Shown piece by piece: positions 1-64,000 of a stretch of 64,000 nucleotides of DNA; the stretch's first letter is position 1, and every line of letters begins with the position of its first letter. The stretch spans positions 15,012 through 79,011 of the forward strand of contig NZ_BAAAHE010000015.1 in NCBI RefSeq assembly GCF_039525035.1, given 5' to 3'. Below the pieces are notes generated by a model, which made no database searches, was not told the DNA's origin, and saw nothing but the letters and a program-made list of their open reading frames with translations. The DNA is from Sporichthya brevicatena. Lineage in GTDB: Bacteria; Actinomycetota; Actinomycetes; Sporichthyales; Sporichthyaceae. The translations under genes were made by a program, and so were the position numbers.

Positions 1-32
1 CGAGTAAGGGCTGCTTCCGGCGAGTGAAGCGC
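1..32. repeat. 32-bp direct repeat, left copy
   Basis: This 32-bp stretch recurs at 1136-1167 with a single mismatch (t16 against c1151). The two copies bracket the AbiEi/DUF559 gene. Both contain the motif cgagtaagggctgct followed by cgagtgaagcgc. The left copy starts at the window edge, so any further extension cannot be seen. Confidence 0.8.
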
Positions 33-135
33 GGCCCCCGGCGAGCCGGGAGTCGGCACCTGTGGACAACGTCGGGGCCCGGAGCCGCGGATGGGCGAGA
101 ATCCCCCGCCAGACACGGCGAACCGGGGGGACGTC

Positions 136-1086
136 ATGAAACGACCAGACGACTGGGGAACGACCGCACCGCCGCGGCCGGCGGCGCTGGAGCCGCTGAT
201 TCCGGCCGCGCGGGCCCGGGAGCTCGGCTACTCGCGCGACGAGATCGAACGCCTGCGGGTGGCCCGGCAGTGGGCGACGCTCCGTCGCGGGATCTACCAG
301 CGGGGTGGGCCGGAACCGGACCCGCGCGATCAGCACCTGGCCTGCGCGGGCGCCGCGCTGCTGGCGGTGAGCTCGCCGGACGCCGTCGTCGCCCATCGGT
401 CGGCGGGAGTGCTGTGGGGGCTGGACTTCCTGACCCCGCCCGATCTCGACACCGTCTGGCTCGCGGTGCCCGAGCTCGGCAAGGTACGCACCTACCCGGG
501 GTTGCGGCTGTGGCCGGCGCAGCTGCCGGCGAGCCACGTCACCACCGGACCGGGCGACCTCCCCGTCACGACCGTGGCCCGCACCGTCGTGGACCTGGCG
601 CGGCATCACCACTTCCGCGCGGGGGTGGCGATGGCGGAGTCCGCACTGCGGAGGAAGCTGACGACGAAGCCGCAAATCGATCAGGTGCTGACCGACTGCC
701 GCGGATGGCCCTACACCCGCCGCGCCGCCCGCGCGCTCGAGATCGCCGATGGCGACACCGAGTCGGTCGGCGAGTCCCTCACCCGCGCCATCCTCGCCGA
801 GGCCGGGCTCCACCCCCAGGCGCAGGTGACCATCTGCCGCGGCGACGGAACGACGATCGGGCGCGTGGACTTCCTCTTCGCCGACGAGCGCGTGATCGTC
901 GAGTTCGACGGCCGCCTCAAGTACGACGACCCCGACGCGCTGTGGAAGGAGAAGCTCCGCGAGGACGAGCTCCGTGCCGCCGGCTACCAGGTGATCCGCG
1001 TGACGTGGGGTCAGCTCATGAACGCGGCCGACGATGTCCTCCGTCGCGTCCGCGCCGCTCTCCGCCGAGCCCGCGCCGGCGCCTGA
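136..1086 (+). CDS. AbiEi-type antitoxin-like protein with C-terminal DUF559/Vsr-fold domain
   Basis: The 316-residue product starts with an AbiEi-like winged-helix region: a helix-turn-helix around ARELGYSRDEIERL, then the characteristic wing WATLRRGIYQRGG. The C-terminal third has the DUF559 (Vsr/endonuclease-like) pattern: a VDFLFADERVIVEFDGR strand pair with Asp and Glu, then KLREDELRAAGYQVIRVTW. Such proteins are common orphans in actinobacteria. AbiEi is known as a DNA-binding antitoxin of type IV systems, but no AbiEii nucleotidyltransferase toxin is adjacent here, so an antitoxin role is doubtful. Start 136 is chosen because it follows a G-rich stretch and begins just before the conserved region. 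An ATG at 91, preceded by GGAG, would add 15 residues. The gene is flanked by 32-bp direct repeats. Confidence 0.75.
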   Translation: MKRPDDWGTTAPPRPAALEPLIPAARARELGYSRDEIERLRVARQWATLRRGIYQRGGPEPDPRDQHLACAGAALLAVSSPDAVVAHRSAGVLWGLDFLTPPDLDTVWLAVPELGKVRTYPGLRLWPAQLPASHVTTGPGDLPVTTVARTVVDLARHHHFRAGVAMAESALRRKLTTKPQIDQVLTDCRGWPYTRRAARALEIADGDTESVGESLTRAILAEAGLHPQAQVTICRGDGTTIGRVDFLFADERVIVEFDGRLKYDDPDALWKEKLREDELRAAGYQVIRVTWGQLMNAADDVLRRVRAALRRARAGA

Positions 1087-1093
1087 TCTGGAC

Positions 1094-1167
1094 GCGCTTC
1101 ACTCGTCGGCGACAGGCCTCACTCGCCCGGCCGAGCGAGTAAGGGCTGCTCCCGGCGAGTGAAGCGC
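1094..1167. repeat. Nested inverted repeat after the AbiEi-like gene, including right 32-bp repeat copy
   Basis: The outer arms gcgcttcactcg (1094-1105) and cgagtgaagcgc (1156-1167) are perfectly complementary over 12 bp. Inside, actcgc and gcgagt form a second stem. The right arm lies within the right copy of the 32-bp direct repeat (1136-1167). The structure begins 8 bp after the stop codon of the upstream gene and could act as a bidirectional terminator. Alternatively it is the end of a small repeat element. Confidence 0.7.
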
Positions 1168-1217
1168 AACCCCGGCGGGCGACCCCGGCGGGCAACCCCG
1201 GCGGGCGACCCCGGCGG
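1166..1217. repeat. Tandem repeat, four 13-bp units
   Basis: Four head-to-tail 13-bp units alternate between gcaaccccggcgg and gcgaccccggcgg, so the array is also two copies of a 26-bp dimer. It runs up to the stop codon of the serine hydrolase gene (1219-1221, reverse strand). Confidence 0.85.
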
Positions 1218-1218
1218 G

Positions 1219-2397
1219 CTACGCGATGCCGAGCTCCGCGTAGACGGCGGCCTCGAGGCCCATCGAGGTGGTGACGACGCCGGCGTCGAAGAACGGGAGC
1301 ACCTGGGTCAGGATCATGCCGCCGACCCCGGTGGACCGGTCGATCCAGTAGTAGAGGTTGAAGATGCCGGCCCAGTCGCCGGTGCCGGCGCGGCGGGCGC
1401 CGGGGACGTCTTCGAGCACCAGGTGGAAGCCGAGGCCCCAGGACTCCGCGAACGGGAACGGCGGGACGTCGTTGGTCAACTCGGGGACGGTGGAGACGAT
1501 CCCGTCCGTCGGCATCGGGACGCCGCGAAGCTGGTCGCTGAACGCGAGCTCGACGGTCTCCTGCTGCAGGATCCGGTTGCCGTCGAGCTCGCCGCCGCGC
1601 AGCATCGCGCGGAGAAAGCGGCCGTAGGCCTCGGCGGTGCCGTAGAGGCCGTGCCCGCCGGAGAAGTACTCGGGGTTCTCCGCGAGCTCCAGCGGGGTCT
1701 CGGCCAGGCCGCCGTCCGGGGTCCGGGCGTGCACCGGCATGAGCCGGTCGCGCTGCTCGGGCGTCGGGGAGAACGTCACGTCGGTCATGCCGAGCGGGCC
1801 GAGGACGTGCTCGTCGAGGTACGCGTCGAACGACTGTCCGCTGACCTGCTCGACGAGCAGGCCGAGCCAGTCGGTGTTGGTGCCGTAGTCCCAGATCTGA
1901 CCGGGGTCGCGGGCCAGCGGGACGTCGGTGAGCGCTGCCTTCTGCCCCGTCAGAATGTCGGGAGCCCCGGTGGCCGCGTGGAACTGCGCCATCGCGGCGT
2001 TGGTGAAGAAGTACGTCAGACCCGACGAGTGGGTCAGCAGCTCACGCACCAGCGGCGAGCGCGCCGGCGGGCGGAGGATCGGCTGGTCGCCGTCGAACCC
2101 GTCGAGCACCTGGAGTTTGGCGAACTCCGGCAGCAGCGCCGAGACCTCGTCGTCGAGCGACAGCTTCCCCTGCTCGATCAGCTGCAGGGCGGCGACGCTG
2201 GCGATTGCCTTCGTGCAGGAGGCGTACCGGAACATCGTCGACGCACTGACCGCCTCACCGCCCGCGCGCACCGACCCGGCGGCGCCGGAGTACAGCGTGC
2301 CGTCCCGGTCGACGACCACGGCCGCCAGGCCGGGGACGTGTCCCTCGGCGACGGCGTTGTTCAGGATGGCGTCAAGGGTGCTCGCGTCGAAGGCCAT
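1219..2397 (-). CDS. Serine hydrolase, beta-lactamase/family VIII esterase type
   Basis: This 392-residue protein has the class C beta-lactamase/esterase fold signature. The SxxK motif is SCTK in MFRYASCTKAIASV (about residue 57), giving the nucleophilic serine and the general-base lysine. The second catalytic motif is a tyrosine in WDYGTNTDWLGLLVEQVSG, spaced as in family VIII carboxylesterases (EstB-like) rather than as the YxN of true AmpC. No signal peptide is visible, so it is probably cytoplasmic and acts as an esterase or peptidase of unknown substrate rather than in antibiotic resistance. The start codon lies 26 bp inside the 3' end of the lysyl-oxidase-like gene on the same strand, so the two are probably cotranscribed. 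Confidence 0.85.
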   Translation of the reverse strand: MAFDASTLDAILNNAVAEGHVPGLAAVVVDRDGTLYSGAAGSVRAGGEAVSASTMFRYASCTKAIASVAALQLIEQGKLSLDDEVSALLPEFAKLQVLDGFDGDQPILRPPARSPLVRELLTHSSGLTYFFTNAAMAQFHAATGAPDILTGQKAALTDVPLARDPGQIWDYGTNTDWLGLLVEQVSGQSFDAYLDEHVLGPLGMTDVTFSPTPEQRDRLMPVHARTPDGGLAETPLELAENPEYFSGGHGLYGTAEAYGRFLRAMLRGGELDGNRILQQETVELAFSDQLRGVPMPTDGIVSTVPELTNDVPPFPFAESWGLGFHLVLEDVPGARRAGTGDWAGIFNLYYWIDRSTGVGGMILTQVLPFFDAGVVTTSMGLEAAVYAELGIA

Positions 2398-3487
2398 GAC
2401 GGGTAGTCAACCGCCCCGGGCGCCGGGACGCCAGAGCCCGGACCGGTCGAGCCGCGGTCGCGGCCGGTTCGCTCGAGTGCGTGTGGTCGCCGGGCGAACG
2501 GTCGGACGGGCCGGAGTCGTCGTGCGACGAGACGTTCGCGACCGACTTGTCGCCGGGCCGGTAGCCCTTGCCGAGGATCTTGATCGACACCTTGCCCGAC
2601 CGGCGCAGCTTGAACTTCAGGAAGACTCCGTTGTTCTTGGTCTTCTGCTCGTACAGCACGCCCTGCGGGTTCGCCTCGCCGATCAAGGTGTACACCCCCG
2701 CCGGCAGGCCGGCCAGGCTCACGTACTGGCCGGGCAACCGCCAGTCGTAGAAGTCGCCCCATCCGACGGACAGCCCCATCGAGAGCTTGGTCGAGGTTCG
2801 GGTGCCGCAACCACCCCGCTTGAAGACCGGCCGCTTCGGCTGCCCGGCGCGGGCCGGCAGCCGGACGTTGTCGTAGATGCAGAAACCGATCTTGCGCGCG
2901 CGGCGCTTGTCCTCCGTCACCAGGTTGCCGTCGGCGTCCACGAGGTACATCCGGTACTGCACGATGTCGCGGAGGTGCTGGTGCGAGTGGCCGTCGCCGG
3001 CGTAGACGGTCCCGACCGGGAGCTTCCGCCAGGTCCAGTGACCGTTCTTCAGCCGGATCCGCTGCGACACGGTGAACTTGCCCTTGGGCTTCGGCCGCAC
3101 CGCGCGCACCTTCATCTCGTGCGTCCCGTGGTTCAGCAGCGTGCTGGAGAAGCGCAGCTGCAGGCGGCCACCGCGGTCCCGCGTCAGCCGCAGGTCCTGG
3201 ACCCCGGCCAACCGGAAGTCCGGCAGGAACCGGGGGTCGACCTCCTTGCCGGTGTCCTTCGGCGGGACGGGCGTGGGGGTCGGCGTCGGCGTCGGGGTCG
3301 CGGCGTTCGGGAACAGGCCCCCCGGGGTCGGGCTGGGCGTGGGCGACGGCGTGGGCGACGGCGAGGGCGTCGGGTCGTCGGCCGCGACGGACGGGGCGTC
3401 CGCCGGCCCCGCCAGTGCGCTCGGAGCGGTCAACGCGAAGGCCAGGACGCCCACAGCGGTTGCGAAGGTACGACCGGGCCGAGACAT
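2372..3487 (-). CDS. Secreted lysyl-oxidase-like protein
   Basis: The 371-residue product begins with a Sec signal peptide (LAFALTAPSALAGP), followed by two PT/PS-rich linkers (about residues 38-75). The rest matches the lysyl oxidase family (PF01186). DGHSHQHLRDIVQY supplies the clustered histidines of the copper site, and GWGDFYDWRLPGQY followed by GVYTLIGEANP is the conserved C-terminal part. Eukaryotic family members oxidise peptidyl lysine using copper and a lysyl-tyrosyl quinone; the substrate of bacterial ones is not established. The ATG at 3487 is preferred over the GTG at 3493 because the GGAG is 8 nt upstream of it and only 2 nt from the GTG. The last roughly 50 residues are low-complexity and overlap the next gene by 26 bp. 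Confidence 0.8.
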   Translation of the reverse strand: MSRPGRTFATAVGVLAFALTAPSALAGPADAPSVAADDPTPSPSPTPSPTPSPTPGGLFPNAATPTPTPTPTPVPPKDTGKEVDPRFLPDFRLAGVQDLRLTRDRGGRLQLRFSSTLLNHGTHEMKVRAVRPKPKGKFTVSQRIRLKNGHWTWRKLPVGTVYAGDGHSHQHLRDIVQYRMYLVDADGNLVTEDKRRARKIGFCIYDNVRLPARAGQPKRPVFKRGGCGTRTSTKLSMGLSVGWGDFYDWRLPGQYVSLAGLPAGVYTLIGEANPQGVLYEQKTKNNGVFLKFKLRRSGKVSIKILGKGYRPGDKSVANVSSHDDSGPSDRSPGDHTHSSEPAATAARPVRALASRRPGRLTTRHGLRREHP

Positions 3488-3518
3488 GTGCACCGCTCCA
3501 AGGTTCGAGGCGGCCGTG

Positions 3519-4769
3519 TCACTGCGTGTCGGTGATCATCCCGGCGCCGACTGTCACGTTCGTTCCCTCGTCGATGAGGATGAATCCCCCGGTCGCCCGG
3601 TTCTTGCCGTAATCATCGACGAAGAGCGGGGCCGTTGTCCGCAGACGCACCCGTCCGATGTCGTTCAGTCCGAGTTGGCCGGTGGTCTCGTCCCGGTGCA
3701 GCGTGTTGATGTCCAGCCGGTACTGCAGGTCCTTGACGAGCGCCCGCGCGGACCGCGTCGTGTGCTTGATCGCGAGCTTCATGCCGGGCCGCAGCGGCTC
3801 GGTCGCCATCCAGCAGACCATCGCATCGATGTCCTGCGTGACCGTGGGCATGTTGTGCGGGCGGCAGATCATGTCGCCGCGGCTGACGTCGAGGTTGTCG
3901 GCGAGGCGCACGACGATCGACATCGGCGAGAAGGCCTGCTCCACCGGACCGTTGAGCGAGTCGATCGCCTCGATCGTGGTCGAGAAGCCGCTCGGCAGGA
4001 CGGTGACGGTGTCGCCCGGCTTCAGCACACCACCGGCGACCTGGCCCGCGTACCCGCGGTAGTCGTGGTGCTCCTTGGTCTGCGGCCGGATCACGTACTG
4101 GACGGGGAACCGGACGTCGATCAGGTTGCGGTCGCTGGCGACGTGGACGTTCTCCAGGTGGTGCAGCAGCGACGACCCGCCGTACCAGGGCGAGGCCGAC
4201 GAGCGCTCGACGACGTTGTCGCCGTTGAGCGCCGACACCGGGATCGTCACCAGGTCCGGGATACGCAGCCGGGCGGCGAAGGCCTTGAACTCGGCGTGGA
4301 TCCGGTCGTAGACCGCCTGGTCCCAGTCGACGAGGTCCATCTTGTTGATGGCGACGACGACGTGCGGCACCTGCAGCAGCGAGGCGAGGAACGCGTGCCG
4401 GCGGGACTGCTCGACCAGTCCGTTGCGCGCGTCGACGAGGATGATCGCGAGGTCCGCGGTCGACGCCCCCGTCACCATGTTGCGCGTGTACTGAATGTGC
4501 CCCGGGGTGTCCGCGATGATGAACTTCCGCTTCGGGGTGGCGAAGTAGCGGTACGCGACGTCGATGGTGATGCCCTGCTCGCGCTCGGCGCGCAGGCCGT
4601 CGGTGAGCAGCGCGAGGTCGGTGTACTCGCGTCCCTTGTCGCGGCTGACCTTCTCGACGTGCTCGAGCTGGTCCTCGAAGATCGACTTGGTGTCGTAGAG
4701 CAGGCGGCCGATGAGCGTCGACTTGCCGTCGTCGACGGAACCGGCGGTGGCGAACCGCAGAAGGTCCAT
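3519..4769 (-). CDS. cysN: Sulfate adenylyltransferase subunit 1 (GTPase)
   Basis: CysN is the GTPase subunit that drives ATP + sulfate to adenylylsulfate (APS) together with CysD. The 416 residues show a complete translation-factor-type G domain: GSVDDGKST (P-loop, residues 10-18), DTPGH (about 90) and NKMD (about 135). Two beta-barrel domains follow. Its length matches stand-alone CysN; there is no C-terminal APS kinase (CysC) fusion, which many bacteria have. The start ATG shares one base with the cysD stop (TAATG) and has AAGGAGG about 9 nt upstream, so translation is coupled to cysD. Confidence 0.96.
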   Translation of the reverse strand: MDLLRFATAGSVDDGKSTLIGRLLYDTKSIFEDQLEHVEKVSRDKGREYTDLALLTDGLRAEREQGITIDVAYRYFATPKRKFIIADTPGHIQYTRNMVTGASTADLAIILVDARNGLVEQSRRHAFLASLLQVPHVVVAINKMDLVDWDQAVYDRIHAEFKAFAARLRIPDLVTIPVSALNGDNVVERSSASPWYGGSSLLHHLENVHVASDRNLIDVRFPVQYVIRPQTKEHHDYRGYAGQVAGGVLKPGDTVTVLPSGFSTTIEAIDSLNGPVEQAFSPMSIVVRLADNLDVSRGDMICRPHNMPTVTQDIDAMVCWMATEPLRPGMKLAIKHTTRSARALVKDLQYRLDINTLHRDETTGQLGLNDIGRVRLRTTAPLFVDDYGKNRATGGFILIDEGTNVTVGAGMITDTQ

Positions 4770-5692
4770 TAGAAGTACCCCTCCTTCTTGCGGTCTTCCA
4801 TTGCTGCCTCGGTGGCGCGGTCGTCACCGCGGGTGGCGCCGCGTTCGGTCTGCCGGGTGGCGCCGACCTCCTCGATGATCGCCTCGACGGTCGTGGCGTC
4901 GGAGCGCACCGCCGCGGTGAGCGTGGCGTCACCGACGGTGCGGTAGCGCACCATTGCGGTGAAGGTCTCCTCGCCCTCGCGCGGCCGGCAGAACTCGTTG
5001 TTCGCCATCAGCATCCCGTCGCGGAGGAACACCTCGCGCTCGTGGGCGTAGTAGATCGACGGGAGCTGCACGTTCTCCTCGCCGATGTAGTGCCAGATGT
5101 CGAGCTCGGTCCAGTTGGACAGCGGGAACACCCGGATCGACTCACCCGTGTGGATGCGTCCGTTGTAGAGGTTCCACAGCTCCGGGCGCTGGTTCTTCGG
5201 GTCCCACTGGCCGAACTCGTCGCGGAAGGAGAAGATCCGCTCCTTCGCCCGCGCCCGCTCCTCGTCGCGGCGCGCGCCGCCGAACAGCGCGGTGAAGCGG
5301 TGCTTCTCACAGGCTTCGAGCAGGACCGGCGTCTGGATCCGGTTGCGCGAGCCGTTGGGCTCCTCGCGGACCATCCCGCGCTCGATCGCCTCGGGGACCG
5401 AGGCCACGATCAGCTGGACGCCGAACCGCTCGACCTCGGCGTCGCGGAACTCCAGCACCTCGGGGAAGTTGTGCCCGGTGTCGACGTGCATGACCGGGAA
5501 GGGGATCTTCGCCGGGGCGAACGCCTTCGCCGCGATGTGCAGCATGACCGCGGAGTCCTTGCCGCCGGAGAACAGCAGGCAGGGCCGCTCCATCTCGGCG
5601 GCGACCTCGCGGATGATGTGCACCGACTCGGACTCCAGCACGCGCAACTGGCTCAGCTGGTAGTCGTTCGAGGCGATCGTCTTCTCGCTCAT
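4769..5692 (-). CDS. cysD: Sulfate adenylyltransferase subunit 2
   Basis: CysD is the catalytic ATP sulfurylase subunit (307 residues). It carries the PP-loop SGGKDS at residues 42-47 after LLF, typical of the PAPS reductase/ATP pyrophosphatase superfamily, and the family segments DTGHNFPEVLEFRD and FGGARRDEE. The ATG at 5692 starts MSEKTIASNDYQLS and has GGGAG 10 nt upstream. The open frame continues upstream, but that part has no homology and is antisense to cysQ. It is followed directly by cysN. No phosphoadenylylsulfate reductase, sulfite reductase or APS kinase gene is in the window. Confidence 0.96.
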   Translation of the reverse strand: MSEKTIASNDYQLSQLRVLESESVHIIREVAAEMERPCLLFSGGKDSAVMLHIAAKAFAPAKIPFPVMHVDTGHNFPEVLEFRDAEVERFGVQLIVASVPEAIERGMVREEPNGSRNRIQTPVLLEACEKHRFTALFGGARRDEERARAKERIFSFRDEFGQWDPKNQRPELWNLYNGRIHTGESIRVFPLSNWTELDIWHYIGEENVQLPSIYYAHEREVFLRDGMLMANNEFCRPREGEETFTAMVRYRTVGDATLTAAVRSDATTVEAIIEEVGATRQTERGATRGDDRATEAAMEDRKKEGYF

Positions 5693-5730
5693 GAGGCGAA
5701 TTCTCCCGTGTCGAGCCCGGCGACGATCAC

Positions 5731-6519
5731 TCAGGTCGCGGACGCGGCGGCGATGGCGGCCAGCAGCGGCTGGGCCAGCTCGGCCCGCGCGATGACCAGA
5801 TCGGGCAGCAGCGGGTCGGGCCGGTTGTAGATCAGGGGCGATCCGTCGAGGCGGCTGGTGTGCACCCCGGCGGCGCGGGCGACCGCGACCGGCGCCGCGG
5901 AGTCCCATTCGTACTGGCCCCCGCCGTGGACGTACGCGTCGACCTCGCCGCGGACGACCGCCGTGACCTTGTAGCCCGCCGACCCCATCGGGACCAGCTC
6001 CGCCCCGAGCGCCTCCGCGACCGCCACGGCGACCGCCGGCGGGCGGGTGCGGCTGACCGCGATGCGGATCGGGCTGCCCTCGGCGGCCTCGGGCACCCGC
6101 TGCGCACCGTCGGAGCCGAGCACCAGGCCCCGCCCGGGCAGGGCGACCGCGCCCACGGTCAGGTCCCCCGCGGCACCCGCGGAGCGCTCCCACAGCGCGA
6201 CGTGCACGGCCCAGTCGTGGCGGCCCTCGCCGAACTCGCGGGTGCCGTCGAGCGGGTCGACGATCCAGACACGGTCCGCCCCGAGGCGGACGGGGTCGTC
6301 CTTGGCCTCCTCGGACAGCACGGCGTCGTCGGGCCGCGCCGCGGTCAGGCGTGCCGCGAGCAGCTCCTGGGCGGCGGCGTCCCCGGCCTTGCGCAGGTCC
6401 GCCTCGTCGCCCTCCCAGCCGGCCCGCAGCTCGGCCAGGCGCTCCCCCGCCGCCGCCGCGAGTTCCCGGGCCAGCGCCAGGTCGTCCAGCGACCCTTCCG
6501 CCCCTGCGTCGTACGCCAC
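5731..6519 (-). CDS. cysQ: 3'(2'),5'-bisphosphate nucleotidase, inositol monophosphatase family
   Basis: CysQ dephosphorylates PAP and PAPS to AMP and APS, controlling the sulfate-activation pathway fed by the neighbouring cysDN. The 262-residue product has the metal-binding motifs of the inositol-phosphatase family: an acidic pair in SEEAKDDP (69-76), WIVDPLDGTREF (85-96) and YEWDSAAPVAVA near the C-terminus. The GTG start at 6519 is chosen because GAGGGG lies 9 nt upstream and the family N-terminus begins there. The gene is 38 bp upstream of cysD on the same strand, so an operon cysQ-cysD-cysN is likely. Confidence 0.88.
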   Translation of the reverse strand: MAYDAGAEGSLDDLALARELAAAAGERLAELRAGWEGDEADLRKAGDAAAQELLAARLTAARPDDAVLSEEAKDDPVRLGADRVWIVDPLDGTREFGEGRHDWAVHVALWERSAGAAGDLTVGAVALPGRGLVLGSDGAQRVPEAAEGSPIRIAVSRTRPPAVAVAVAEALGAELVPMGSAGYKVTAVVRGEVDAYVHGGGQYEWDSAAPVAVARAAGVHTSRLDGSPLIYNRPDPLLPDLVIARAELAQPLLAAIAAASAT

Positions 6520-6578
6520 GTGCGCAATCCCCTCGGTGAGCGACGGCCCCGGGCGTCCCGCCGGGTCCGGTCCGCCGG

Positions 6579-7919
6579 TCAGCGTACGGGGCGATCCTGG
6601 ACGAAGGCCGCCGCGGCCAGCGCCGCGACCACCGCCGCCGCAGCGGCGACGGCGAACACCGGCCGGCCCGTCCCGCTGTCGACGAGGACCGCGAGCAGGC
6701 TCGTCCCGAGGATGCTGCCGAGGTAGCGCGAGGACGAGGACACGCCGGCGGCGACCCCGGCCTGAGCCGCCGGCAGGGCCTCGGCGCCGGCCGTGACGAT
6801 CGCGGACGTCGACAACCCGAGTCCCATCCCGGCCAGTCCCAGCAGGACGGCGGTGAGCACGACGTTCTCGTGCAGGTCCAACGGCACCATGCCGCCCATC
6901 GCAACCGCGAGGACGACGCAGCCACCCATGGCGGGGGCACGGCGGCCGTACCGGTCCGCGAGGCGCCCACCGATCGGGGCGAAGATGCCGGAGCCGACCA
7001 GCATCGGCGCCAGGATCACGCCCGCGCCCGCGCTCGACGTGTGGCCCTCGATGAGCAGCGGGACGGCGAGCAGCACGAGGTACTGCGCCAGGTTCGAGGC
7101 CCCGATCGCCACCCCCGCCGCCGCGACGGCGCGGACGCGCAGCACGCCGAGGTCCAGCACCGGCTGCGGGTGCGCGCGTTCCTGGCGGGCGAACAGGAAG
7201 GCCAGCGCCGTCGCGGCGGCGGCCAGGCCGACCAGCAGCGTCGCGGGCCGTTCGGCCGCGAGCTGGTTGACCAGGACCGCCGACAGCGACAGCGTCCCCA
7301 GCAGGAGCACCGAGCCGACGACGTCGAAACGCGAGCGGGCGGCCTCGCGGGCGCCGTCGGGCTCCCCCGCCGGCAGCCAGCGGAGGACGGTGATCAGCGC
7401 GAGCGCCACCAGCGGCAGCACCGCGAGGAACGTCCCCCGCCATCCGGCGGCGGCGACGGCGATGCCGCCGACGGGAGGCCCGGCGGCGGCGGAGAGCGTC
7501 GCGGAGGCGCCGATCAGGCCGAAGGCGCGGCCGCGGCGCTCCGCGGGCAGCACCGTGCGCACCGTCGCCGCGGCGTTCACCAGCGCGAGCGCACCGCACA
7601 CGGCCTGGATGCACCGGGCCGCCACCGCGATCTCGAACGTGGGCGCGGCCGCGCCGAGGATCGAGGCCGCACCGAAGCCGACGATGCCGAACACCACCAA
7701 CCGGTGCCGGCCCAGCCGGTCGCCCAGGCTGCCCGCGACCGGCTGACTCGCGGCGGTGACGACGAGGTAGGAACTGACCAGCCACACCGCCGCCGCCACG
7801 GACAACCCGAAGTCGTCGCGGACGTCCGGCAGCGCGACCGCGATCATCGTCGAACTGATCGGCACGAGCGTGGTGGTCAGGCAGGCGGCCGCGAGCAGCC
7901 GCCGCTCGACCGGCGACAT
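6579..7919 (-). CDS. MFS transporter, drug-exporter-like
   Basis: A 446-residue integral membrane protein of the major facilitator superfamily. Motif A is present between helices 2 and 3 (GSLGDRLGRHRLVV) and a related copy in the second half (GGRLADRYGRRAP). The N-terminus (ISSTMIAVALPDVRDDFG) resembles the DHA2/QacA-type exporters, which carry a conserved Asp early in helix 1 or its loop. The length allows 12 to 14 helices. The substrate cannot be inferred. The start ATG at 7919 is preceded by a GGTGAGG about 10 nt upstream. It lies between cysQ and the PEP-utilising protein gene, all on the same strand. Confidence 0.85.
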   Translation of the reverse strand: MSPVERRLLAAACLTTTLVPISSTMIAVALPDVRDDFGLSVAAAVWLVSSYLVVTAASQPVAGSLGDRLGRHRLVVFGIVGFGAASILGAAAPTFEIAVAARCIQAVCGALALVNAAATVRTVLPAERRGRAFGLIGASATLSAAAGPPVGGIAVAAAGWRGTFLAVLPLVALALITVLRWLPAGEPDGAREAARSRFDVVGSVLLLGTLSLSAVLVNQLAAERPATLLVGLAAAATALAFLFARQERAHPQPVLDLGVLRVRAVAAAGVAIGASNLAQYLVLLAVPLLIEGHTSSAGAGVILAPMLVGSGIFAPIGGRLADRYGRRAPAMGGCVVLAVAMGGMVPLDLHENVVLTAVLLGLAGMGLGLSTSAIVTAGAEALPAAQAGVAAGVSSSSRYLGSILGTSLLAVLVDSGTGRPVFAVAAAAAVVAALAAAAFVQDRPVR

Positions 7920-7974
7920 CACCAGGTTCGCCTCACCCGGTGCCTGCCCCGGCGCCCTGCTCGTGCCGAACCGC

Positions 7975-9705
7975 TCACAGCAGCGTGACCGTCCCCGCGT
8001 CGCCGTCGATGCGCACGCGCGCACCGTCCGGGATCGAGATCGTCGCGATCGCACACCCCACGACGGCGGGCAGCGCGAACTCCCGCGCCACGATCGCGGC
8101 GTGGGAGAGCAGGCCGCCACGGTCGGTGACCAGGCCCGCGAGCATCGGCAGCACGAGGTTGAACGCCGGACCCGTGGAGGTCGTGACGAGGATGTCGCCG
8201 GGCTCGATGCGGTCGAGGTCGTCGGCGCCGCGCAGGACCTTGGCCGTGCCCTCGCGCACGCCGCCGCCCACCGGCATTCCGGTCACGACGCCGTCCTCGG
8301 CCGCCGCGGCGGGCCCGATGTCGGAGAGCACCGCGTCGATGGCGAACCCGAACGCGATGTGGATGCGCGCGGCCGCCGGCGGCAGCCACTCGGCCGGCAG
8401 CGGCGGGCCGGGGACCTCGCCGAAGATCGGTGGCATCTCGCGGTAGTCCGCGCTCAGCCGCCAGAACACCCGGCGGGCGACCTCGGCGGTGTCGGGGCCC
8501 GAGCCGTCGCGCAGCAGCGAGGCCACCTCGTCGAGGTCGAGGTCCACCGCGTGGTCGGGCGCGTCGAGCAACTGACGTTGCACCAGGCGACGCCCGACCT
8601 CGAGCAGAGCGCGCCGGGTGACGGTGCCGATGGCCCGGTCGCCGTGGACGGCCCGCTCGTCCCGCATCCGGTAGACCAGCCGCGCCTCCGCCAGCAGGTC
8701 GTCGAACTCGGCGCGGTGCTCGGGCGGGACGGCCGCACGGATCGCGGCGCAGGCGGCCGCGGCCGCGGTCTGCGCCGGGTCGACCGCGGGGGCGTCGAGC
8801 GCGGCGCGCAGCCGGCTGACCATCAGCTCGGGCTCCTCGATCGTGCACGGCATGCCGATCGAGTCCTCACCCTCGATCGCGAGGAAGCGGACGACGCGCT
8901 CGTAGGCGGCGAAGGCCTCACCCACCGCGCCCGGCCAGCCGGCCAGGGCGGCCACGATCTCGGCCGGGTCGCGCTCGGCGGTGGCGAGGATCTGCGCCGC
9001 CGGGTCGTCCCGGACGGCGGCCGCGAGGACCGCGAGCTCCGGCCCGCCGCCGGAGGAGACCGGGCTGGTCCCGGCGAGAGCCATCAGCAGCTCGGACGGC
9101 GAACGGCCGGTCCAGCGCAGCGCGTGGACGACGTAGTCGCCGACGGGCAGCAGCGCCGCCCCGTTGTACCGGTGATGGACGTACCACCCCTCGATGACCT
9201 CGTCCCGGCAGACGGCGAGGTGCTCGAGCAGCTCCTCGTCGCTCAGGCTCGCGAGGTCGACCGCGTCGAGTGCGTCGCGCCGGGCGTTCCGCGCCGGCTT
9301 CTCCAACGTGTCCCAGCGGTCGAGGTCCTCCCGCCAGCGCCGCGTCGCCCACACGAGATCGGCGGTGGCGAGCCGCTCCTGGTGCGGCGGCGACCCCGCC
9401 AGGATCTGGTCGAAGACCTCCTTCGGCGGGTGGTTCACCGCCTCCGGCGGGGCGCCGAGGGCGCGCAACTGGTTGTAGATGAAGCCCCGGACGATCGCGA
9501 CGTCCATGTGGTCGAGCAGGACGCCGTACCGGGCGAAGGTCTCGCCGAACCCGCGCTGGAAGCCGGTGCGGAACAGCGGTGCGGCGAACCGGCAGACGGG
9601 GCGGGGGCAGTGCCCGGCGTCGAGGACCCACGTCCCGCTGCCCGGCGCAGCGACCTGGTCGTGGCTGATGGCGGTGACGACACGTTCTTGGACGAGCTCG
9701 CTCAT
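7975..9705 (-). CDS. PEP-utilising swivel-domain protein without ATP-grasp domain
   Basis: This 576-residue protein ends in a PEP-utilisers mobile (swivel) domain: GDILVTTSTGPAFN, then GGLLSHAAIVARE with the phosphorylatable His near residue 535. The first 450 residues are mostly helical (for example GFIYNQLRALG, WRWR- and EELLEHLAVCRDEV-type segments) and resemble the central part of rifampicin phosphotransferase/phenylphosphate synthase-like proteins. The N-terminal ATP-grasp domain that would phosphorylate the swivel histidine is absent and no partner gene is adjacent. It may work with a subunit encoded elsewhere, as phenylphosphate synthase does. GAGG upstream of the ATG at 9705 supports the start. 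Confidence 0.7.
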   Translation of the reverse strand: MSELVQERVVTAISHDQVAAPGSGTWVLDAGHCPRPVCRFAAPLFRTGFQRGFGETFARYGVLLDHMDVAIVRGFIYNQLRALGAPPEAVNHPPKEVFDQILAGSPPHQERLATADLVWATRRWREDLDRWDTLEKPARNARRDALDAVDLASLSDEELLEHLAVCRDEVIEGWYVHHRYNGAALLPVGDYVVHALRWTGRSPSELLMALAGTSPVSSGGGPELAVLAAAVRDDPAAQILATAERDPAEIVAALAGWPGAVGEAFAAYERVVRFLAIEGEDSIGMPCTIEEPELMVSRLRAALDAPAVDPAQTAAAAACAAIRAAVPPEHRAEFDDLLAEARLVYRMRDERAVHGDRAIGTVTRRALLEVGRRLVQRQLLDAPDHAVDLDLDEVASLLRDGSGPDTAEVARRVFWRLSADYREMPPIFGEVPGPPLPAEWLPPAAARIHIAFGFAIDAVLSDIGPAAAAEDGVVTGMPVGGGVREGTAKVLRGADDLDRIEPGDILVTTSTGPAFNLVLPMLAGLVTDRGGLLSHAAIVAREFALPAVVGCAIATISIPDGARVRIDGDAGTVTLL

Positions 9706-9814
9706 GGGTGCCTCGAAGGGGCGAGGAGTGGACCCGCGGGTGACCGGACGTGACCGACGGGGAAAGCACGGGTGAACGCGCGTCGAAACTAAGGCACAAC
9801 GGCCGCCTTGAGAA

Positions 9815-9822
9815 TCACGTGA
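9815..9822. promoter_or_regulatory. Perfect 8-bp palindrome in a divergent promoter region
   Basis: TCACGTGA lies between the leftward PEP-utiliser gene (start 9705) and the rightward small gene (start 9878). The position suits an operator, but no regulator gene is adjacent and an 8-bp palindrome can arise by chance. Confidence 0.3.
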
Positions 9823-9839
9823 GATCCTCCGGCCGCGAA

Positions 9840-9870
9840 TTGACAACGCGCCGTTGTCGCCAGGGACAAT
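9840..9870 (+). promoter_or_regulatory. Candidate promoter giving a leaderless transcript
   Basis: A perfect -35 TTGACA (9840-9845) and a -10-like GACAAT (9865-9870) are separated by 19 bp. The expected start point is about 9877, at the ATG at 9878, and no Shine-Dalgarno sequence is seen. A 7-bp inverted repeat, gacaacg-cgc-cgttgtc (9842-9858), overlaps the -35 element and spacer and could be an operator. Confidence 0.5.
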
Positions 9871-9877
9871 TCCCCGT

Positions 9878-10168
9878 ATGGCCGACGTCGTGCCGCTGCG
9901 CCGTCCCTCCCGCCCCGAGTTCGGACCGCCCGCCGCCTCGTTCTCCGACGTCGCCGACCCCGCCCGGGCCCTGAGCGTGGCCTGGTCCCCCGACGCCCGG
10001 TCCGTGCGCCTGGGCATCGGCACGACCGAAGGACCGTTCTCCGCCCTCGTCCTCGACGCGGACGACGTGCTGGACCTGGTTCGCGCCCTCGTCGACGGTC
10101 TGCCCGCCCCGGGCACCACGCCCCGGCCTCCGGCGCCGGTGCTGCCGCTGGTCCCGCGCGGGGACTGA
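9878..10168 (+). CDS. Hypothetical protein, 96 residues
   Basis: I do not recognise a family. The product MADVVPLRRPSRPEFG... has a plausible beta-alpha core (ALSVAWSPDARSVRLGIG, then SALVLDADDVLDLVRALVDGL) and Pro-rich ends. The codon usage is strongly GC3-biased like the neighbours, which supports real coding. The ATG at 9878 is preferred over the in-frame ATG at 9854 because promoter elements place the transcript start at about 9877. It stands alone between divergent and downstream transcription units. Confidence 0.65.
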   Translation: MADVVPLRRPSRPEFGPPAASFSDVADPARALSVAWSPDARSVRLGIGTTEGPFSALVLDADDVLDLVRALVDGLPAPGTTPRPPAPVLPLVPRGD

Positions 10169-10246
10169 CCCACTCCCCAGCCCGACGCCACCCGTCCGGC
10201 TCAACACGTCCGTCACAGCAGAACCAGAAGTTTACTTCCGGTCATG

Positions 10247-10273
10247 TTTGTCCCTCAGGCATTGCCGGACAAA
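10247..10273. promoter_or_regulatory. Inverted repeat upstream of the Wzz-like gene
   Basis: TTTGTCC (10247-10253) and GGACAAA (10267-10273) are perfectly complementary with a 13-bp spacer, 120 bp before the Wzz/BY-kinase-like gene. A second short repeat, gaagt-tt-acttc, lies just upstream (10228-10239). The region is AT-richer than its surroundings. It could be an operator, or a terminator stem for the 96-residue gene ending at 10168. Confidence 0.4.
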
Positions 10274-10392
10274 ACGGACATCAGAAACGATCAAGGTGCA
10301 CAGGCACCACGCGCGCATCAGGGGGGCCACCGATCGCGCGGGGGACGCCACGTGCCCGACGAGTCCACGAGTACGTGAGAAGGCGGTTGGCG

Positions 10393-11835
10393 ATGGGGAA
10401 CTTCGGGGGGATCCGGTTCAGCCGGAGAGTCCTACGTCGGTGGTGGGTGGTCGCGGCGCTGGTCGCGCTCGGAGCGGGGCTGGCGGCCGCGACGGCGCCG
10501 TCCGCGGCCGAGCGCCTGCGGTCCTCGCCCGGGAGCGCGTCGACCGAGCTGGTCCTCTCCCCCGACGCGACGACCGCGTCGACCTCGCAGACCCGGCAGC
10601 ACCTCGAGCTCGCCTCACGGGTGGCCGCCCAGCCCGAGGTCGCCGACGCCGCGGCGGAGCGGAACATGCTGCTGCGCTCGGACCTGTTCTCCGACACCGT
10701 CACGGTCGCGCTCGACGAGGAGGCCGGCTCGATCGTCGTCACCGCGACGACCGGCAACGACCCGACGGCCGCCGTCGAGGTGGCCGCCGCGTACGCGCAG
10801 GCCGCCGCGGACTACATCGCCGCCACCACCGGCATCTCGCTGCGCCCGATCGGCACCCCGGTCGCGGCCCCGCGCACGACCGAGCGCGTCCCATCCGACC
10901 CGTACGAGCGGGGCGCTCTCGGCGGCCTCGCCGGGCTCGTCCTCGGCGTCCTGATCGCCGGCACGATCGCGCCGGGCCGCGACGGCCGCCTGCACGACCG
11001 GCGGGCGGTCGAGCGGGCGTACTCCAGCTCGGTGCTCGTCGAGATCCCCCGCACGCGGGCCCGCGCGCGCTACGCCGGCTACGTCGCGTTCCTGGCCCGG
11101 CCCACCGGCACGGTCGCCGAGGCCTACCGCGTGCTGCGCTGTGCGGTGCTCAACCGCGGCAAGCAGGGTGAGGCCGCGCCGCGGGTCATCGCGGTGACGT
11201 CGCCGAACCGCGGGGACGGGCGCTCCAGCGTCGCCCGCAACCTGGCGGCGGCGCTGGCCGAGTCGGGCCGCCGGGTGCTGCTCGTCGACTGCGACTTCGG
11301 GCACCCCACCGCGCACTACGGCGTGGGCATCCAGCCCAACACCGGCCTGTCCGACCTGCTCGCCGCCGCCGACCCCGGCGCACGGCTCGCGGAGGTCGTG
11401 CAGCAGACCGAGACCCCGGGCGTCCTCGTGCTCTCCATCGGCACGCGCGGCGGCCGTGAGCCGGGCCAGCTGGCCAGCGCACTGCCGCAGGTGGTCACCG
11501 TCGCGCGGCGGCTCGTCGACGTGGTCGTCATCGACTCCGAGCCGCTGGCGTGCGCCGGTGACGCGCTCGACGCCCTGGAGATCGCGGACGCGGTGCTGAT
11601 CGTGGCGAAGGCGGGCCGGACCGACCGCGGCGCCGCCAAGCACACCGCCGACCTGCTCGAGCGGTGCGGCACCAAGGACAAGGTCGCGGGACTGGTGCTG
11701 ATCGGCACGGTCCGCGAGACCGAGGTCCGCACCCCGTACCTGATCACCCGCCCCGAGGCCGAGTACGACGGCGGCACGATGGTCGTCCCGGCGTGGGACG
11801 ACTCCCCCGCCGAACTGGTGGGCGGGCGCTCCTGA
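10393..11835 (+). CDS. Wzz/bacterial tyrosine-kinase-like membrane protein with altered Walker A
   Basis: The 480-residue protein has a chain-length-determinant layout: a first transmembrane helix (WWVVAALVALGAGLAAATA, about residues 17-35), an extracytoplasmic segment, a second helix (GALGGLAGLVLGVLIAG, about 175-195), then a cytoplasmic BY-kinase/ParA-like domain. The P-loop is SPNRGDGRSS (about 270-279), with Arg where the catalytic Lys normally sits; the Walker A' segment VLLVDCDFG follows. There is no terminal tyrosine cluster. It probably regulates exopolysaccharide export or assembly, but kinase activity is doubtful. ATG 10393 is chosen over GTG 10375 because GAGAAGG lies 9 nt before the ATG. 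No glycosyltransferases are adjacent. Confidence 0.75.
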   Translation: MGNFGGIRFSRRVLRRWWVVAALVALGAGLAAATAPSAAERLRSSPGSASTELVLSPDATTASTSQTRQHLELASRVAAQPEVADAAAERNMLLRSDLFSDTVTVALDEEAGSIVVTATTGNDPTAAVEVAAAYAQAAADYIAATTGISLRPIGTPVAAPRTTERVPSDPYERGALGGLAGLVLGVLIAGTIAPGRDGRLHDRRAVERAYSSSVLVEIPRTRARARYAGYVAFLARPTGTVAEAYRVLRCAVLNRGKQGEAAPRVIAVTSPNRGDGRSSVARNLAAALAESGRRVLLVDCDFGHPTAHYGVGIQPNTGLSDLLAAADPGARLAEVVQQTETPGVLVLSIGTRGGREPGQLASALPQVVTVARRLVDVVVIDSEPLACAGDALDALEIADAVLIVAKAGRTDRGAAKHTADLLERCGTKDKVAGLVLIGTVRETEVRTPYLITRPEAEYDGGTMVVPAWDDSPAELVGGRS

Positions 11836-11839
11836 CCCC

Positions 11840-12439
11840 CTACTGGGGCGCTGACCGGCGCTGGAGCTCCGTCCAGAGCTGCTCGACCTGAGCCTCGAGG
11901 TGCTCGCGGTCGCCGGAGTTGTCGAGGACGACGTCGGCGATCGCGAGCCGTTGTTCCCGGGAGGCCTGGGCCGCGATGCGGGCCCGCGCATCGGCCTCGG
12001 ACATGCCGCGCCACGTGACCAGCCGCTGCACCGCGACCTCCGGGTCGACGTCCACGACGACGACGAGGTCGAAGTTGCCGCGCTGACCGGTCTCGGCGAG
12101 CAACGGAATGGCCTGGACGACGATCGAGCCGGCCGGCGCGGCTTCGGTCAGTTCCTTCGACCGCGCCCGCACCAGCGGATGGACGATGCCGTTCAGCGTC
12201 GCCCGCGCCGCCGGGTCGTTGAAGACGATCGCGGCCACGCGTTCGCGGTCCAGTCCGCCGTCGGGCCCGATCACCTCGGGCCCGAACGCCTCGGCGACGG
12301 CCGCCAACCCGGGTGTCCCGGAGGCCACCACCTCACGCGCGATGACGTCGGCGTCGACGATCACCGCGCCCCACTCCCCGAGCAGGTCGGAGACGGTTGT
12401 CTTGCCGGAGCCGATGCCCCCGGTCAGTCCGATCAACAC
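11840..12439 (-). CDS. coaE: Dephospho-CoA kinase
   Basis: CoaE phosphorylates the 3'-OH of dephospho-CoA in the last step of coenzyme A synthesis. The 199 residues begin MLIGLTGGIGSGKTT (P-loop at 7-15), followed by the family motif VDADVIAREVV with the substrate-binding Asp and the conserved RVNF-type segment (IVHPLVRAR). It is the stand-alone form, without the C-terminal UPF0157/GrpB domain fused in mycobacteria. The position directly downstream of rpsA on the same strand is the usual actinobacterial order. It converges with the Wzz-like gene, whose stop is only 4 bp away. Confidence 0.95.
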   Translation of the reverse strand: MLIGLTGGIGSGKTTVSDLLGEWGAVIVDADVIAREVVASGTPGLAAVAEAFGPEVIGPDGGLDRERVAAIVFNDPAARATLNGIVHPLVRARSKELTEAAPAGSIVVQAIPLLAETGQRGNFDLVVVVDVDPEVAVQRLVTWRGMSEADARARIAAQASREQRLAIADVVLDNSGDREHLEAQVEQLWTELQRRSAPQ

Positions 12440-12465
12440 GACCGCGATCCTCCCAGAACAGCCGA

Positions 12466-12496
12466 GGACCCCGCCCGAATGACTCGGACGGGGTCC
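12466..12496 (-). terminator. Hairpin terminator after rpsA
   Basis: Two 13-bp arms (ggaccccgcccga and tcggacggggtcc, one mispair) surround a 5-nt loop atgac, between the rpsA stop and the coaE start. There is no strong U-tract, as usual in GC-rich actinobacteria. It probably reduces read-through from rpsA into coaE. Confidence 0.7.
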
Positions 12497-12512
12497 CCTG
12501 ACGATCGATCAG

Positions 12513-13994
12513 TTACGAACGGCCGGTGAGCTTCTCGCGCAGCGCGGCGAGCGCCTCGTCGGAGGCGAGGGTGCCGCCGTCGCTGTCGGACGCGCCCTCC
12601 GAGGAGTAGCTCGACGGAGCCGACGCCGCGGCGCCGGCCTCGGCGTCCGCCTCGGCCGCCGCACGCATCTGCTTGCGGTGCGCCTCGAAGCGCGCACGCG
12701 CCTCGGCGTACTGCGCCTCCCACTTCTCGCGGGCCGCCTCGTGGCCGGGGAGCCACTCGTTGGTCTCCGGGTCGAAGCCCTCGGGGTAGACGTAGTTGCC
12801 CTGCTCGTCGTACTCGGCCGGCATGCCGTACTGGGCCGGGTCGAAGTGCTCGTCGTCGCCGATCGCACCGGCGTTCTCGTTCGCCTGCTTCAGCGAGAGC
12901 GAGATGCGGCGACGCTCGAGGTCGATGTCGATGACCTTGACGAAGATCTCGTCGCCGACCTGGACGACCTGCTCCGGGATCTCGACGTGGCGCTCGGCCA
13001 GCTCCGAGATGTGGACCAGACCCTCGATGCCCTCGTCGACGCGGACGAACGCACCGAACGGAACGAGCTTGGTGACGCGACCCGGGACGACCTGACCGAT
13101 CGCGTGGGTGCGCGCGAACTGCTGCCACGGGTCTTCCTGGGTCGCCTTCAGCGACAGGGAGACGCGCTCGCGGTCCATGTCGACGTCGAGGACCTCGACC
13201 GTGACCTCTTGGCCCACCTCGACAACCTCGGAGGGGTGGTCGATGTGCTTCCAGGACAGCTCGGAAACGTGCACCAGACCGTCGACGCCGCCGAGGTCGA
13301 CGAACGCACCGAAGTTGACGATCGACGAGACGACACCGGAACGGACCTGGCCCTTCTGAAGGGTCGTCAGGAACGTCTGGCGGACCTCGGACTGGGTCTG
13401 CTCGAGCCAGGCGCGGCGGGACAGGACCACGTTGTTGCGGTTCTTGTCCAGCTCGATGATCTTGGCCTCGAGCTCCTTGCCGACGTACGGCTGCAGGTCG
13501 CGGACGCGGCGCATCTCCACCAGCGAGGCGGGGAGGAAGCCACGGAGGCCGATGTCCAGGATGAGACCACCCTTGACGACCTCGATCACCGTGCCGGTGA
13601 CGATGCCGTCCTCCTCCTTGATCTTCTCGATCGTGCCCCAGGCGCGCTCGTACTGGGCGCGCTTCTTGGACAGGATCAAGCGGCCTTCCTTGTCCTCCTT
13701 CTGGAGAACCAGGGCCTCGATCTCATCGCCGACGGAAACGACCTCGGAGGGGTCGACGTCGTGCTTGATGGAGAGTTCGCGGGAGGGGATGACGCCCTCG
13801 GTCTTGTAACCGATGTCGAGGAGAACCTCGTCCCGGTCGACCTTGACGATGACGCCTTCGACGATGTCGCCATCGTTGAAGTACTTGATGGTCTCGTCGA
13901 TCGCGGCGAGGAAGTCCTCAGCCGAACCGATGTCGTTGACCGCGACCTGGGGCGGGGTGTGCAGTGCGGGGTTGGCCTCGACGGTGCTCGTCAT
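12513..13994 (-). CDS. rpsA: 30S ribosomal protein S1
   Basis: The 493-residue protein holds four S1 RNA-binding repeats (roughly residues 40-105, 120-190, 205-275 and 290-360), seen as GDIVEGVIVKVDRDEVLLDIG, VTGTVIEVVKGGLILDIG, VRSGVVSSIVNFGAFVDLG and VVPGRVTKLVPFGAFVRV. The C-terminal 130 residues are acidic and low in complexity. Four repeats is the actinobacterial form; E. coli S1 has six. The start MTSTVEANPAL at 13994 has GGAG about 11 nt upstream. A good sigma-70-type promoter lies at 14185-14214. The longer open frame upstream is not supported. Confidence 0.97.
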   Translation of the reverse strand: MTSTVEANPALHTPPQVAVNDIGSAEDFLAAIDETIKYFNDGDIVEGVIVKVDRDEVLLDIGYKTEGVIPSRELSIKHDVDPSEVVSVGDEIEALVLQKEDKEGRLILSKKRAQYERAWGTIEKIKEEDGIVTGTVIEVVKGGLILDIGLRGFLPASLVEMRRVRDLQPYVGKELEAKIIELDKNRNNVVLSRRAWLEQTQSEVRQTFLTTLQKGQVRSGVVSSIVNFGAFVDLGGVDGLVHVSELSWKHIDHPSEVVEVGQEVTVEVLDVDMDRERVSLSLKATQEDPWQQFARTHAIGQVVPGRVTKLVPFGAFVRVDEGIEGLVHISELAERHVEIPEQVVQVGDEIFVKVIDIDLERRRISLSLKQANENAGAIGDDEHFDPAQYGMPAEYDEQGNYVYPEGFDPETNEWLPGHEAAREKWEAQYAEARARFEAHRKQMRAAAEADAEAGAAASAPSSYSSEGASDSDGGTLASDEALAALREKLTGRS

Positions 13995-14184
13995 GTGGTG
14001 GGTTGCTCCGGATACGGATAATTGGTCGGGTGGTCTGCGAGCGGACGACTCCCGCTGCCGACTACCGCTCGCCAATCCCCTGTCTACGCGACGACGTGAA
14101 GCGCAACCAAAGAACTACAACCGGAACGACCAACGGGCGTGCTCTCCCTACGTCCGGAGCGCACGAGCCCACACCGCGCCTGCC

Positions 14185-14214
14185 AGAATACGTCTTCGCC
14201 GGAAAGCCGGTCAA
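14185..14214 (-). promoter_or_regulatory. Promoter of rpsA
   Basis: Read leftward, TTGACC (-35, 14209-14214) and TATTCT (-10, 14185-14190) are separated by 18 bp. The start point would be near 14178, giving a leader of about 180 nt before rpsA. A long leader leaves room for autoregulation of S1, but I see no specific structure. Confidence 0.65.
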
Positions 14215-14262
14215 TCACGCCCCGTGTCGGGCGGTACCGGCGCACCTACGTCGAGGAGCCGA

Positions 14263-15117
14263 ATGACCCACGACTCCGGCCTCGCCCCGGGGCCGGCCGG
14301 GCCCGAGGTGGCCTCCGTGGGGCGCACGGACTGTGACGAACCGGCCTCACGCTGGGCCAATCGGGGCTGGTGGGACCGGGTGGCCGCCGAGTACCAGGCC
14401 GAGCACGGGGCGTTCCTCGGCGACGCCGAGTTCGTCTGGGGCCCGGAGGGCCTGTCCGAGGCGACCGCGGGCCTGCTGGGCCCGGTGGCCGGCCGCCGCG
14501 TGCTGGAGATCGGCTGCGGCGCGGCGCAGTGCGCCCGCTGGCTGGTCGGCGCCGGCGCGCAGGTCGCCGCGCTGGACCTGTCGATCGAGCAGCTGCGGCA
14601 CTCCCGCGCTCTCGACCGCCGGACCGGGGTGAGCGTGCCGGTCGTGCAGGCCGACGCCGGGGCGCTGCCCTTCGCGGACGCCTCGTTCGACCTGGCCTGC
14701 TCGGCGTACGGGGCGCTCCCCTTCGTCGCGGACTCGGCGCGGGTGATGCGGGAGGTCGCGCGCGTGCTGCGCCCGGGCGGGCGCTGGGTGTTCTCGGTGA
14801 CGCACCCGATCCGCTGGGCCCTGCCCGACGACCCCGGACCGGACGGGCTGGTCGTCCGCGACTCCTACTTCGACCGCCGCCCCTACGTGGAGACGGGAAC
14901 GAACGGCCGCCCGGTCTACGCCGAGCACCACCGGACGCTCGGGGACCGCGTCCGCGAGATCGTCGGCGCCGGTCTGACCCTCGTCGACCTGGTCGAGCCG
15001 GAGTGGCCGGACGGGCACGAGCGTGTGTGGGGCGGGTGGAGCCCACTGCGCGGCCGCCTGATCCCGGGCACGGCGATCTTCTGCTGCACCAAGCCCGGCC
15101 CGGGCGAGCCGGCGTGA
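14263..15117 (+). CDS. Class I SAM-dependent methyltransferase
   Basis: The 284-residue protein has the Rossmann methyltransferase motifs: motif I VLEIGCGAAQCARWL (about residues 79-93), the acidic residue ending strand 2 (AALDLS), then ADAGALPFADASFDLACSAYG and LRPGGRWVFSVTHP. This resembles the methyltransferase-11 family found next to rpsA in many actinobacteria. The substrate is unknown. GAGGAG 5-6 nt before the ATG at 14263 fixes the start. The stop overlaps the start of the flippase gene by 4 bp (GTGA), so the two are translationally coupled. Confidence 0.88.
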   Translation: MTHDSGLAPGPAGPEVASVGRTDCDEPASRWANRGWWDRVAAEYQAEHGAFLGDAEFVWGPEGLSEATAGLLGPVAGRRVLEIGCGAAQCARWLVGAGAQVAALDLSIEQLRHSRALDRRTGVSVPVVQADAGALPFADASFDLACSAYGALPFVADSARVMREVARVLRPGGRWVFSVTHPIRWALPDDPGPDGLVVRDSYFDRRPYVETGTNGRPVYAEHHRTLGDRVREIVGAGLTLVDLVEPEWPDGHERVWGGWSPLRGRLIPGTAIFCCTKPGPGEPA

Positions 15118-16442
15118 GCTCCGCGGCGGGACCGGGTGTCGTCCGCGGCGGCGCCCTGCTCGCTGCGGGCCTCGCGGTCTCGAACGCGTTCGGCTACGCG
15201 CTCAACGTCGTCGCGTCCCGCGTGCTCGGGCCGGACGAGTTCGGCGCGTTCGCGTCGCTGATGGGCATCGTGCTCGTCTCGTACGTCGGCTCGTTGGCCC
15301 TGCAGTCGGTGACCGCCCGCCGCCTGGCGACCGACGGCCCGGCCGCCGCCCCGGCGCTGCTCGCGCTCGGCCGCCGCGTCGCGTTCCTGATCGCCGCCGG
15401 CCTGGCCGTGGCCGCGCCCGCGTTCTCGGCGTTCCTCCACCTCGACGCGACGCAGGTGCTCCTGGTCGCGGCGTCGCTGTTCCCGCTCACGCTCGTCGGC
15501 GCCCGGTTCGGCCTGGCCCAGGGCACCGAGCGGTTCGGGGCGCTCGCGGTCCTCTACATCGTCGTCGCCACCGGGCGACTCGGCGGCACGCTCGTCGGGC
15601 TCGCGGTGCGCGACACGATGACCGCCGGGCTGGTCGGCGCCCTGGTGGGCGCGAGCGTCGCGGCGGTCGTCGCGGCCCGGATCGCGCCGGCCCAGCACGC
15701 GGTCTCCGGCGTTCCCGAGCCGGGTGCCGCGCGGGAGTTCGCCGTCGCCGCGGGGGCGCTGTTCTCCTTCTTCGCGTTGACGAACGTCGACGTGCTGCTC
15801 GCGCGGCACCAGCTCGACGGCTACGAGGCCGGGCTGTACGCGCTCGGGGCGGTCGTCGCGAAGGGGGCGTTCTGGTTCCCCGCCTTCATCGCGGTGCTGG
15901 CGTACCCGATGCTCGTCGACGAGACCCGCCGCGGCGGCGCGATGCGGGTCTCGCTGGCCCTGGTCGCGGCGTCGGGGGCGTTGCTGACGCTCGGGACGGC
16001 ACTGGTGCCCGGGTTCGTCGTCGACCTGATCGGCGGCAACTCCTACGCCGAGCTGGGCGACGACGTGCCGCTGTTCGCGCTGGCCGGGTCGTTGTTCGCG
16101 GTCGCGCAGCTGCTGGTCTACGCCCGGCTCGCGCTGGGCGACCCGCGGGCGGGGTTGCGCGTGGCCGCGGTGCTCGTGGGGCTGATTCTCACGGTCCAGC
16201 TGGTCGCCAACGACTCGGTGCCCGCGATCGTGCTCAGCGTGTGCGCGGCCGCGGCGACGCTGTCGCTCGCCGGGCTGGTGTCCGAGCGGCGGACGCTGAG
16301 TGTCGGCTCAGGCGTCGGGCTCGGCGAAGAAGCCGACCGCGACGGAGTTCCCGGCGGCGACGTCGACGCTCTCGAGGCCCTGGCCGCCGAGGAGCCAGCC
16401 GGTCGCCGCGAGGACCCCGAGCGGCCGCAGCCCGCCCGGTAG
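15114..16442 (+). CDS. MOP-superfamily polysaccharide flippase-like membrane protein
   Basis: The 442-residue product is almost entirely transmembrane, with about 11-12 hydrophobic helices. Its opening (NAFGYALNVVASRVLGPDEFGAFASLM) is the typical start of Wzx/oligosaccharide-flippase proteins, which export lipid-linked sugars. The GTG start forms a GTGA overlap with the upstream methyltransferase, which implies a joint role, possibly in a cell-envelope glycan. The last roughly 45 residues are charged, non-membrane sequence and lie antisense to the 3' end of the transglycosylase gene for 135 bp. A frameshift close to 16305 that would remove this tail cannot be excluded. Confidence 0.75.
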   Translation: MSSAAGPGVVRGGALLAAGLAVSNAFGYALNVVASRVLGPDEFGAFASLMGIVLVSYVGSLALQSVTARRLATDGPAAAPALLALGRRVAFLIAAGLAVAAPAFSAFLHLDATQVLLVAASLFPLTLVGARFGLAQGTERFGALAVLYIVVATGRLGGTLVGLAVRDTMTAGLVGALVGASVAAVVAARIAPAQHAVSGVPEPGAAREFAVAAGALFSFFALTNVDVLLARHQLDGYEAGLYALGAVVAKGAFWFPAFIAVLAYPMLVDETRRGGAMRVSLALVAASGALLTLGTALVPGFVVDLIGGNSYAELGDDVPLFALAGSLFAVAQLLVYARLALGDPRAGLRVAAVLVGLILTVQLVANDSVPAIVLSVCAAAATLSLAGLVSERRTLSVGSGVGLGEEADRDGVPGGDVDALEALAAEEPAGRREDPERPQPAR

Positions 16443-17825
16443 CGTCGCGAGCCGCACCGAGTAGGTGCCGGGCGTGAGACCGGAGAGCAGGAACCGGCCT
16501 GCGGCGTCGGTCTCGACGGTCAGGTCGACCGCGTCGCCGGCGGTCGAGGTGCCAAAGATCCGCACGGTCGCTCCGACGACGGGGGTGTCGTCCGCGTCGT
16601 CGACGGTGTCGGTCTCGGTCCAGCCGTCCGCGTCGAGGAACACCCGGCCGCCGACCGTGGCGGTCGTCGGAGCCGGCGTCGGCTCGGGAGTCGGGTTCGT
16701 GGTGGGGTCCGTCGGCTGCGGGCTGGGCTCGGGGCTGGGCACCGGGCTGGGCACCGGGCTGGGCACCGGGCTGGGCACCGGGCTGGGCACCGGGTTCGGC
16801 TCCGGGCTGGGGACCGGAGCGGGAGCGGCCGGCGTGGGCTTCGGCGCCGGCTTCGGGGTGGTCGGCGCCGCCGGCCCGCTGCCGGTGCCGCCCTTGCCGG
16901 GCTTCGCACCGGACTTGGCGTAGACGCCGGCCCAGGCGAGGACGTGCGAGACGTAGTCCCACGAGCGGTTGTAGCGGAACACGGCGGCGAGGAGGTCCTC
17001 GCGGTCGCGCAGGTCTCCCCCGCCGAGGCAGAGGTAGGTCGCGGCGGCGAGGGCCGCGTCGGCGATGTTGTGCGGGTCGGCCTTGCCGTCGCCGTTGCCG
17101 TCGCGGCCGAGGCCGGCCCAGGTGCCCGGGAGGAACTGCATCGGGCCGACGGCGCGGTCGTAGACCTTGTCGCCGTCGAGCTTCCCGCCGTCGGTGTCGC
17201 GGATCAGCGCGAAGTTTCCCTCGCCGGTCAGCGCCGGCCCGACGATGGGGCGCAGCGTGGTGCCCTTGGCGTCGACCTCACCGCCCCGCGCGTGGCCGGA
17301 CTCGATGCGTCCGATGCCGGCGAGGATCGGCCAGGAGATGTGGCAGTCCGGCCGCTCCTGGCGCATGATCCGCGCCGCCGCCTGGTACGCGGCGAGCACT
17401 CGCGCCGGGATCGCCTTCGAGCCGGGCGTGGTGATCAGCGGCGCGGGCAGGTCGTCCGCGACGGGGGCGTTGAGGTTGAGCAGCTCGAACAGGTCGGGCC
17501 CGGGCACCGGCCGCGGCACCTCGACGTCGTAGGGCTGCAGCGGCACGTAGGGCAGCAGGTCGCTGGCCGAGATGCCGTGCAGGACGTTCCCGTCCGCCCT
17601 GGTCGAGGCCATGAAGACCGACTCGCCCCCGCCCTCCCCGGTGCCGGGGACGACCGTGACGGTCCCGAGGATCGCGGAGGACACCGCGGCCGCGGCCGCG
17701 ACCATCGAGGTCGCACCGGTTCCGGAGTCGCGCTTGTGCGGACGTGCGCCCGAACGCGCGACGTCCGGGGCAGCCGGAGGCTTCTTCCGTCCCCGTGAGT
17801 TCTTCGGTGCACTGTGCCGGCCCAT
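16308..17825 (-). CDS. Lytic transglycosylase with Pro-rich linker and Cna-B/SdrD-like C-terminal domain
   Basis: The 505-residue protein begins MGRHSAPKNSRGRKK, a basic N-terminus typical of actinobacterial wall proteins, then one hydrophobic segment (about 40-60). The catalytic region is MltB/SLT-like: ISWPILAGIGRIESGHARGG with the catalytic Glu, then AVGPMQFLPGTWAG and FRYNRSWDYVSHVLAWA. A linker of PVPS repeats follows, and then a beta domain (GGRVFLDADGWTETDTVDD, with GATVRIFG and GLTPGTYSVRL) like the SdrD/Cna-B family. It should cleave peptidoglycan glycan strands outside the membrane. ATG 17825 is preferred to GTG 17828 on family N-terminus grounds. Confidence 0.83.
   Translation of the reverse strand: MGRHSAPKNSRGRKKPPAAPDVARSGARPHKRDSGTGATSMVAAAAAVSSAILGTVTVVPGTGEGGGESVFMASTRADGNVLHGISASDLLPYVPLQPYDVEVPRPVPGPDLFELLNLNAPVADDLPAPLITTPGSKAIPARVLAAYQAAARIMRQERPDCHISWPILAGIGRIESGHARGGEVDAKGTTLRPIVGPALTGEGNFALIRDTDGGKLDGDKVYDRAVGPMQFLPGTWAGLGRDGNGDGKADPHNIADAALAAATYLCLGGGDLRDREDLLAAVFRYNRSWDYVSHVLAWAGVYAKSGAKPGKGGTGSGPAAPTTPKPAPKPTPAAPAPVPSPEPNPVPSPVPSPVPSPVPSPVPSPEPSPQPTDPTTNPTPEPTPAPTTATVGGRVFLDADGWTETDTVDDADDTPVVGATVRIFGTSTAGDAVDLTVETDAAGRFLLSGLTPGTYSVRLATLPGGLRPLGVLAATGWLLGGQGLESVDVAAGNSVAVGFFAEPDA
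16729..16800. repeat. 12-bp tandem repeat encoding the PVPS linker
   Basis: Six 12-bp units lie in frame in the transglycosylase gene; four (16741-16788) are identical (accgggctgggc on the + strand) and the outer two are degenerate. Unit gain or loss would change linker length without shifting frame. Confidence 0.9.
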
Positions 17826-17902
17826 CACGCGCTCTATCGGCGCCTCCGCCGCGACTCTTGACCCCTGTCGCGCGATTCACAGCGGTCCCGCCCCCACCAC
17901 CG

Positions 17903-17941
17903 GGGGTGACACCCCTTTTGGCGCCGGAAAGGGTGACACCC
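17903..17941. repeat. Two copies of a GGGTGACACCC palindrome
   Basis: GGGGTG-A-CACCCC (17903-17915) and GGGTG-A-CACCC (17931-17941) are odd-length palindromes with a single central A. The second directly abuts the 37-bp-period array. A longer relative with the same core lies inside the PPTase gene at 50931-50955. Confidence 0.8.
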
Positions 17942-18081
17942 CTACTGCACTGGAGATGTCATCTCCACTGCAGTAGGCCGAACCCACTGGAGATGTCATC
18001 TCCACTGCACAAGCCCGAACCCACTGGAGATGTCATCTCCACTGCAGTAGGCCGAACCCACTGGAGATGTCATCTCCAGTG
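17941..18081. repeat. Four palindromes at exact 37-bp period after polA
   Basis: The 17-bp core TGGAGATGTCATCTCCA occurs at 17951, 17988, 18025 and 18062, exactly 37 bp apart. The intervening 20 bp are nearly identical (ctgcagtaggccgaacccac, with changes in the second unit). In the first copy the palindrome extends to 37 bp (17941-17977) with one mispair in the arms; in the last it extends perfectly to 23 bp (18059-18081). The array ends 11 bp from the polA stop. In the polA transcript each unit can fold into a strong hairpin. A 3'-end stabiliser or terminator, an operator array and a small mobile repeat are all possible. Confidence 0.9.
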
Positions 18082-18092
18082 CAGGGGGTCGG

Positions 18093-20813
18093 TCAGTGGC
18101 CGGCGTCGTGCCAGGTGCGGCCGGTGCCGACGGAGACGTCGAGGGCGACGGAGAGTGGGTAGGCCGCGCCCATCTGCTCGCGCACGAGGGCCTCGAGGGC
18201 CTCCTGCTCGCCCGGCGCGACCTCGAGGACGAGTTCGTCGTGGACCTGCAGGAGCATGCGCGACTTCATCCCGGCGGAGGCGAGGGCGTCGGCGACGCCG
18301 AGCATCGCGACCTTGATGATGTCCGCGGCCGAGCCCTGGATCGGGGCGTTGAGCGCCATGCGCTCCGCCATCTCGCGCCGCTGCCGGTTGTCGCTGGTGA
18401 GGTCGGGCAGGTAGCGCCGGCGGCCGAGGATCGTGGAGGTGTACCCCTCCATGCGGGCCTGGTCGACGACGGCGCGCAGGTAGTCGCGGACGCCCCCGAA
18501 GCGCTCGAAGTACTCGTCCATCAGCTCGCGCGCCTCGTCGGTCGAGATGTTGAGCTGCTTGGACAGGCCGAACGGCGACAGGCCGTACGCGAGGCCGTAG
18601 GACATCGCCTTGATCTTCGCGCGCATCTCCCCGGTGACGCCGTCGGCGGGGACGCCGAAGACGCGGGACGCGACGGTCGTGTGCAGGTCCTCGCCGGAGG
18701 CGAACGCCTCCTGCAGGCCCTCGTCCGCGGAGAGGTGCGCCATGATCCGCATCTCGATCTGGCTGTAGTCCGCGGTCATCAGCGCTTCGTAACCCTCGCC
18801 GACGACGAAGGCGGTGCGGATGCGCCGGCCCTCCTCGGTACGGATCGGGATGTTCTGCAGATTCGGGTCGGTCGAGGACAGCCGCCCGGTCGCGGCGATC
18901 ATCTGGTTGAACGTCGTGTGGATGCGGTGGTGGTCGTCGAGCATCGGGATCAGGCCGTCGACCGTCGACTTCAGCCGCGTCACGTCGCGGTGCCGCAGCA
19001 GCGCCTCGAGGAAGGGGTGCTCGGTCTTCGCGTAGAGGTCGGCGAGCGCGTCGGCGTCGGTCGTGTAGCCGGTCTTGATGCGCTTGGTCTTCGGCAGCGC
19101 GAGTTCCTCGAACAGCACGACCTGCAGCTGCTTCGGGGAGCCGAGGTTCACCTCGTGCCCGATCGCGGCGTACGCGGCCTGCTCGGCGGCCTTGACCTCG
19201 CCGCCGAAGTGGGCGGACAGGTGCGCGAGGTACTCGGCGTCGGCCGCGATGCCGATGCGCTCCATCTCCGCGAGCACGCCGACCAGCGGGAGCTCCACCT
19301 CCGCCAGCAGCATCGCGCCCCCGCGGGCGGTCAGCTCGCCGTCGAGATGCTCGGCGAGGTCGATGACGGCCCGCGCGCGGACCATCGCCGCGTTCGCCGC
19401 GGCCTCCTCGTCGCCCCCGTCGAAGGAGAGCTGACCGTCGTCGGCGCTGTCGTTGCGCAGCTCGCGGTGCAGGAACCGCAGCGCGAGGTCGGAGAGCTCG
19501 AACGACCGCTGCCCGGGCAGGGCGAGGTACGCCGACAGCGCCGTGTCGGAGGTGACCCCGGCGAGCGTCCACCCGTGCGCCGCGAACGCGAGCATCGGAC
19601 CCTTCGCGTCGTGCAGCGCCTTCGAGCGCGTGGGGTCGGCGAGCCAGGCCGCGAGCGCGGCGTCGTCCTCCGGCGAGATCGTCGCCGGGTCGAGGAAGCA
19701 GGCGGTGCCGTCAGCGGCCGCGAGGGCGATGCCGGTCAGCGTCCCGGTCCCCCGGCCCCACGTGCCGGTGACGTCGACGCCGGTGCGGCCCTCACCGGCG
19801 GCGTGCTCGGCCAGCCACTCGGCGAGCTCCCCGGCGGCGAGCACCTCGCCGGCCACCTCGAAGCCCGCTTCGGCCTCGGGCTCGGCCGACTCCAACGTCG
19901 CCCAGAGCCGCTCGCGCAGCACCCGGAACTGCAGGGTGTCGAAGACGCGGTGGACCTCGTCGCGGTCCCAGTTCTGCAGCGCGAGGTCGGCCGGCCGCAC
20001 GTCGAGCGGGACGTCGCGGACCAGCTGCGTGAGCTGGCTGTTCGTCATGACCTGCGTGAGGTGCGCGCGCAGGGCGTCGCCGGCCTTGCCCTTGACCTCG
20101 TCGGCGCGGTTGATCAGCTCGGCCAGCGAACCGAACTCGCGGATCCACTTCGCGGCGGTCTTCTCCCCCACCGACGGGATCGACGGCAGGTTGTCCGACG
20201 GGTCACCGCGCAGCGCGGCGAAGTCCGGGTACTGCACCGGGGTCAGGCCGTACCGCTCCTCCACCGCGGCCGGGTCCATGCGCGAGAGCTCGGACACCCC
20301 CCGCTTGGGGTAGAGCACCGTGACATGGTCGGAGACGAGCTGGAACGAGTCCCGGTCGCCGGTGAGGATCAGAACCTCGAAGTTCTCCGCCTCGGCCTGG
20401 ACGGCGAGCGTGGCGATGACGTCGTCGGCCTCGTAGCCCTCCGCGGTCACGACCGGGATCTTCAGCGCGTCGAGGACCTCGCGGATCAGGCTGACCTGGG
20501 GCCGGAACTCGTCGGGCGTCGAGGTGCGGTTCGCCTTGTACTCGGGGAAGGCCTCGCTGCGGAAGGTCGCGCGCGAGATGTCGAAGCACACGGCCAGGTG
20601 CGTGGGCGCCTCGTCGCGCAGCGTGTTGATCAGCATCGAGGTGAAGCCGTAGACCGCGTTGGTCGGCGACCCCGTCGTCGTGGAGAAGTTCTCGACCGGC
20701 AGCGCGTAGAACGCCCGGTACGCGAGGGAATGTCCGTCCAGCAGCAGCAACCGGCCAGCACGTCCGTTTCCGGCGCCTTGACCGGGGATTTGGCCGGGAA
20801 TGTGGTCACTCAC
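18093..20813 (-). CDS. polA: DNA polymerase I
   Basis: The 906-residue enzyme fills gaps and removes RNA primers in repair and replication. The N-terminal 5'-3' exonuclease (about residues 18-310) shows LLLLDGHSLAYRAFYALP, YEADDVIATLA and GDPSDNLPSIPSVGEKTA. The middle domain retains the 3'-5' exonuclease fold, but the metal-binding D-x-E is not intact (DVTGTW), as in other actinobacterial Pol I. The polymerase domain has motif A (TADYSQIEMRIMAHLS), motif B (RAKIKAMSYGLAYGLSPFG) and motif C (QVHDELVLEV). It is divergent from livH, 107 bp away. The 37-bp palindrome array follows its stop codon. Confidence 0.97.
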   Translation of the reverse strand: MSDHIPGQIPGQGAGNGRAGRLLLLDGHSLAYRAFYALPVENFSTTTGSPTNAVYGFTSMLINTLRDEAPTHLAVCFDISRATFRSEAFPEYKANRTSTPDEFRPQVSLIREVLDALKIPVVTAEGYEADDVIATLAVQAEAENFEVLILTGDRDSFQLVSDHVTVLYPKRGVSELSRMDPAAVEERYGLTPVQYPDFAALRGDPSDNLPSIPSVGEKTAAKWIREFGSLAELINRADEVKGKAGDALRAHLTQVMTNSQLTQLVRDVPLDVRPADLALQNWDRDEVHRVFDTLQFRVLRERLWATLESAEPEAEAGFEVAGEVLAAGELAEWLAEHAAGEGRTGVDVTGTWGRGTGTLTGIALAAADGTACFLDPATISPEDDAALAAWLADPTRSKALHDAKGPMLAFAAHGWTLAGVTSDTALSAYLALPGQRSFELSDLALRFLHRELRNDSADDGQLSFDGGDEEAAANAAMVRARAVIDLAEHLDGELTARGGAMLLAEVELPLVGVLAEMERIGIAADAEYLAHLSAHFGGEVKAAEQAAYAAIGHEVNLGSPKQLQVVLFEELALPKTKRIKTGYTTDADALADLYAKTEHPFLEALLRHRDVTRLKSTVDGLIPMLDDHHRIHTTFNQMIAATGRLSSTDPNLQNIPIRTEEGRRIRTAFVVGEGYEALMTADYSQIEMRIMAHLSADEGLQEAFASGEDLHTTVASRVFGVPADGVTGEMRAKIKAMSYGLAYGLSPFGLSKQLNISTDEARELMDEYFERFGGVRDYLRAVVDQARMEGYTSTILGRRRYLPDLTSDNRQRREMAERMALNAPIQGSAADIIKVAMLGVADALASAGMKSRMLLQVHDELVLEVAPGEQEALEALVREQMGAAYPLSVALDVSVGTGRTWHDAGH

Positions 20814-20920
20814 CGTGCGAACCTACCGCGCGCCTCCGACGATTCCGGCCCCCCGCCCGCCTCGGCCGGGCATGATCGACTCCGACAAAACGCGACCGAC
20901 GACCCCAGGGAGGCGGGACG

Positions 20921-22192
20921 GTGTTCCGCAGGCTGGCCGGCGTGCTGGCGGCGTTCGTGCTCGCCCTCCTGGCCGTCCCGCTCCTCGCGAGCCCCGCGGC
21001 GGCCGAGGGCGAGGACGTCCACGGGCGACTTCGCAACGGCGACGCCGCCGTCGCCGACGTGCGCATCTACGTCACCGACCCCGCCGGCAACCAGGTCGGC
21101 GAGGCGCGCAGTGACGGCGAGGGCAACTGGGCGGTCCCCCTGCCCGGCCCCGGCGAGTACACGGTGACGCTCGACACCGAGACGCTGCCCGAGGACGTCG
21201 CCCTGCGGAACCCGGACAACACGAGCATCACCCGCTCGATCGTCGGGGGGCAGGAGGCGCCGCAGCTGTTCCCGCTCGGCGAGGGCCGGGCCGTCGCGAA
21301 GTCCGACACGATCCGCTGGGTGCAGCTCACCGCCGAGGGGCTGCGGTTCGGACTGATCCTCGCGCTCGCGGCGGTCGGACTGTCCCTGATCTACGGCACG
21401 ACCGGGCTCGTCAACTTCTCCCACGGCGAGCTCGTGACGCTCGGCGCGATGGTGGCGTACTGGTTCAACGTCGAGCTCGGCATCCAGCTGCTGCTGGCCG
21501 GGGCGCTGACGGTCCTCGTGTGCGGCGTGGCCGGCGGGGCCCAGGACGCGCTGTTCTGGGGACAGCTCCGTAAACGCAAGACCGGTCTGCTCGCGATGAT
21601 GATCGTCTCGATCGGTCTCGCGCTGCTGGTCCGGTACGTCTACCAGTACCTGTTCGGCGGCGGGTTCTCCTCGTACGACGACTACCGCACCCAGCCGGCG
21701 CGCGAGCCACTCAACCTCGGCTTCGCCCTCGCGCCCCGCGACTACTGGAGCATGGGCATCGCGGCGGTCGCCCTGATCCTCGTGCTCTGGGCACTGATGG
21801 GCACGCGGCTGGGCAAGGCCACCCGGGCCGTCTCCGACAACCCGTCGCTCGCGGCGGCGTCGGGCATCGACGTGGACCGCGTCATCCGCATCGTGTGGGC
21901 CGTCGGCGCCGCGATGGCCGCGCTCGCCGGCATCCTGCTCGGTCTCGCGCAGCAGGTGAACTTCGCGCTCGGCTTCAACATCCTGCTGCTGATGTTCGCC
22001 GCGGTGACCCTCGGCGGTCTCGGGTCGGCGACCGGCGCGGTGCTCGGCAGCCTGATCATCGGGCTGTTCATCCAGCTGTCGACGATCTGGGTGTCCCCGG
22101 AGCTGAAGAACGTCGGCGCCCTCGGCGTCCTGATCGTGATCCTGCTCGTGCGCCCGCAAGGCATCCTCGGCCGCCGGGAAAGGATCGGTTGA
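20921..22192 (+). CDS. livH: Branched-chain amino-acid ABC transporter permease with N-terminal extracytoplasmic domain
   Basis: The C-terminal 290 residues are a LivH-type permease (ALAAVGLSLIYGTTGLVNFSHGELVTLGAMVAYW and the GKATRAVSDNPSLAAASGIDVD loop). Unusually, about 130 residues precede it: a signal peptide (FVLALLAVPLLASPAAAEG) and a carboxypeptidase-regulatory-like beta-sandwich (VHGRLRNGDAAVADVRIYVTD, with GEYTVTLDTETLP). This domain would face outside, next to the substrate-binding protein. GTG 20921 has GGGAGG 7 nt upstream. It is the first gene of livHMGF; the next gene starts 1 bp after its stop. Confidence 0.92.
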   Translation: MFRRLAGVLAAFVLALLAVPLLASPAAAEGEDVHGRLRNGDAAVADVRIYVTDPAGNQVGEARSDGEGNWAVPLPGPGEYTVTLDTETLPEDVALRNPDNTSITRSIVGGQEAPQLFPLGEGRAVAKSDTIRWVQLTAEGLRFGLILALAAVGLSLIYGTTGLVNFSHGELVTLGAMVAYWFNVELGIQLLLAGALTVLVCGVAGGAQDALFWGQLRKRKTGLLAMMIVSIGLALLVRYVYQYLFGGGFSSYDDYRTQPAREPLNLGFALAPRDYWSMGIAAVALILVLWALMGTRLGKATRAVSDNPSLAAASGIDVDRVIRIVWAVGAAMAALAGILLGLAQQVNFALGFNILLLMFAAVTLGGLGSATGAVLGSLIIGLFIQLSTIWVSPELKNVGALGVLIVILLVRPQGILGRRERIG

Positions 22193-22193
22193 G

Positions 22194-23189
22194 ATGGACT
22201 GGGGCCGCATCTTCTCCAACGCCATCGAGTCCGGGCTCGGCATCGACGGCGTGTACTTCGCGCTCGCCGCGATCGGGCTCAACATCCACTTCGGCTACGC
22301 CGGGCTGCTCAACTTCGGCCAGTCCGCGTTCATGGCCATGGGCGCGTACGGCCTGGCGGTCTCCGTCGCCACGTACGGGCTCAACTTCTGGCTCGCGCTC
22401 GCGATCGGTCTGGGCCTGTCGGTCGTGCTCGCGATCCTGCTCGGCATACCGACACTTCGACTACGCGCGGACTATCTGGCGATCGTGACGATCGCCGCGG
22501 CCGAGATCATCCGCTTGATCGTGCGTTCGGTCGCGCTCGAGGACAAGTTCGGCGGCACCGACGGTCTGCAGCAGTACTCGGCGGAGTTCTTCGACCTGAA
22601 CCCCTACACCGAGGGCAAGCAGTACGGCCTGCTCGGCATCGAGTTCAGTGCTCGCGACACGTGGGTGCTCACCGTCGGCTGGGCCCTGGTGATGATCTGC
22701 TGCCTGCTCGTCTGGCTGCTGATGCGCAGTCCCTGGGGCCGCGTGCTCAAGGCCATCCGTGAGGACGAGGACGCCGTGCGCAGCCTCGGCAAGAACGTCT
22801 ACGCGTACAAGATGCAGGCCCTCGTCCTCGGCGGCGTCATCGGTGCGCTCGGCGGCTTCATCGCGGCGCTCGGCCAGGGCTCGGTCGCCCCGGACCTCTA
22901 CGGCTCGGAGACGACGTTCTTCCTCTACACCGCGCTGATCCTCGGCGGTGCCGCGCGGGTGTTCGGTCCGGTCGTCGGGGCGGTCATCTTCTGGTCGCTG
23001 CTCTCCTTCACCGACAACTTCCTCCGCGAGGCGATCGCGAACGACCACATCTCCGAGTCGATCATGAACCCCAACCAGGTCGGGCAGGTCCGCTTCATGC
23101 TCGTCGGCCTGGGCCTGGTCCTGATGCTGTGCTTCCGCCCGCAGGGCATCTTCGGCGACCGGAAGGAGATCGCGCTCGATGCCCGATGA
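22194..23189 (+). CDS. livM: Branched-chain amino-acid ABC transporter permease
   Basis: The 331-residue LivM-type permease partner has about 8-10 hydrophobic helices, the opening GLNIHFGYAGLLNFGQSAFMAMGAYG, and the cytoplasmic coupling loop SPWGRVLKAIREDEDAVRSLGKN that contacts the ATPases. The ATG at 22194 is 1 bp after the livH stop, and the 3' end overlaps livG by 11 bp. Together with LivH it forms the membrane channel. Confidence 0.94.
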   Translation: MDWGRIFSNAIESGLGIDGVYFALAAIGLNIHFGYAGLLNFGQSAFMAMGAYGLAVSVATYGLNFWLALAIGLGLSVVLAILLGIPTLRLRADYLAIVTIAAAEIIRLIVRSVALEDKFGGTDGLQQYSAEFFDLNPYTEGKQYGLLGIEFSARDTWVLTVGWALVMICCLLVWLLMRSPWGRVLKAIREDEDAVRSLGKNVYAYKMQALVLGGVIGALGGFIAALGQGSVAPDLYGSETTFFLYTALILGGAARVFGPVVGAVIFWSLLSFTDNFLREAIANDHISESIMNPNQVGQVRFMLVGLGLVLMLCFRPQGIFGDRKEIALDAR

Positions 23190-24276
23190 CGCCCAGGACT
23201 TCCCGCCGCCCGGTTCCGACTGGGACTTCCTCCGCGACCCGGACCCGGTCGCCGCGCCGATCGAGGACCCGGTCGCCGCACCGATCGCGGCTGCGGTGCC
23301 CGCGCCGGTCGACCAGCGCCGCGGCATCTCCGAGCACCACGCGGTCGCGCTCGACGCGCTGGCCGGCACGGCGCCCGAACCCGGAGCCGCGAAGCCGGAC
23401 CCGATCCTGGTCGCCGACGCCGTCGTGCGCCGCTTCGGTGGCCTGGTCGCGGTCGACGTCAACCACGTCGAGATCCAGCGGCACTCGATCACCGCACTGA
23501 TCGGCCCCAACGGCGCCGGGAAGACGACGTTCTTCAACCTCCTGACGGGCTTCGACCGGCCCGAGGCCGGCGCGTGGACCTTCGAGGGCCGCGTCGTCAG
23601 CGGCCTGCCCCCGCACCGGGTGGCCCGCCGCGGAATGGTCCGTACGTTCCAGCTCACCAAGGCCCTGTCGAAGCTCACCGTCCTCGACAACATGCGCCTC
23701 GGCGCGCCCCAGCAGCGCGGTGAGGCCCTGTGGGCCGCCGTGGTGCCGCCGCTGTGGAAGCGGCAGGAGGCGGCCGTCACCGCCCGCTCCATGGAGCTGC
23801 TGGAGCGGTTCAAGCTCGCCGACAAGGCCGGCGACTTCGCGGGCAGCCTCTCCGGCGGCCAGCGCAAGCTGCTCGAGATGGCCCGCGCGCTGATGAGTTC
23901 ACCGCGGCTGGTCATGCTCGACGAGCCGATGGCCGGCGTGAACCCGGCCCTGACCCAGTCGCTGCTCGGCCACGTGCAGAGCCTGCGCGACGACGGCATG
24001 ACGGTCGTGTTCGTCGAGCACGACATGGACGTCGTCCGCCACATCGCGGACTGGGTCGTCGTCATGGCGCAGGGTCAGGTCATCGCGGAGGGCCCGCCCG
24101 CGTCGGTGATGTCCGACGACCGCGTCATCGACGCCTACCTCGGCTCCCACCACGACGCACCGCTGTCGGAGGAGGAGGAAGAGGCCCGCCTCGTCGAGGC
24201 CGAGGCCGAACTCGCCGAGGAGATCTCCCACCTGGGCGCCGCGGACCCGTCCACCGAAGGAGGCGCTGCGCCGTGA
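23179..24276 (+). CDS. livG: Branched-chain amino-acid ABC transporter ATP-binding protein with long N-terminal extension
   Basis: The ATPase core starts near residue 74 and carries Walker A GPNGAGKTT (109-117), the signature LSGGQRK, Walker B LVMLDEPMAG and the LivG-typical insertion between them. The first roughly 73 residues are an Ala/Pro/Asp-rich extension, and the C-terminus adds a 40-residue acidic tail (SEEEEEARLVEAEAELAEE). Both are unusual: LivG proteins are normally about 255 residues, against 365 here. The stop overlaps the livF start (GTGA). Confidence 0.93.
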   Translation: MPDDAQDFPPPGSDWDFLRDPDPVAAPIEDPVAAPIAAAVPAPVDQRRGISEHHAVALDALAGTAPEPGAAKPDPILVADAVVRRFGGLVAVDVNHVEIQRHSITALIGPNGAGKTTFFNLLTGFDRPEAGAWTFEGRVVSGLPPHRVARRGMVRTFQLTKALSKLTVLDNMRLGAPQQRGEALWAAVVPPLWKRQEAAVTARSMELLERFKLADKAGDFAGSLSGGQRKLLEMARALMSSPRLVMLDEPMAGVNPALTQSLLGHVQSLRDDGMTVVFVEHDMDVVRHIADWVVVMAQGQVIAEGPPASVMSDDRVIDAYLGSHHDAPLSEEEEEARLVEAEAELAEEISHLGAADPSTEGGAAP

Positions 24277-25049
24277 CCGAGCAGACTCCGCCCGCCGTTC
24301 CCCCGGCCCAACCCGCCCAGCCGGCCCCCGAGGCCCTGCTGCAGGCGTCGAGCCTCGTCGCCGGGTACGTGCCGGGCGTCGACATCCTCAACGGCTGCGA
24401 CCTCTACGCCGCACCCGGGGAACTCGTCGCGATCATCGGCCCGAACGGCGCCGGCAAGTCGACGCTGCTCAAGGCGCTGTTCGGCCTCGTGCCGGTGCGC
24501 TCGGGCGCCGTGACGCTGCGCGGGGAGGACATCACCGGCTTCAAGGCGAACAAGCTCGTGTCCCGCGGGGTCGGGTTCGTGCCGCAGACGAACAACGTCT
24601 TCGGGAACCTGACCATCGAGGAGAACCTCCAGATGGGGGTGTTCCAGCAGCCCAAGCGCTTCAAGGAGCGCTTCGCCTACGTGTGCGACCTCTTCCCCAC
24701 CCTCGGCGCCCGCAAGAACCAGCGGGCGGGCTCGCTGTCCGGCGGTGAGCGTCAGATGGTCGCGATGGGCCGGGCGCTGATGCTCGAGCCGTCGGTCCTG
24801 CTCCTCGACGAGCCGTCGGCCGGCCTCTCCCCCGCCCTGCAGGACGAGGTCTTCATCCGGACCAAGCAGATCAACCGCACCGGCGTCACGGTCGTCATGG
24901 TCGAGCAGAACGCCCGCCGCTGCCTGCAGATCTGCCACCGCGGGTACGTCCTCGACCAGGGCCGCAACGCCTACACCGGGACCGGCAAGGCCTTGATCAA
25001 CGACCCGAAGGTCATCGAGCTCTACCTCGGCACCCTCGCCAAGGCCTGA
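24273..25049 (+). CDS. livF: Branched-chain amino-acid ABC transporter ATP-binding protein
   Basis: The 258-residue second ATPase has Walker A GPNGAGKST (56-64), the signature SLSGGERQMVAMGRAL and Walker B VLLLDEPSAGL, close to the usual LivF length. GTG 24273 lies in a GTGA overlap with livG and has AAGGAGG 9 nt upstream. It forms the heterodimeric motor with LivG. Confidence 0.94.
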   Translation: MTEQTPPAVPPAQPAQPAPEALLQASSLVAGYVPGVDILNGCDLYAAPGELVAIIGPNGAGKSTLLKALFGLVPVRSGAVTLRGEDITGFKANKLVSRGVGFVPQTNNVFGNLTIEENLQMGVFQQPKRFKERFAYVCDLFPTLGARKNQRAGSLSGGERQMVAMGRALMLEPSVLLLDEPSAGLSPALQDEVFIRTKQINRTGVTVVMVEQNARRCLQICHRGYVLDQGRNAYTGTGKALINDPKVIELYLGTLAKA

Positions 25050-25071
25050 CCCTCCGTCAGCCGTTCCGGCC

Positions 25072-25103
25072 TTCCGTAGTTCCGCAGTTCCGTAGTTCCG
25101 CGG
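25072..25103. repeat. 8-bp tandem repeat, four units
   Basis: The units ttccgtag, ttccgcag, ttccgtag and ttccgcgg lie head to tail between livF and the shared terminator. No function is evident. Confidence 0.8.
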
Positions 25104-25118
25104 TCCCGCACCACGACA

Positions 25119-25146
25119 AAGGGCCCCACCTCGCGGTGGGGCCCTT
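25119..25146. terminator. Bidirectional terminator between convergent livF and livK
   Basis: A 12-bp perfect stem (aagggccccacc / ggtggggccctt) with a tcgc tetraloop sits 69 bp after livF and 11 bp after the livK stop. Short T- and A-rich flanks on both sides fit termination in either direction. Confidence 0.9.
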
Positions 25147-25157
25147 CGTCGTCGGTG

Positions 25158-26600
25158 TTACGGGGTCGAGGTCGCGCTGGGCGACGCCGACTCCTCCTCG
25201 TCCGCCTCGGAGGCCGAACCGCTGGAGCTCTCGCTCCCGCTGGTCGCGCTCGGGGACGGCGAGGCCGAGGCGTCCGACGAGCTGCCGCTGCCGGCCGACT
25301 CGGTCGTCGTTGCGCCACCGGCGATCGGGCCGGTCACGAACTTGAGCGCCTTGTACTGGTTGTCGTTGCCGTACTGGTAGATACCCATCGAGGCCACGGT
25401 CGGGTTGCCGTTGGAGTCGAACTCGACGCGACCGGACTGGCCGTCGTAGTCGATGTCCTTGCCCTCCTGCAGGAGCTTGACGCAGTCGGCGAACGTGCCG
25501 CACTTCTCGCCGCCCGAGGAGACCTCGACCATCTTCTTGGCGATGTCGACACCCGCGTCGCTGTTGGCCGCCTCGGCCGCGAGCGCGACGAGGACAACGG
25601 CGTCGTAGGCCTCGCCCGCGTAGCTGTAGTCCTTCAGGCTGGAGTCGAAGGACTTGAGCTTGGTGACGAAGTCGTCCTGCGGCTTCGAGCCCGGGATGGT
25701 GCCCTTGACACCCTCCATCGTGCCCTTGGTCATGTTCGCGTAGCTGGCGTTCGACATGTTGCCGTCGACCATGTACATGGTCTTGCCGGACTTCAGCGGC
25801 AGGAGGCCCTGCTTGACCATCTCGTCGATGATCTTGCTGGACTCCTCGAAGCCGATCAGCGCGATCGCGTCGGGGTCCGCCGACTTGATCTGGCCGACCT
25901 CGGCCGCGAACTCGCTGGCCTTCGGGTCGTAGATCTTCTTGGCGACGACCTCGCCGCCACCGTCCTTGAACGCCTTCTCGGCCTGGTCCGCGAGGCTGGT
26001 GCCGTACGCGTCCTGCAGGGCGAGGATGGCCAGGCTCTCCGCGCCGTCGTCCAGCGCGGTCTGGCCCACGACGCGGCCCTGGTAGACGTCCGAGGGCGCG
26101 GTACGGAAGTACAGGCCCTTGTCCGGGTAGTCGGTCAGGGTCGTCGAGGTGTTGGCCGGCGAGATCTGGAGGACCCCGCTGCCGGTGATGCGGTCGATGA
26201 CCTTGAGCGTCACCGAGGAGGACGCGGCACCGACGATGGCGTCGACACCCGCGTCGAGCAGGCGGTTCACCGACTGCGACGCGATGTCCGTCGAGGTGTC
26301 ACCGGAGTCGGCCTGCTCGAGCTCGACGTTCTTGCCGAGCACGCCGCCGGCGGCGTTGATGTCCTGGATCGCGAGCTTCACGGCCGCGATCTCCGGCGGG
26401 CCCAGGATCTGCAGGCTGCCGGTCTCGGGCAGGAGCGTGCCGATCTTCAGCACGCCGTTGCCGGTGTTGACCTTGGTCGAGGCGCTGGTGGTCGGGTCCG
26501 AGGTCGCCTCGTCGTCGTCATCGTCGCCACAGGCGGAGAGCGCGAGGGCGGCCGCGGCCACCAGCGCGAGCGCCTTGGCGGCGGGGAAGGCACGTGCCAT
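25158..26600 (-). CDS. livK: Branched-chain amino-acid ABC transporter substrate-binding lipoprotein
   Basis: The 480-residue protein has a lipoprotein signal peptide ending LALSAC (lipidated Cys near residue 24) and a periplasmic-binding fold of the Leu/Ile/Val type (IKIGTLLPETGSL-like opening, then QDINAAGGVLGKNVELEQ and AIVGAASSSVTLKV). The last roughly 60 residues are a Ser/Ala/Glu-rich disordered tail (SGSESSSGSASEADEEES), not part of the fold. AAGGAG lies 10 nt before the ATG. It faces livHMGF convergently rather than heading the operon, so its expression is set separately. Confidence 0.92.
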   Translation of the reverse strand: MARAFPAAKALALVAAAALALSACGDDDDDEATSDPTTSASTKVNTGNGVLKIGTLLPETGSLQILGPPEIAAVKLAIQDINAAGGVLGKNVELEQADSGDTSTDIASQSVNRLLDAGVDAIVGAASSSVTLKVIDRITGSGVLQISPANTSTTLTDYPDKGLYFRTAPSDVYQGRVVGQTALDDGAESLAILALQDAYGTSLADQAEKAFKDGGGEVVAKKIYDPKASEFAAEVGQIKSADPDAIALIGFEESSKIIDEMVKQGLLPLKSGKTMYMVDGNMSNASYANMTKGTMEGVKGTIPGSKPQDDFVTKLKSFDSSLKDYSYAGEAYDAVVLVALAAEAANSDAGVDIAKKMVEVSSGGEKCGTFADCVKLLQEGKDIDYDGQSGRVEFDSNGNPTVASMGIYQYGNDNQYKALKFVTGPIAGGATTTESAGSGSSSDASASPSPSATSGSESSSGSASEADEEESASPSATSTP

Positions 26601-26853
26601 GGGGAACTTCTCCTTCTCAACCAGTTCGCCGCTCCGACCGCGAAGGCGAGCGTCCTTCGCGTTGGTGAGGCACGGCGTTGTGGCTCGGAACTTAGTGGAG
26701 TGAGGGCAGCGCCCTGGGTCACTTGCGGCAGGTCAGATCAAGCCGTGTCCGGTTCGTGATCTTGTACTGCGACATTCGCCCGTTTTGGGCGGTACGGCCG
26801 TGGCGGGGGCCACGGGGGGTCCTCACCCGGAGGGCGGGACGGTGCGCGCCGGA
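26601..26853. other. Intergenic region upstream of livK
   Basis: These 253 bp separate livK from pdtaR, both leftward. The livK ribosome-binding site lies at its left end. The region should hold the livK promoter, but I cannot identify a convincing -35/-10 pair. No open frame with coding character is present. Confidence 0.5.
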
Positions 26854-27483
26854 CTAGCCCTCGGGGGTCACGGTGGGCTGGGACGCGAAGTCCTCGATGA
26901 TCACCTCGGCGACCTCTTTCATGGTCATCCGACGGTCCATCGACGCCTTCTGGATCCACCGGAAGGCCTCGGGCTCGCTCAGCCCGTACTTCGTCTGCAG
27001 GGCGCCCTTCGCGCGGTCCACGAGCTTGCGGATCTCCAGTCGCTCGGTGAGGCCGGAGACCTCCTGCTCGAGCGCGACGATCTCGGCGTGCCGGGAGACC
27101 GCCATCTCGATCGCCGGCAGCAGGTCGTTCTTCGTGAACGGCTTGACGACGTAGGCCATGACGCCGGCGTCGCGGGCGCGGGCGACCAGTTCCCGCTGCG
27201 AGAAGGCGGTCAGCATGACGACGGCGGCCCCGCGGGCGGCCACGATCTGCTCGGCGGCGGTGATGCCGTCGATCACCGGCATCTTGACGTCGAGGATGAC
27301 CAGGCCGGGGGCGTGCTTCGCGACGAGGTCGACGGCCTCCTGGCCGTTGGTGGCCTCGGCGACGACGTCGAAGCCCTCCTCCTGGAGCATCTCCTTGAGG
27401 TCCATGCGGATCAGGGCCTCGTCCTCGGCGATGACCACGCGACGGCTGTTGTCCACGGGAGGCGCGGCGCTGGGATCGGTCAC
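26854..27483 (-). CDS. pdtaR: ANTAR-domain response regulator, PdtaR type
   Basis: The 209-residue regulator has a receiver domain with the acidic pair EDE (20-22), phospho-acceptor Asp65 (VILDVKMP), Thr near 93 and Lys near 114 (VVKPF). A coiled linker and a C-terminal ANTAR RNA-binding domain follow (RKLVDRAKGALQTKYGLSEPEAFRWIQKASMDRRMTM-like, about 150-200). In Mycobacterium its homologue acts with the histidine kinase PdtaS as an antiterminator that binds double hairpins in mRNA. No kinase is adjacent. GTG start at 27483. Confidence 0.92.
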   Translation of the reverse strand: MTDPSAAPPVDNSRRVVIAEDEALIRMDLKEMLQEEGFDVVAEATNGQEAVDLVAKHAPGLVILDVKMPVIDGITAAEQIVAARGAAVVMLTAFSQRELVARARDAGVMAYVVKPFTKNDLLPAIEMAVSRHAEIVALEQEVSGLTERLEIRKLVDRAKGALQTKYGLSEPEAFRWIQKASMDRRMTMKEVAEVIIEDFASQPTVTPEG

Positions 27484-27913
27484 GGGCCGAGCCTAGTGCC
27501 CGCCGCCGGGTGCGCCGGACCTGTCCCGATCACGACGGTTCCGACCCGGGAGATCCGGCTCGGTCCGGCTTCGTGGCGATCCGCCCCGAATGGATGCATC
27601 CCATTGCCGCCGCCCGCTATCCCGAGAAAACCTCGGACCGCTCCGCCCCACCAGTACGCACCAGTAGTCACGGATAGCACTGCGTCACGGAGGTCGTCCT
27701 CATGAGCACACGTCGCCCTGCGGCCCGCGCCGCCCGTCGGGAGTTCAGCGCCGCACCGTGGCCGGGGTCCGCCGACGCGGTCTCCGGCCCGGCTTCGCTC
27801 GCAGCACCCGAGGGTGCCGACGCGTGCTCGGTGACCGTGGAGGGGACGGCCGACCGAAGCGCAGGACCCGGATCCCGGCGGTGCAGCCGCCCTCTAGGCT
27901 TGGCTCCGCACCG
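27484..27913. other. 430-bp region between pdtaR and tRNA-Leu
   Basis: It should contain the pdtaR promoter (leftward) and the tRNA promoter (rightward). An ATG at 27702 preceded by GGAGG opens a frame, but that frame runs through the tRNA, so it is not called. No repeat or strong hairpin was seen. Confidence 0.5.
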
Positions 27914-27998
27914 GCCGGGGTGGCGGAATGGCAGACGCGGATGGCTCAAACCCATCTGTCCCCACAAGGACGTGCGGGTTCGAATCCCGCTCCCGGCA
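27914..27998 (+). tRNA. tRNA-Leu (anticodon CAA)
   Basis: This 85-nt class II tRNA has a 7-bp acceptor stem (GCCGGGG with TCCCGGC, one G-U pair), an anticodon stem GATGG/CCATC around the loop CTCAAAC (anticodon CAA, reading UUG), a long variable arm and the T arm GCGGG-TTCGAAT-CCCGC. The discriminator is A and no CCA is encoded. Confidence 0.95.
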
Positions 27999-28076
27999 CA
28001 CCGCTGACGCGGGAACGCCCGGGTGCCGCCGCGGAAGCGGCGGCACCCGGGTGTTCCGAACTGCGGGCGCGGCGAC

Positions 28077-29135
28077 CTAGTCCTCGACCTTGGCGAGCTT
28101 GATCTCGCCGTCGCCGATGCCGACGACCGAGCCCACGACGTCGTAGTGCTCCGAGTCCTCAGCACGGATGACGCAGCTGACCGCGTGCAGCGACTGGCCC
28201 CAGACCTTCTGGTTCCAGACCGCCTCGGAGACGTCCGCGGTGAGGCGGACCTCGTCACGTTCGCGGCCGAGCACGGCGGCCTCCGCCTTCGCGCAGACCG
28301 CGTCGAGGGTCTTCCACTGCTCGTCGGTGACGTTGTTCGGGTCCAGCCCCTGGATGAACGCGTCGTCGAAGACGTCCGCGGCGTCGAAGTCGAAGGCGTA
28401 CTCCAGCCAGTGCGGGTCCTCGCAGCGCGCGTTCTTGAGCGGCTGGCCCTCGGCCACGTAGACCTTGCAGGCGTTGTAGACCGACGGCACCGGGCCGGCG
28501 CCGATCTTCTGGATCCAGGGTCCGGCGACCTGCGGAACCTTCGGGTCGTCCGCCGTGATCCCGGCGAAGAGGTCCGCCGCGCGGGCCGTGCACAGGGTCA
28601 CGCGCTCGCCGGCGGCCCACTCGTCCACCGTGCTCAGGGAGAAGGTCCAGATGCCGGTCCACGAGGTGGGCCGCACCCACTGGGTGGCGGGGTCGAGGCC
28701 GATCGCCTTCGCCCACTCGGTGGTCCCGGTCGCGCGCATGAACGCCTGGCCGCAGGCCTTCTCGGCCCAGATCCGCCAGGCCTGGCGCTCGGGAGAGTTG
28801 GTGTCCTTGTAAAGGTCGCGAATCTTGGAGAGCTCGTCCGCGTTCGGGATCACCGCGAACACCTCGGCCGAGTGCGGCTGCGCGCAGTCGACCTTGCTGC
28901 TGCGGACCGGGCCGCTCGAGCTGGACTCGGTGTAGCAGGTACCGACGAGCGGGTGGTCACCACCGGCCGGCGTGGCCGCGGCACTCGAAGCGGCGCTCGC
29001 GCTCGCACTCGGAGCCGCGCTGGACTGCGTGACGGGATCCGGATCGTCGTCGTCACCGCAGGCCGACAACGTCAGGGACAGGGCGAGGGCCGACGTCACC
29101 GACGCCAGCCGGAACAGATGAATGGAACGTCGCAT
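28077..29135 (-). CDS. Septum-formation-family lipoprotein, downstream paralogue
   Basis: The 352-residue product has a lipobox LTLSAC (Cys26), an Asp-rich stretch and a Ser/Ala linker. A domain matching the actinobacterial septum-formation family follows, whose hallmark is GTCYT followed by VDCAQPHSAEVFAVI (about residues 66-95). Several paired cysteines suggest disulfides in the extracytoplasmic domain. The exact role of the family is not known. It is a close paralogue of the gene just upstream, which starts the pair; only 2 bp separate them. The 3' end lies 79 bp from tRNA-Leu, convergent. Confidence 0.75.
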   Translation of the reverse strand: MRRSIHLFRLASVTSALALSLTLSACGDDDDPDPVTQSSAAPSASASAASSAAATPAGGDHPLVGTCYTESSSSGPVRSSKVDCAQPHSAEVFAVIPNADELSKIRDLYKDTNSPERQAWRIWAEKACGQAFMRATGTTEWAKAIGLDPATQWVRPTSWTGIWTFSLSTVDEWAAGERVTLCTARAADLFAGITADDPKVPQVAGPWIQKIGAGPVPSVYNACKVYVAEGQPLKNARCEDPHWLEYAFDFDAADVFDDAFIQGLDPNNVTDEQWKTLDAVCAKAEAAVLGRERDEVRLTADVSEAVWNQKVWGQSLHAVSCVIRAEDSEHYDVVGSVVGIGDGEIKLAKVED

Positions 29136-29137
29136 GA

Positions 29138-30181
29138 TCAGGATCCCTCCACGAGCTTGATGTCACGGCTGCCGACCCCGATCACCGAGGAGGCGAGGTC
29201 GTAGGTCTGCTGGTCCTCGGCCTGGGCGACGCAGCTGACGGTGTGCAGCGGCTTGCCCCCGACCGTCTGGTTCCACGTGTCGACGGTGACGAGCGGGAAG
29301 AGCTTGACCTCGTCGCGCTCACGGCCGATCACGGCCGCCTCGGCCTTCTCGCAGACCGCGATGAGGGCGTCCCACTCCGCGCTCTTGAGCTGCTTCGGGT
29401 CCAGCGCCGTGATGAAGGCCTCGTCGAAGAGGTCCGCGGCGTCGAAGTCGAACGCGTACTCCACGTAGTGGGGGTCCGTGCAGCCCGCCGGCTCCATCGG
29501 CCGGCCTCGCTCGGCGTAGAGCGCGCAGGCGCCGAGAGCCGACGGCAGCGACCCGGCCCCGATCTTGCGGACCCAGGTCCCCGGCACCTGCGGAGCCTTC
29601 GGGTCGTCCGCCGAGATCCCGGCAACCGCGTCCTGCGTGCGCGCCGTGCACAGCGTCAGCCGCTCACCGGCGGCCCACTCGTCCGCCGTGCTCAGCGAGG
29701 GAGTCATGGTGCCGGCCCAGGAGGTGGGGCGCACCCACTGGGTGGCGGGGTCGAGGCCGATCGCCTTGGCCCACGCGGTGGTCCCGGTCGCCTCCAGGAA
29801 CGCCAGGCCGCACACCTTCGCGCTCCAGAGCTCCCAGGCCTGCCGCTCGGCGGACTTCGCGTCCTGGAAGGCGGCCCGGTCGGTCGAGACCTCCGCCGAG
29901 TTCGGGATCACCGCGAACACCTCGGCAGAGTGCGGCGCGGAGCAGTCGACCTTGCTGGTGCGAACCGGACCGTCCGCGGTCGACGCGGTGTAGCAGGTGC
30001 CGACCAACGGGTGGTCGCCGGCCGGCGTGGCGTCGGCGCTCGCGGCTGCGGATGGGGTGGTACTGGACTGCGTGACGGGACTCGGATCGTCGTCGTCACC
30101 GCAGGCGGTCAGCGTGAGGGTCAGGGCGAGAGCCGCCGACGCCGCCGCCGACCGGAGCGTTCTGGAGGTGCAGAGGTGCAT
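29138..30181 (-). CDS. Septum-formation-family lipoprotein, upstream paralogue
   Basis: This 347-residue lipoprotein (lipobox LTLTAC, Cys27) is collinear with its downstream neighbour. Both share DDDDP-PVTQSS after the Cys, GDHPLVGTCYT, PHSAEVFAVIPN, KAIGLDPATQWVRPTSW, DEWAAGER-TLCTAR, YAFDFDAAD and EAAV-GRERDEV. The pair is a tandem duplication that has diverged moderately over its full length. Cys positions are conserved between the two. It starts 82 bp after the pyk stop on the same strand. Confidence 0.75.
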   Translation of the reverse strand: MHLCTSRTLRSAAASAALALTLTLTACGDDDDPSPVTQSSTTPSAAASADATPAGDHPLVGTCYTASTADGPVRTSKVDCSAPHSAEVFAVIPNSAEVSTDRAAFQDAKSAERQAWELWSAKVCGLAFLEATGTTAWAKAIGLDPATQWVRPTSWAGTMTPSLSTADEWAAGERLTLCTARTQDAVAGISADDPKAPQVPGTWVRKIGAGSLPSALGACALYAERGRPMEPAGCTDPHYVEYAFDFDAADLFDEAFITALDPKQLKSAEWDALIAVCEKAEAAVIGRERDEVKLFPLVTVDTWNQTVGGKPLHTVSCVAQAEDQQTYDLASSVIGVGSRDIKLVEGS

Positions 30182-30224
30182 TCGTGCAGAACTCCTTGCT
30201 CTGGTGGGTGGAGGTGGAGTGATT

Positions 30225-30256
30225 GGCGGTCAGATCGGCAGATCGGCAGGACCGCC
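30225..30256 (-). terminator. Candidate hairpin after pyk
   Basis: GGCGGTC (30225-30231) and GACCGCC (30250-30256) flank an 18-nt loop containing two copies of agatcggc. The structure lies 8 bp beyond the pyk stop. Stem length is modest and there is no U-tract. Confidence 0.45.
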
Positions 30257-30263
30257 GGCCGTC

Positions 30264-31706
30264 TTAGTCGGTCCCGTACGCGGGGACGACCAGATTCACG
30301 GCGTCGCCCATGCGGTGCACCCGCATGGCGTTGGTGGAGCCCGGGATCCCGGGCGGGGAACCGGCGATGATGACGATGCGATCGCCGACCTCGACGCGGC
30401 CCAGTTGCAGCAGCGTAGCGTCGACCTGTTTGACCATTTCGTCGGTGTGACGGACCTCGGGCACGAGGAACGTCTCCACTCCCCACGACAGGGCGAGCTG
30501 GTTGCGCACCTCCGGCACGGGGGTGAACGCGAGCACCGGGATCGGTGAGCGGTAGCGGGCCAGGCGACGCGCGCTCTGCCCGGACTGCGTGAACGCGACC
30601 AGGTACTTGGCCTCGGCGGCCTCGCCGACCTCGGTCGCCGCGCGCGCGATCGCTCCCCCGAGGGTGATCGGCGGGCCCAGCGGCGGACCGAGGGCGAGGG
30701 TGTCCTCCTCGACGGCCTCGATGATCCGCGCCATCGTGCGGACCGCGGTCAGCGCGTGCTTCCCGACGCTGGTCTCGCCGGAGAGCATCAGCGCGTCGGC
30801 GCCGTCGAGCACGGCGTTCGCGACGTCGGACGTCTCGGCGCGGGTGGGCCGCGGCTCGTCGATCATCGAGTCGAGCATCTGCGTGGCGACGATGACCGGC
30901 TTCGCCTTGATGCGGGTGCTGAGGATCGCGTGCTTCTGCACCAGCGGGACGTCCTCGAGCGGCAGCTCGACGCCGAGGTCACCGCGGGCGACCATGACGC
31001 CGTCGAAGGCCGCGATGATCTCCTCGAGATTCTCGACAGCCTGCGGCTTCTCCAGCTTCGCGATGACGGGCAGACGGACGCCGACCTCGTCCATGATCGC
31101 GTGCACCTGCTCGACGTCCTTCGCGTCGCGGACGAAGGAGAGCGCGATCAGGTCCGCGCGCAGGTGCAGGGCCCAGCGCAGGTCCGCGACGTCCTTCTCC
31201 GACAGCGCCGGCACACCGACCGCGACGCCCGGCAGGTTCAGGCCCTTGGAGTTGCTGACCGTGCCGCCGTCGACCACGACGGTGTGCACGTCGGTCCCGG
31301 TCGTCGACAGCACCTGCAGGCTGATGCGCCCGTCGTCGACGAGGATCGAGTCGCCGGGCTCGCAGTCGCGCGGCAGCCCCGGGTAGGTCGTCGAGACGAT
31401 CTGCGCGTTCCCGGGGACGTCGCGCGTGGTGATGGTGAACGGGGCACCGGCGATGAGCTCGACGGGACCGTCGGCGAACCGGCCGAGGCGGATCTTCGGC
31501 CCCTGGAGGTCGACCAGGATGCCGACCGCGCGGCCGGCGGCGTCGGAGGCCGCACGTACGCGGTGGTACCGCGCCTCGTGCTCGTCGTAGGACCCGTGAC
31601 TGAGGTTCAGCCGGGCGATGTCCATCCCGGCGTCGACGAGGGCCCGGATCTGCTCCGCGGAATCGGTGGCCGGTCCGAGGGTGCAGATGATCTTCGCGCG
31701 ACGCAT
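30264..31706 (-). CDS. pyk: Pyruvate kinase
   Basis: This enzyme converts phosphoenolpyruvate and ADP to pyruvate and ATP in glycolysis. The 480 residues show the family start ([23 protein letters not shown]), the signature [16 protein letters not shown] with the catalytic Lys, [12 protein letters not shown] (metal and substrate site) and the [16 protein letters not shown] loop. The length and C-terminal domain are those of the allosteric bacterial enzyme. It lies 72 bp downstream of gltD on the same strand. Confidence 0.97.
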
Positions 31707-31778
31707 GAATCCGACCCTAGAGCCCCGGCGTAGGGCCGACGGTGATCACGGGGCTCCGTCGGCCGTACGCAACGGAGA

Positions 31779-33248
31779 TCACACGACGAGCGGGCGCGCC
31801 GAGGGCGGGATCGGAGCCGGCAGATTGGTGCTGCCGGTGAGGAAACGGTCGACCGCGGCCGCGCACGCACGGCCCTCCGCGATCGCCCAGACGATGAGCG
31901 ACTGGCCGCGGCCGGCGTCGCCCGCGACGAAGACACCGTCGACGGAGGACATGTAGTCCTCGTCGCGGCGGACGTTGCCGCGCTCGTCGTACTCGACGCC
32001 GAGACCGGTGAGCAGTTCGCCCTTCTCCGGACCGACGAAGCCCATCGCGAGGAACACGATGTCGGCCGGGATCTCGCGCTCGGTGCCGGGCACCTCTTCG
32101 AGCTTGCCGTCGACGAACTGAACCTCGGAGAGGACGAGCGCCTGAACGTTGCCGTTCCCGTCGTCGACGAACCGCTTCGTCGAGACCGAGTACACGCGCT
32201 CGCCACCCTCCTCGTGGGCGGAGGCGGTGCGCAGGATCATCGGGTAGGTCGGCCAGGGCTGGTTCTCCGGCCGGGCCTCCGGCGGCTGGGGCAGAATCTC
32301 CAGCTGCGTGACCGAGAGCGCCTTCTGCCGGTGCGCGGTGCCGAGGCAGTCCGCGCCGGTGTCACCTCCACCGATGATGACGACGTGCTTGCCCTCGGCG
32401 GTGATCGGCGGCTGCTCGAGGTCGCCCTCGCAGACCTTGTTGCCCCAGGGCAGGTACTCCATCGCCTGGTAGATGCCGTTCAGCTCGCGACCCGGGACCG
32501 GCAGGTCCCGCCACGCGGTGGCGCCGACGGCGATCACGATCGCGTCGTACTTCGCCTGCAACTGCTCGGCGGTGATGTCCACACCGACGTTCACGCCGGG
32601 ACGGAACTTGGTGCCCTCCTGCTTCATCTGGCGCAGGCGGCGGTCCAGGTACCGCTTCTCCATCTTGAACTCGGGGATGCCGTAGCGGAGCAGGCCGCCG
32701 ATGCGGTCGGCGCGCTCGTAGACGGCCACGGTGTGACCGACGCGGGTGAGCTGCTGCGCGGCGGCGAGGCCGGCCGGGCCCGAGCCGATGACCGCGACGG
32801 TCTTGGCCGAGAGCCGGTCCGGCGGCTGCGGCGTCACGAGGCCGTCCGACCAGGCGCGGTCGATGATCGAGACCTCGACGTTCTTGATCGTCACCGGCTC
32901 CTGGTTGATGCCGAGCACGCACGCCGGCTCGCAGGGCGCCGGGCACAGCCGACCGGTGAACTCCGGGAAGTTGTTGGTCGCGTGCAGGCGCTCGATGGCC
33001 TCGCGCCAGTCACCGCGCCACACCAGGTCGTTCCACTCCGGGATCAGGTTGCCCAGCGGGCAGCCGGAGTGGCAGAACGGGATGCCGCAGTCCATGCAGC
33101 GCCCGGCCTGCTTGGTGATGATCGGCAGCAGCGCGCGGCCCAGCCCCTCCTCGGGGTAGACCTCGTGCCAGTCGTTCAGCCGCTCCTCCACCGGACGCCG
33201 CTTCGCGACCTCCCGGCCCGTGGTGAGAAATCCGCGGGGGTCAGCCAT
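31779..33248 (-). CDS. gltD: Glutamate synthase [NADPH] small subunit
   Basis: The 489-residue beta subunit passes NADPH electrons to GltB. The N-terminal cysteines [16 protein letters not shown] (from residue 51) and CPAPCEPAC bind the low-potential 4Fe-4S clusters. FAD- and NADPH-binding Rossmann motifs follow ([15 protein letters not shown] and [12 protein letters not shown]). The ATG overlaps the gltB stop by 8 bp (ATGGCTGA), so the subunits are translationally coupled. Confidence 0.97.
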
Positions 33249-36200
33249 GGGACGCCTCCATCACACGCTTGACGACGTCGTCGCCGGTCAGTCCTTCGGC
33301 CTCGGCCGCCGCCGCGGCGGCGAGAACCCGCTTGTAGTCCCGCGGCATGACCTTGCTGAACCGCGCGAACGCCGCGGCCTCGTCGGCGGCGATCTGGGCG
33401 AGAAGTCGCTCGGCCACCGCCGACCCGGTCTCCTCGGCGTGCCGCGCGATCGTCGTCCGCAGGAACTCGCGGTCGTCGTCGTCGAGCGGGTCGAGGTCGA
33501 CCATCTCGCCGTTCACGTCGCTCGGGTCGAGGTCGAGGATGTACGCGATGCCGCCGGACATGCCGGCGCCGACGTTGCGGCCGGTCGCACCGAGGATCAC
33601 GACGCGACCACCGGTCATGTACTCGCAGGCGTGGTCACCCACGCCCTCGACGACCGCGGTCACACCGGAGTTCCGGACGCAGAACCGCTCGCCGACCACA
33701 CCGCGCAGGTAGATCTCGCCGGCCGTCGCGCCGTAGGCGATGACGTTGCCGGCGATCACGTTGTCCTCGGCCACGAACGGCGCGTTCCGGTCCGGGCGGA
33801 CGACGAGGCGGCCGCCGGACAGGCCCTTGCCGAGGTAGTCGTTGGAGTCGCCCTCGAGCCGCAGCGTGATGCCGGCAGGCACGAACGCGCCGAACGACTG
33901 ACCGGCCGAACCGGTGAAGGTGATGTCGATTGTGCCGTCGGGCAGACCGGCGCCACCGTGACGCTTCGTCACTTCGTGGCCCAGCATCGTGCCGACGGTG
34001 CGGTTGACGTTGCGGATCGAAACCTGCGCCCGGACCGGGGCCTTGTTCTCGATCGCGTCGGCGCAGATCTGGATCAGGTGGTTGTCCAGCGCCTTGTCCA
34101 GGCCGTGGTCCTGCGCGGTGACGCAGTACCGGGCGGTGCCCTCGGGCAGGTCCGGCACGTGCAGGATCGGGCTCAGGTCGAGACCGCTGGCCTTCCAGTG
34201 GTCCACCGCGGCGGAGGTGTCGAGGAACTCGGCGTGGCCGATCGCCTCGTTGAGGCTGCGGAAGCCGAGGGCCGCGAGGTACTCGCGCACCTCCTGCGCC
34301 ACGAACTCGAAGTAGTTCACGACGAACTCGGCCTTGCCGGAGTAACGCTCGCGCAGGACCGGGTTCTGCGTCGCGATGCCGACCGGGCAGGTGTCCAGAT
34401 GGCAGACGCGCATCATGATGCAGCCCGAGACCACGAGCGGCGCGGTCGCGAACCCGTACTCCTCCGCACCGAGCAGCGCGGCGATGACGACGTCCCGGCC
34501 GGTCTTGAGCTGGCCGTCGGTCTGGACCACGATCCGGTCGCGCAGGCCGTTGAGCAGCAGCGTCTGCTGGGTCTCGGCCAGACCGAGCTCCCAGGGACCG
34601 CCGGCGTGCTTGAGCGACGTCAGCGGCGAGGCGCCGGTGCCGCCGTCGTGGCCGGAGATCAGGACGACGTCCGCGTGGGCCTTGGACACACCCGCCGCGA
34701 CCGTGCCGACCCCGATCTCGGCGACGAGCTTCACGTGGATGCGCGCGGCCGGGTTCGAGTTCTTCAGGTCGTGGATGAGCTGGGCGAGGTCCTCGATCGA
34801 GTAGATGTCGTGGTGCGGCGGCGGCGAGATCAGGCCGACGCCGGGCGTCGAGTGCCGCGTCTTCGCGATCCACGGGTAGACCTTCGGACCGGGCAGCTGG
34901 CCACCCTCGCCGGGCTTGGCACCCTGCGCCATCTTGATCTGGATGTCGTCCGAGTTGGTCAGGTACTCGGCCGTGACGCCGAAGCGCCCGGACGCGACCT
35001 GCTTGACCGCGGAGCGCCGCTCCGGGTCGTGGAGGCGCTCGACGTCCTCGCCACCCTCACCGGTGTTCGAGCGGCCGCCGAGCCGGTTCATGGCGATCGC
35101 GAGGGTCTCGTGCGCCTCCTGCGAGATCGAGCCGTAGCTCATCGCGCCGGTGTTGAAGCGCTTGACGATCTCGCTGACCGGCTCGACCTCGTCGATCGGC
35201 ACCGGCGGGCGGACACCCTCCTTGAGGGCGAACAGACCGCGCAGCGTCATGAGCCGCTTCGACTGCTCGTCGACGCGGTTCGAGTACTGCTTGAAGATGT
35301 CGTACCGCCGCGCGCGCGTGGAGTGCTGCAGGCGGAAGACCGTCTCCGGGTCGAACAGGTGCGGCTCGCCCTCGCGGCGCCACTGGTACTCGCCGCCGAT
35401 CTCGAGGGTGCGGTGCGTCGGCGCGATGCCGTTCGGCGGGTACGCGACGCGGTGCCGGCGCCGGACCTCCTCGGCGAGGACGTCGAGCCCGACGCCGCCG
35501 AGCTGGCTCGTGCAGCCGGTGAAGTACTTGTCGATCAGCTCCTGCGAGAGGCCGATCGCCTCGAAGATCTGCGCACCGTGGTACGAGCCCACGGTCGAGA
35601 CGCCCATCTTCGACATGACCTTGAGGACGCCCTTGCCGAGCGCCTTCACCAGGTTGCGGACCGCCTTCTCCGGCTCGATCTGCAGGAGCACCTCGGCGTT
35701 GGCGAGGTCCTCGACCGTCTCCATCGCCAGGTAGGGGTTCACCGCGGAGGCGCCGAAGCCGATCAGCAGCGCGACGTGGTGCACCTCGCGGACGTCACCG
35801 GTCTCGACGACCAGGCCGACGCGGGTGCGGGTCTTCTCGCGGATCAGGTGGTGGTGCACCGCGCCGGTGAGGAGCAGCGACGGGATCGGGGCGTGCTCGG
35901 CGTCCGAGTGCCGGTCCGAGAGCACGATGATCCGGGCGCCGTCCGCGATCTCGGCCGAGACCTCGGCGCAGATCTCGTCGAGGCGCGCCTCGAGCGCCGC
36001 GCCGCCCCCGTCGACCTCGTAGAGGCCGGAGATGTTCACCGACTTCAGGCCGGGCTTGTCGCCGTCGGCGTTGATGTGGACGAGCTTGGCCAGCTCGTCG
36101 TTGTCGATGACCGGGAACGGGAGCACCACCTGGCGGCAGTGGCTCGGCGTCGAGCTCAGCAGGTTGACCTCGGGGCCGATCGACGTCGACAGCGAGGTGA

Positions 36201-37827
36201 CGAGCTCCTCGCGGATCGCGTCCAGCGGCGGGTTGGTGACCTGCGCGAACAACTGGGTGAAGTAGTCGAACAGCAGCCGCGGCCGGGAGGACAGCACCGC
36301 GATCGGGGTGTCCGTGCCCATGGAGCCGATCGGCTCCATGCCGTTGCGCGCCATCGGCGCGAGCAGGATGCGCAGCTCCTCCTCGGTGTACCCGAACGTC
36401 TGCTGACGCCGCGTCACGGAGGAGTGCGTGTGCACGATGTGCTCACGCTCGGGGAGCTGGTCGAGGCGGATCAGGCCGGCGTGCAGCCACTCGTCGTACG
36501 GGTTCTCCGCAGCGAGGCCGGTCTTGATCTCCTCGTCCTCGACGATGCGGTGCTCCTCGGTGTCGACGAGGAACATGCGGCCCGGCTGCAGGCGGCCCTT
36601 GCGGACCACCTTGTCCGGGTCGATGTCGAGGACGCCGACCTCGGAGGCGAGCACGACCAGACCGTCGTCGGTGACCCAGAAGCGGGAGGGGCGCAGACCG
36701 TTGCGGTCGAGCACCGCGCCGACGAGCTTGCCGTCGGTGAAGGTGACGCAGGCCGGGCCGTCCCAGGGCTCCATGACCGTGGAGTGGAACTCGTAGAACG
36801 CGCGGCGCGCGGACTCCATGCCCGCGTTGTTCTCCCAGGCCTCCGGGATCATCATCAGGACCGCGTGCGGCAGCGACCGGCCGCCGAGGTGCAGCAGCTC
36901 GAGCACCTCGTCGAAGCTGGCGGAGTCGCTTGCCCCGGCGGTGCAGATCGGGAAGATCCGCTCCAGGTCGCCGGGGATCAGGTCGGTGACCAGCTGCGAC
37001 TCGCGGGCCCGCATCCAGTTCCGGTTGCCCTGGACGGTGTTGATCTCGCCGTTGTGCGCGATGTAGCGGTACGGGTGCGAGAGCTCCCAGGACGGGAACG
37101 TGTTCGTCGAGAACCGGGAGTGCACGAGCGCGATCGCTGTGGTGAAGCGGCGGTCGGACAGGTCCGGGAAGAAGGGCTCGAGCTGGCCGGTGGTCAGCAT
37201 GCCCTTGTAGACGGTCGTGCGGGAGCTCAGGCTCGGGAAGTACACGCCCGCCTCACGCTCGGCGCGCTTGCGCAGCACGAACGCCTGGCGCTCCAGAGCG
37301 AGGCCGTCGTTGCCGGGGAGCCACGCGGACGCGGCCCAGTCCTCGGCCGAAGCCACGAACAGCTGACGGAAGACCGGCACGGTGGCGCGGGAGCCGGCGC
37401 CGAGCAGCGCCGGGGTGACCGGCACGTCACGCCAGCCGAGGACGACCAGGCCCTCCTCGGGCGCCATGGCCTCGATCGCGGTCTCGGCCTGGGCCCGCGC
37501 GACCTTGTCGTGGGGCAGGAAGGCCATGCCGACCGCGTACTTGCCGGCGGCGGGCAGCTCGAACTCGACGACCTCACGGAAGAAGGCGTCGGGGATCTGC
37601 GTGAGGATGCCGGCGCCGTCGCCCGAGTCGGGGTCGGACCCCGCCGCGCCCCGGTGCTCCAGGTTGCGGAGGGCGACCAGCGCCTTGGCGACGATGTCGT
37701 AGGAGGGGACGCCGGTCATCGTGGCGACGAACGCGACGCCGCAGGCGTCGTGCTCGTGGCGGCCGGTGTAGAGGCCTTGGGGAACCGGTCCGGAACGGAA
37801 CGGGCTCCCGGGTGCGGCCGCAGGCAT
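33241..37827 (-). CDS. gltB: Glutamate synthase [NADPH] large subunit
   Basis: The 1528-residue alpha subunit makes two glutamates from glutamine and 2-oxoglutarate, using ammonia channelled between sites. It carries a 28-residue propeptide ahead of the catalytic Cys29 of the class II amidotransferase domain ([12 protein letters not shown]). The FMN/3Fe-4S synthase domain ([40 protein letters not shown]) and the C-terminal beta-helix domain follow. ATG 37827 has AGGAG 6-7 nt upstream; the longer open frame is not supported. The 285-bp region upstream should hold the gltBD promoter. Confidence 0.97.
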
Positions 37828-38112
37828 GAGCCACTCCTGATATCGAGTCCGGACGAGGGGCGAGCGTCGGGCGGACGGCTCGTCGGCGCTGCTGTGGTCG
37901 GCGCGCCTCGGTCCGCACGCCGGGTCGGCGCGCTTGGGTCGGCGCATCGGTGGCGCGCACACGGCCGAGAGGGAAGCCGAGGGCGAACCACTCTGTCGGG
38001 ACGGCACTGGCCCAGCGGCGATGCTGCAGCCTACCTCACCTGCCGCGACCGCCCTATGTGCAATTGTGCACGCGGCCGCGCCGGGCGCCCCACGGGCACC
38101 CGGCCCCGCCGG
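37828..38112. other. Intergenic region upstream of gltB
   Basis: This 285-bp region between the lipoprotein stop and gltB must hold the gltBD promoter. It includes an AT-richer patch near 38055-38070 (tatgtgcaattgtgcac) with repeated gtgca. I find no well-spaced promoter and no clear site for a nitrogen regulator. Confidence 0.45.
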
Positions 38113-39003
38113 TCAGCGTTTCGTCAGCTGCTCGACGCAGTCGGCGGTCGCCGCGTTGATGCGCCGCTGGACCCCGGGTGGGGGTGCCGGGGCGCCGTCG
38201 GCGCCCATCCGCCGGATCTCGGCGTCGGTCACCGTCCGGCGCAGCGTGCGGATGGCGCAGTCGACGATCTCGCGGGGGACGTCGGCCCCGCGCAGACCTT
38301 CCTCGAAGATCCGCCGCAGCTCGGAGACGCCCGCCGAACCCGCATTGCCCGGTCCGGCGCCGTCCGCCCCGTCCACGCACCCGAAGTACCAGCGCCGGAC
38401 GGCGTCGTCCGCCGCCCGGGACTCGCGGAGGATCTCGGCGGCGGTGGCGCGGAACTCCGGGTCGGCGAGGGACTGGAGGGCGGCGCTGATGCAGGCCCGG
38501 ACCTCCGGGTCCCGGAACGGGTCGTCCTCCCCCACGGCCGGGTACGACGGCCCGAACCGGGCGCGCAGGACCGAGCGCAGGTAGTCGGTCCGCCACTCGG
38601 CGACCCGCCACTGTCCGTCCGTGCGGGCGAAGACCCAGGTCCCCCGGGCCCCGTCCGCGGAGCCGCCCTCCGTGGTCACCGTCGCGGTCGCGGTGTCGCC
38701 GTCCACGACGAGGTCGGCCACCGACGCCCCGGTCGCCGCGGCGGCCGGGTCGGCGCCGGCGCGGGCGCAGGTCTCGGCGTCCCCGTAGACGGTCGCGACG
38801 AAATCCGGTGTGAGCGACGTCGCGCACCGGGTCGCCGCGTCGGTGACCGGGCCGGCGACCACGGTGCGGGCGAGATCCTCGATCCGCGCGGCGTCCCCAC
38901 CACCGCCACCCCCGCAGCCGGCCAGCAGGAGCAGGGCCGGCAGCGCAGCCGGGAGCACAGCCGGGAGCACAGCCGGGAGGACAGCCGGCAGCCCCTGGGT
39001 CAC
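38113..39003 (-). CDS. Putative lipoprotein with repeat-built signal peptide
   Basis: The family of this 296-residue product is not recognised. It starts with an unusual hydrophobic segment, LPAV three times, then LPAA and LPAL, followed by the lipobox LLAGC and a Gly run. The mature part has regular helices and six or more cysteines, with a nuclear-transport-factor-like region (VVDGDTATATVTTEGG, WVFARTDGQWRVAEW), then a domain with ACISAALQSLADPEFR and IVDCAIRTLRR. The GTG start lies in a GTGA overlap with the stop of lgt, the enzyme that would lipidate it. Confidence 0.7.
   Translation of the reverse strand: MTQGLPAVLPAVLPAVLPAALPALLLLAGCGGGGGGDAARIEDLARTVVAGPVTDAATRCATSLTPDFVATVYGDAETCARAGADPAAAATGASVADLVVDGDTATATVTTEGGSADGARGTWVFARTDGQWRVAEWRTDYLRSVLRARFGPSYPAVGEDDPFRDPEVRACISAALQSLADPEFRATAAEILRESRAADDAVRRWYFGCVDGADGAGPGNAGSAGVSELRRIFEEGLRGADVPREIVDCAIRTLRRTVTDAEIRRMGADGAPAPPPGVQRRINAATADCVEQLTKR
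38932..38991. repeat. 12-bp tandem repeat encoding the signal-peptide core
   Basis: Five 12-bp units (reverse strand, ctcccggctgtg-like) code for LPAV, LPAV, LPAV, LPAA and LPAL. Slippage would lengthen or shorten the hydrophobic core of the lipoprotein signal in four-residue steps. Confidence 0.85.
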
Positions 39004-39911
39004 CGCTCGTCCGCCGCCGGGCTGTCGGAGGTCGCGCTGTCGGAGGTCGCGCTGTCGCTCGCCGGGGTGTGCCCGACCCGGTACGGACTGGGTTCGCGAG
39101 AGTCGCCGCGGCGGCGGGAGATCACGAGGAAGACGACGGCGGCGAGGAACAGCAGGATCGAGGTCCAGTCGTTCAGGCGCATCCCGAGGATGTGGTGCGC
39201 CTCGTCGACCCGGAGGGCCTCGATCCAGACCCGGCCGGTGCAGTAGGCCGCGACGTAGAGGGCGAAGACCTGGCCGCGGCCGAGGTTGAACCGGCGGTCG
39301 GCCCAGATCAGGAGCACCGCGACGCCGATGCACCACAGCGACTCGTAGAGGAAGGTCGGGTGGTAGGTCGCGGCGTCCGGGGTGGCGCGGGGCCGGTTCT
39401 CCGGGTCGATCTCCAGCGCCCAGGGCAGGTCGGTGGGCTTGCCGTAGAGCTCCTGGTTGAACCAGTTTCCCCACCGGCCCGCGGCCTGGGCGAGGGCGAC
39501 ACCGGGGACGACGGAGTCCGCGATCGGCGGCCACGCGAGCCCGGCCTGGCGGGCGCCGATCCAGGCGCCGACCGCGCCGAGCGCGATCGCCCCCCAGATC
39601 CCGAGGCCGCCCTCCCAGATCTTGACGGCGTCGAACGGCTTCCCGCCGTCGCCGAAGTAGTCGTCGGGCGTCGTGATCACGTGGTAGATCCGGCCACCGA
39701 CGATGCCGAAGGGCACGGCCCACATGGCGACGTCCGCGATCTGGCCGGGCTTCCCGCCGCGGGCCACGAGGCGGCGGTCGCCGACGACGATCGCCATCAG
39801 GATCCCGACGACGATGCAGAGCGCGTAGCCGCGGAGCGGGAACCCCCCGAGGTGCCAGACACCCTGGGACGGGCTGGGGATCGAGGCGAGGATCACCGGC
39901 TGACCGATCAC
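39000..39911 (-). CDS. lgt: Prolipoprotein diacylglyceryl transferase
   Basis: Lgt moves diacylglycerol from phosphatidylglycerol to the lipobox cysteine of prolipoproteins. The 303-residue membrane protein has the family start SIPSPSQGVWHLGGFPLRGY, the signature AGRWGNWFNQELYG with the essential Arg and Asn, and about seven helices. A 30-residue Ser/Asp/Thr-rich tail follows the last helix. The GTG at 39911 is used here; the GTG at 39896 would also fit the family N-terminus, and neither has a clear ribosome-binding site. The gene follows trpA by 4 bp, the order common in actinobacteria. Confidence 0.93.
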   Translation of the reverse strand: MIGQPVILASIPSPSQGVWHLGGFPLRGYALCIVVGILMAIVVGDRRLVARGGKPGQIADVAMWAVPFGIVGGRIYHVITTPDDYFGDGGKPFDAVKIWEGGLGIWGAIALGAVGAWIGARQAGLAWPPIADSVVPGVALAQAAGRWGNWFNQELYGKPTDLPWALEIDPENRPRATPDAATYHPTFLYESLWCIGVAVLLIWADRRFNLGRGQVFALYVAAYCTGRVWIEALRVDEAHHILGMRLNDWTSILLFLAAVVFLVISRRRGDSREPSPYRVGHTPASDSATSDSATSDSPAADER

Positions 39912-39915
39912 CGGC

Positions 39916-40731
39916 TCACCGCCGGGCGCGGACACCCGCGGCGAGGTCGGCGGCCAACTCCGCGCAGCCGGCGACGCCGGTCGCGACGTCGGGCGCGTCG
40001 AGCAGACGGCGTACGAACGCCGAGCCGACGATGACGCCGTCGGCGTAGCTCGCGACCTCGGCGGCCTGCGTCCCGTTGGAGACGCCGAGCCCGACACCGA
40101 CGGGGAGCTCGACGCCGTTCTCCCGCATGATCGTCTTGATCCGCGCGACCAGCGGCGGGGCGGCCTCGGAGGTCTGCTCGCGAGCACCGGTGACGCCCAT
40201 GACCGCGGTGGCGTAGACGAATCCGCGGCAGGCCTTCACCGTCATCGCGGTGCGCTCCGGCGAGGACGAGGGCGCGACGAGGAAGATCCGGTCGAGGTCG
40301 CGGGCGTCGGAGGCGGCGAGCCAGTCCGCACCTGAGTCCGGCGTCAGGTCCGGGGTGATCAGGCCCGCTCCCCCGGCGGCGGCGAGGTCCGCGGCGAACC
40401 GCTCGACCCCGTAGCGCAGCACCGGGTTCCAGTAGGTCATGACGACGGTCGCCGCCCCGGTGGCCGCGACGGCCTCGACGGTCGCGAGCACGTCCTTGAT
40501 CCGGGTGCCCCCGGCGAGGGCGCGGTCCGCGGCCTGCTGGATCGTCGGGCCGTCGAGCACCGGATCGCTGTAGGGCAGCCCGACCTCGACGACGTCGACG
40601 CCGGCGCCCACCATCGCGGTGAGCGCGTCGATCCCGCCCTGCTGGGTCGGGAAGCCCGCGGGCAGGTACCCGACGAGCGCGGCACGGTTCTCCGCCGTCG
40701 CCTTCGCGAACGCCTCGGCCACCCTGCTCAT
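39916..40731 (-). CDS. trpA: Tryptophan synthase alpha chain
   Basis: TrpA cleaves indole-3-glycerol phosphate to indole and glyceraldehyde 3-phosphate. The 271-residue TIM barrel keeps the catalytic Glu49 and Asp60 (VVEVGLPYSDPVLDGP) and the phosphate-binding loops (GVTGAREQ, GLGVSNGTQ). The start is fixed by a 1-bp overlap with the trpB stop (TGATG). Confidence 0.97.
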   Translation of the reverse strand: MSRVAEAFAKATAENRAALVGYLPAGFPTQQGGIDALTAMVGAGVDVVEVGLPYSDPVLDGPTIQQAADRALAGGTRIKDVLATVEAVAATGAATVVMTYWNPVLRYGVERFAADLAAAGGAGLITPDLTPDSGADWLAASDARDLDRIFLVAPSSSPERTAMTVKACRGFVYATAVMGVTGAREQTSEAAPPLVARIKTIMRENGVELPVGVGLGVSNGTQAAEVASYADGVIVGSAFVRRLLDAPDVATGVAGCAELAADLAAGVRARR

Positions 40732-41930
40732 CAGACGAGCCCGAACCATGCGGCGGCGGTGTCGACGTCCTTGTCCCCCCGCCCGGAGAGGCTGACGAGC
40801 ACGGTGGCGTCGGGCCCCAGCTCGCGGCCGACCACGAGCGCACCGGCGAGGGCGTGCGAGCTCTCGATCGCCGGGATGATGCCCTCGGTGCGGCACAGCA
40901 GCTTGAAGGCGTCCATCGCCTCGGTGTCGGTGATCGCGCGGTACGTCGCACGGCCGGTGTCGGCGAGCCACGCGTGCTCGGGTCCGACGCCCGGGTAGTC
41001 GAGGCCGGCGGAGATGGAGTGGCTCTCCATCGTCTGCCCCTCCTCGTCCTGCAGCAGGTACGAGCGCGCGCCGTGGAGGACACCCGGAGCACCGCCGGTG
41101 ATCGTCGCCGCGTGGCGACCGGTCTCGACGCCGTCCCCGGCGGCCTCGAAGCCGAACAGCTTCACGTCGGCGTCGGGGATGAAGTCGTAGAAGATGCCGA
41201 TCGCGTTCGAGCCGCCGCCCACGCACGCGCACACCGCGTCGGGCAGTCCGCCGGTCAGCTCGAGCACCTGCGCCCGCGCCTCCTGGCCGATGACGCGGTG
41301 GAACTCGCGCACCAGGTACGGGAAGGGGTGCGGGCCGGCGACGGTGCCGAGCAGGTAGTGCGTGTTGTCGACGTTCGCGACCCAGTCGCGCAGCGCCTCG
41401 TTGATCGCGTCCTTCAGCGTGCGGCTGCCGGTGGTCACCGGGCGAACCTCGGCGCCCAGCAGCTTCATCCGGGCGACGTTGAGCGCCTGGCGCTTGGTGT
41501 CCTCCTCGCCCATGTACACGACGCAGTCGAGGCCGAGCAGCGCGCACGCGGTCGCGGTCGCGACGCCGTGCTGACCCGCGCCGGTCTCGGCGATGACGCG
41601 CGTCTTGCCCATCCGTCGCGTCAGCAGCGCCTGGCCGAGGACGTTGTTGATCTTGTGCGAGCCCGTGTGGTTCAGGTCCTCGCGCTTGAGGATCATCCGC
41701 GCCCCGCCGGCGTGCTCGGCGAACCGCGGCACCTCGGTGATCGGCGACGGCCGGCCGGTGTAGCTGCCGAGCAGACCCGCCAGCTCCGCCCGGAAGTTCG
41801 GGTCGGCCTGCGCCGCCGCGAACTCCGCGGTCAGCTGGTCCAGCGCCGCCATCAGCGCCTCGGGGACGAACCGTCCGCCGTACTCGCCGAAGAGACCGTG
41901 CTCGTCAGGGACCACTGCGGCGTCAGCCAC
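40731..41930 (-). CDS. trpB: Tryptophan synthase beta chain
   Basis: TrpB joins indole and serine on pyridoxal phosphate. The 399 residues begin with the family N-terminus [16 protein letters not shown]. The PLP-binding Lys93 lies in [10 protein letters not shown], with the Gly-rich phosphate loop [10 protein letters not shown] and the substrate loop ETGAGQHG. TrpA follows with 1-bp overlap; trpC precedes it by 29 bp. Confidence 0.97.
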
Positions 41931-41959
41931 AGTGCACCTCGCGGCGGGAAGCCTGCGGC

Positions 41960-42775
41960 TCAGCCACAGTGCCGGCCCTTCTTCAGCGCCGGGTGCGCCC
42001 CCGCCGCGACGAGGTCACGCACCGCGGCCTGCGGGTCCTGACCGGTCACGAGGCTCTCGCCGACGAGCACCGCGTCCGCGCCCTGGCGGCCGTACTCGAT
42101 GACGTCGTGCGGGCCGCGCACGCCGGACTCGGCGATCGTGACGATGGAGTCCGGGATCAGCGGCGCGAGGCGGCCGTAGGTGTCCCGGTCGACCTCGAGC
42201 GTCTTGAGGTTGCGCGCGTTGACGCCGATGAGCTTCGCGCCGGCGTCGACCGCGCGGTGCGTCTCCTCCTCGGTGTGCACCTCGACCAGCGGCGTCATGC
42301 CGAGGGACTCGGTGCGCTCGATGAGCGAGATCAGCGCGTTCTGCTCGAGCGCGGCGACGATCAGCAGCACCAGGTCGGCGCCGTGCGCGCGTGCCTCCCA
42401 CAGCTGGTAGCTGGAGAAGATGAAGTCCTTGCGCAGGATCGGCACGTCGACGCGGGCCCGCACGGCGGTGAGGTCGGAGAGCTCACCACCGAAGCGCCGC
42501 TTCTCGGTGAGGACGCTGATCACCGCAGCGCCACCGGCCTCGTAGTCCGCGGCGAGGCGGGCCGGGTCGGCGATCGCGGCCAGCGCGCCCTTCGACGGGC
42601 TGGAGCGCTTCACCTCGGCGATGACGCCGACGCCGGGCACCTGCAGGGCCGCCAGCGCGTCGCGCGGTTCGGCCATGCGCGCAGCGCGTTCCTTGAGCGC
42701 GTCGAGGGTGACGACCTCCTGGCGCTGTGCCAGATCCTCGCGAACTCCGCTGAGGATCTCGTCGAGCACGGACAC
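41960..42775 (-). CDS. trpC: Indole-3-glycerol phosphate synthase
   Basis: TrpC closes the indole ring, with CO2 loss. The 271-residue barrel has the family motifs [34 protein letters not shown] and [14 protein letters not shown]. It is the stand-alone form with no TrpF domain. The GTG at 42775 ([10 protein letters not shown]) is supported by GGAGAGGGG 10 nt upstream; the longer frame upstream lacks homology. Confidence 0.96.
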
Positions 42776-42855
42776 CAGGACGGTTCCCCTCTCCAGATCG
42801 GTTCCCGCCGGTCGCCCGAAGAGCGGCGGCGACGTTGGGCAGATCGTAGTCCGCG

Positions 42856-43473
42856 TCACTCCGTGCTCTGGACCGGCCCATCGGTCGGGTCCTCGCCACG
42901 GTCGATCGCACGCCACTGATCGAGCGGAGTTTCCGCAGTGCGACGCGGGTGCGACGGCGCGCGCACCGCCGACTCCTCGCCGCCCACCGGCCGCTCGTAG
43001 CGCGACGACATCGCCGGCCAACCGCGGCCGCGGGCGGCGGTGGCGAGACCCGCGGTGGCAATCAGCAACCCGCCGACGACAGCGAGCCACGGCCACGCGG
43101 TGCCGCCGCCGGTGGCCGTCGCGGTCGCCGTGCCGAGGGCGTCACCGGCCCGGCGCGCGAGCTCGCCGGAGTCCGGATCCCGTTGTGCCAGCGCGGCTCC
43201 GGCGACGACGAGACCGCAGAGCGCGAGGACGGCACCGACGACCGCGCGCGCCCAGCCGCGCGTCGCGAGCACGGCGAGGACGCCCGCCAGCGCGGCAAGT
43301 CCGAGGGCAGGCACGACCGGCACGAGCGAGCCGCCACTGACCTCCAGCGGGGCGCGCAACGTGCCCTGCACGGCCTGTCCGTCGGCCCAGGGGCGACTGG
43401 CGGCGAACAGGGTCAGCACGGCGCCGCCGATGCCACCGAGCAGGGCGAGCCCGGCCTCGCGGCGAGAGTTCAC
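42856..43473 (-). CDS. Trp-operon-associated membrane protein
   Basis: The 205-residue protein has four hydrophobic helices: [59 protein letters not shown] and [18 protein letters not shown]. It matches the layout of the Trp_oprn_chp family (for example Rv1610), which sits between trpE and trpC across actinobacteria. The conserved ASRPWADGQ after the first helix supports this. The function is unknown. The GTG at 43473 has GAGGGCGG overlapping the end of trpE. Confidence 0.85.
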
Positions 43474-43484
43474 GACCGCCGCCC

Positions 43485-45026
43485 TCAGGTGACCGGTCGC
43501 AGCGTCTCCGCCGCCGCGACCGCCCGCAGCACCGCGGCCGCCTTGTTCCGGCACTCCTGGTCCTCGGTCGCCGGGTCGGAGTCGGCGACGATGCCCGCGC
43601 CCGCCTGCACGTACGCGACGCCGTCGCGCAGCAGCGCGGTGCGGATCGCGATGGCGGTGTCGAGGTCACCGGCGAAGTCCAGGTAGCCGACGACGCCGCC
43701 GTAGAGCGCGCGCCGGGTCGGCTCGAGCTCCTCGATGATCTCCATCGCGCGCGGCTTCGGCGCGCCCGAGAGCGTGCCCGCCGGGAAGCACGCGGCGAGC
43801 ACGTCGAAGGCCGTGCGGTCCTCGCTCGGCCGTCCGACCACCGTCGAGACGATGTGCATGATGTGCGAGTAGCGCTCGACCGACATGAAGTCGACCACCT
43901 CGACACTGCCGGGCGCGCACACCCGGCCCAGGTCGTTGCGGCCGAGGTCGACCAGCATCAGGTGCTCGGCGCGTTCCTTCGGGTCGGCCAGCAGTTCGAC
44001 GCCCAGCTCGACGTCGTGCTCGGGCGTCGAGCCGCGCGGGCGGCTCCCGGCGATGGGGTGCATCATCGCCCGGCCCTCCTGCACCTTGACCAGGGCCTCG
44101 GGGCTGGAGCCGACCACGTCGAAGCCACCCTCGGCGCCGCCGTCCGGGCCCGGGAAGCGCAGCAGGTACAGGTACGGGCTCGGGTTGGTCAGCCGCAGCA
44201 CGCGGTAGATGTCGAGCGCGCTCGCCGAGGTCGACATCGAGAACCGCTGGCTGACGACGACCTGGAACGCCTCGCCCGCGTGGATCTCCTCGACGGCACG
44301 CTCGACCGCGGCCATGTAGTCCTCGCGGGTCGTGTTCGACGTGTAGTCGACCGTGCCGTCCCAGTCGAGGTGCGCGGCGCTCGAGCCGATGGGGCGCGCG
44401 AGGTCCGCCGTCATCGCCCTCAGGCGCTCGCACGCGGAGGAGTACGCCGCGTCGACGCCGGAGTCGCTGCCGTCCCAGTTGACGGCGTTGGCGATGAGGA
44501 CCACCGAGCCGTCCTCGTGGTCGAGGACGGCGAGATCGGTCGCGAGCAGCATCGCGAGCTCGGGCAGGTGCAGGTCGTCGACCGCCTTCTCCGGCAGGCG
44601 TTCCAGCCGTCGCACGGCGTCGTACCCGATGAACCCGACGAGGCCGCCGGTCAGCGGCGGCAGGCCGGGAAGGTCGGTGGGTCGCGTCCGCAGCGCCTCG
44701 ACCGTGCCGCGCAGGACCTGCAGCGGGTCGCCCTCGGTGGGGACCCCGGCGGGCGGACCACCGACCCACCGGGCGACGCCGTCGGACTCGGTGAGCATCG
44801 CGGGCGCCGCCACCCCGACGAACGAGTAGCGGCCCCACACGCGGCCGTGCTCGGCCGACTCGAGCAGGAACGTGCCGGGGCGCTCGGCCGCGAGCTTGCG
44901 GTAGAGGCCCACCGGCGTCTCGCCGTCGGCGAGCAGGCGCCGCGAGACCGGGATGACCTTCCGGTCGGCGGCGAGCGCGCGGAACGTGTCGAGGTCGGGG
45001 ACGATCTCGCCGGTCAGCCGCGTCAC
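43485..45026 (-). CDS. trpE: Anthranilate synthase component I
   Basis: TrpE converts chorismate to anthranilate, with ammonia from TrpG. The 513 residues carry the N-terminal feedback-site region ([18 protein letters not shown], including the LLES tryptophan-binding motif) and the catalytic chorismate-binding domain ([38 protein letters not shown], and [10 protein letters not shown]). The GTG start overlaps the hisI stop by 4 bp. The glutaminase subunit gene trpG and the transferase gene trpD are not in the window. Confidence 0.97.
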
Positions 45027-45415
45027 GACGCGACCTTCGGGCGCTCGTCGGCGGGGATCGTCACCGCGGCGAGGGCGCGCGAGTCGTCGAAGCAGGACCG
45101 GGTGCCGGTGTGGCAGGCCGGGCCCTCCTGGTCGACGCGGACCAGGACGGTGTCACCGTCGCAGTCGAGCGCGACCGAGTGCACCCACTGCCGGTGGCCG
45201 GACGTCTCGCCCTTGGTCCAGTACTCCTGCCGGCTGCGGCTGAAGTAGGTGACGCGGCCGGTGGTCAGCGTGCGGTGCAACGCCTCGTCGTCCATCCAGC
45301 CGACCATGAGCACCTCGCCGGTGTCCCACTGCTGGGCCACGGCGGGGACCAGGCCGGCGGAGTCGCGGCGCAGCAGGGCGGCGACCGCGGGGTCGAGAGC
45401 GGACTTCGAGGGCAT
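45023..45415 (-). CDS. hisI: Phosphoribosyl-AMP cyclohydrolase
   Basis: This enzyme hydrolyses phosphoribosyl-AMP in histidine synthesis. The 130-residue product has the zinc and active-site motifs [29 protein letters not shown] and [10 protein letters not shown]. The separate HisE domain is absent, as in actinobacteria. The start MPSKSALDP at 45415 is preferred over a longer frame. It is translationally coupled to trpE. Confidence 0.96.
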
Positions 45416-45776
45416 GGGACGGAATTCTGCCCCGCCGCCCAATTCGCCGTCGTTCCGGTTTCCCGTCACGCTCCGTGGAGCACTGATCACCAGGAGGATT
45501 CCGCACCGGAAGACACACCCCGGCGCTTAGCCCGATTCGGGCTGTCCGAGATGTGAGCATGGTCCTCATCCGGCGTCCGCCGCCGCACGCGCGATTCACC
45601 CACGCCCGTACATATCGCCCCGAACCTCTCGCGGAGGCGCTCGAATCATGGCCAGGCATCGGTTGGAGCCGCCCACAGACTGGGACATTGCGTGGGATCA
45701 TGCTTCGGTCTCGGTCGCGCTCAGTGACCAGACCCGAGGCAGGGGTGGGGACGATCCCACGGAGGGCGGTGCCGCG
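45416..45776. other. 361-bp divergent region between hisI and the EspI-like gene
   Basis: It holds the promoters for both directions. Noted elements are a perfect odd palindrome agcccga-t-tcgggct (45529-45543) and an unused SD-like aggagg at 45492. The in-frame ATG at 45648 would extend the ATPase gene by 43 codons, but GC3 there is clearly lower than in the gene, so it is taken as non-coding. Confidence 0.5.
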
Positions 45777-47621
45777 ATGACCACGCCGAGCGAGAACCCG
45801 GCGCAGCAGAACACGGCCAAGAACGAGGGCGCGAGCAAGAACGCGCCCCCGGCCTCCGCTGCGGCGCCGTCGAACTCCGGCGGACCGGCGGGGGCGGGTT
45901 CGGGCGCGAGCACGGGCCAGAGCACGGGCAAGGGTGCGGCGGCCGGTGCGCCGCGCACCTCGACGACGGACCTGCCGGCCCCGGGCGGCGAGCGGGACCC
46001 CAACGACAGCACCTGGATCTACGACCAGCTCGGTCTCTCGCCCGAGGAGTACAAGGGCGACCCGGCCCCCGACGCCACCGGCCTGCCGAGCAGCGCCGAG
46101 CTGCGCCGGCGTGCGGCCGCGCTGAACCTGGACTACGACGCCCTGCGGCCCGGCGACCCGAACGCGTCCCCGTTCCCGCCCGGCTCGCTCGGCGGCGGCG
46201 GCATCGACCCGCCGACCCGCAAGTTCGAGGGGTTCCCGGCTCCGGGCTCGGGCCTGCCGAGCCAGGCCGAGGCGCCCGCCGCCCCGGCCCCGCCCACCCC
46301 GCTCGCCGCCACCTCCCCGGCCGCGGTCCAGCCGCCGGCCCAGGCGGCGCCGGCTCAGGCCCCGTCTCAGGCCGCAGCTCAGGCCTCGCCGCAGGCGTCC
46401 GCGCCGGCGTCCGCCGCGCCGTCGGCTCCGGCGCCCGCGTCGGCCCCGCTGCCGAAGGCTCCGGTCAAGGGCGCGCGGCCGAACCGGCCCGCGCGCAGCG
46501 CGCAGCCGACCGGCGAGCCGTTCAAGGACTACGACGCGAAGCAGGCGACCGGTGACATCCAGCTGCCCGTGCACAACCCGCCGCGGCCCGCGACGCGCAC
46601 GGCGGCTCCCGCCGCGGCGTCCGCGAACCGTCCGCCGGCCCGCAACCTGCCGGTGAGCACGGAGAAGTTGACCGCGGACAGCCTCACCGCGGACAAGGTC
46701 CTCAAGCAGCGCAAGAAGCCGCCGTCCAAGGGCTGGCGCAAGGGCGTGCTCGCCGCGACCGGTGGCCTGGTCAACCTCGGCCCGGGCTCCAAGGAGCGCG
46801 AGCGGATGGAGTTCGAGGAGCGCGTCCGCACCGAGATCCCGGGCTGTCACCGGCTCGCGGTCATCTCGCTCAAGGGCGGCGTCGGCAAGACGACGACCGC
46901 GGCGGCGCTCGGCTCGATGTTCGCCTCGCTGCGCCGGGACCGCGTCATCGCCATCGACGCCAACCCCGACCGCGGCACGCTCGGCGACAAGATCGTGCCG
47001 GGCCAGGCACGCACCACCGTGCGCGACTTCGTCGCCCGCAGCGCGCAGCTCGACCGGTACTCCGCGGTTCGCGAGTACACCGCGCAGGCCGACTCGCGCC
47101 TCGAGGTGCTCGTCTCCGAGTCGGACCCGCTCGCCTCGCTGGCGTTCTCGGAGAACGACTACCGGATCATCAGCGACATCCTCGAGCGCTTCTACAACCT
47201 GATCCTCACCGACTGCGGCACCGGTCTGCTGCACTCGGCGATGGTCGGGGTGCTGGCCAAGGCCGACCAGGTCGTCATCGTCTCCTCCGCGTCCCTCGAC
47301 GGTGCGCGCAGCGCGTCGGCGACCCTGGACTGGCTGGAGGCGCACAACTACGCCGAGCTCGCCCGCGAGTCGGTCACGGTCGTCACCTCGGTCCGGCCGC
47401 AGGCGGCGACGGTCCACCTGGACGAGATCATCAGCCACTTCGCCAAGCGGACCCGGGCCGTCGTCGCGGTCCCCTACGACCCGCACCTCGCCGAGGGTGG
47501 CCAGATCGACCTCTCCCAGCTCGGCAAGGGCGCGTACCAGGCCTACCTCGAGCTCGCCGCCGAGATCGCGGACCAGTTCCCCCGCCTCGGCATCGCCAAG
47601 AACGGCGAGCGCACGTTCTGA
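45777..47621 (+). CDS. EspI-like MinD/ParA-family ATPase with Ala/Pro-rich N-terminal region
   Basis: The 614-residue product has a long disordered region (about residues 1-300) rich in Ala, Pro and Ser, with AQA/APAS repeats. A basic stretch (KQRKKPPSKGWRKG) is followed by a MinD-type ATPase. The deviant Walker A is SLKGGVGKTTT (about 363-373); next come VIAIDANPDRGTLGDKI and LILTDCGTGL. The whole order, including the GWR...LVNLGPG junction before the ATPase, matches mycobacterial EspI, a regulator of ESX-1 secretion that senses ATP. No ESX gene is nearby. It sits reversed between hisF and hisI. ATG 45777 has GGAGGG 10 nt upstream. Confidence 0.82.
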   Translation: MTTPSENPAQQNTAKNEGASKNAPPASAAAPSNSGGPAGAGSGASTGQSTGKGAAAGAPRTSTTDLPAPGGERDPNDSTWIYDQLGLSPEEYKGDPAPDATGLPSSAELRRRAAALNLDYDALRPGDPNASPFPPGSLGGGGIDPPTRKFEGFPAPGSGLPSQAEAPAAPAPPTPLAATSPAAVQPPAQAAPAQAPSQAAAQASPQASAPASAAPSAPAPASAPLPKAPVKGARPNRPARSAQPTGEPFKDYDAKQATGDIQLPVHNPPRPATRTAAPAAASANRPPARNLPVSTEKLTADSLTADKVLKQRKKPPSKGWRKGVLAATGGLVNLGPGSKERERMEFEERVRTEIPGCHRLAVISLKGGVGKTTTAAALGSMFASLRRDRVIAIDANPDRGTLGDKIVPGQARTTVRDFVARSAQLDRYSAVREYTAQADSRLEVLVSESDPLASLAFSENDYRIISDILERFYNLILTDCGTGLLHSAMVGVLAKADQVVIVSSASLDGARSASATLDWLEAHNYAELARESVTVVTSVRPQAATVHLDEIISHFAKRTRAVVAVPYDPHLAEGGQIDLSQLGKGAYQAYLELAAEIADQFPRLGIAKNGERTF

Positions 47622-47632
47622 CGTGACGTCAG
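47618..47632. promoter_or_regulatory. 15-bp palindrome across the stop codon of the EspI-like gene
   Basis: CTGACGT-G-ACGTCAG is a perfect odd palindrome that includes the TGA stop (47619-47621). As RNA it allows a 6-bp stem with a 3-nt loop between the convergent EspI-like and hisF genes. It may be a weak terminator or a protein site. Confidence 0.45.
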
Positions 47633-47669
47633 ACTTGTTGTCCTGACGGCGTTCCGGCGCCCGGTGCGG

Positions 47670-48443
47670 TCAGCGCACCGGGTGGCCGGCGGCGCGGAGG
47701 GCGTCCTTGACGTCGCCGATCCGCAGGTCGCCGAAGTGGAAGACGCTCGCGGCGAGGACGGCGTCCGCGCCGGCGGCGACGGCGGGGGCGAAGTCGGAGA
47801 CCTTGCCCGCTCCCCCGCTGGCGATGACGGGCACGTTCACGATCTCGCGGACCTGACGGAGCATCTCAAGGTCGTAACCGTCCTTGGTGCCGTCGGCGTC
47901 CATGGAGTTGAGCAGGATCTCGCCGGCGCCGAGCTCGGCGCCGCGGCGGCACCACTCGATCGCGTCGATGCCCGTGCCCTTCCGGCCCCCGTGGGTGGTC
48001 ACCTCGAACCCCGAGGGGGTCGGAGGGTCGCCGGGGAGGCAGCGGCGCGCGTCGATGGAGAGCACGAGCACCTGGTTGCCGAAGCGGTCGGCGATCTCGG
48101 CGATCAGCGCCGGCCGTGCGATGGCCGCGGTGTTGACGCCGATCTTGTCGGCGCCGGCGCGCAGGAGCTTGTCGACGTCCTGGACGGTCCGCACGCCGCC
48201 CCCGACGGTCAGCGGGATGAAGACCTGCTCGGCGGTGCGGGACACGACCTCGTAGGTCGTCGACCGGTCACTGGACGACGCGGTGATGTCGAGGAACGTC
48301 AGCTCGTCGGCGCCGTCGGCGTCGTAGCGCTTCGCGAGCTCGACCGGGTCGCCGGCGTCGCGCAGGTTCTGGAAGTTGACGCCCTTGACCACGCGGCCGG
48401 CGTCGACGTCCAGACACGGGATGACCCGGACCGCGACACCCAT
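47670..48443 (-). CDS. hisF: Imidazole glycerol phosphate synthase cyclase subunit
   Basis: HisF uses ammonia from HisH to make imidazole glycerol phosphate and AICAR. The 257-residue barrel has the catalytic Asp12 ([15 protein letters not shown]), the second Asp in [14 protein letters not shown], and the phosphate loops [11 protein letters not shown] and [15 protein letters not shown] lies 6-7 nt before the ATG at 48443. priA precedes it by 26 bp; hisH is not in the window. Confidence 0.97.
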
Positions 48444-48469
48444 CTGACGCTCCTTCAGCTTTCGGAGGA

Positions 48470-49201
48470 TCAGACCGCGGCCACGGCGGCGAGCGCCTCT
48501 TCGAGGGTGAACGCCTGCGCGTAGAGCGCCTTGCCGACGATCGCGCCCTCGACGCCCAGCGGTACCAGGGTGGCGATCGCGCGCAGGTCGTCCAGGCTGG
48601 AGACACCGCCGGACGCGACCACCGGCTTGTCGGTGCGGGCGCACACCTCGCGGAGCAGGTCGAGGTTCGGGCCCTTCAGCGTCCCGTCCTTGGTGACGTC
48701 GGTGACGACGTAGCGCGCGCAGCCCTCGGAGTCGAGGCGGGCGAGCACCTCCCAGATGTCGCCGCCCTCCTTCGTCCAGCCGCGGGCGGCGAGCGTCGTG
48801 CCACGCACGTCGAGGCCGACCGCGACCCGGTCGCCCCAGCGCGCGATCGCGCGGGCGCACCACTGGGGGTTCTCCAGCGCGGCGGTGCCGATGTTCACCC
48901 GGGCGCACCCGGTGGCCATGGCCGCCTCGAGGGACTCGTCGTCCCGGATGCCGCCGCTCATCTCGACCTTGACGTCGAGCTTGGCGACCACCTCGTGCAG
49001 GAGTTCGCGGTTCGACCCGCGACCGAAGGCGGCGTCGAGGTCGACCAGGTGGATCCACTCCGCGCCGGCGGACTGCCAGGCGAGCGCGGCGGCGAGCGGG
49101 TCGCCGTAGGAGGTCTCCGACCCGGCCTCACCCTGGACCAGGCGGACGGCCTGGCCGTCGGCGACGTCGACGGCGGGCAGCAGTTCGAGGCGATCCGGCA
49201 T
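48470..49201 (-). CDS. priA: Bifunctional HisA/TrpF isomerase
   Basis: PriA isomerises both ProFAR (histidine path) and phosphoribosyl anthranilate (tryptophan path). The 243-residue barrel has Asp12 in [15 protein letters not shown], the loop [27 protein letters not shown] and [14 protein letters not shown] with the second catalytic Asp. Actinobacteria lacking trpF use this enzyme for both steps. No trpF is present in the trp cluster here, which fits. It lies immediately upstream of hisF. Confidence 0.95.
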
Positions 49202-49251
49202 GCCGGAAGCGTAATGGCGCGGCGGTTGTGGCCCGGATCACGGGCGGGTGG

Positions 49252-50412
49252 TCAGGCCTGGTCGGTGTTGCCGGCCTTCCACTTCTCCCAGGGCACGGTC
49301 CAGTCCGCGACGCGGTTGATCAGGTCGTCGAACGGCTTCGAGGACCCCACGACCACGACCGGGTCGCCGACGACGATGTTCCGGTACAGCCACTCCGCGG
49401 CCTCGGGCAGCAGCCCGATGCAGCCGTGCGAGGTGTTGGCCTCGCCGATGTTCCCTTTGTTCCAGGGGGCGTCGTGGAGGAACTCACCGCTGTTGGTGAT
49501 CCGCAGGGCGTACTTGGACTTGTACTCGTAGTCCTCCGGGGCGTCGATCGCCTCGTCGGTCCACTTCTTGTTGCGCTCCTTGTCCATGACGATCTTCGTG
49601 CCGGTGCGGGTCTCCCAGCCCTTCTTGCCGGTGGTGACGTCGTAGGTCTTCAGCGGTTTGCCGTCGCGCTCGACCGTCAGCGTGTGCTGGTCGACGTCGA
49701 CGGTGATGATCTGCGCCCGGTCGACGGTGAAGCGCGACGTGCGGTTGGCGCCGCCGAGAACGTCCGCGCCGACCTTGACGTCCTGAAGCTTCGCCGCGAG
49801 CGTCACCGTCGTCCCGGCCGGCCAGAACTTCTCCGGGCGGTAGTCGACGGTCACGTCGTCGATCCAGTACCAGGCTCCCTCGACCGGTGGCGTCGTGCGG
49901 ACCTGGAGGGCCTTCTGCACGATCTTTCGGTCGGACACCGGCTGGTTGAAGGTGACCATCAGCGGGTGGCCGATGCCGACCTTGGCGCCGTTCGCCGGCT
50001 GGACCGACGCGATCTCCAGGGTGTCCGAGGCCTTCACCTCGGTGGTGGCGAAGCGCGTGACCTTCTCCGCCGGGGCCCCGTCGGCGCCCTCGCCCCACGC
50101 GTGGACGGTGTACCGCGTGCCGACCTTCACGGGAACGGTGGAACTCCAGGCCGTGCGGTCCGGTGCGTACTTCCCGTCGAGCTGGTCGCCCTTGCCGTCG
50201 GTGACGCGGACCTCGGTGAGCCGGCCGTTGGACCCGGTCACCTTCACCGTGGCGCCCGCTCCGACGCTCCGGGCATCCGCCGCCGGCGTGACCGCGATCG
50301 ACATCGGGCCGGACGAGCCGGACGTCGCCTCGTTCCCGCCACCGCACCCGGCCACCAGGCCGATCACCAGCGCCGGTCCGGCGATCAGGGTCAGCACCCG
50401 TCGCACGTTCAC
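49252..50412 (-). CDS. L,D-transpeptidase lipoprotein with Ig-like domains
   Basis: The 386-residue protein has a lipobox LVAGC, two Ig-like domains (about 40-140 and 145-240, the second with PANGAKVGIGHPLMVTFNQPV), then a YkuD catalytic domain with the active-site motif SHGCIGL and the upstream His in FLHDAPW. Enzymes of this layout (LdtMt2-like) form 3-3 cross-links in peptidoglycan. It lies 48 bp downstream of the PPTase gene on the same strand, so it may share the siderophore operon's transcript, although its function gives no reason for that. Confidence 0.93.
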   Translation of the reverse strand: MNVRRVLTLIAGPALVIGLVAGCGGGNEATSGSSGPMSIAVTPAADARSVGAGATVKVTGSNGRLTEVRVTDGKGDQLDGKYAPDRTAWSSTVPVKVGTRYTVHAWGEGADGAPAEKVTRFATTEVKASDTLEIASVQPANGAKVGIGHPLMVTFNQPVSDRKIVQKALQVRTTPPVEGAWYWIDDVTVDYRPEKFWPAGTTVTLAAKLQDVKVGADVLGGANRTSRFTVDRAQIITVDVDQHTLTVERDGKPLKTYDVTTGKKGWETRTGTKIVMDKERNKKWTDEAIDAPEDYEYKSKYALRITNSGEFLHDAPWNKGNIGEANTSHGCIGLLPEAAEWLYRNIVVGDPVVVVGSSKPFDDLINRVADWTVPWEKWKAGNTDQA

Positions 50413-50460
50413 CCCCGTGTTCTGCTGCGGCGCCCCGCCGCCGCCCCTGTCGAACCCGCC

Positions 50461-51204
50461 CTACCCCGCCGGCGCCCCCGCGAACGTCCGCCGACCGGTC
50501 CAGCGTCGGACCTGGACCTCCGGTGCGGTCGCCGCGAGAACCGCCACGGCCGCGACGCAGCCCGGGCCCAGGTCGACGTCGGCCGGCGCGACGGGACCCG
50601 GGTCGTCGTCGGCCCGCCAGGCCACCAGCTCCGGCGGGGCCCCGGGCGCCGTGAGCTCGATGCGGTCGGGCGGGACCGCGAGCCCGCGCCCGGTCGCCTT
50701 GAGCACGGCCTCCTTGCGGACCCAGGTCCGCAGCAGCGCGGCCGGGCGCTCGCCCGGCGCGAGTTCGGCGAGGGCCCGTCGCTCGGCCGGGGCGAGCACG
50801 ACCGCCGCGAGCTCCGCGGGGTCGAGCGCCGTCCCCGTCGTCTCGACGTCGACGCCCACCGGCACCTCCGCGACCGCGACCACGACCCGGTCCCCCGCGT
50901 GGCTCACCGAGAACTCCGTCCGACCGATGTCAAGAAAGGGTGACACCCTTTCTTGCCGGAGCGCGGGCTTGCCGTGGGGGCCGCCGCAGGTGGCGCAGCG
51001 GTGGACGAACGCCAGCGCCGCGGGGTCGGTGTCGAGGACCGCGCCGAGCACGAGCCGCGTGAGCGCGTGCGCGGCGAGGAACCGCTGCCGGTCGGCGGGC
51101 CGGAGCAGGGCGTCGTGGCGGGCCCGTTCCCCGGCGTCGAGCAGTCCGCGCATCGACGCCGGGACCTCGACCGGGTCGGCCCAGACGATCGACACGGACG
51201 TCAC
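50461..51204 (-). CDS. Sfp-type 4'-phosphopantetheinyl transferase
   Basis: This enzyme loads CoA-derived phosphopantetheine onto the carrier domains of the adjacent NRPS. The 247-residue product has the family motifs: a HGKPAL loop, FSVSHAGDRVVVAV, the metal-binding GVDVE, and WVRKEAVLKATGRGL. Between HGKPAL and FSVSHAG there is a short insertion (RQERVSPFLDIGRTE) whose DNA is a 25-bp perfect palindrome, absent from family members I know. The GTG start overlaps the formyltransferase stop (GTGA). Confidence 0.93.
   Translation of the reverse strand: MTSVSIVWADPVEVPASMRGLLDAGERARHDALLRPADRQRFLAAHALTRLVLGAVLDTDPAALAFVHRCATCGGPHGKPALRQERVSPFLDIGRTEFSVSHAGDRVVVAVAEVPVGVDVETTGTALDPAELAAVVLAPAERRALAELAPGERPAALLRTWVRKEAVLKATGRGLAVPPDRIELTAPGAPPELVAWRADDDPGPVAPADVDLGPGCVAAVAVLAATAPEVQVRRWTGRRTFAGAPAG
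50931..50955. repeat. 25-bp perfect palindrome inside the PPTase gene
   Basis: Arms of 12 bp (caagaaagggtg and its complement) flank one central A. The core GGGTGACACCC matches the two palindromes near polA (17903-17941). It lies in frame in a loop of the PPTase, encoding the segment RVSPFLD. Confidence 0.93.
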
Positions 51205-52166
51205 GGCCGGTCGGTGAGGTAGCCGCCCATCGCGGTGAAGTACTCGAGCGCGGGCAGCGTCTCCCCCGCTGCGGTGCGGACGGTCTCGATCACCACGGCG
51301 AGGTTCTGCCCGCGCCGAGCCTCGGAGCCGGCGACGATCGCCACCCCGGGGCCCTCGCGGAAGAAGATGCGGCCCGGCGTCCCGCCGTAGCGCTTCTCGG
51401 ACACGGACGCCTTGAGGACCGAGAGCCGCTCGCCGCGGTGGTAGGTCCACGCGTTCGGGTACGGGTCGGGCTGCGCGCGCACGAGGTTGACGATGTCGCG
51501 CGCCGGCCAGGTCCAGTCGATGCGGTTGTCCTCGTCGGCCCGCTTGTGGAAGAACGTCGCCGAACTGCGGTCCTGCGTCGGGAAGTCCGTGCGACCGTCC
51601 GCCATCAGGTCCAGCCCCGCCACCGTGATCGGGCCGAACAGCTTCACCGTCGCGTGGAACAGGTCGACGGCGGTGTCTTGCGCACCGACCGGGACGGCCC
51701 ACTGCAGGACGATCGGACCGGCGTCAAGTTCGGCGTCCATCAGATGGGCCGTCACGCCGACCTGGGTCTCGCCGTTGATCAGCGCCCAGTTCAGCGGAGC
51801 GAAGCCGGCGTACCGGGGCAACAGCGAGTCGTGGACGTTCAGCGTCCCGAGCCGCGGTAACGAGAACACCTCGGACGGGATCAGCGTCCGCCAGTTCACC
51901 GCGACCATGACGTCGGGGTCGGCCTCCTTGAGGCGCACCTGCAGGTCGGCGTCGTCGGGCCGGTTGCGGAGCAGGACCGGCACGCCGGCCGAGCGCGCCA
52001 GATCCTCGACCGAGTCGTTCCAGATCCGTTCCCACGCCCCGTCGCTCGGTGGGTGCGTGACGACGAGGACGACCTCGTGGTGCGAGTCGAGCAGCGCCTG
52101 CAGGGTGCGGGAACCCCACGTACCGAAGCCGAAGAAGGCGACGCGCAGACCGGCGGTGGTGGCCAC
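51201..52166 (-). CDS. N-formyltransferase of the siderophore cluster (Fmt-like)
   Basis: The 321-residue enzyme belongs to the formyl-THF-dependent transferases. The catalytic motif is LNVHDSLLPRYAGFAP, with Asn and His, followed by TAHLMDAELDAGPI with the catalytic Asp. A C-terminal OB-like domain is present (AWTYHRGERLSVLKASV). It is not the housekeeping Met-tRNA formyltransferase: it sits between mbtH and the PPTase in an NRPS operon. By analogy with coelichelin CchA, it probably formylates the N5-hydroxyl-amine nitrogen of N5-hydroxyornithine. GTG 52166, 2 bp after the mbtH stop. Confidence 0.88.
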   Translation of the reverse strand: MATTAGLRVAFFGFGTWGSRTLQALLDSHHEVVLVVTHPPSDGAWERIWNDSVEDLARSAGVPVLLRNRPDDADLQVRLKEADPDVMVAVNWRTLIPSEVFSLPRLGTLNVHDSLLPRYAGFAPLNWALINGETQVGVTAHLMDAELDAGPIVLQWAVPVGAQDTAVDLFHATVKLFGPITVAGLDLMADGRTDFPTQDRSSATFFHKRADEDNRIDWTWPARDIVNLVRAQPDPYPNAWTYHRGERLSVLKASVSEKRYGGTPGRIFFREGPGVAIVAGSEARRGQNLAVVIETVRTAAGETLPALEYFTAMGGYLTDRP

Positions 52167-52168
52167 GC

Positions 52169-52378
52169 TCAGCCGCCCATCGCGCGGACGAGGCTCGCCG
52201 GCCGCATGTCCGTCCACGACCGCTCGACGTAATCGAGGCACGCCGCTCGGGTGTCCGGGCCGAAGCGGCTCTCCCAGCCGGCGGGGACGTCGACGAAGTC
52301 CGGCCACAGGCTGTGCTGGCCCTCGTCGTTGACCAGCACGCGGAACGTGCCGTCCGGGTTGTCGAAGGGGTTGGTCAT
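52169..52378 (-). CDS. MbtH-family protein
   Basis: The 69-residue protein is a chaperone/activator that binds adenylation domains of NRPSs. It shows the full family pattern [20 protein letters not shown], then VPAGW and [10 protein letters not shown], with the conserved Trp residues. AAGGAG lies 7-8 nt before the ATG. It sits 41 bp after the NRPS stop, indicating that the NRPS A domains need it. Confidence 0.97.
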
Positions 52379-52419
52379 CGCGTTTCTCCTTCTCTGCAGG
52401 GGTCTTCGATGTCGTCCGG

Positions 52420-55400
52420 TCAGTCGCGCGGGGCCGCGGCGGCCAGCGCAGAGAGCGCGCGGAACCAGGTCCGGGCCAGGTCGACGACGGCGTCGGCGTC
52501 GAGGACGCCGTCCGGCCACGACCAGGTCGCGAGCAGGACGACGCCGTCCGGGCGGTCCTGCGCCACGGCGCCGAGGGACAGGGCGTGTGCGAGCGGGATC
52601 GACGGGTCGAGCGCGAGGTCGGCGACCGCCTCCTCCGGGGCGCTCGCCCAGTCGCCGTCCTCCGGGCCGCCGACGCGGCCGAGGTAGTTGAACTCCAGCG
52701 ACGGCGGTACGTCACCCCCGAGGGCGGCCGTCGCTCCCGTGCTCACTCGTACGCGCTCCAGCACAGCCGCGGCCGCCACCGGAACTGACTCCACGTCAGC
52801 CAGCCGGACCGGCCCCGGGTCGAGCAGAACCGGGACGCCGGTGGCGAACCGGCCCAGCGTGCGGGAGACGTCGAGGTCACCCGTGCGCCCGTGGCCCTTG
52901 ACGTCGACGAGCGTCGCCCCGCCCCCGTCATCGACAGAGCTCTCGACCGCACCGCGCCGGTCCCGCCAGTCGGCGACGGCGAGCGCGAGTGCCGCGAGCA
53001 GCACGTCGTCGACGTGCGCCCCGTACGCCGCGGGTACCGGGCCCAGCAAGGCCGTGGTGAGGCCCGTCGGGAGCGTCTCGTCATGTGTGCGTTCGGTCCC
53101 CACGACGTCGCGTGTCGGGTCGAGCGGGCGCCGCAGGGGCAGCGGGTCCCCGCCGGCCCGGACGGACTCCGCCGCCGGGGAGCCGCCGCGCTGGTGCGGG
53201 ACCTGCGCGGTGAGCAACTGCGCGTGCCGGCGGAACGACGTGGTGACCGGCGGCAGGTCCCGGCCCGCCACCGCAGCCGCGAGATCCTTGAGAAGGATGC
53301 GCCACGACACGGCGTCCATCACGAGGTGATGCACGGTCAGCAGGAGCCGTCCGCGTTCGCCGGGCCCGCGGTCGAACCACACCGCGGCCCACATCACCCC
53401 GGAGTCGGGGTCGACGCGGTCCCGGGCCGCGCGGGCGCGCTCGGCGACGAGGGCCTCCAGGTCGCCGACGCCCCGGGCGTCCACGCACTCGAGGTGGACC
53501 ACGGCCTGATCCGCGGACGGAACTTCCAGCGTCCAGGGCGTGCCCCGGACGAGGCGGGCACGCAGGAGGTCGTGCTGCCGGGCCACCGCGGCGAGGGCCT
53601 GCCGCAGACCGTCCTCGGTCGTGCCGGCCGGGGTGAGCACCAGGCTCGACTGCTGGATGCCGGCGACCGGTGCGTCGACCTCGGACATCCAGGCCATGGT
53701 CGGCGTCAGCGGAACCGTGCCGGTCCCGTCGTCGGCGGTGGCGGCGGTGGCGGTGTCGGAAGCCTCCACCGGGACCGCCGCGGCCGCGACCGAGTCCAGC
53801 GTCCGTTCCGCCATGATCTGACGTGGCGTCACCTTCCAGCCCTGCGCGCGCAGGCGACTGACCACCTGCATCGCGAGGATGCTGTCGCCGCCGAGGGCGA
53901 AGAAGTCGTCCTCGACGCCGACCTCGAGGCCGAGCAGCTCACTCACGACGGTGACGACGGCGTTTTCGGCCGAGGTCGCCGGCGGACGCGAGCGGATGCG
54001 GTCGGCCGCCGGCGGCTCCGGCAACGCCGACCGGTCGAGCTTGCCGCCGGGCAGGAGCGGCAGCGCGTCCAGCGCGACGAAAGCCGTCGGCACCATGTGG
54101 CCGGGCAGGGCGTCGGCGGCGAGCCGGCGCAGGTCGGCGACGGACGGCGCGTCAGCGCCGGGCCGCGGCACGACGTAGGCCACCAGGCGCTCGACCCCAC
54201 CCGGGCCGGGACGCACGGCGACCACCGCCGCCGCGAGGTCACCGTGACGCCCGAGCACGGCCTCGATCTCGGCCGGCTCGATCCGGTAGCCGCGCAGCTT
54301 CACCTGATCGTCCGACCGGCCGCGGTACTCGAGGTGCCCCGCGGCGTCGAACCGTGCGAGGTCACCGGTCCGGTACATCCGTGTCCCGGGCGGACCGAAC
54401 GGGTCGGCGACGATCCGGTCCGCGGTCAGCCCGGCGCGGTTGAGGTACCCGCGCGCGAGTCCGGCGCCGGCCAGATACAGCTCACCGGTGACCCCGGGCG
54501 GCACCGGGTGCAGCGCCGCGTCGAGGACGTAGGCGTGCGCGCCGGCGACGGGGCGGCCCACCACCGGAGTCTTCGCGTCGCCGACGAACGCGACCAGGGA
54601 GTCGACGGTCGCCTCCGTCGGTCCGTAGAGGTTGACCGCATCGGTGCCGGCGAGTTCGCGCAGCTGCGTCCATACGCCCGGCGGCACGGCCTCGCCCCCG
54701 AATCCCAGCAGGTGCAGCGGGCAGCGGGGCGTGCCGTCGACGTCCGGACGCACGAGGCCCGCGGCGAGCAGTTGCGCGAGGAAGGACGGCGTCACCTCGA
54801 GGAAGTCGAGGTCGCGATCCCACACCGCGGCGACGAGCAGGTCCGCGTCCCGGCGGGTCTCGTCGTCGAGGACGTGCACCTCGTGCCCGCCGAGCAGCCA
54901 CAGCTGCGGCTGCCAGGACGCGTCGAAGGAGAACGACCACGCGTGCCCGACCCGCAGCCGGTCCCGCCCGGCGGCCACGACGGCCCGCGCGTGCAGATCC
55001 TCGGCGTGACTGGCGTACAGGTTCGCCACGGCCGTGTGCGGCACGACCACACCCTTCGGCGTCCCCGTCGAGCCGGAGGTGTAGATCACGTACACCGGGT
55101 GCTCCGGCGCGAGCGGCGCGAGCCGGTCGGCATCGGTGAGATCGCGGTCGTCCGCGGTCCCCAGGCGCACCGCCGTCGCCGGGTCGTCGAGCACGAGGAC
55201 GGGGACGTCACCCCACTCGGCGACCAGGTCCGACGTGGTCACGACGAGCACCGCACCCGCGTCGGCGAACAGCGCCGCGGTACGGGCGGCCGGGGTGTCC
55301 GGCTCGGCGGGGACGTAGGGCGCGCCGGCCTTGGCCGCGGCGAGGATCGCGGTCATCCCGTGCTCGCGCGGCAGCACGAGTCCGACGGGTCGCTCCGGCC

Positions 55401-58400
55401 CGGCTCCGGCGGCGACGAGCAGCCGCGCGAGCCGGTTGGCCCCGGCGTTGAGCTGACCGAACGTCAACCGGCGCTCCCCCGCGACCAGTGCGGGCGCCGT
55501 CGGGTCGCGGCGCACCTGCGCCTCGAACAGGGCCGGCACGGTCGCGGCGACGTTCGCGGGAAGCGCAGCGGCGGGGCGACCCCGACCCGCGGCGAGCGCA
55601 GCGTCGCGCTCGCCGCGGGCCAGGACGTCGATCCCGGCGACGGGCCGGTCGGGATCGGCGACCACGGCGCGCAGCAGCCGGAGCAGGCGGTCGGCGAGAC
55701 CCGCCGCCGTGCTCTCGTCGAAGAGGTCCGTCGCGTACTCGACGACGCCGGCGATCCCCCCGGCCCCGCCGTCGCCGCCGCGCTCGTCGACGAAGTCGAA
55801 CGAGAGGTCGAACTTCGCCACCGCGGCGTCGGCGTCGATCCGCGTCGCCCCGAGGCCCGGGAGCTCCGGGTCGTCGTCGGGCGCGGGCAGGTGCACCACC
55901 ATCACCTGGAACAACGGGTGGCGAGCCGGCGACCGCGCGGGGTTGACCGCCTCGACGACGCGGTCGAACGGCAGGTCCTGGTGCTCGAAGGCCGCGAGGT
56001 CGTTCTCCCGCACCCGACGCAGCAGCTCGGCGAAGCTCGGCCGCCCGGACAGGTCCGTCCGCAGCACGATCGTGTTGAGGAAGTACCCGACGAGGTCGCC
56101 GAGCGCGAGGTCCGCCCGGCCGGTGATCGGGCTGCCGATCGGGATGTCGTCACCGCCGCCGCTGCGGTGGAGCAGCGCCGCGACCGCCGCCTGCAGCACC
56201 ATGAACGTGCTGACGTCGTGAGTTCGCGCGAGCGACCGCAGCGCGGCCGCGAGGTCGGCGTCGATCGTCACCGGCACCGTGCCGCCGGAGCCGGTGGCCA
56301 TCGCCGGCCGGGGGCGGTCGGTCGGCAGCGAGAGCTCGACGGGCAGACCGGCCAACGCCTCGCGCCAGAACGCGGTCTGCTGCCGGGCGTACTCGGTCGG
56401 CGCCCCGCGCTCGCCGAGCAATCTGTGCTGCCACGCGGCGAAGTCCGCGTAGCGGGCGGGCAGCGGCGCGAACTCCGGGGCCCGGCCCTCCCGCCGCGCG
56501 GCGTAGGCCGTGGCCAGGTCGGTCACCAGCGGCGCGTCGGACCACTCGTCGGCGGCGATGTGATGCACCGTCAGCGTGAGGACGTGGTCCGTCGGTCCCA
56601 GCCGGAGCAGCTCGGCCCGCACCGGTGGTTCCGTCGCCAGGTCGAAGGTGTGGAAGGCCGCGCCGCGCAACCGCGCGGGCAGGTCGGCGGGGTCGATCGT
56701 GGCCTCGACGACGCGGACCGTCTCCGCCGGCAGCACCCGTTGGTACGGCAGGCCGTCCCGTTCGACGACGACCGTGCGCAGGGGCTCGTGGCGTTCGACG
56801 AGATCGCGCACCGCGGCGCGCAGTGCGGCGGCGTCGAGCTCGCCGGTCAGGCGCCAGGCGATCGGGATGTTGTAGGTCGGGCTCGGGCCGGCGATGCGGT
56901 CCAGCACCCAGAGCCCGTGCTGGGCCGGCGAGAGCGGGACCTCGGCGCCGGACGGCACCGGTGTCAGCGCCGGACGCTCCCCCGCGGCGGACGCGGTGGC
57001 GAGCCGCGCGGCCAGGCGCGCGGGGGTCGGCGCGTCGAAGACCGTCCGCAGGGACACGTCGGCCCCGAGATCGGCCCGCAGTCGAGCGACCAGGCGCATG
57101 GCGAGCAGCGAGTGCCCGCCGAGGGCGAAGAAGTCCGCGTCGGCGCCGGGCCGCTCCCCTCCGGGCAGCCCGAGCACCTCGGCGAACAGAGCGCAGACCG
57201 TGCCCTCCAGTGCGGAGGCCGGTGCCCGGCCCGACCCGGCGGATCGGGAGTCGACGGGCGCCGGCAGCGCGGCGCGGTCGACCTTCCCCGCCACGGAGCG
57301 CGGCAGCGCGGGCAGGACGACGAAGGCCGACGGCACCAGCGCGGCGGGCAGGGTCGCCGCGACGGCGGCCCGCAGCGTCTCGACGTCGGTCTCCGCACCG
57401 CCGGGCGCCACGACGTACGCGACCAGACGCGGGTCGCCCGGCCGATCCTCGCGGACGGCGACGGCCGCGTCGACCGCGCCGGCCGTGCGCAGGGCCGCCT
57501 CGATCTCTCCGGTCTCGATGCGCAGGCCGCGGAGCTTGACCTGGCCGTCGACGCGGCCGAGGAACTCCAGCTCCCCGCTCGCACGCCGCCGGACGAGGTC
57601 ACCGGTGCGGTACATCCGCGTCCCGGGGGCGCCGAACGGGTCGGCGACGAAGCGGTCGGCGGTGAGGCCGGGGCGGTTCAGGTACCCGCGGGCGAGACCC
57701 GGGCCGGCGAGGTAGAGCTCGCCGGGGACGCCGTCGGGCACCGGCGTGAGCCCGGCGTCGAGGATCCGGACCGCGAGGTTCGCGACGGCGCCGGCCCGGC
57801 GGTGGACCGTGTCGGCGGTGCGGATCGCGCTGCGGCCCCACGCGTCGACCGTGCACTCGGTCGGGCCGTACAGGTCGTGGACCGCGACCAACGGCCACGA
57901 GGTCAGCTCGCCCCACAGGTCCGGTGGCGTCGCCTCGCCCCCGACGACGAGGACCGCCGGCGGCACGCCGTCCGCGCCGAGGCCCGCGCGCATCAGCTCG
58001 CGCAGGAACGTCGGCGTCAGGTCGAGGTAGTCGATGCGCTCGGCGCCCAGGTACGCGACGACCGCGGCCGGGTCGAGCGCACTCTCGTCGTCGAGGACGT
58101 GCAGCTCGTGCCCGGCGACCAGCCAGAGCAGCGGGTCCCACGACGCGTCGAAGGAGAACGAGGTCACGCAGCTCGCGCGCAGGACCTCCCGGCCGAGCGC
58201 CTGGGCAGCCGGGTCCATCACGGTGGCCCGCTGGGCGGCGAGGAGGTTCGTCAGCCCGCGGTGAGTGCCGACCACACCCTTCGGCGTGCCCGTCGACCCG
58301 GACGTGAAGATGACGTAGGCCGCGGCGGCCGGCGGCGGTGGCACCGGGGCGAACGACCCCACCGGCGCGTCCGCCGGGAGCACGACCGTCCGCACGCCCG

Positions 58401-61400
58401 CGGGCAGCCGGTTCGCCAGCTCCGCGGTCGTCAGCACGACCACCGGGGCGGCGTCGGCAAACATCTGCTCCAGCCGCGCCGGCGGCTGGTTCGGATCCAC
58501 CGGCACGTACGCCGCGCCCGCGGCGAGGACGCCGAAGATCGCCGGCACCGTCGCCGTGCGCGGCAGCGCGAGGCCGACGAGGTCACCCGGTCGCACGCCG
58601 TGCTCGGTCAGCAGGGCGGCGACACCGCCCGCGCGGCCGGTGAGCTCGGCGAAGGTGAGCCGCTCCGCGCCGGCCACCAGCGCGAGCCGGTCGGGCGTGC
58701 ACTGCGCCTGGACGGCCAGAGCCTGAGCCACCGTCAGCTCGGGGACCGCGAGCTCCGGACCGACACCGGCCGCGAGCAGGGAGGCGGGTTCTCCGGGAGC
58801 GAGCAGGTCGAGCCGGCTCAGCGGCCGGGTCGGGTCCGCGGTTGCCGCGGCGAGCAGTCGCAACATCCGGTCGGCGAGCTCGGCGACGGTCGCGGGGTCG
58901 AAGAGATCACGGCTGTACTCGAACTTCAGCAGCAGCGCCTCGCCCGTGTCCGCGCCCGGGTCGACGACGTCGACCGCGAGGTCGAACTGGGCGGTGCCCA
59001 GTTCCGGGTCGAGCCACCGCGTCGGCAGGCCGAGCAGGTCGGCGTCGTCGCTGCTGCGGGCGTGGTAGCCGATCAGGACCTGGAAGAGCGGGTTACGGCC
59101 CGGCACCCGCGGCGGGTTGACGGCCTCGACCACGCGTTCGAACGGGACGTCCGCCGCGTCGAAGGCGGCGAGGCCGGTCTCGCGGACCCGGCCGAGCAGG
59201 TCGGCGAACGACGGATCCCCCGACGTGTCGGTGCGGAGCACCACGGTGTTGACGAAGAACCCGACGAGGTCGTCGAGCGCCCCGTCGGCGCGGCCCGCGA
59301 CCGGCACGCCGATCGGGAGGTCCTCCCCCGCTCCGAGGCGGGTCAACAGCGCGGCGAACGCCGCGTGCAGGGTCATGAACATGCTGGCGCCACTCGCCGC
59401 GGCGAGGTGACGGAGGCCGGCGGCGGTCTCGGCCGGCACCTCGGCGCGGACCAGGCCGCCGGTGACGGAGGGCTCGGCCGGTCGGGGTCGGTCGGTGGGC
59501 AGCCGGAGCTCGACCGGCGACCCGGCGAGCGTCGCGGTCCAGTAGTCGAGCTGACGCGCCATCAGCGAATCGGGGTCCGGCGCGTCGCCGAGCAGGCGCT
59601 CCTGCCACAGCGTGTAGTCCGCGTACTGGACCGGCAGCGCAGCCAAGCGCGGGTCGAGCCCGGCGACACGGGCGCGGTAGGCCGTGTCGAGGTCGGCAAG
59701 GAACGGCCGGTCCGACCACTCGTCGGTGGTGACGTGGTGCAGGACGATCACGACGACCGCGTCGTCCGGTGCGACGGTCAGGACCGACGCCCGGACCGGG
59801 AGCTCCGCCCCGAGGCGGAACGGCGTCCGCACACGCTGGGCCACGACGTCCGTGATCGCCTCCTCGGCGACCGGGACGACCTCGAAGGCCGAGCGGGTGA
59901 ACTCGTCCGCCGCGACCGCCGGGTCGAGCACGTCCTGGTACGGCTCGCCCCCGGCCTCGGCGAACAGCGTCCGCAGCGATTCGTGACGGGTCATCACGTC
60001 GATGACCGCGGCACGCAGCGCGTCGGTGTCGAGCGCGCCGGTCAGGCGGAACACCAGCGGAAAGTTGTAGGCCGCGGACGGGCCGGAGAGGCGGTCCACG
60101 AGCCAGAGGCGGCGTTGGGCGGCCGAGAGCGGGACCCGCTCCGGCCGCGGGCCGGGCACGAGCGCCGCCCGGGCCGGGCCGCGGGTGGCCTCGACCCGCC
60201 GGGCGAGCTCCTCCGCGGTCGGAGCCTCGAACAGGTCGCGGATCGCAAGGTCGGTGCCGAGTTCGCTGCGGGCTCGGCTGATCAGCCGCGTGGCGAGGAG
60301 CGAGTGGCCACCCGCCGCGAAGAAGTCGTCGGTGGCGCCGACGCGCTCGAGTCCGAGCACCTCCGCGAAGAGCGCGCACAGCGTCTCCTCCACCGGGGTC
60401 GCCGGCGCGCGGCCGGCCGTCGTCGCGACCGGCTCCGGCGCCGGCAGGGCGCGGCGGTCGAGCTTGCCGTTGACGGTCAGCGGCAGCGCCGGCAGCGGCA
60501 CGAGGGCGGACGGCACCATGTAGTCGGGCAGCGACTCCTTCAGGAATCCCCGCAGGCGCACGAGCAGGTCCGCCGCCGCGCGGGCCGCGGCCGGCGCGTT
60601 GGCGAGCTCGCCGACTGGCCGGGCGCGGCAGGTCCCGGTCAGCCGAACGGGAGCGTCGGCCGGCAGCAGCACCGCCTCGTACCGGTCCGGCTCGCTGCCC
60701 GGGACGCAGACGGCGCGGTACCCCGCGCGGACGACGTCGTCGGGTTCGGTGCCCACCGGGGCGGTCCGCAGCGCGGCGCGCGCGGCCACCACCCCGGACA
60801 CGGAACCGGACGCCAGCACCTCGAGGGCCGCGAGTTCTCCCGACAGACGTGGGTTCTCCAGGTCGGGAATCCGCACCGCCCCGGGCACCGTGTCGACGGC
60901 CACCGGTTCGGGTCCACCGGCCGCGTGCAGCAGGACGTCGTAACGGTGCCGGGTGAGTTCGTTGTGGGCTCGGCCCGCCTTCAGCCGGATGTCGGCCCCG
61001 GCCAGCGTCGGTGTGCGCTCCGCCAGGTCGGTGAACCACGCGGGGTGGAGCACCAGCTCCTTCTCCAGCGCGACCCGTCTGTCGATCTGCGCGGCCAACT
61101 GGGCGGGCCCGACACCGGGGTCCGCCTGCTCCAACGCGATCGCGGCGTGGAACGCACGCAGCGAGCGCAGGTCGCGGACGTCGCCGACGAACAGCGTGCC
61201 GCCGGGGGCGAGCAGCTCGGCCAGCCCGGTCAGCACGCCGGCGAGGTGCTCGGCGCTCGGGAAGTACTGCACGACCGAGTTGACGACGATCGTGTCGAAG
61301 TGACCCCGCGGCAGGCCGTCGGTGTGCTCGGCGGGCCGGCACTCCAGGCGCACCCGCGCGGCCAGCTCCGGGTCGGAAGCGACGTCCGCGGTCAGCTTCG

Positions 61401-64000
61401 CGATCACGGGCGCCGAGAAGTCGGTGGCCCAGTACTCGTCGACGTCGCGGGCGAGCCCGGACAGCAGGAGGCCGCTGCCGACACCGACCTCGAGAACGCG
61501 GCGGGCACCGAGGGAGCGGATCCGTGCGAGCGTCGCGTCGCGCCACTCGCTCATCTCGTCGAACGGGATCGGGGCGCCGGTGTAGCTGGAGTCCCAACCG
61601 GCGAAGTCGGTGGTGAAGACCGCCGTCGGGATCTCGGTGTACTCGGCGTCGTAGATCTGCTGCCACTGCTCGACGTGCGCGGACTCGGCGGCGTCGCGCG
61701 AGTCACCCGCCGCCGGCGCGGGCACGACGTACCCGACGAGCCGGGACGAGCCGGTGCCGTCTCCGGCCGGGACGGCGATCACCGCCGCGTCGACGACCTC
61801 GGGGTGCGCGGCGACCGCCGCGGCGACCTCGCCGGGTTCGACGCGGTAGCCGCGGATCTTCACCTGGTCGTCGGCGCGGCCGACGAAGTCGAGCAGACCG
61901 TCGGACCGCCACCGGACGAGGTCACCCGTGCGGTACATGCGCGCACCCGGCTCGCCGAACGGGTCGGCGACGAACCGCTCCGCCGTCAGGCCGGCGCGCT
62001 GAAGGTAGCCACGGGCCAGACCGACGCCGGTGATGTAGAGCTCCCCGGCGACACCGGGCGGCACGGGGCGCAACCGGGAGTCCAGGACGTAGGCGACCGT
62101 GTTGCGGATCGGGCGGCCGACCGTCGGCGTCGTGCTGTCGTCGGTCCCGCCGCCGAGGGTGTTGATCGTGTACTCGGTCGGGCCGTAGAGGTTGTAGCCG
62201 GTGACACCGGGCGTCGTGAGCAGCCGCGACCACACGTGCTCGGGCACCGCCTCGCCGCCGAGCAGGACGAGCGGCGGGACGTGCGGGCCGTCGAGCAGCC
62301 CGTGCTCGAACAGCTGCGCGGCGTAGGTCGGCGTCACGTTGACCACGTCGACGGCGTGCGCGGCGCAGTACGCCACCAGCGCCTCCGGGTCGCGGCGCAG
62401 ATCCTCGTCGCAGACGTGGACCTCGTGCCCCTCGACGAGCCAGAGCAACTCCTCCCACGACATGTCGAAGGAGAACGAGACCGTGTGCGCGATCCGCAGT
62501 CGCCGCCCGCCCGCCTGCGCCACCACCGGGTCGAAGATGTGCTGACGGTGATTCAGCTGCATGTTCGTCAGACCGCGATAGGGCGTGACAACGCCCTTGG
62601 GCAGGCCGGTCGAGCCGGAGGTGTAGATGACGTAGGCCGGGTGCTCCAGCCGGTGCGGCACCCCGGGGGCGAAACCGGGCCGCTCGGCGTCGGCCAGCGG
62701 CTCCGCGGAGAGCGCCGTCAGCGCGGCGGCCGTCGCCGGGTCGTCGAGCCGGACCTGCTCCGGGCCGCCGACGGGCAGCTGCCCGTCGCGGGCAGCGGTG
62801 GTCAGGACGCAGACGGGCTCGGCGTCGGCGAGCACGAACGCGACGCGGTCGGCCGGGGTGTCGGCGTCGATCGGCAGGTAGGCCGCGCCGGTGCGCAGCA
62901 CGGCGAACAGCGCGGCCACCATGTCGGCGGCACGCGGGAGCGCGAGCGCGACGACGCGTTCGGGCCCGGCGCCGCGGGCCAGCAGGGCCCGCGCGATGCG
63001 GTTGACCCGCGCCTCTAGCTCGGCGTAGGTCCAGGAACCGTCGGCGGTGACGAGCGCGACCGCGTCGGGGCAGAGCGCGGCGCGCTCGGCGAGCAGTTCG
63101 GAGATCGACTCGATGCCCGAGTCGGCGGCGGTGTCGTTCCACTCGACGAGCACCTGCTGCCGCTCGGCCGCGGTCAGGGTGTCGAGCTCGCCGACGCGGA
63201 CGCCGGGATCCGCGACGAGAACCTCGAGCACCGCCGCGAACCGGTCGAGAACGGCCTGCGCCGCGGCATCGGTCACGACGTCGGGCCGGTGGTACAGCCC
63301 GAGCACCAGCTCTGTCGTCGGGGTGACGACGAGGGTGAGCGGGTAGTGCGTGGCGTCCGCGTAGCCGACGTCGGTGATCCGGTGCCGGCGCCGGAACGCC
63401 TCCTCCTCCTCGGCGTCGTCGCCGAGGAAGTTCTGCATCACCGAGAGCGTGTCGAACAGCTGCGGGTGCCCGGACTCGCGCTGGATGCGCGCGAGCCCCA
63501 GCCAGTCGTGGCCGAGCACGGCGGAACGCTCGCGGTGCAGGCGACCGAGGAGTTCGGTGACGGTCTCGGCCGGGTCGATCCGCACGCGCGCGGGCACGGT
63601 GTTGAGGAACAACCCGATGACCGTCTCGACGTCGGGCACCGCCGGTGGGCGGCCCGACACCGTCGTGCCGAACACGACGTCACCGGAGCCGGTCAGCCCC
63701 GAGAGCACCAGGCCCCAGGCCGCGCTGACGAGCGTGTTCAGCGTGACTCCGGCGGCGCGCGCGGCGGCGCGGATCGCGTCCGACGCAGCTTCGTCGAGCG
63801 TGATGCGGCGGATGCCCGGCGGCACCGGCTCCGCCTCACCGAGCCCGGGGTGGACAAGCGTCGGGGAGTCGAGCTCGGCGAGCGCGTCGCGCCACACCGC
63901 GGCCGAGACCTCGGCGTCCTGCTCCCCCAACCAGTTCAGGTAGTCGCGGTACGAGCCGCGGCGCGGCAGCCCGGTCGCGTCGCCGCCGGAGGCGTAAAGC
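52420..64000 (-). CDS. Siderophore-type NRPS, partial (5' end beyond the window)
   Basis: The open frame runs to the right edge; 3859 residues are visible. Domain order with approximate positions: partial C (64000-63190), A1 (63130-61750) with an N-methyltransferase inserted after its A8 region (61700-60890; [12 protein letters not shown]), T1 (GGHSLL, about 60310), C2 (HHVTTDE, about 59730), A2 (58760-57250), T2 (about 57110), C3 (HHIAADE, about 56560), A3 (55600-53990), T3 (GGDSIL, about 53890) and a terminal epimerase ([10 protein letters not shown], about 53320; FNYLGR near the end). There is no thioesterase. Pocket residues: A1 D-M-E-N-L-G-L-I-N, A2 D-A-D-D-V-G-L-V-D, A3 D-A-Q-E-G-G-L-V-D. 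A1 equals the known hydroxyornithine code; A2 and A3 have acidic pockets that suggest basic residues. T3 with GGDS fits a carrier before an epimerase, so the last residue is D. Confidence 0.95.

Follow-up and report, generated by a model that had tools for sequence, protein, structure and literature searches.

REP sequences, which fall into the GTAG and CGTC superfamilies (PMC3733652) and are linked to RAYT transposases (PMC2817692), are the closest described relatives in kind of the palindromes reported here; for the CGTC REPs, the spread of short palindromic repeats without a RAYT is an open question (PMC3733652). Rickettsia palindromic elements (RPEs), of about 150 bp, are palindromes lying in-frame in unrelated proteins, according to PMC10969869, which cites Ogata et al. 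The palindromic array found behind polA in the window (the whole stretch of 64,000 nucleotides that was analysed) shares features with both. It is probably one locus of a REP-like selfish palindromic repeat, a variant without a RAYT, here designated family A.

The array occupies positions 17941..18083 of the window, as delimited from the sequence by palindrome and repeat searches and by TRF, which gave a period of 37, 3.7 copies and 93% matches. The adjacent gene at 18093..20813 on the minus strand encodes DNA polymerase I (906 aa; PF00476, E=1e-150, with PF02739 and PF01367). As polA is on the minus strand, the array is the first element past its stop codon, with 15 bp between that codon and the last core, and the assignment to the end of polA made in the initial annotation is correct. 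The 17-mer TGGAGATGTCATCTCCA has four exact plus-strand matches in the window, at 17951..17967, 17988..18004, 18025..18041 and 18062..18078 (cores 1 to 4), and the reported distance of exactly 37 bp between starts was reproduced; up to three mismatches were permitted in this search, for which the mean over 100 dinucleotide shuffles was 0.05 matches. The first copy extends to a 37-bp near-palindrome (17941-17977; arms of 18 bp with 94% complementarity) and the last is a perfect odd palindrome of 23 bp (18059-18081), both as described before. Three 22-nt linkers separate the 15-bp cores (17967..17988, 18004-18025 and 18041-18062). They had been called nearly identical, and indeed the first and third are the same and the middle one deviates at 3 of 22 positions. 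The first also matches the degenerate linker consensus ANYGSRANSGGCCNNNYCCRST seen genome-wide. The identical repeats and unique spacers of a CRISPR are not present, the linkers being near-identical within the array and following one consensus across loci.

Two palindromes of a second family, designated B (GGGTGACACCC, at 17904-17914 and 17931-17941, within 17903..17943), were absent from the initial annotation; the second runs straight into the first A unit. The predicted fold of the polA 3' region has an energy of -122 kcal/mol, compared with -82 ± 5 in shuffles. No intrinsic terminator combining a G+C-rich hairpin with a T-run was detected at 17600-18400, where the hairpin alone is present, and a search of Rfam gave no match above the gathering score, only sub-threshold matches to miRNA hairpins. 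The next gene downstream in the direction of polA (16308..17828, minus strand) has a weak transglycosylase (SLT_2) match. It contains eight 12-bp tandem repeats at 16719-16817, translated as PSPVPSPV...

The search of the genome and its relatives proposed in the initial annotation disclosed 202 family A cores at ≤2 mismatches in G000, the genome to which the window belongs (5.2 Mb in 89 contigs), and none for the reversed-core control. Among 97 relatives searched, a congener represented by a single 5.5-Mb contig (G001) has 95 fifteen-mers at ≤1 mismatch, and the other 96 have 0-3 one-mismatch matches each, at most chance singles. Family A is abundant in just two species, which belong to one actinobacterial genus. 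The GTDB collection of 84,980 species, in which near relatives were possibly left out, gave scattered singles with unrelated flanks when scanned. Matches in bacteria such as Anaerostipes, Nostoc and Thiobaca were considered as family members and rejected, as their flanks are unrelated; the Anaerostipes copies have one common repeated flank and are thus part of another repeated element. Viral contigs contain six single family A matches and no family B, neither palindrome was found in plasmids, and the 15-mer core did not appear in the literature searched.

The repeating unit of family A consists of a 15-bp odd palindrome, GGAGATGWCATCTCC, and a 22-nt degenerate linker whose consensus is roughly symmetric around GGCC. 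With symmetric cores and roughly palindromic linkers, the unit of ~37 bp is an alternation of two palindromes. Sixty clusters were compared. Some came from stretches taken without bias (778 kb of G000, 840 kb of G001), the others from 6-kb stretches round listed sites, these loci having been picked for containing A. Each cluster holds 1-6 cores, and the spacings between cores peak at 37, followed by 36 and 18. Linker identity is 0.74 within arrays versus 0.52 between loci, and reaches 1.00 for some neighbouring linkers. All 136 perfect cores have A or T at the centre.

The position of A relative to genes was determined with a simple codon-usage caller; it is imperfect, having overlooked the gene that lies downstream of polA, and its calls are approximate. 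The density of A in G000 is 1.98 per kb in convergent gaps, 0.82 in tandem gaps, 0.14 in divergent gaps and 0.018 in coding sequences. Across 778 kb of G000, 41 of 54 sites are intergenic; in tandem gaps A often lies 6-60 bp past a stop codon, and only 2 of the 54 sites are in divergent (promoter) gaps. This clustering behind genes gives no support to the array of operator sites suggested initially. Within coding sequences, all 17 spacings are multiples of 3 (11 of them 36, others including 27, 30 and 18). Elsewhere this holds for 18 of 78 spacings, and 37 is the commonest value (43 spacings); Fisher's test, calculated by hand, gave about 2e-9, for sites that are not fully independent. The copies in genes are thus in-frame, and the core is mostly read as GD[DV]IS. 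Proteins carrying A include ScpB, MurJ (at the C-terminus), an acyl-CoA dehydrogenase, an MMPL protein and three AMP-binding enzymes, in all three of which the insert is within the PF00501 domain. ScpB (chromosome segregation; L165:2971-3741) contains, close to its N-terminus, a 12-residue repeat (TGDDIST...) four times in-frame. The overall distribution is what would be expected of a repeat that inserts and is then sifted by selection.

Syntenic DNA of G000 and G001 is about 92% identical. For 32 A loci of G000 with a counterpart in G001, copy number is equal at 7, different at 13 and zero at 12, the latter sites being empty in G001; in the same comparison, family B loci were equal at 15, different at 6 and empty at 1. 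The comparison of copy number at polA, also proposed initially, showed the array in G000 only: G001 has the B palindromes without A, and neither family was found at this locus in the relatives G002-G004. One clean empty site was obtained at L153, where G001 reads GACACCTTCTGATCATGG and G000 has an insert of one A core flanked on both sides by the 8-bp direct repeat CCTTCTGA. A second empty site, C14:67477, has a 6-bp flanking repeat, and at the remaining empty sites no clear target-site duplication was seen; at most polymorphic loci, sequence is replaced and not cleanly inserted. These differences between the two species suggest that family A has been recently active. Shared non-coding cores differ between the species at about 2% of arm positions and their flanks at about 10% (L150, a non-orthologous pair, was not counted); this could reflect selection for function instead of selfishness. 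In 5 of 21 shared cores one species has A and the other T at the centre, exactly the change that inversion of an odd palindrome yields, and the swap is tentatively attributed to hairpin-mediated inversion.

The full form of family B, AAAAAAGGGTGACACCCCTTACTGCGCAGTAAGGGGTGTCACCCTTTTTT, is a nested palindrome preceded by an A-run and followed by a T-run, and looks like a repeated two-way terminator. Its core, GGGGTGWCACCCC, has 43 copies in G000, 59 in G001 and 3 in G002. Family B is also present at 50938-50948 of the window and, outside it, at the C7 loci L100-L119. A third, smaller palindrome family, CGGGATGACGTCCCG, is also present in convergent gaps, and all three families have a common apex, TG-W-CA or a one-pair variant. 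At C14 about 94633 of G000 (L214) and C1:3309122 of G001 (L206), one species has CGGGATGACGTCCCG and the other has A at the same post-stop position. Likewise, at the same spot of a protein gene (L212:4335-5531), two A cores in G000 correspond to two B palindromes in G001 (C1:3244910).

DUF222-HNH genes form the 13E12 / DUF222-HNH repeat family of actinobacteria. G001 has a DUF222-HNH gene at three loci with A in G000 and at one locus with B in G000. DUF222 genes of several distinct kinds are present in all five genomes, with or without A. Fifteen close paralogues of G000 and G001 (L256, L261-L265, L283, L284, L286-L289; G001 C1:896489, 3186771 and 3384790) form one subfamily, nearly all sharing the stretch ...CCTGAGGCTCCCGGGGC at their 3' end. 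An A core is found close upstream in 12 of the 15, on this side only and always with centre A in the gene orientation, while the background for the same upstream interval is 1.5-1.8% of genes; the copies are homologous, so these 12 associations are not independent. B is upstream in 13 of the 15. More distant DUF222 genes of both species have no A upstream, except for one mismatched core, and none was found upstream of 20 DUF222 genes from G002-G004. At the locus of L289/L264, G002 has a DUF222-HNH gene with neither A nor B, so that the palindromes probably joined this locus later than the gene. The upstream A has TGCAC arms in all G000 copies, and most of those in G001 have CGTT arms. This split holds even where the two species share a locus, and it points to conversion between the paralogues of each species. 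DUF222-HNH was considered as the ancestral owner of A, an assignment weakened by the palindrome-free G002 gene and by the occurrence of DUF222 independently of A. Given this same G002 gene, the HNH gene is a candidate partner and not a proven mobiliser, and its association with A may be passive.

The family A explanation of the polA array would work as follows. Short A copies would enter new sites, and the unit would then multiply locally, probably through slippage or unequal recombination at hairpins, to give arrays of 2-6 cores with the 37-bp period. Selection would purge any copy that disrupts a promoter or a reading frame, leaving those just past stop codons or those that keep the frame inside proteins. 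The initial annotation had raised a self-amplifying REP/MITE-like repeat; the likeness to REPs and MITEs is upheld by the ~200 copies and by the differences in presence and copy number between congeners, while self-amplification is a step that we infer. The DUF222-HNH nuclease, linked to palindromes at many loci, may aid the spread. Cuts at palindromes repaired from palindrome-bearing copies would spread A by gene conversion without a transposase, a proposal that we regard as possible but doubtful; if true, the concerted change of arms and the A/T flip of the centre would be traces of a cut-and-convert cycle. No tie of DUF222-HNH genes to a dispersed palindrome family was found in the literature searched.

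Other explanations account for parts of these data. A functional 3' element, maintained because its hairpins end transcription or shield the polA mRNA against decay from the 3' end, agrees with cores placed just past stop codons and densest between convergent genes, with the strong fold at polA and with the conservation of non-coding cores relative to flanks. However, the end of polA has no T-tract intrinsic terminator, C14:67477 already has a full A/T-tract B hairpin to which A was simply added, and A is also present inside coding sequences. The absence of the array from the polA end in G001-G004, including the nearest congener, speaks in addition against the hairpin stack dedicated to polA that the initial annotation had offered as the reason for the array. 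We therefore judge a retained 3' function unlikely, and given the strong fold a side effect of the array on transcript ends is conceivable. The perfect symmetric core, its exclusively A/T centre and the regular spacing would also suit sites bound by a regulator or a nucleoid protein, the 37-bp step then serving helical phasing, yet divergent promoter gaps have almost no sites, the spacing shifts to 36, 27, 30 or 18 within genes, and gain and loss between congeners are fast, which makes such an array very improbable.

Still less credence is given to the view that A is a classical REP family, moved by a RAYT tyrosine transposase. A resembles REPs in its size, copy number, position and clustering (PMC3733652, PMC2817692), but a profile search for the Y1 transposase (PF01797), carried out twice and with positive controls detected, gave no match in any of the five genomes, and only 5 GTAG and 7 CGTC terminal tags were counted across 372 arms. 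Lacking both the tag and the RAYT that define REPs, family A is not filed as one. The nearly identical linkers of the window could be those of a tandem satellite confined to the polA locus, a notion refuted by about 200 cores at dozens of loci.

Compared with known systems, family A is like REPs and BIMEs a short palindrome with more than 100 copies, species-restricted, clustered and occasionally intragenic (PMC3733652, PMC2817692), most copies following genes in gaps of the tandem or convergent type. Its unit of 27-37 bp and 202 cores fall within the 20-40 bp and more than about 100 copies of REPs, and, with 41 of 54 sites intergenic and both types of gap strongly enriched, it is mostly extragenic, as they are. 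It differs from them in the symmetric odd palindrome, the head-to-tail 37-bp arrays and the degenerate palindromic linker. With MITEs it shares short inverted-repeat DNA, presence/absence polymorphism and, at one site, an 8-bp flanking direct repeat, whereas no insertion sequence was identified whose matching ends would make it the parent, and target duplication is not general. Multi-copy genes at intergenic sites are common to the 13E12 / DUF222-HNH family and the genes described here, one subfamily of which has A upstream; for that family, a tie to dispersed palindromes did not appear in the papers searched, and a role in spreading A is hypothetical. In-frame palindromes in proteins recall the RPEs as described in PMC10969869, with 17 of 17 spacings of A being multiples of 3. 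Relative to that description, A has a 15-bp core and a 36-bp coding unit instead of about 150 bp, encodes only the short peptide GD[DV]IS, forms multi-copy in-frame arrays, has most copies intergenic and occurs in an unrelated host. Family A offers a compact repeat outside Rickettsia: its filled and empty sites can be compared between two congeners with genome sequences, its in-frame coding form gives a direct readout of selection, and one particular family of nuclease genes can be tested as its partner. It works like a REP, with an RPE-like coding habit.
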